From positions 1 to 7,385 of the forward strand of contig JAUVLC010000113.1 of assembly GCA_030595925.1 (NCBI GenBank): a stretch of 7,385 bases of DNA, in the 5' to 3' direction. A program made the position numbers and the translations under genes. The notes beneath the pieces were generated by a model. That model did not search any database. It was not told the DNA's origin and saw nothing but the letters and a program-made list of their open reading frames with translations. Positions 1 to 7,385 of the stretch are shown here, piece by piece (the first letter of the stretch is position 1; each line of letters begins with the position of its first letter). The DNA is from Clostridia bacterium. Lineage in GTDB: Bacteria; CBDUZB01; JAGLHV01.

Positions 1-22
1 CTCCCGTTACTAATATTCGCAT
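1..22 (-). CDS. N-terminus of an NAD(P)-dependent sugar epimerase/dehydratase (SDR family), cut by window edge
   Basis: Reading leftwards from an ATG at 22-20, the seven complete codons give MRILVTG followed by the first base of a likely Gly codon. This is the start of the Rossmann glycine-rich loop (usually GGxGFIG) of extended SDR sugar-nucleotide enzymes, and it matches the first seven residues of RfbB in this window exactly. An AAAGGA ribosome binding site lies at 29-34, 6 nt before the ATG. The gene starts 32 nt after the ugd stop codon, so the two are probably co-transcribed. Behind a UDP-glucose dehydrogenase the usual partners are UDP-glucuronate decarboxylase or UDP-glucuronate 4-epimerase; that assignment is inference from context, and any other SDR sugar enzyme is possible. 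Confidence 0.6.
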
Positions 23-54
23 AATTAATCCTTTCTCTATAAATCTTTTTTAGT

Positions 55-1347
55 TTATTTTGTTCCTATTCCTTCATAGGTAAATCCCTGCTTACGCATT
101 AAAGCAGGATTATACATATTCCTTCCGTCTATTATTACCGGAGTTTTCAATTTTTTCTTAATTTTTTTAAAATCTAATTTCTTAAACTCGTTCCATTCCG
201 TTAAAATAACTAATGCATCGCTATCCTGTGCTGTCAAATACAAATCTTTACAAAAGATAACATTTTTTAATATTTTTTTTGCTTTTTCCATAGCCTGAGG
301 ATCATAAACCTTTATTCTTGCCCCTTCTTTCTGTAACATTTCAATTATGGAAATGGCCGGAGCATTACGCAAATCATCTGTATTGGATTTAAAAGCCAAT
401 CCTAAAATACCTATAGTCTTATCTTTTAAATTCCATATAGCTCTGGTTAATTTTTTGAGCAGGAGATTTTTCTGTTCCTGATTGATTTTTTTTACTACCT
501 TCAATAATTCGAAATTATAACCGTTTTTTTCTGCAATTCGAATAAAAGCAGAAAGATCTTTAGGAAAACAACTTCCGCCAAAACCCACTCCGGCAGAAAG
601 AAATTCAGCTCCAATTCTCCGGTCAAGACCCATTCCTCTGGCTACCTGAGTAACATCAGCCCCCACCCGCTCACAAATATTAGCCACTGCATTAATATAA
701 GATATCTTCATCGCCAAAAAAGAATTTGCCGCATGTTTTATTATCTCCGCACTCTCAATATCCGTAACAATTATCGGAGCACCTAAGGGTTTATATAACT
801 TTTTCATTATCGTTTCTGCCTTTTTACTGTTTACCCCAATTACTATCCTATCCGGATGCATAAAATCCCCAATGGCTGAACCCTCCCGTAAAAATTCAGG
901 ATTAGAAGCTATATCAAAAGATACCTTTTGCTTGTTATATATTTTTACCGTCTGGGCAATTTTTTTTCCTGTTTCCACCGGAACAGTGCTTTTGCTTACA
1001 ATGACCTTGTAACTTTTCATTTGCTGGGCTACTTCCCGGGAAACCGCCTCTACATAACACAAATCTGCTTCGCCATTTTTTCTGGGAGGAGTATTTACAG
1101 CAATAAAAATAATCTCCGAATTTGTTACTCCATCTTTAATGTCGGTAGTAAAATAAAGAAATTTTTTCTGCATTGTTTTCTTCACTAATTCCTTCAGGCC
1201 CGGTTCATAAATGGGAATTTTTCCTTTTTTTAACAAGTCAATTTTTTCTTTATTATTATCAACACAAATAACCTTATTCCCCATACCGGCTAAACATGCT
1301 CCGGTAACTAATCCTACATACCCTGCTCCGATAACACAAACTTTCAT
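55..1347 (-). CDS. ugd: UDP-glucose 6-dehydrogenase
   Basis: This 430-residue cytoplasmic enzyme oxidises UDP-glucose to UDP-glucuronate with two NAD+, supplying uronic acid or pentose precursors for polysaccharides. The N-terminal Rossmann domain begins with GAGYVG (7-12). STVPVETG (120-127) and NPEFLREG (149-156) are family signatures. The central helix carries Lys204 and Asn208 (KHAAN). The catalytic cysteine is Cys260 in GFGGSCFPKD (255-264), with Lys263 and Asp264. The C-terminal UDP-binding domain has GLAFKSNTDDLRNAP (316-330). Length and motifs fit a complete Ugd; UDP-N-acetylmannosamine dehydrogenases are related, but the NPEFLREG/GFGGSCFPKD combination is typical of Ugd. The start is the only plausible one; its AAAGGA site at 1360-1365 is 12 nt away, longer than for its neighbours. 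It follows rfbD after a 260-nt gap holding a palindromic repeat. Confidence 0.95.
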   Translation of the reverse strand: MKVCVIGAGYVGLVTGACLAGMGNKVICVDNNKEKIDLLKKGKIPIYEPGLKELVKKTMQKKFLYFTTDIKDGVTNSEIIFIAVNTPPRKNGEADLCYVEAVSREVAQQMKSYKVIVSKSTVPVETGKKIAQTVKIYNKQKVSFDIASNPEFLREGSAIGDFMHPDRIVIGVNSKKAETIMKKLYKPLGAPIIVTDIESAEIIKHAANSFLAMKISYINAVANICERVGADVTQVARGMGLDRRIGAEFLSAGVGFGGSCFPKDLSAFIRIAEKNGYNFELLKVVKKINQEQKNLLLKKLTRAIWNLKDKTIGILGLAFKSNTDDLRNAPAISIIEMLQKEGARIKVYDPQAMEKAKKILKNVIFCKDLYLTAQDSDALVILTEWNEFKKLDFKKIKKKLKTPVIIDGRNMYNPALMRKQGFTYEGIGTK

Positions 1348-1508
1348 TTTTTAAAAAATTCCTTTCTGGTTTTAGATTCTTAAAAATTCTGCAAAATATT
1401 TTTTTTTACCTTGTCGCCTATCCGTTCTACCTCTGGAAAAAACACTGTAACCTCAATTGTGGTCTGCCGATTTACCGGACTGTCCATTGAAAAAGCCTTT
1501 TTGTTTCT
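1348..1508. other. Intergenic DNA upstream of ugd with a possible gene remnant
   Basis: This spacer between the repeat at 1509-1594 and ugd holds the ugd ribosome binding site and, on the minus strand, a 35-codon open frame (1487 to 1380). Its C-terminal half reads TIEVTVFFPEVERIGDKVKK, which looks protein-like although I do not recognise it. The only start-side signal is a weak AAAAGG 8 nt before its ATG, and the frame stays open back through the repeat to the rfbD stop codon. It is more likely the tail of a gene whose front was replaced by the repeat than a functional small gene. No convincing promoter was identified. Confidence 0.3.
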
Positions 1509-1594
1509 GTCATTGCGGGCCCTTAAGGGCGTGGCAATCTCATTTTTCGATGAGAACGACGAGATTGCTTCGTCGCCCTGCTCCTCGCAACGAC
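1509..1594. repeat. GTCATTGCG-type palindromic repeat, copy A
   Basis: This 86-bp unit starts GTCATTGCG and ends CGCAACGAC, so the ends are near-perfect inverted repeats, with a second nested pair GCAATCTC / GAGATTGC. It aligns without gaps to 3634-3719, with about 74 of 86 positions identical. It begins 13 nt behind the rfbD stop codon. Repeats with this consensus are widespread in bacterial intergenic DNA. Unlike the second copy it has lost the outer inverted arms: on the left only a trace is left (GAAAAAGCCTTTTTGT, 1489-1504) and on the right nothing. Confidence 0.9.
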
Positions 1595-1607
1595 ATAAAA
1601 AAAATGT

Positions 1608-2525
1608 TTATTTAGATTGTAAATAATCAGCAAGAGCTTCTTTCCAGCTTCTCAATTTAGCCCATCCCTCTAAGTTCCAACAAAAATTATCCAGGGTTGA
1701 AAATTTAGGGCGCTTAGCCGGACAATTTAATTTTTCACTTTGAATAGGCTTTACTTCTTTTACCTTTAAATTGTTATCTTTAACTTTTAATTGCTCAACA
1801 ATTTCCCGGGCAAAATCATACCATGAACAATACTCACTATTGGTAATATGCCAAATACCATACGGTCCACTATTTTCCGATTTAGAAAAAGTAACAAGTT
1901 TTTCAATGGCAACAGCTAAATCCTTAGTATAAGTAGGAGAACCGACCTGGTCATTAACCACCTCTAAGTATTCTTTCTCTTTGGCTAAATTTGTAATAGT
2001 ATTTACAAAATTTTTCCCATTTTTTCCGTATAACCATGATGTGCGTACAACATAAAATTTAGTAAGCAGTTTCTGAACATATAGCTCACCGTAATATTTT
2101 GACTTAGCATAGACACTTAAAGGATTAGTCAAATCTAATTCCACATAAGGACACCCTTTTTCACCGTCAAAAACAAAATCCGTGCTAATATATAAAAGTG
2201 TAGAATCAAACCGTTGACAGGCTAAAGCTATATTTCTGGTTCCGAGCATATTTACTTTATATGCCAAATCCCTGTTGGTCTCACACCCATCTACATCGGT
2301 ATAAGCTGCTGTATGTATTACTAATTGGGGATTTACTTTGGTAATTAACTCATAAGTTTTATTCATATCGGTGATATCAAGTTGTTGAAATTTATCCCCG
2401 GTTAAACTTATATTATTATTTTTTCTTACATCCACCCCGTATAATTCGTGTTTAGATTCCAGTTGCCTCCACAAATCCATACCCAGCATTCCACAAACAC
2501 CCGTAATTAAAATCCTCAAAATCAT
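1608..2525 (-). CDS. rfbD: dTDP-4-dehydrorhamnose reductase
   Basis: RfbD (RmlD) reduces dTDP-4-dehydro-L-rhamnose to dTDP-L-rhamnose with NAD(P)H, the final step of the pathway, in the cytoplasm. The 305-residue protein begins with the Rossmann loop GVCGMLG (9-15). It carries STDFVFDG (114-121), the SDR catalytic pair Tyr139 and Lys143 (YAKSK), RTSWLYG (161-167), NDQVGSPTYT (191-200) and the C-terminal RPKFSTLDN (272-280), all characteristic of RmlD. Length is normal for the family. The start overlaps the rfbB stop in an ATGA junction (2522-2525), giving tight translational coupling, with a GGGAAG-like site just upstream inside rfbB. A TTG two codons later would give the shorter MRILITG start, but the ATGA overlap favours the ATG. 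Confidence 0.95.
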   Translation of the reverse strand: MILRILITGVCGMLGMDLWRQLESKHELYGVDVRKNNNISLTGDKFQQLDITDMNKTYELITKVNPQLVIHTAAYTDVDGCETNRDLAYKVNMLGTRNIALACQRFDSTLLYISTDFVFDGEKGCPYVELDLTNPLSVYAKSKYYGELYVQKLLTKFYVVRTSWLYGKNGKNFVNTITNLAKEKEYLEVVNDQVGSPTYTKDLAVAIEKLVTFSKSENSGPYGIWHITNSEYCSWYDFAREIVEQLKVKDNNLKVKEVKPIQSEKLNCPAKRPKFSTLDNFCWNLEGWAKLRSWKEALADYLQSK

Positions 2526-3490
2526 TCACTTCCCTTTTTTAATTTTCCCCACCATTCTTCATTTGTTTTATACCAATTAATTGTCTCCACTAAAAGCTGT
2601 TGGAAATTTTCCTGCGGCTGCCAGCCTAATTCTTTTTTTATCTTTGTACAGTCTACTGCATATCTTCTGTCGTGGCCTAACCGGTCTTCAACCGGTTTAA
2701 TTAATTCCGTTGGCTTATCTAATATTTCTAAAATCATTTTAGTCAATTGAACATTGGTTATTTCATTCTCTCCTCCGATATTATAAATTTCACCTATTTT
2801 CCCTTTGTGCAAAACCAAATCTATTGCCCGGCAATGATCTAAAACATACAACCAATCCCTTACATTCATTCCATCGCCATAAAGAGGAAGTGGTTGATTC
2901 TTTAAAGCATTAGTAACAAATAGAGGAATAACTTTTTCAGGAAATTGATAAGGACCAAAATTGTTAGAAGAACGGGTAATAATAGCCGGAAGATTAAAAG
3001 TAACCCAGTAAGAATAAGCCAATAAATCAGCACTTGCTTTGCTGGAAGAATAAGGACTGGAAGGTTTTAAATTGTCTGTTTCTTTAAAAGAACCTTTTTC
3101 AATAGAACCATAAACCTCATCCGTCGAAATTTGAATATAACGATTGATTTTATTTTTTTTCGCCGCTTCTAATAAACAAAAAGTTCCACAAATATTAGTC
3201 GTAATAAAATCTTTTGCTTCGTTTATTGATTTGTCAACAAAACTTTCCGCCGCAAAATTAATAACAACATCAACATCCTTAACCAATTCATTCACTATTT
3301 TTTCATCACTAATATCACCTTTAACAAATCTATAACGGGAATTATTTTCTACATCTTTTAAATTATCCAAATTACCGCAATAGGTAAGTTTATCCAGATT
3401 AATAATTTTATAATCAGGATATTTGTTCAATATAAACCTGATAAAATTCGAACCAATAAAACCTGCTCCTCCGGTGACTAATATTCTCAT
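2522..3490 (-). CDS. rfbB: dTDP-glucose 4,6-dehydratase
   Basis: RfbB (RmlB) converts dTDP-glucose to dTDP-4-dehydro-6-deoxyglucose with bound NAD+, the second step of dTDP-L-rhamnose synthesis. The 322-residue protein has the Rossmann loop GGAGFIG (7-13), the dehydratase motif STDEVYG (122-128) with Thr123, Asp124 and Glu125, the catalytic Tyr147 and Lys151 (YSSSK), RSSNNFGPYQFPEKVIPLF (173-191), RDWLYVLDH (211-219) and DRLGHDRRYAVD (269-280). These last blocks separate RmlB from other SDR epimerases. A small oddity is AAESFVDKS (80-88), where many homologues have AAESHVDRS. An AAAGGA site (3497-3502) lies 6 nt before the ATG. It is coupled to rfbD by a 4-nt overlap but separated from the epimerase gene by 625 nt of repeats, so it may have its own promoter; none was clear. 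Confidence 0.96.
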   Translation of the reverse strand: MRILVTGGAGFIGSNFIRFILNKYPDYKIINLDKLTYCGNLDNLKDVENNSRYRFVKGDISDEKIVNELVKDVDVVINFAAESFVDKSINEAKDFITTNICGTFCLLEAAKKNKINRYIQISTDEVYGSIEKGSFKETDNLKPSSPYSSSKASADLLAYSYWVTFNLPAIITRSSNNFGPYQFPEKVIPLFVTNALKNQPLPLYGDGMNVRDWLYVLDHCRAIDLVLHKGKIGEIYNIGGENEITNVQLTKMILEILDKPTELIKPVEDRLGHDRRYAVDCTKIKKELGWQPQENFQQLLVETINWYKTNEEWWGKLKKGSE

Positions 3491-3593
3491 AATTTATCCT
3501 TTCTTTATAAATAGTAATGACAAAAATGTTCTATTTTTTTCAACCAGAATAATTATAAATTCATTCCCCTAAGACTATATTACAATTGTAGTT

Positions 3594-3756
3594 GCCTCAT
3601 TTAGAGATTGTTGAAAAAAGCCTTTTTGTCTCTGTCATTGCGAGCCCCCAAAGGCGTGGCAATCTCATTCTCCGACGATAACGACGAGATTGCTTCGTCG
3701 CTTCGTTCCTCGCAACGACACCTTACAGGAGTTTTTCAACAATCTCTTTATGAGGC
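3594..3756. mobile_element. MITE-like element with 25-nt inverted arms enclosing a palindromic repeat
   Basis: The core of the arms is a perfect 16-bp terminal inverted repeat: AGAGATTGTTGAAAAA at 3603-3618 and its reverse complement at 3732-3747. After two mismatched positions the symmetry resumes for seven more base pairs (GCCTCAT at 3594-3600, ATGAGGC at 3750-3756), giving 23 of 25 paired. The inside is the GTCATTGCGAG repeat described separately. There is no room for a transposase, so this would be a non-autonomous element or a large cruciform/hairpin. No direct target duplication is evident. The TTTTTCAACAATCTCT end resembles insertion-sequence termini, but I cannot name the family. Confidence 0.6.
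3634..3719. repeat. GTCATTGCGAG-type palindromic repeat, copy B
   Basis: This 86-bp palindromic unit is the same family as 1509-1594. The ends GTCATTGCGAG (3634-3644) and CTCGCAACGAC (3709-3719) pair at 10 of 11 positions, and GCAATCTC / GAGATTGC form a nested 8-bp stem. It is the interior of the larger inverted-repeat element at 3594-3756. Confidence 0.9.
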
Positions 3757-3858
3757 TTTCTTTGTTATTCATTTTGCTCAATACTTTGATTGCACCCAGG
3801 ATAAGTTCATTCTTTCCCCCATCTACTTAATGAGCAATCGCCTTTTAACATCTTAAAT

Positions 3859-3898
3859 AAATCCCCCTACCCCCCTTTTTCAAAGGGGGAAATTACTT
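3859..3898. repeat. CCCCCTTTTTCAAAGGGGG palindromic repeat, copy D1
   Basis: The unit is 40 nt long and contains an 8-bp stem (CCCCCTTT / AAAGGGGG) with a 3-nt loop, preceded by AAATCCCCC. It differs from the copy at 5096-5135 at one position in 40. It lies in the same orientation as the copies at 4046 and 5096. It lacks the outer GGTA-n-TGTC end found behind those two. Confidence 0.9.
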
Positions 3899-3918
3899 GT
3901 TATTCTAATCCCCTTTTA

Positions 3919-4046
3919 GAGTTGTGCAAAATAACACATTTTGTCATTCCGCACTTGATGCGAAATCTATAATGTTCTTAAATATCAATAGATTCCTGCT
4001 TCCGCAGGAATGACAATAAAGATGAAAAGTCTATTTTGCATAACTC
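3919..4046. mobile_element. MITE-like element with 15-nt inverted arms around a GTCATTCC-type palindrome
   Basis: GAGTTGTGCAAAATA (3919-3933) is the reverse complement of 4032-4046 except at one position, which would be a G-U pair in RNA. Nested inside are GTCATTCC / GGAATGAC (3943-3950, 4007-4014), AATCTAT / ATAGATT (3964-3970, 3988-3994) and a small CCTGC / GCAGG hairpin (3995-4008). GTCATTCC...GGAATGAC repeats are a common bacterial intergenic family. The architecture (unrelated outer arms around a GTCATT palindrome) parallels 3594-3756. It has no coding capacity and seems to interrupt a C-rich repeat. Confidence 0.6.
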
Positions 4047-4110
4047 CTAACCCCCTTTTTCAAAGGGGGAAATTGCTTATCATTTCTTTCATTAAATTTT
4101 CGACATTACC
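4046..4110. repeat. C-rich palindromic repeat D2 with solo transposon-like end
   Basis: The first 33 nt match the copy at 5096-5135 at 32 positions. The similarity to the DUF559-flanking end continues outward for about 40 nt more, ending on the minus strand in GGTAATGTCGAAAAT (4110 to 4096) against GGTAGTGTCAAGAAT at 5168. The end lies five nt from the stop codon of the epimerase gene. It appears to be a solo or remnant end of the same element that carries the DUF559 gene. Its left AAATCCCC arm seems to be displaced to about 3907-3913 by the element at 3919-4046. Confidence 0.75.
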
Positions 4111-4115
4111 TTTTT

Positions 4116-4571
4116 TTATCCGTCTTTTCTGTTCCAATCATAGGGTATCTCATTACTGTGGGCAGGAATCCTAAACTCATCCGGTTCTTTATAATTATAC
4201 ACCTGCGTGGGACAATTTATGCAAATAGCTTCCCCGTCACTGATACATTTAAATCCATGATAAACCAAAAGAGGAATTTGTAAAAGAATAGGATTATGCT
4301 CCCCCATAAAAAACTCATTTACTTCTCCTTTAGTAGAAGAATTATCCCTATCATCGTATAATACTACTTTCATCATTCCTTTCACCACTACAAAGTTATC
4401 TACCTGTTTTTTGTGATAATGCCACCCTTTTACCACTCCCGGATAAGCAGTAGTCATATAAATCTGCCCAAATTTAATAAATAAATCATCATCACTGCGC
4501 AGCATTTCCATCAGTCTTCCCCGTTCATCAGAAATAACTTTTAATTTTTTAACTTTTACTCCTTCAATCAT
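4116..4571 (-). CDS. dTDP-4-dehydrorhamnose 3,5-epimerase-family protein (short cupin form)
   Basis: This 151-residue cupin matches the short RmlC-like family found beside rhamnose genes; RmlC epimerises C3 and C5 of dTDP-4-dehydro-6-deoxyglucose to give dTDP-4-dehydrorhamnose. Recognisable blocks are DERGRLMEMLRSDD (15-28), the KGWHYH strand (48-53) with His51 at the place of the RmlC catalytic histidine, YHGF (104-107), VYNYKEPDEFRI (124-135) and the ending IPYDWNRKDG (142-151). Classical RmlC is about 180 residues, so this form is shorter and its exact substrate is less certain; a different 6-deoxysugar epimerase is possible. A strong AGGAGG (4577-4582) lies 5 nt before the ATG. Position upstream of rfbB-rfbD supports a role in rhamnose synthesis, but 625 nt of repeats intervene. 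Confidence 0.85.
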   Translation of the reverse strand: MIEGVKVKKLKVISDERGRLMEMLRSDDDLFIKFGQIYMTTAYPGVVKGWHYHKKQVDNFVVVKGMMKVVLYDDRDNSSTKGEVNEFFMGEHNPILLQIPLLVYHGFKCISDGEAICINCPTQVYNYKEPDEFRIPAHSNEIPYDWNRKDG

Positions 4572-4658
4572 GTTTTCCTCCTATTTTTTTAAACGGTATT
4601 GTCAAAAATATTCAGTTAATTCATTTATATCTGTAACAATTGCAAAGCTTTTTGTTAA

Positions 4659-4734
4659 AAGTAATTGCCTCCCCCCCCCTTGAAAAAGGATATGATATTA
4701 TCTCCCCCTTTGAAAAAGGGGGTTGGGGGGATTT
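4659..4734. repeat. Inverted C-rich repeat D3: one complete plus one degenerate unit
   Basis: The complete unit (4703-4734) is the reverse complement of the family core, with one mismatch in 32 to 5096-5127. Next to it, 4659-4690 is a shortened, diverged unit in the same orientation, recognisable by its AAGTAATT end and CTTGAAAAAGG but with a C9 homopolymer (4671-4679) in place of CCCCC. The complete unit touches the DUF559 stop codon. Confidence 0.8.
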
Positions 4735-4737
4735 TAT

Positions 4738-5092
4738 TCATATTCTTTCTTTTACTACCTGCTCAATCACTTCCATAACAGAATCCAGTTCTTGCAAAAC
4801 TTGTAAATTGTTAAAACGCAGGACAGATAATCCCTTGTTTTTCAAGTATTTATCTCGTTGTGCATCTTTCCGTTCCTTATCCAATTCCATGTGTTGTGAA
4901 CCATCCACTTCTACTACAATCTTGGGATACATAAAAATCTACAATATAGCTCCCAATAGGCTTCTGCCGATAAAATTGAACCTTCAAAATTTGTTTTCCC
5001 CATAACCGTGCCCATAAGACCCTTTCACTATTTGTCATTTCCCTGCGTAATCGACAAGCATTGTGTTTTAAATTCGCGTTGTATTTTAACAC
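4738..5092 (-). pseudogene. DUF559 (Vsr-like PD-(D/E)XK fold) endonuclease-domain protein, frameshifted
   Basis: The two halves of one DUF559 protein lie in different frames. The first frame (from GTG at 5092) gives LRREMTNSERVLWARL (15-30) and RQKPIGSYIVDFY (42-54); the second, ending at 4738, gives KIVVEVDGSQH, then a basic helix and GLSVLRFNNLQVL. The family order RREMT-SERxLW, RxQxPIGxYIVDF, ExDGxQH, LRFxN is complete, and the intact length would be about 120 residues, normal for the family. The frame changes at about 4924-4933. Homologues usually have two more residues between IVDFY and the VEVDG strand, so a deletion of about 5 nt explains the shift better than a single-base error. Start and ribosome binding site come from the flanking repeat. 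These proteins are predicted nucleases of the Vsr/PD-(D/E)XK type; the biological role is unknown. Confidence 0.85.
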
Positions 5093-5108
5093 CTTAAATC
5101 CCCCTAAC
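5090..5108 (-). promoter_or_regulatory. Ribosome binding site of the DUF559 gene supplied by the repeat
   Basis: On the minus strand the outer G-tract of the repeat (AGGGGG) is followed by ATTTAAG and the GTG start, a spacing of 7 nt. The same G-tract competes with the inner G-tract for pairing with the CCCCC stem, so translation could depend on which hairpin forms; that part is inference. Confidence 0.5.
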
Positions 5109-5168
5109 CCCCTTTTTCAAAGGGGGAAATTACTTTTCATATTTTTTCATCTAATTCTTGACACTACC
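5096..5168. repeat. C-rich palindromic repeat D4 and outer end, upstream of the DUF559 gene
   Basis: The 40-nt core (5096-5135) contains CCCCCTTTTTCAAAGGGGG, an 8-bp stem with a TTC loop. Beyond it the sequence runs to an outer end which on the minus strand reads GGTAGTGTCAAGAAT. The same outer segment is seen at 4096-4110 and, inverted, at 4595-4609. It lies 19 nt from the asnB stop codon. Confidence 0.85.
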
Positions 5169-5187
5169 CTTATTATTACTGCTTTTT

Positions 5188-7125
5188 TTAAAACTTAATG
5201 CTTTTATCGATAAATATTTGATGCCAGACCTCTAAAACCAATAACGACCACAGACGATAAGTGTGACTAACTCTTCCACTGAAATGCTCTGCTAATAATC
5301 GTTCAATACTCTCTTTCCTGAAATATCCACGTTGAATACTTTTTTGTGCTAAAAGTGTTTCCGTTAAATAATTTTTTAATTCACCCCTAAACCATTTACC
5401 TATCGGCACTCCAAAACCCATTTTCTTTCTGTTTAATATCTTATTCGGCAAAAATCCTTTTAAAGATTTCTTTAAAATATATTTGGAGGTCAACCCCTTT
5501 ATTTTCCACTGATAAGGAAGTGTTGCGGTAAACTCCATAAATTTATGGTCTAAAAAAGGAGAACGGGTCTCGAGACAATTTGCCATGGTAGCAATATCCA
5601 TTTTAACCAACAAATCTTCCGGAAGATAACTTTTAACATCCGTATAAAAAATCTTGTCCAAAAAATCAGAAGCATACGCATTATTATAAATCTGAAATAA
5701 ATATTCATTCGCATCCCAATCAACTGTTTTTTTACTCATTTCCTCTGTATAAAGAGATTTTTTTTGAGCACTATTAAAAACAGAATGCCACTCAGTATTG
5801 GGTAAAGGCATAGGTTTATCTGCGGACTGAATAAAACGTTTCATCTGTCTTAAATAAGATTTTTTCCCCACGGACTCCGGAAAATGTTTAACCGGATATT
5901 TCCACATTGCTTTTCGCAATCCCAAAGGAAGTTTTTGAAAAAATAATGCCATCTTATTAGCCCGATACCTATCATACCCGCCAAAACTCTCATCCCCTCC
6001 GTCTCCATTTAAAGCTACTTTTACAAATTTACCGGTTTCCCTGGCTACATAATAAGATGGAATACAGGAAGAATCCGCAAAAGGTTCATTATAATGCCAG
6101 ACAATCCGCGGTAAAACATCCAACATTCTTACTTTAACAATAAATTCATGGTGCTGGGTATGAAAAAGATCAGCCACCGTCCGGGCATACTCCAACTCAC
6201 TAAAATCATCCTCTTCAAACCCTATACTAAAGGTTTTAACCGGTTTAGAACTAAATTTACTCATCATCCCCACCACTGCCGAGGAATCAACACCACCGGA
6301 AAGAAAAGCACCCAGAGGAACATCACTGATCATTCTTATATTCACTGCTTCTTCCAATCGGCTGTTTATTTGGTTATATATTTCCTCCATTTTAAATTTT
6401 GAATTACTAAAATCCAGCTTTTTCCGATAATCAATATCCCAGAACTTTGAAATTTTTAGCTCTCCCGCGGCATTACAAATTAATATGCTTGCCGGGGGTA
6501 ATTTTTTAATATTTTTAAATATGCTTAAAGGGCTGGGAACATACTGGTAAGTCAAATATAAGTCAAGTGATTGCATATCAATTTCTTTTTTCATTTGATT
6601 ATATTCCAGAAGAGATTTTATTTCCGAAGCGAAAATTAACTTATTATCTATTACAGTATAAACAAGCGGTTTTTTACCTAAGCGATCCCGAGCTAAAAAT
6701 AACTGTTTTGTTCTTTCATCCCAAATGGCAAAAGCAAACATCCCTCGTAAATAATCGACGCATTTAACCCCGTAATCCTCATATAGATGAACAATTACTT
6801 CTGTATCCGTATGCGTATAAAAACAATGCCCTCTTTTTTCTAATTCACCCCGTAAACTTTTGAAATTATATATTTCGCCGTTAAAGGTAATCCAGATTTT
6901 CCTGTCTTCATTATGAATAGGCTGTTTTCCGCTTTTTAAATCAATTATAGAAAGTCTTCTATGCCCTAATCCTACCCGATATCCACCATTAGTCCCAGCA
7001 CAACCAAGATGTATTCCTTCTTCATCCGGGCCGCGATAATTCATTACTTTACACATTTTATTTAAAAGCTCTTTATCTACGCTCTTTTGTGAATTAAATT
7101 CGAAAATTCCGCATATCCCACACAT
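5188..7125 (-). CDS. asnB: Asparagine synthase (glutamine-hydrolysing) family amidotransferase
   Basis: This 645-residue enzyme joins a class II glutamine amidotransferase domain to an ATP-dependent synthetase domain. Starting at 7125 leaves Cys2 (MCGICGIF) free as the N-terminal nucleophile. The glutaminase domain has RGPDEEG (31-37), GHRRLSIID (54-62) and NGEIYN (82-87). The synthetase domain has the PP-loop SGGVDSS (276-282), GDGGDE (374-379), LPEDLLVKMD (501-510) and RSPFLDH (521-527). Key residues are all present. An upstream in-frame ATG at 7179 would bury Cys2 and is rejected; GGAGG at 7135-7139 lies 9 nt before the chosen start. The reaction makes asparagine from aspartate, ATP and glutamine, but homologues of this length inside polysaccharide loci often amidate sugar acids or amino sugars, and ugd nearby makes a uronic acid. 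Substrate is therefore uncertain. Confidence 0.93.
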   Translation of the reverse strand: MCGICGIFEFNSQKSVDKELLNKMCKVMNYRGPDEEGIHLGCAGTNGGYRVGLGHRRLSIIDLKSGKQPIHNEDRKIWITFNGEIYNFKSLRGELEKRGHCFYTHTDTEVIVHLYEDYGVKCVDYLRGMFAFAIWDERTKQLFLARDRLGKKPLVYTVIDNKLIFASEIKSLLEYNQMKKEIDMQSLDLYLTYQYVPSPLSIFKNIKKLPPASILICNAAGELKISKFWDIDYRKKLDFSNSKFKMEEIYNQINSRLEEAVNIRMISDVPLGAFLSGGVDSSAVVGMMSKFSSKPVKTFSIGFEEDDFSELEYARTVADLFHTQHHEFIVKVRMLDVLPRIVWHYNEPFADSSCIPSYYVARETGKFVKVALNGDGGDESFGGYDRYRANKMALFFQKLPLGLRKAMWKYPVKHFPESVGKKSYLRQMKRFIQSADKPMPLPNTEWHSVFNSAQKKSLYTEEMSKKTVDWDANEYLFQIYNNAYASDFLDKIFYTDVKSYLPEDLLVKMDIATMANCLETRSPFLDHKFMEFTATLPYQWKIKGLTSKYILKKSLKGFLPNKILNRKKMGFGVPIGKWFRGELKNYLTETLLAQKSIQRGYFRKESIERLLAEHFSGRVSHTYRLWSLLVLEVWHQIFIDKSIKF

Positions 7126-7133
7126 ATAGAACA

Positions 7134-7139
7134 TCCTCC
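7134..7139 (-). promoter_or_regulatory. Ribosome binding site deciding the asnB start
   Basis: GGAGGA on the minus strand is 8-9 nt upstream of the ATG at 7125. The ATG at 7134 (ATGTTCTATATG) overlaps the site and is too close to use, and the one at 7179 has no such site. Confidence 0.75.
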
Positions 7140-7385
7140 GGAAACTACAATTATTAGTTAAAGACAACGGACAGTCCATAGTCCATAGACAACAAATAAC
7201 AGAAAGTTATTAGTTAATAGTTATGAATTATAAGTTAACGACAAAAAATAAATATAAAAAGACAGCTCCATAAATGGAGCAACTACAAACTAAAAAACAA
7301 ATTCAAAATCCAAAATTAAAAACAAAAAAAATAAAGGTAAAATGTGTTTTGAACGACTTAGCAAATTTTAGCAGAAACAAGCGTT
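7140..7385. other. AT-rich leader upstream of asnB with iterated short motifs
   Basis: No gene was recognised on either strand. The stretch contains a tandem heptamer GTCCATA x2 (7174-7187), the ten-mer TTATTAGTTA twice (7151-7160, 7207-7216) with further GTTA/AGTTA variants to about 7238, and an A-rich CAAAATCCAAAATTAAAA tract near 7305. A minus-strand TATAAT-like hexamer lies at 7227-7232 without a convincing -35 box. The last 40 nt could be the end of a neighbouring gene, but every frame is too short to judge. Confidence 0.5.
7256..7280 (-). terminator. Weak Rho-independent terminator candidate
   Basis: On the minus strand GCTCCA-TTTA-TGGAGC forms a 6-bp stem (7280 to 7265), followed after TGTC by TTTTT (7260-7256). 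It would end transcription arriving from a gene beyond the right edge, before asnB. The stem is short and the T-run is displaced by 4 nt, so efficiency is doubtful. Confidence 0.35.

Follow-up and report, generated by a model that had tools for sequence, protein, structure and literature searches.

Why does a small nuclease gene lie between two inverted copies of a palindrome that also occurs, far from that gene, at many other places in the same genome? The locus that raises this question is part of a 7,385-bp stretch of DNA (the window), which is contig C10 of a genome of 2.6 Mb in 193 contigs, named G000 here. Judging by its open reading frames, the window encodes a sugar-nucleotide cluster with a UDP-sugar dehydrogenase, rmlD-, rmlB- and rmlC-like genes and an asparagine synthase. 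The rmlC-like gene on one side and the asparagine synthase gene on the other are the neighbours of a 574-bp element. From the outside to the inside, it is built of 13-bp inverted ends, two inward-facing 34-nt repeat units and a DUF559 gene (Table 1), with about 4 nt between the repeat units and the DUF559 reading frames. An earlier note on this DNA had placed oppositely oriented repeats within 4 nt of the gene and inverted ends beyond them, and the coordinates are as it described. It had further proposed that nuclease and palindrome form a single unit with the logic of REP/RAYT systems, and it had missed the frameshift in the gene, the G-rich tail of the repeat and the separate nature of the outer ends. 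To our knowledge, DUF559 is a common domain with no agreed role, and the BoxC family of repeats, to which we compare the palindrome below, has gone for about 30 years with no known partner.

Table 1. Features of the DUF559 element and of related repeats in the window.
Feature	Position	Strand	Basis
Complete mobile shell with DUF559/triplex-repeat module, 574 bp	4595..5168	- (cargo gene minus)	matching ends and alignment of copies
Terminal inverted repeat GGTATTGTCAAAA, 3' side of gene	4595..4607	+	49 exact genome copies of GGTANTGTCAAAA
Opposite terminal inverted repeat TCTTGACACTACC	5156..5168	-	match to left end
Predicted triplex-repeat unit, hairpin CCCCCTTT-GA-AAAAGGGGG and tail TTGGGGGGATTT, tail facing gene	4701..4734	+	equals the 34-nt solo unit; alignment
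Second predicted triplex-repeat unit, inverted, tail facing gene	5096..5129	-	alignment; equals the 34-nt solo unit
Additional, degenerate hairpin fragment on the outer side of the left unit	4670..4689	+	repeat listing
DUF559 (PF04480) nuclease gene, frameshifted near 4923/4924	4738..5092	-	Pfam on both halves; alignment with intact L009, L011
Reading frames of the broken DUF559 gene	4877-5092 and 4738-4932	-	reading frames
Further predicted triplex-repeat unit and its tail, separate from the DUF559 element	3859..3892	-	genome pattern search
Further hairpin copy with degenerate tail, beside eroded shell end 4097-4110 (TTTTCGACATTACC)	4039..4072	-	repeat listing and end search

The outer shell aligns with about 16 other copies, mostly at 86-95% identity over the best-aligned parts. 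Its 13-mer end, GGTANTGTCAAAA, is found in 49 exact copies genome-wide against none for the reversed pattern, and at 4595 the terminal repeat adjoins the ribosome-binding site of the epimerase-like neighbour gene. Sister copies are flanked by 8-bp target duplications (TCTATTAA in L009 and AAAACGAG in L022); none was seen around the window's own copy. The same outer ends recur on an insertion sequence, L066, with transposase pieces resembling IS6 (a match below the curated cut-off), on short MITE-like elements in G000 and on two RAYT-carrying shells, L070 and L075. Within one genome, the same type of shell thus carries a REP-RAYT module in some copies and a DUF559-palindrome module in others. 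By the L066 ends and the duplications in L009 and L022, the shell classifies as an IS6-type MITE. Assignment of the outer GGTA-TGTC ends, which the earlier note had described around the palindromes, to the palindrome unit was rejected, because the ends are common to an IS6-like insertion sequence and to RAYT shells. The outer layer of the element is a hitch-hiker's vehicle, as these common ends and the multiplication of a shell with a dead nuclease gene indicate.

The RAYT-like tyrosine transposase genes (L070 1103-1699 and L075 2599-3246) score 77.6 bits with NCBIfam NF047646 against a cut-off of 80, and inverted GCAGGCTTTAGCCTGC palindromes lie on either side of them inside the GGTANTGTCAAAA shell. 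The shell end 3' of the cargo gene is almost always located directly upstream of a neighbour's ribosome-binding site (window 4574-4595, L009, L010, L011, L018, L019, L037, L038, L055, L061 and L062), a strong bias of insertion or retention. At window 3510-4110, a second, eroded shell (AGTAATGACAAAAA ... TTTTCGACATTACC) is probable; it would contain a 106-nt repeat as well as the palindromes at 3871 and 4051. The 106-nt repeat is interspersed, with copies at window 1490-1595 and 3615-3720 that are 88% identical (CATTGCG...GGCGTGGCAATCTC...TTGCTTCGTCG...CTCGCAACGAC), and a further interspersed family of the GTCATTCCGCA...GGAATGACA palindrome type occupies window 3942-4015. Contig C53 of G000 (L077 2227-2804) holds an intact DUF559 gene with nearly the same outer ends and a palindrome of another family (CCCTCCC..GGGAGGG); a tandem copy of one end lies beside that element.

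The cargo gene of the window is broken. Pfam confirms the DUF559 identity proposed in the earlier note, in two pieces, which match PF04480 at positions 2-52 and 53-108 of 109 (E 8e-14 and 1e-14; 51.9 and 54.6 bits, with a curated cut-off of 20.6). The break is a 5-bp deletion with its junction at about 4923/4924, and in the alignment at least five other copies (L014, L015, L019, L020 and L021) have the same deletion, with L009, L011, L012 and L013 intact there. A programmed frameshift was ruled out, the 5-bp deletion being absent from the intact copies, and a shell with a dead nuclease gene has multiplied in this genome. G000 contains 24 PF04480 matches at about 17 loci, with the palindrome at most 100 bp away at nearly all of them; the clear exceptions are two 426-aa PF04480 proteins of other architecture. 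In a profile search, the closest solved structures were 3hrl (DUF559) and 3r3p (a mobile-intron endonuclease). The match to the solved DUF559 structure 3hrl gives the fold, and DUF559 belongs to the PD-(D/E)XK/Vsr-like nucleases. PADLOC returned only weak, partial matches for DUF559 and no convincing defence match, and a defence role was set aside on that account. In Caulobacter, an SOS response in vivo is due to the DUF559 protein VsrA and has been ascribed to accidental double-strand breaks; VsrA has also been proposed to be a mismatch-repair enzyme (PMC12907096).

The flanking repeats have more structure than a palindrome. Copies of CCCCCTTTTTCAAAGGGGG stand in opposite orientations at 4704-4722 and 5108-5126, and a G-rich tail, TTAGGGGGATTT, completes the repeat unit: past the hairpin, a short linker (TTA, TTG, CTA, CCG and others) leads to a second G-rich tract. 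The consensus of the BoxC/PIT/TM repeats consists of a C-tract, a loop, a G-tract, a short linker and a second G-tract (Holder et al. 2015, PMC4666352), and the unit here has the same layout of C-stem, loop, G-stem, TTA/CCG linker and G-rich third strand. Scored by purine-motif rules (G.G:C, A/T.A:T), tails match their own stem at 0.772, compared with 0.676 (sd 0.0115) when tails were dealt among loci, and all 200 deals fell below the own-stem match, as expected of a third strand. The tail thus covaries with the stem, so that a three-strand geometry is kept and not just a sequence. Triplex formation has been observed in vitro with E. coli TM sequences (PMC4666352), and for the window's unit it is predicted. 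On its layout and stem-tail match, we assign the palindrome and its G-rich tail to the BoxC/PIT/TM family of intrastrand-triplex repeats. In the DUF559 flanks of L134, L156, L167 and L188 (mostly alphaproteobacterial), a second small hairpin replaces the 3-nt linker and is followed by the G-rich tail.

Away from the gene, the repeat behaves as a discrete unit. The palindrome has about 107 copies in G000 (at most 3 mismatches) against 0-2 for a reversed-pattern control, and an alignment of solo copies defines the conserved unit as TTTCCCCCTTTGAAAAAGGGGGTTAGGGGGATTT. This sample comprised 41 exact copies away from most DUF559 loci, one of them in a contig-end element. The G-rich tail is kept in 39 of the 41, conservation spans -3 to +30 with background level on either side, which gives sharp 34-nt borders, and 23 of the 41 have no flank in common with another copy. 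In other genomes, gene-less inverted pairs are found, with hairpins about 65-115 bp apart and mostly oriented as in the DUF559 bracket. Bounded units at many unrelated sites and gene-less pairs that resemble the bracket fit the earlier note's claim that solo copies are the nuclease's offspring, in which spreading by the nuclease is the part that we infer. Side cases include a solo inverted triplex pair that apparently lies within the linker-coding part of a pyruvate dehydrogenase subunit gene (L252 289-407) and solo triplex pairs around which an additional inverted repeat (about CCAAGTTGCTACCTA) forms another MITE-like shell (L257 and L258).

If the shell accounted for everything, palindrome and gene in G000 would be inert cargo of an IS6-mobilised element. 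The sharing of ends among the DUF559 shell, the IS6-like L066 and the RAYT shells, the 8-bp target duplications and the amplification of a dead DUF559 copy are all compatible with such hitch-hiking, which nevertheless explains the shell only: shells contain a minority of the sampled solo copies of G000, and the association of DUF559 with the repeat recurs in many phyla where the shell is missing. Because the association crosses phyla, hitch-hiking is insufficient, and we regard it as highly improbable.

The evidence from other bacteria carries the association well beyond the window's genome. In 145 genomes, mostly of distinct genera or families, standalone DUF559 genes repeatedly lie between inverted C-rich palindromes whose sequences vary and whose plan is constant. 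The 80 named loci come from Nitrospirota, Chloroflexota, Planctomycetota, Omnitrophota, Melainabacteria, several proteobacterial classes and others. With a bracket defined as an inverted local-alignment score of at least 15 between the 250-bp flanks (L119 was left out for a false score from an N run), 54 of 73 DUF559 genes of named genomes are bracketed; in the same loci, this score was reached at 3 of 740 random places and by 7 of 890 ORFs. Gammaproteobacteria were sampled separately, with ranking by profile score only, and there 29 of 38 DUF559 genes had brackets versus 0 of 30 ParE toxins. Complete three-part units reach a density of 3.04 per kb next to DUF559; the remainder of these loci has 0.105 per kb, and shuffled sequence has none. 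The arrangement is also directional: 32 of 41 pairs point towards the gene and 4 of 41 away from it, and the tail faces the DUF559 gene for 43 of 51 units upstream of it and 43 of 52 downstream. These results bear out the proposal in the earlier note that nuclease and palindrome form a unit, one that recurs far beyond this genome, and they include the comparison with other genes that it had suggested.

The association extends to copy number. In an even sample of 276 genomes from the class of Dyella (Gammaproteobacteria), with the repeat defined as CCCTCTCCC-N(2-14)-GGGAGAGGG, at least 10 copies are present in 27 of 60 genomes with a strong DUF559 match versus 8 of 216 without one (Fisher p=3.5e-14, kinship ignored), and the median is 8 copies with and 0 without. 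None of 27 genomes with only a weak DUF559 match reaches 10 copies. Dependence of the repeat on the gene is not strict: DUF559 was not detected in 8 of 35 repeat-rich gammaproteobacterial genomes, nor in G001 and G002, which have repeats, and about a quarter of DUF559 genes have no bracket. DUF559 genes free of flanking repeats are a sign that, according to the earlier note, would speak against the unit; they exist, as do repeats in genomes with no detected DUF559, against an overwhelming enrichment. Alternatively, the repeats could be general structure-forming sites of recombination or termination around a gene with an unrelated job, such as mismatch repair or defence, linked to it through shared transfer by homologous recombination. 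Other genes are occasionally bracketed (an ABC transporter in L135, a succinyl-CoA ligase-like gene in L177), and the mismatch-repair role proposed for Caulobacter VsrA (PMC12907096) would suit a passenger, but brackets around other genes are far rarer (the ORF and ParE counts above), the genome-wide copy-number link and the prevailing inward orientation are not predicted, and the PADLOC search lends no convincing support to a defence job. We judge this explanation quite unlikely.

Orthologous sites allow genomes with and without the module to be compared directly. In E. coli K-12, ycjD is a DUF559 gene whose 3' end is overlapped by a C-rich hairpin, and about 170 bp downstream comes TMECO no. 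9 (1351239-1351204; Table 1 of Holder et al., PMC4666352); ycjD has no two-sided bracket, and unit 9 is oriented away from it. The ycjD region was found in 3333 of 5426 genomes, and in the other genomes examined eefRABCD is found between fabI and sapF. E. coli genomes that lack ycjD were ruled out as clean empty sites, since ycjD and BoxC are swapped together for eefRABCD; the swap has been described, with BoxC unmentioned (PMC12817139). The E. coli solo sites hrpB-mrcB and tauD-hemB differ in the presence or absence of the repeat, with no target duplication. At hrpB-mrcB, a deletion between arms of about 10 bp has reduced a BoxC pair to one hairpin (L203 and L204), and by analogy scars of this type are conceivable at empty DUF559 sites too. 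In 30 Rhodanobacteraceae, one intergenic site holds DUF559, mostly with its bracket, in 18 genomes and is empty in 12; a single C-rich hairpin remains at three of the empty sites (L345, L346 and L349) and may represent either a target or the scar of a deletion. The presence of DUF559 at one site common to many Rhodanobacteraceae indicates that the gene is not very mobile there, and the DUF559 tree is too poorly resolved to prove transfer.

Such sites would also be expected of a homing-type element: DUF559 would cut its target, repeat pairs or hairpins that lack the gene, repair would then copy the gene into the cut site, and the flanking repeats would serve as homology arms. The gene does lie inside a repeat pair, gene-less pairs of the same orientation are common, the three hairpins sit exactly at the empty Rhodanobacteraceae sites, and the relative 3r3p is a mobile-intron endonuclease. 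Against this, solo repeats far outnumber copies of the gene, inheritance at the Rhodanobacteraceae site looks vertical, and the single hairpin reads equally well as a deletion scar between 10-bp arms, as in E. coli L203 and L204. Homing is unlikely in our estimation.

The reading that we favour, with somewhat better than an even chance of being right, is a two-part system: a DUF559 nuclease between inward-facing BoxC/PIT-type repeats, with solo and paired copies elsewhere, where the nuclease acts on the fold in trans. Bracketing, orientation, recurrence across phyla, covariation of stem and tail, the copy-number link and the dispersal of solo units are directly supported here. On becoming single-stranded or being extruded, as may happen at a replication fork, the repeat would fold into a C-G-G triplex hairpin; the DUF559 nuclease would recognise the triplex fold in trans and nick or cut there; repair and replication would then copy, move or keep repeat units. 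Recognition, cutting and mobilisation of the repeat by DUF559 are thus what we infer from these patterns, and DUF559 is the first good candidate enzyme for handling BoxC-type repeats. More tentatively, and with chances that we place a little below even, DUF559 may be a dedicated structure-reading nuclease that creates, moves and maintains BoxC-type repeats in many phyla, including E. coli, a triplex-based system convergent with RAYT/REP. Each component was known already; the pairing of DUF559 with BoxC appears to be unreported, as no report of it was found in the open-access literature searched. The link gives a testable function to each partner, in E. coli K-12 itself through ycjD.

Compared with known systems, the repeat is closest to BoxC/PIT/TM as described (PMC4666352), with which it shares the C-tract, loop, G-tract, 3-nt TTA or CCG linker and second G-tract, as well as mostly intergenic positions, many copies and inverted pairs. 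E. coli has 23 copies of that motif, and Holder et al. never found transposase or integrase remnants near them (PMC4666352); in contrast to that description, which includes no mobility gene, DUF559 is the associated gene here, and the window's version has A/T positions (CCCCCTTT / AAAGGGGG / GGGGGATTT). Likeness to the MITEs of IS6-type elements, in outer inverted repeats and 8-bp duplications, covers the shell family and not the inner DUF559 module. With the Vsr-like homing endonuclease 3r3p, a mobile-intron protein, the module shares a related nuclease (profile E 5.5e-6) and a gene inside a repeat pair, but it has no intron or intein and many gene-less repeats. The REP/RAYT systems (REPtrons; PMC3733652) offer the closest parallel in logic: an enzyme gene between inverted palindromes, solo units and inverted pairs elsewhere, and co-occurrence of enzyme and repeat. 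Of the REP/RAYT logic put forward in the earlier note, the inner module retains the bracket, the dispersed solo copies and the copy-number link, the outer ends drop out, and spreading would be driven by the nuclease. Unlike in REP/RAYT (PMC3733652), the gene is PF04480, a PD-(D/E)XK nuclease and not an HUH Y1 (IS200-like) tyrosine transposase, and the repeat is a triplex-type unit, TTTCCCCCTTTGAAAAAGGGGGTTAGGGGGATTT, whose palindrome carries neither a GTAG nor a CGTC tag at its foot. The DUF559 module works like REP/RAYT and is no member of it, which suggests that partnerships of this kind have at least two origins, with unrelated enzymes and DNA structures.
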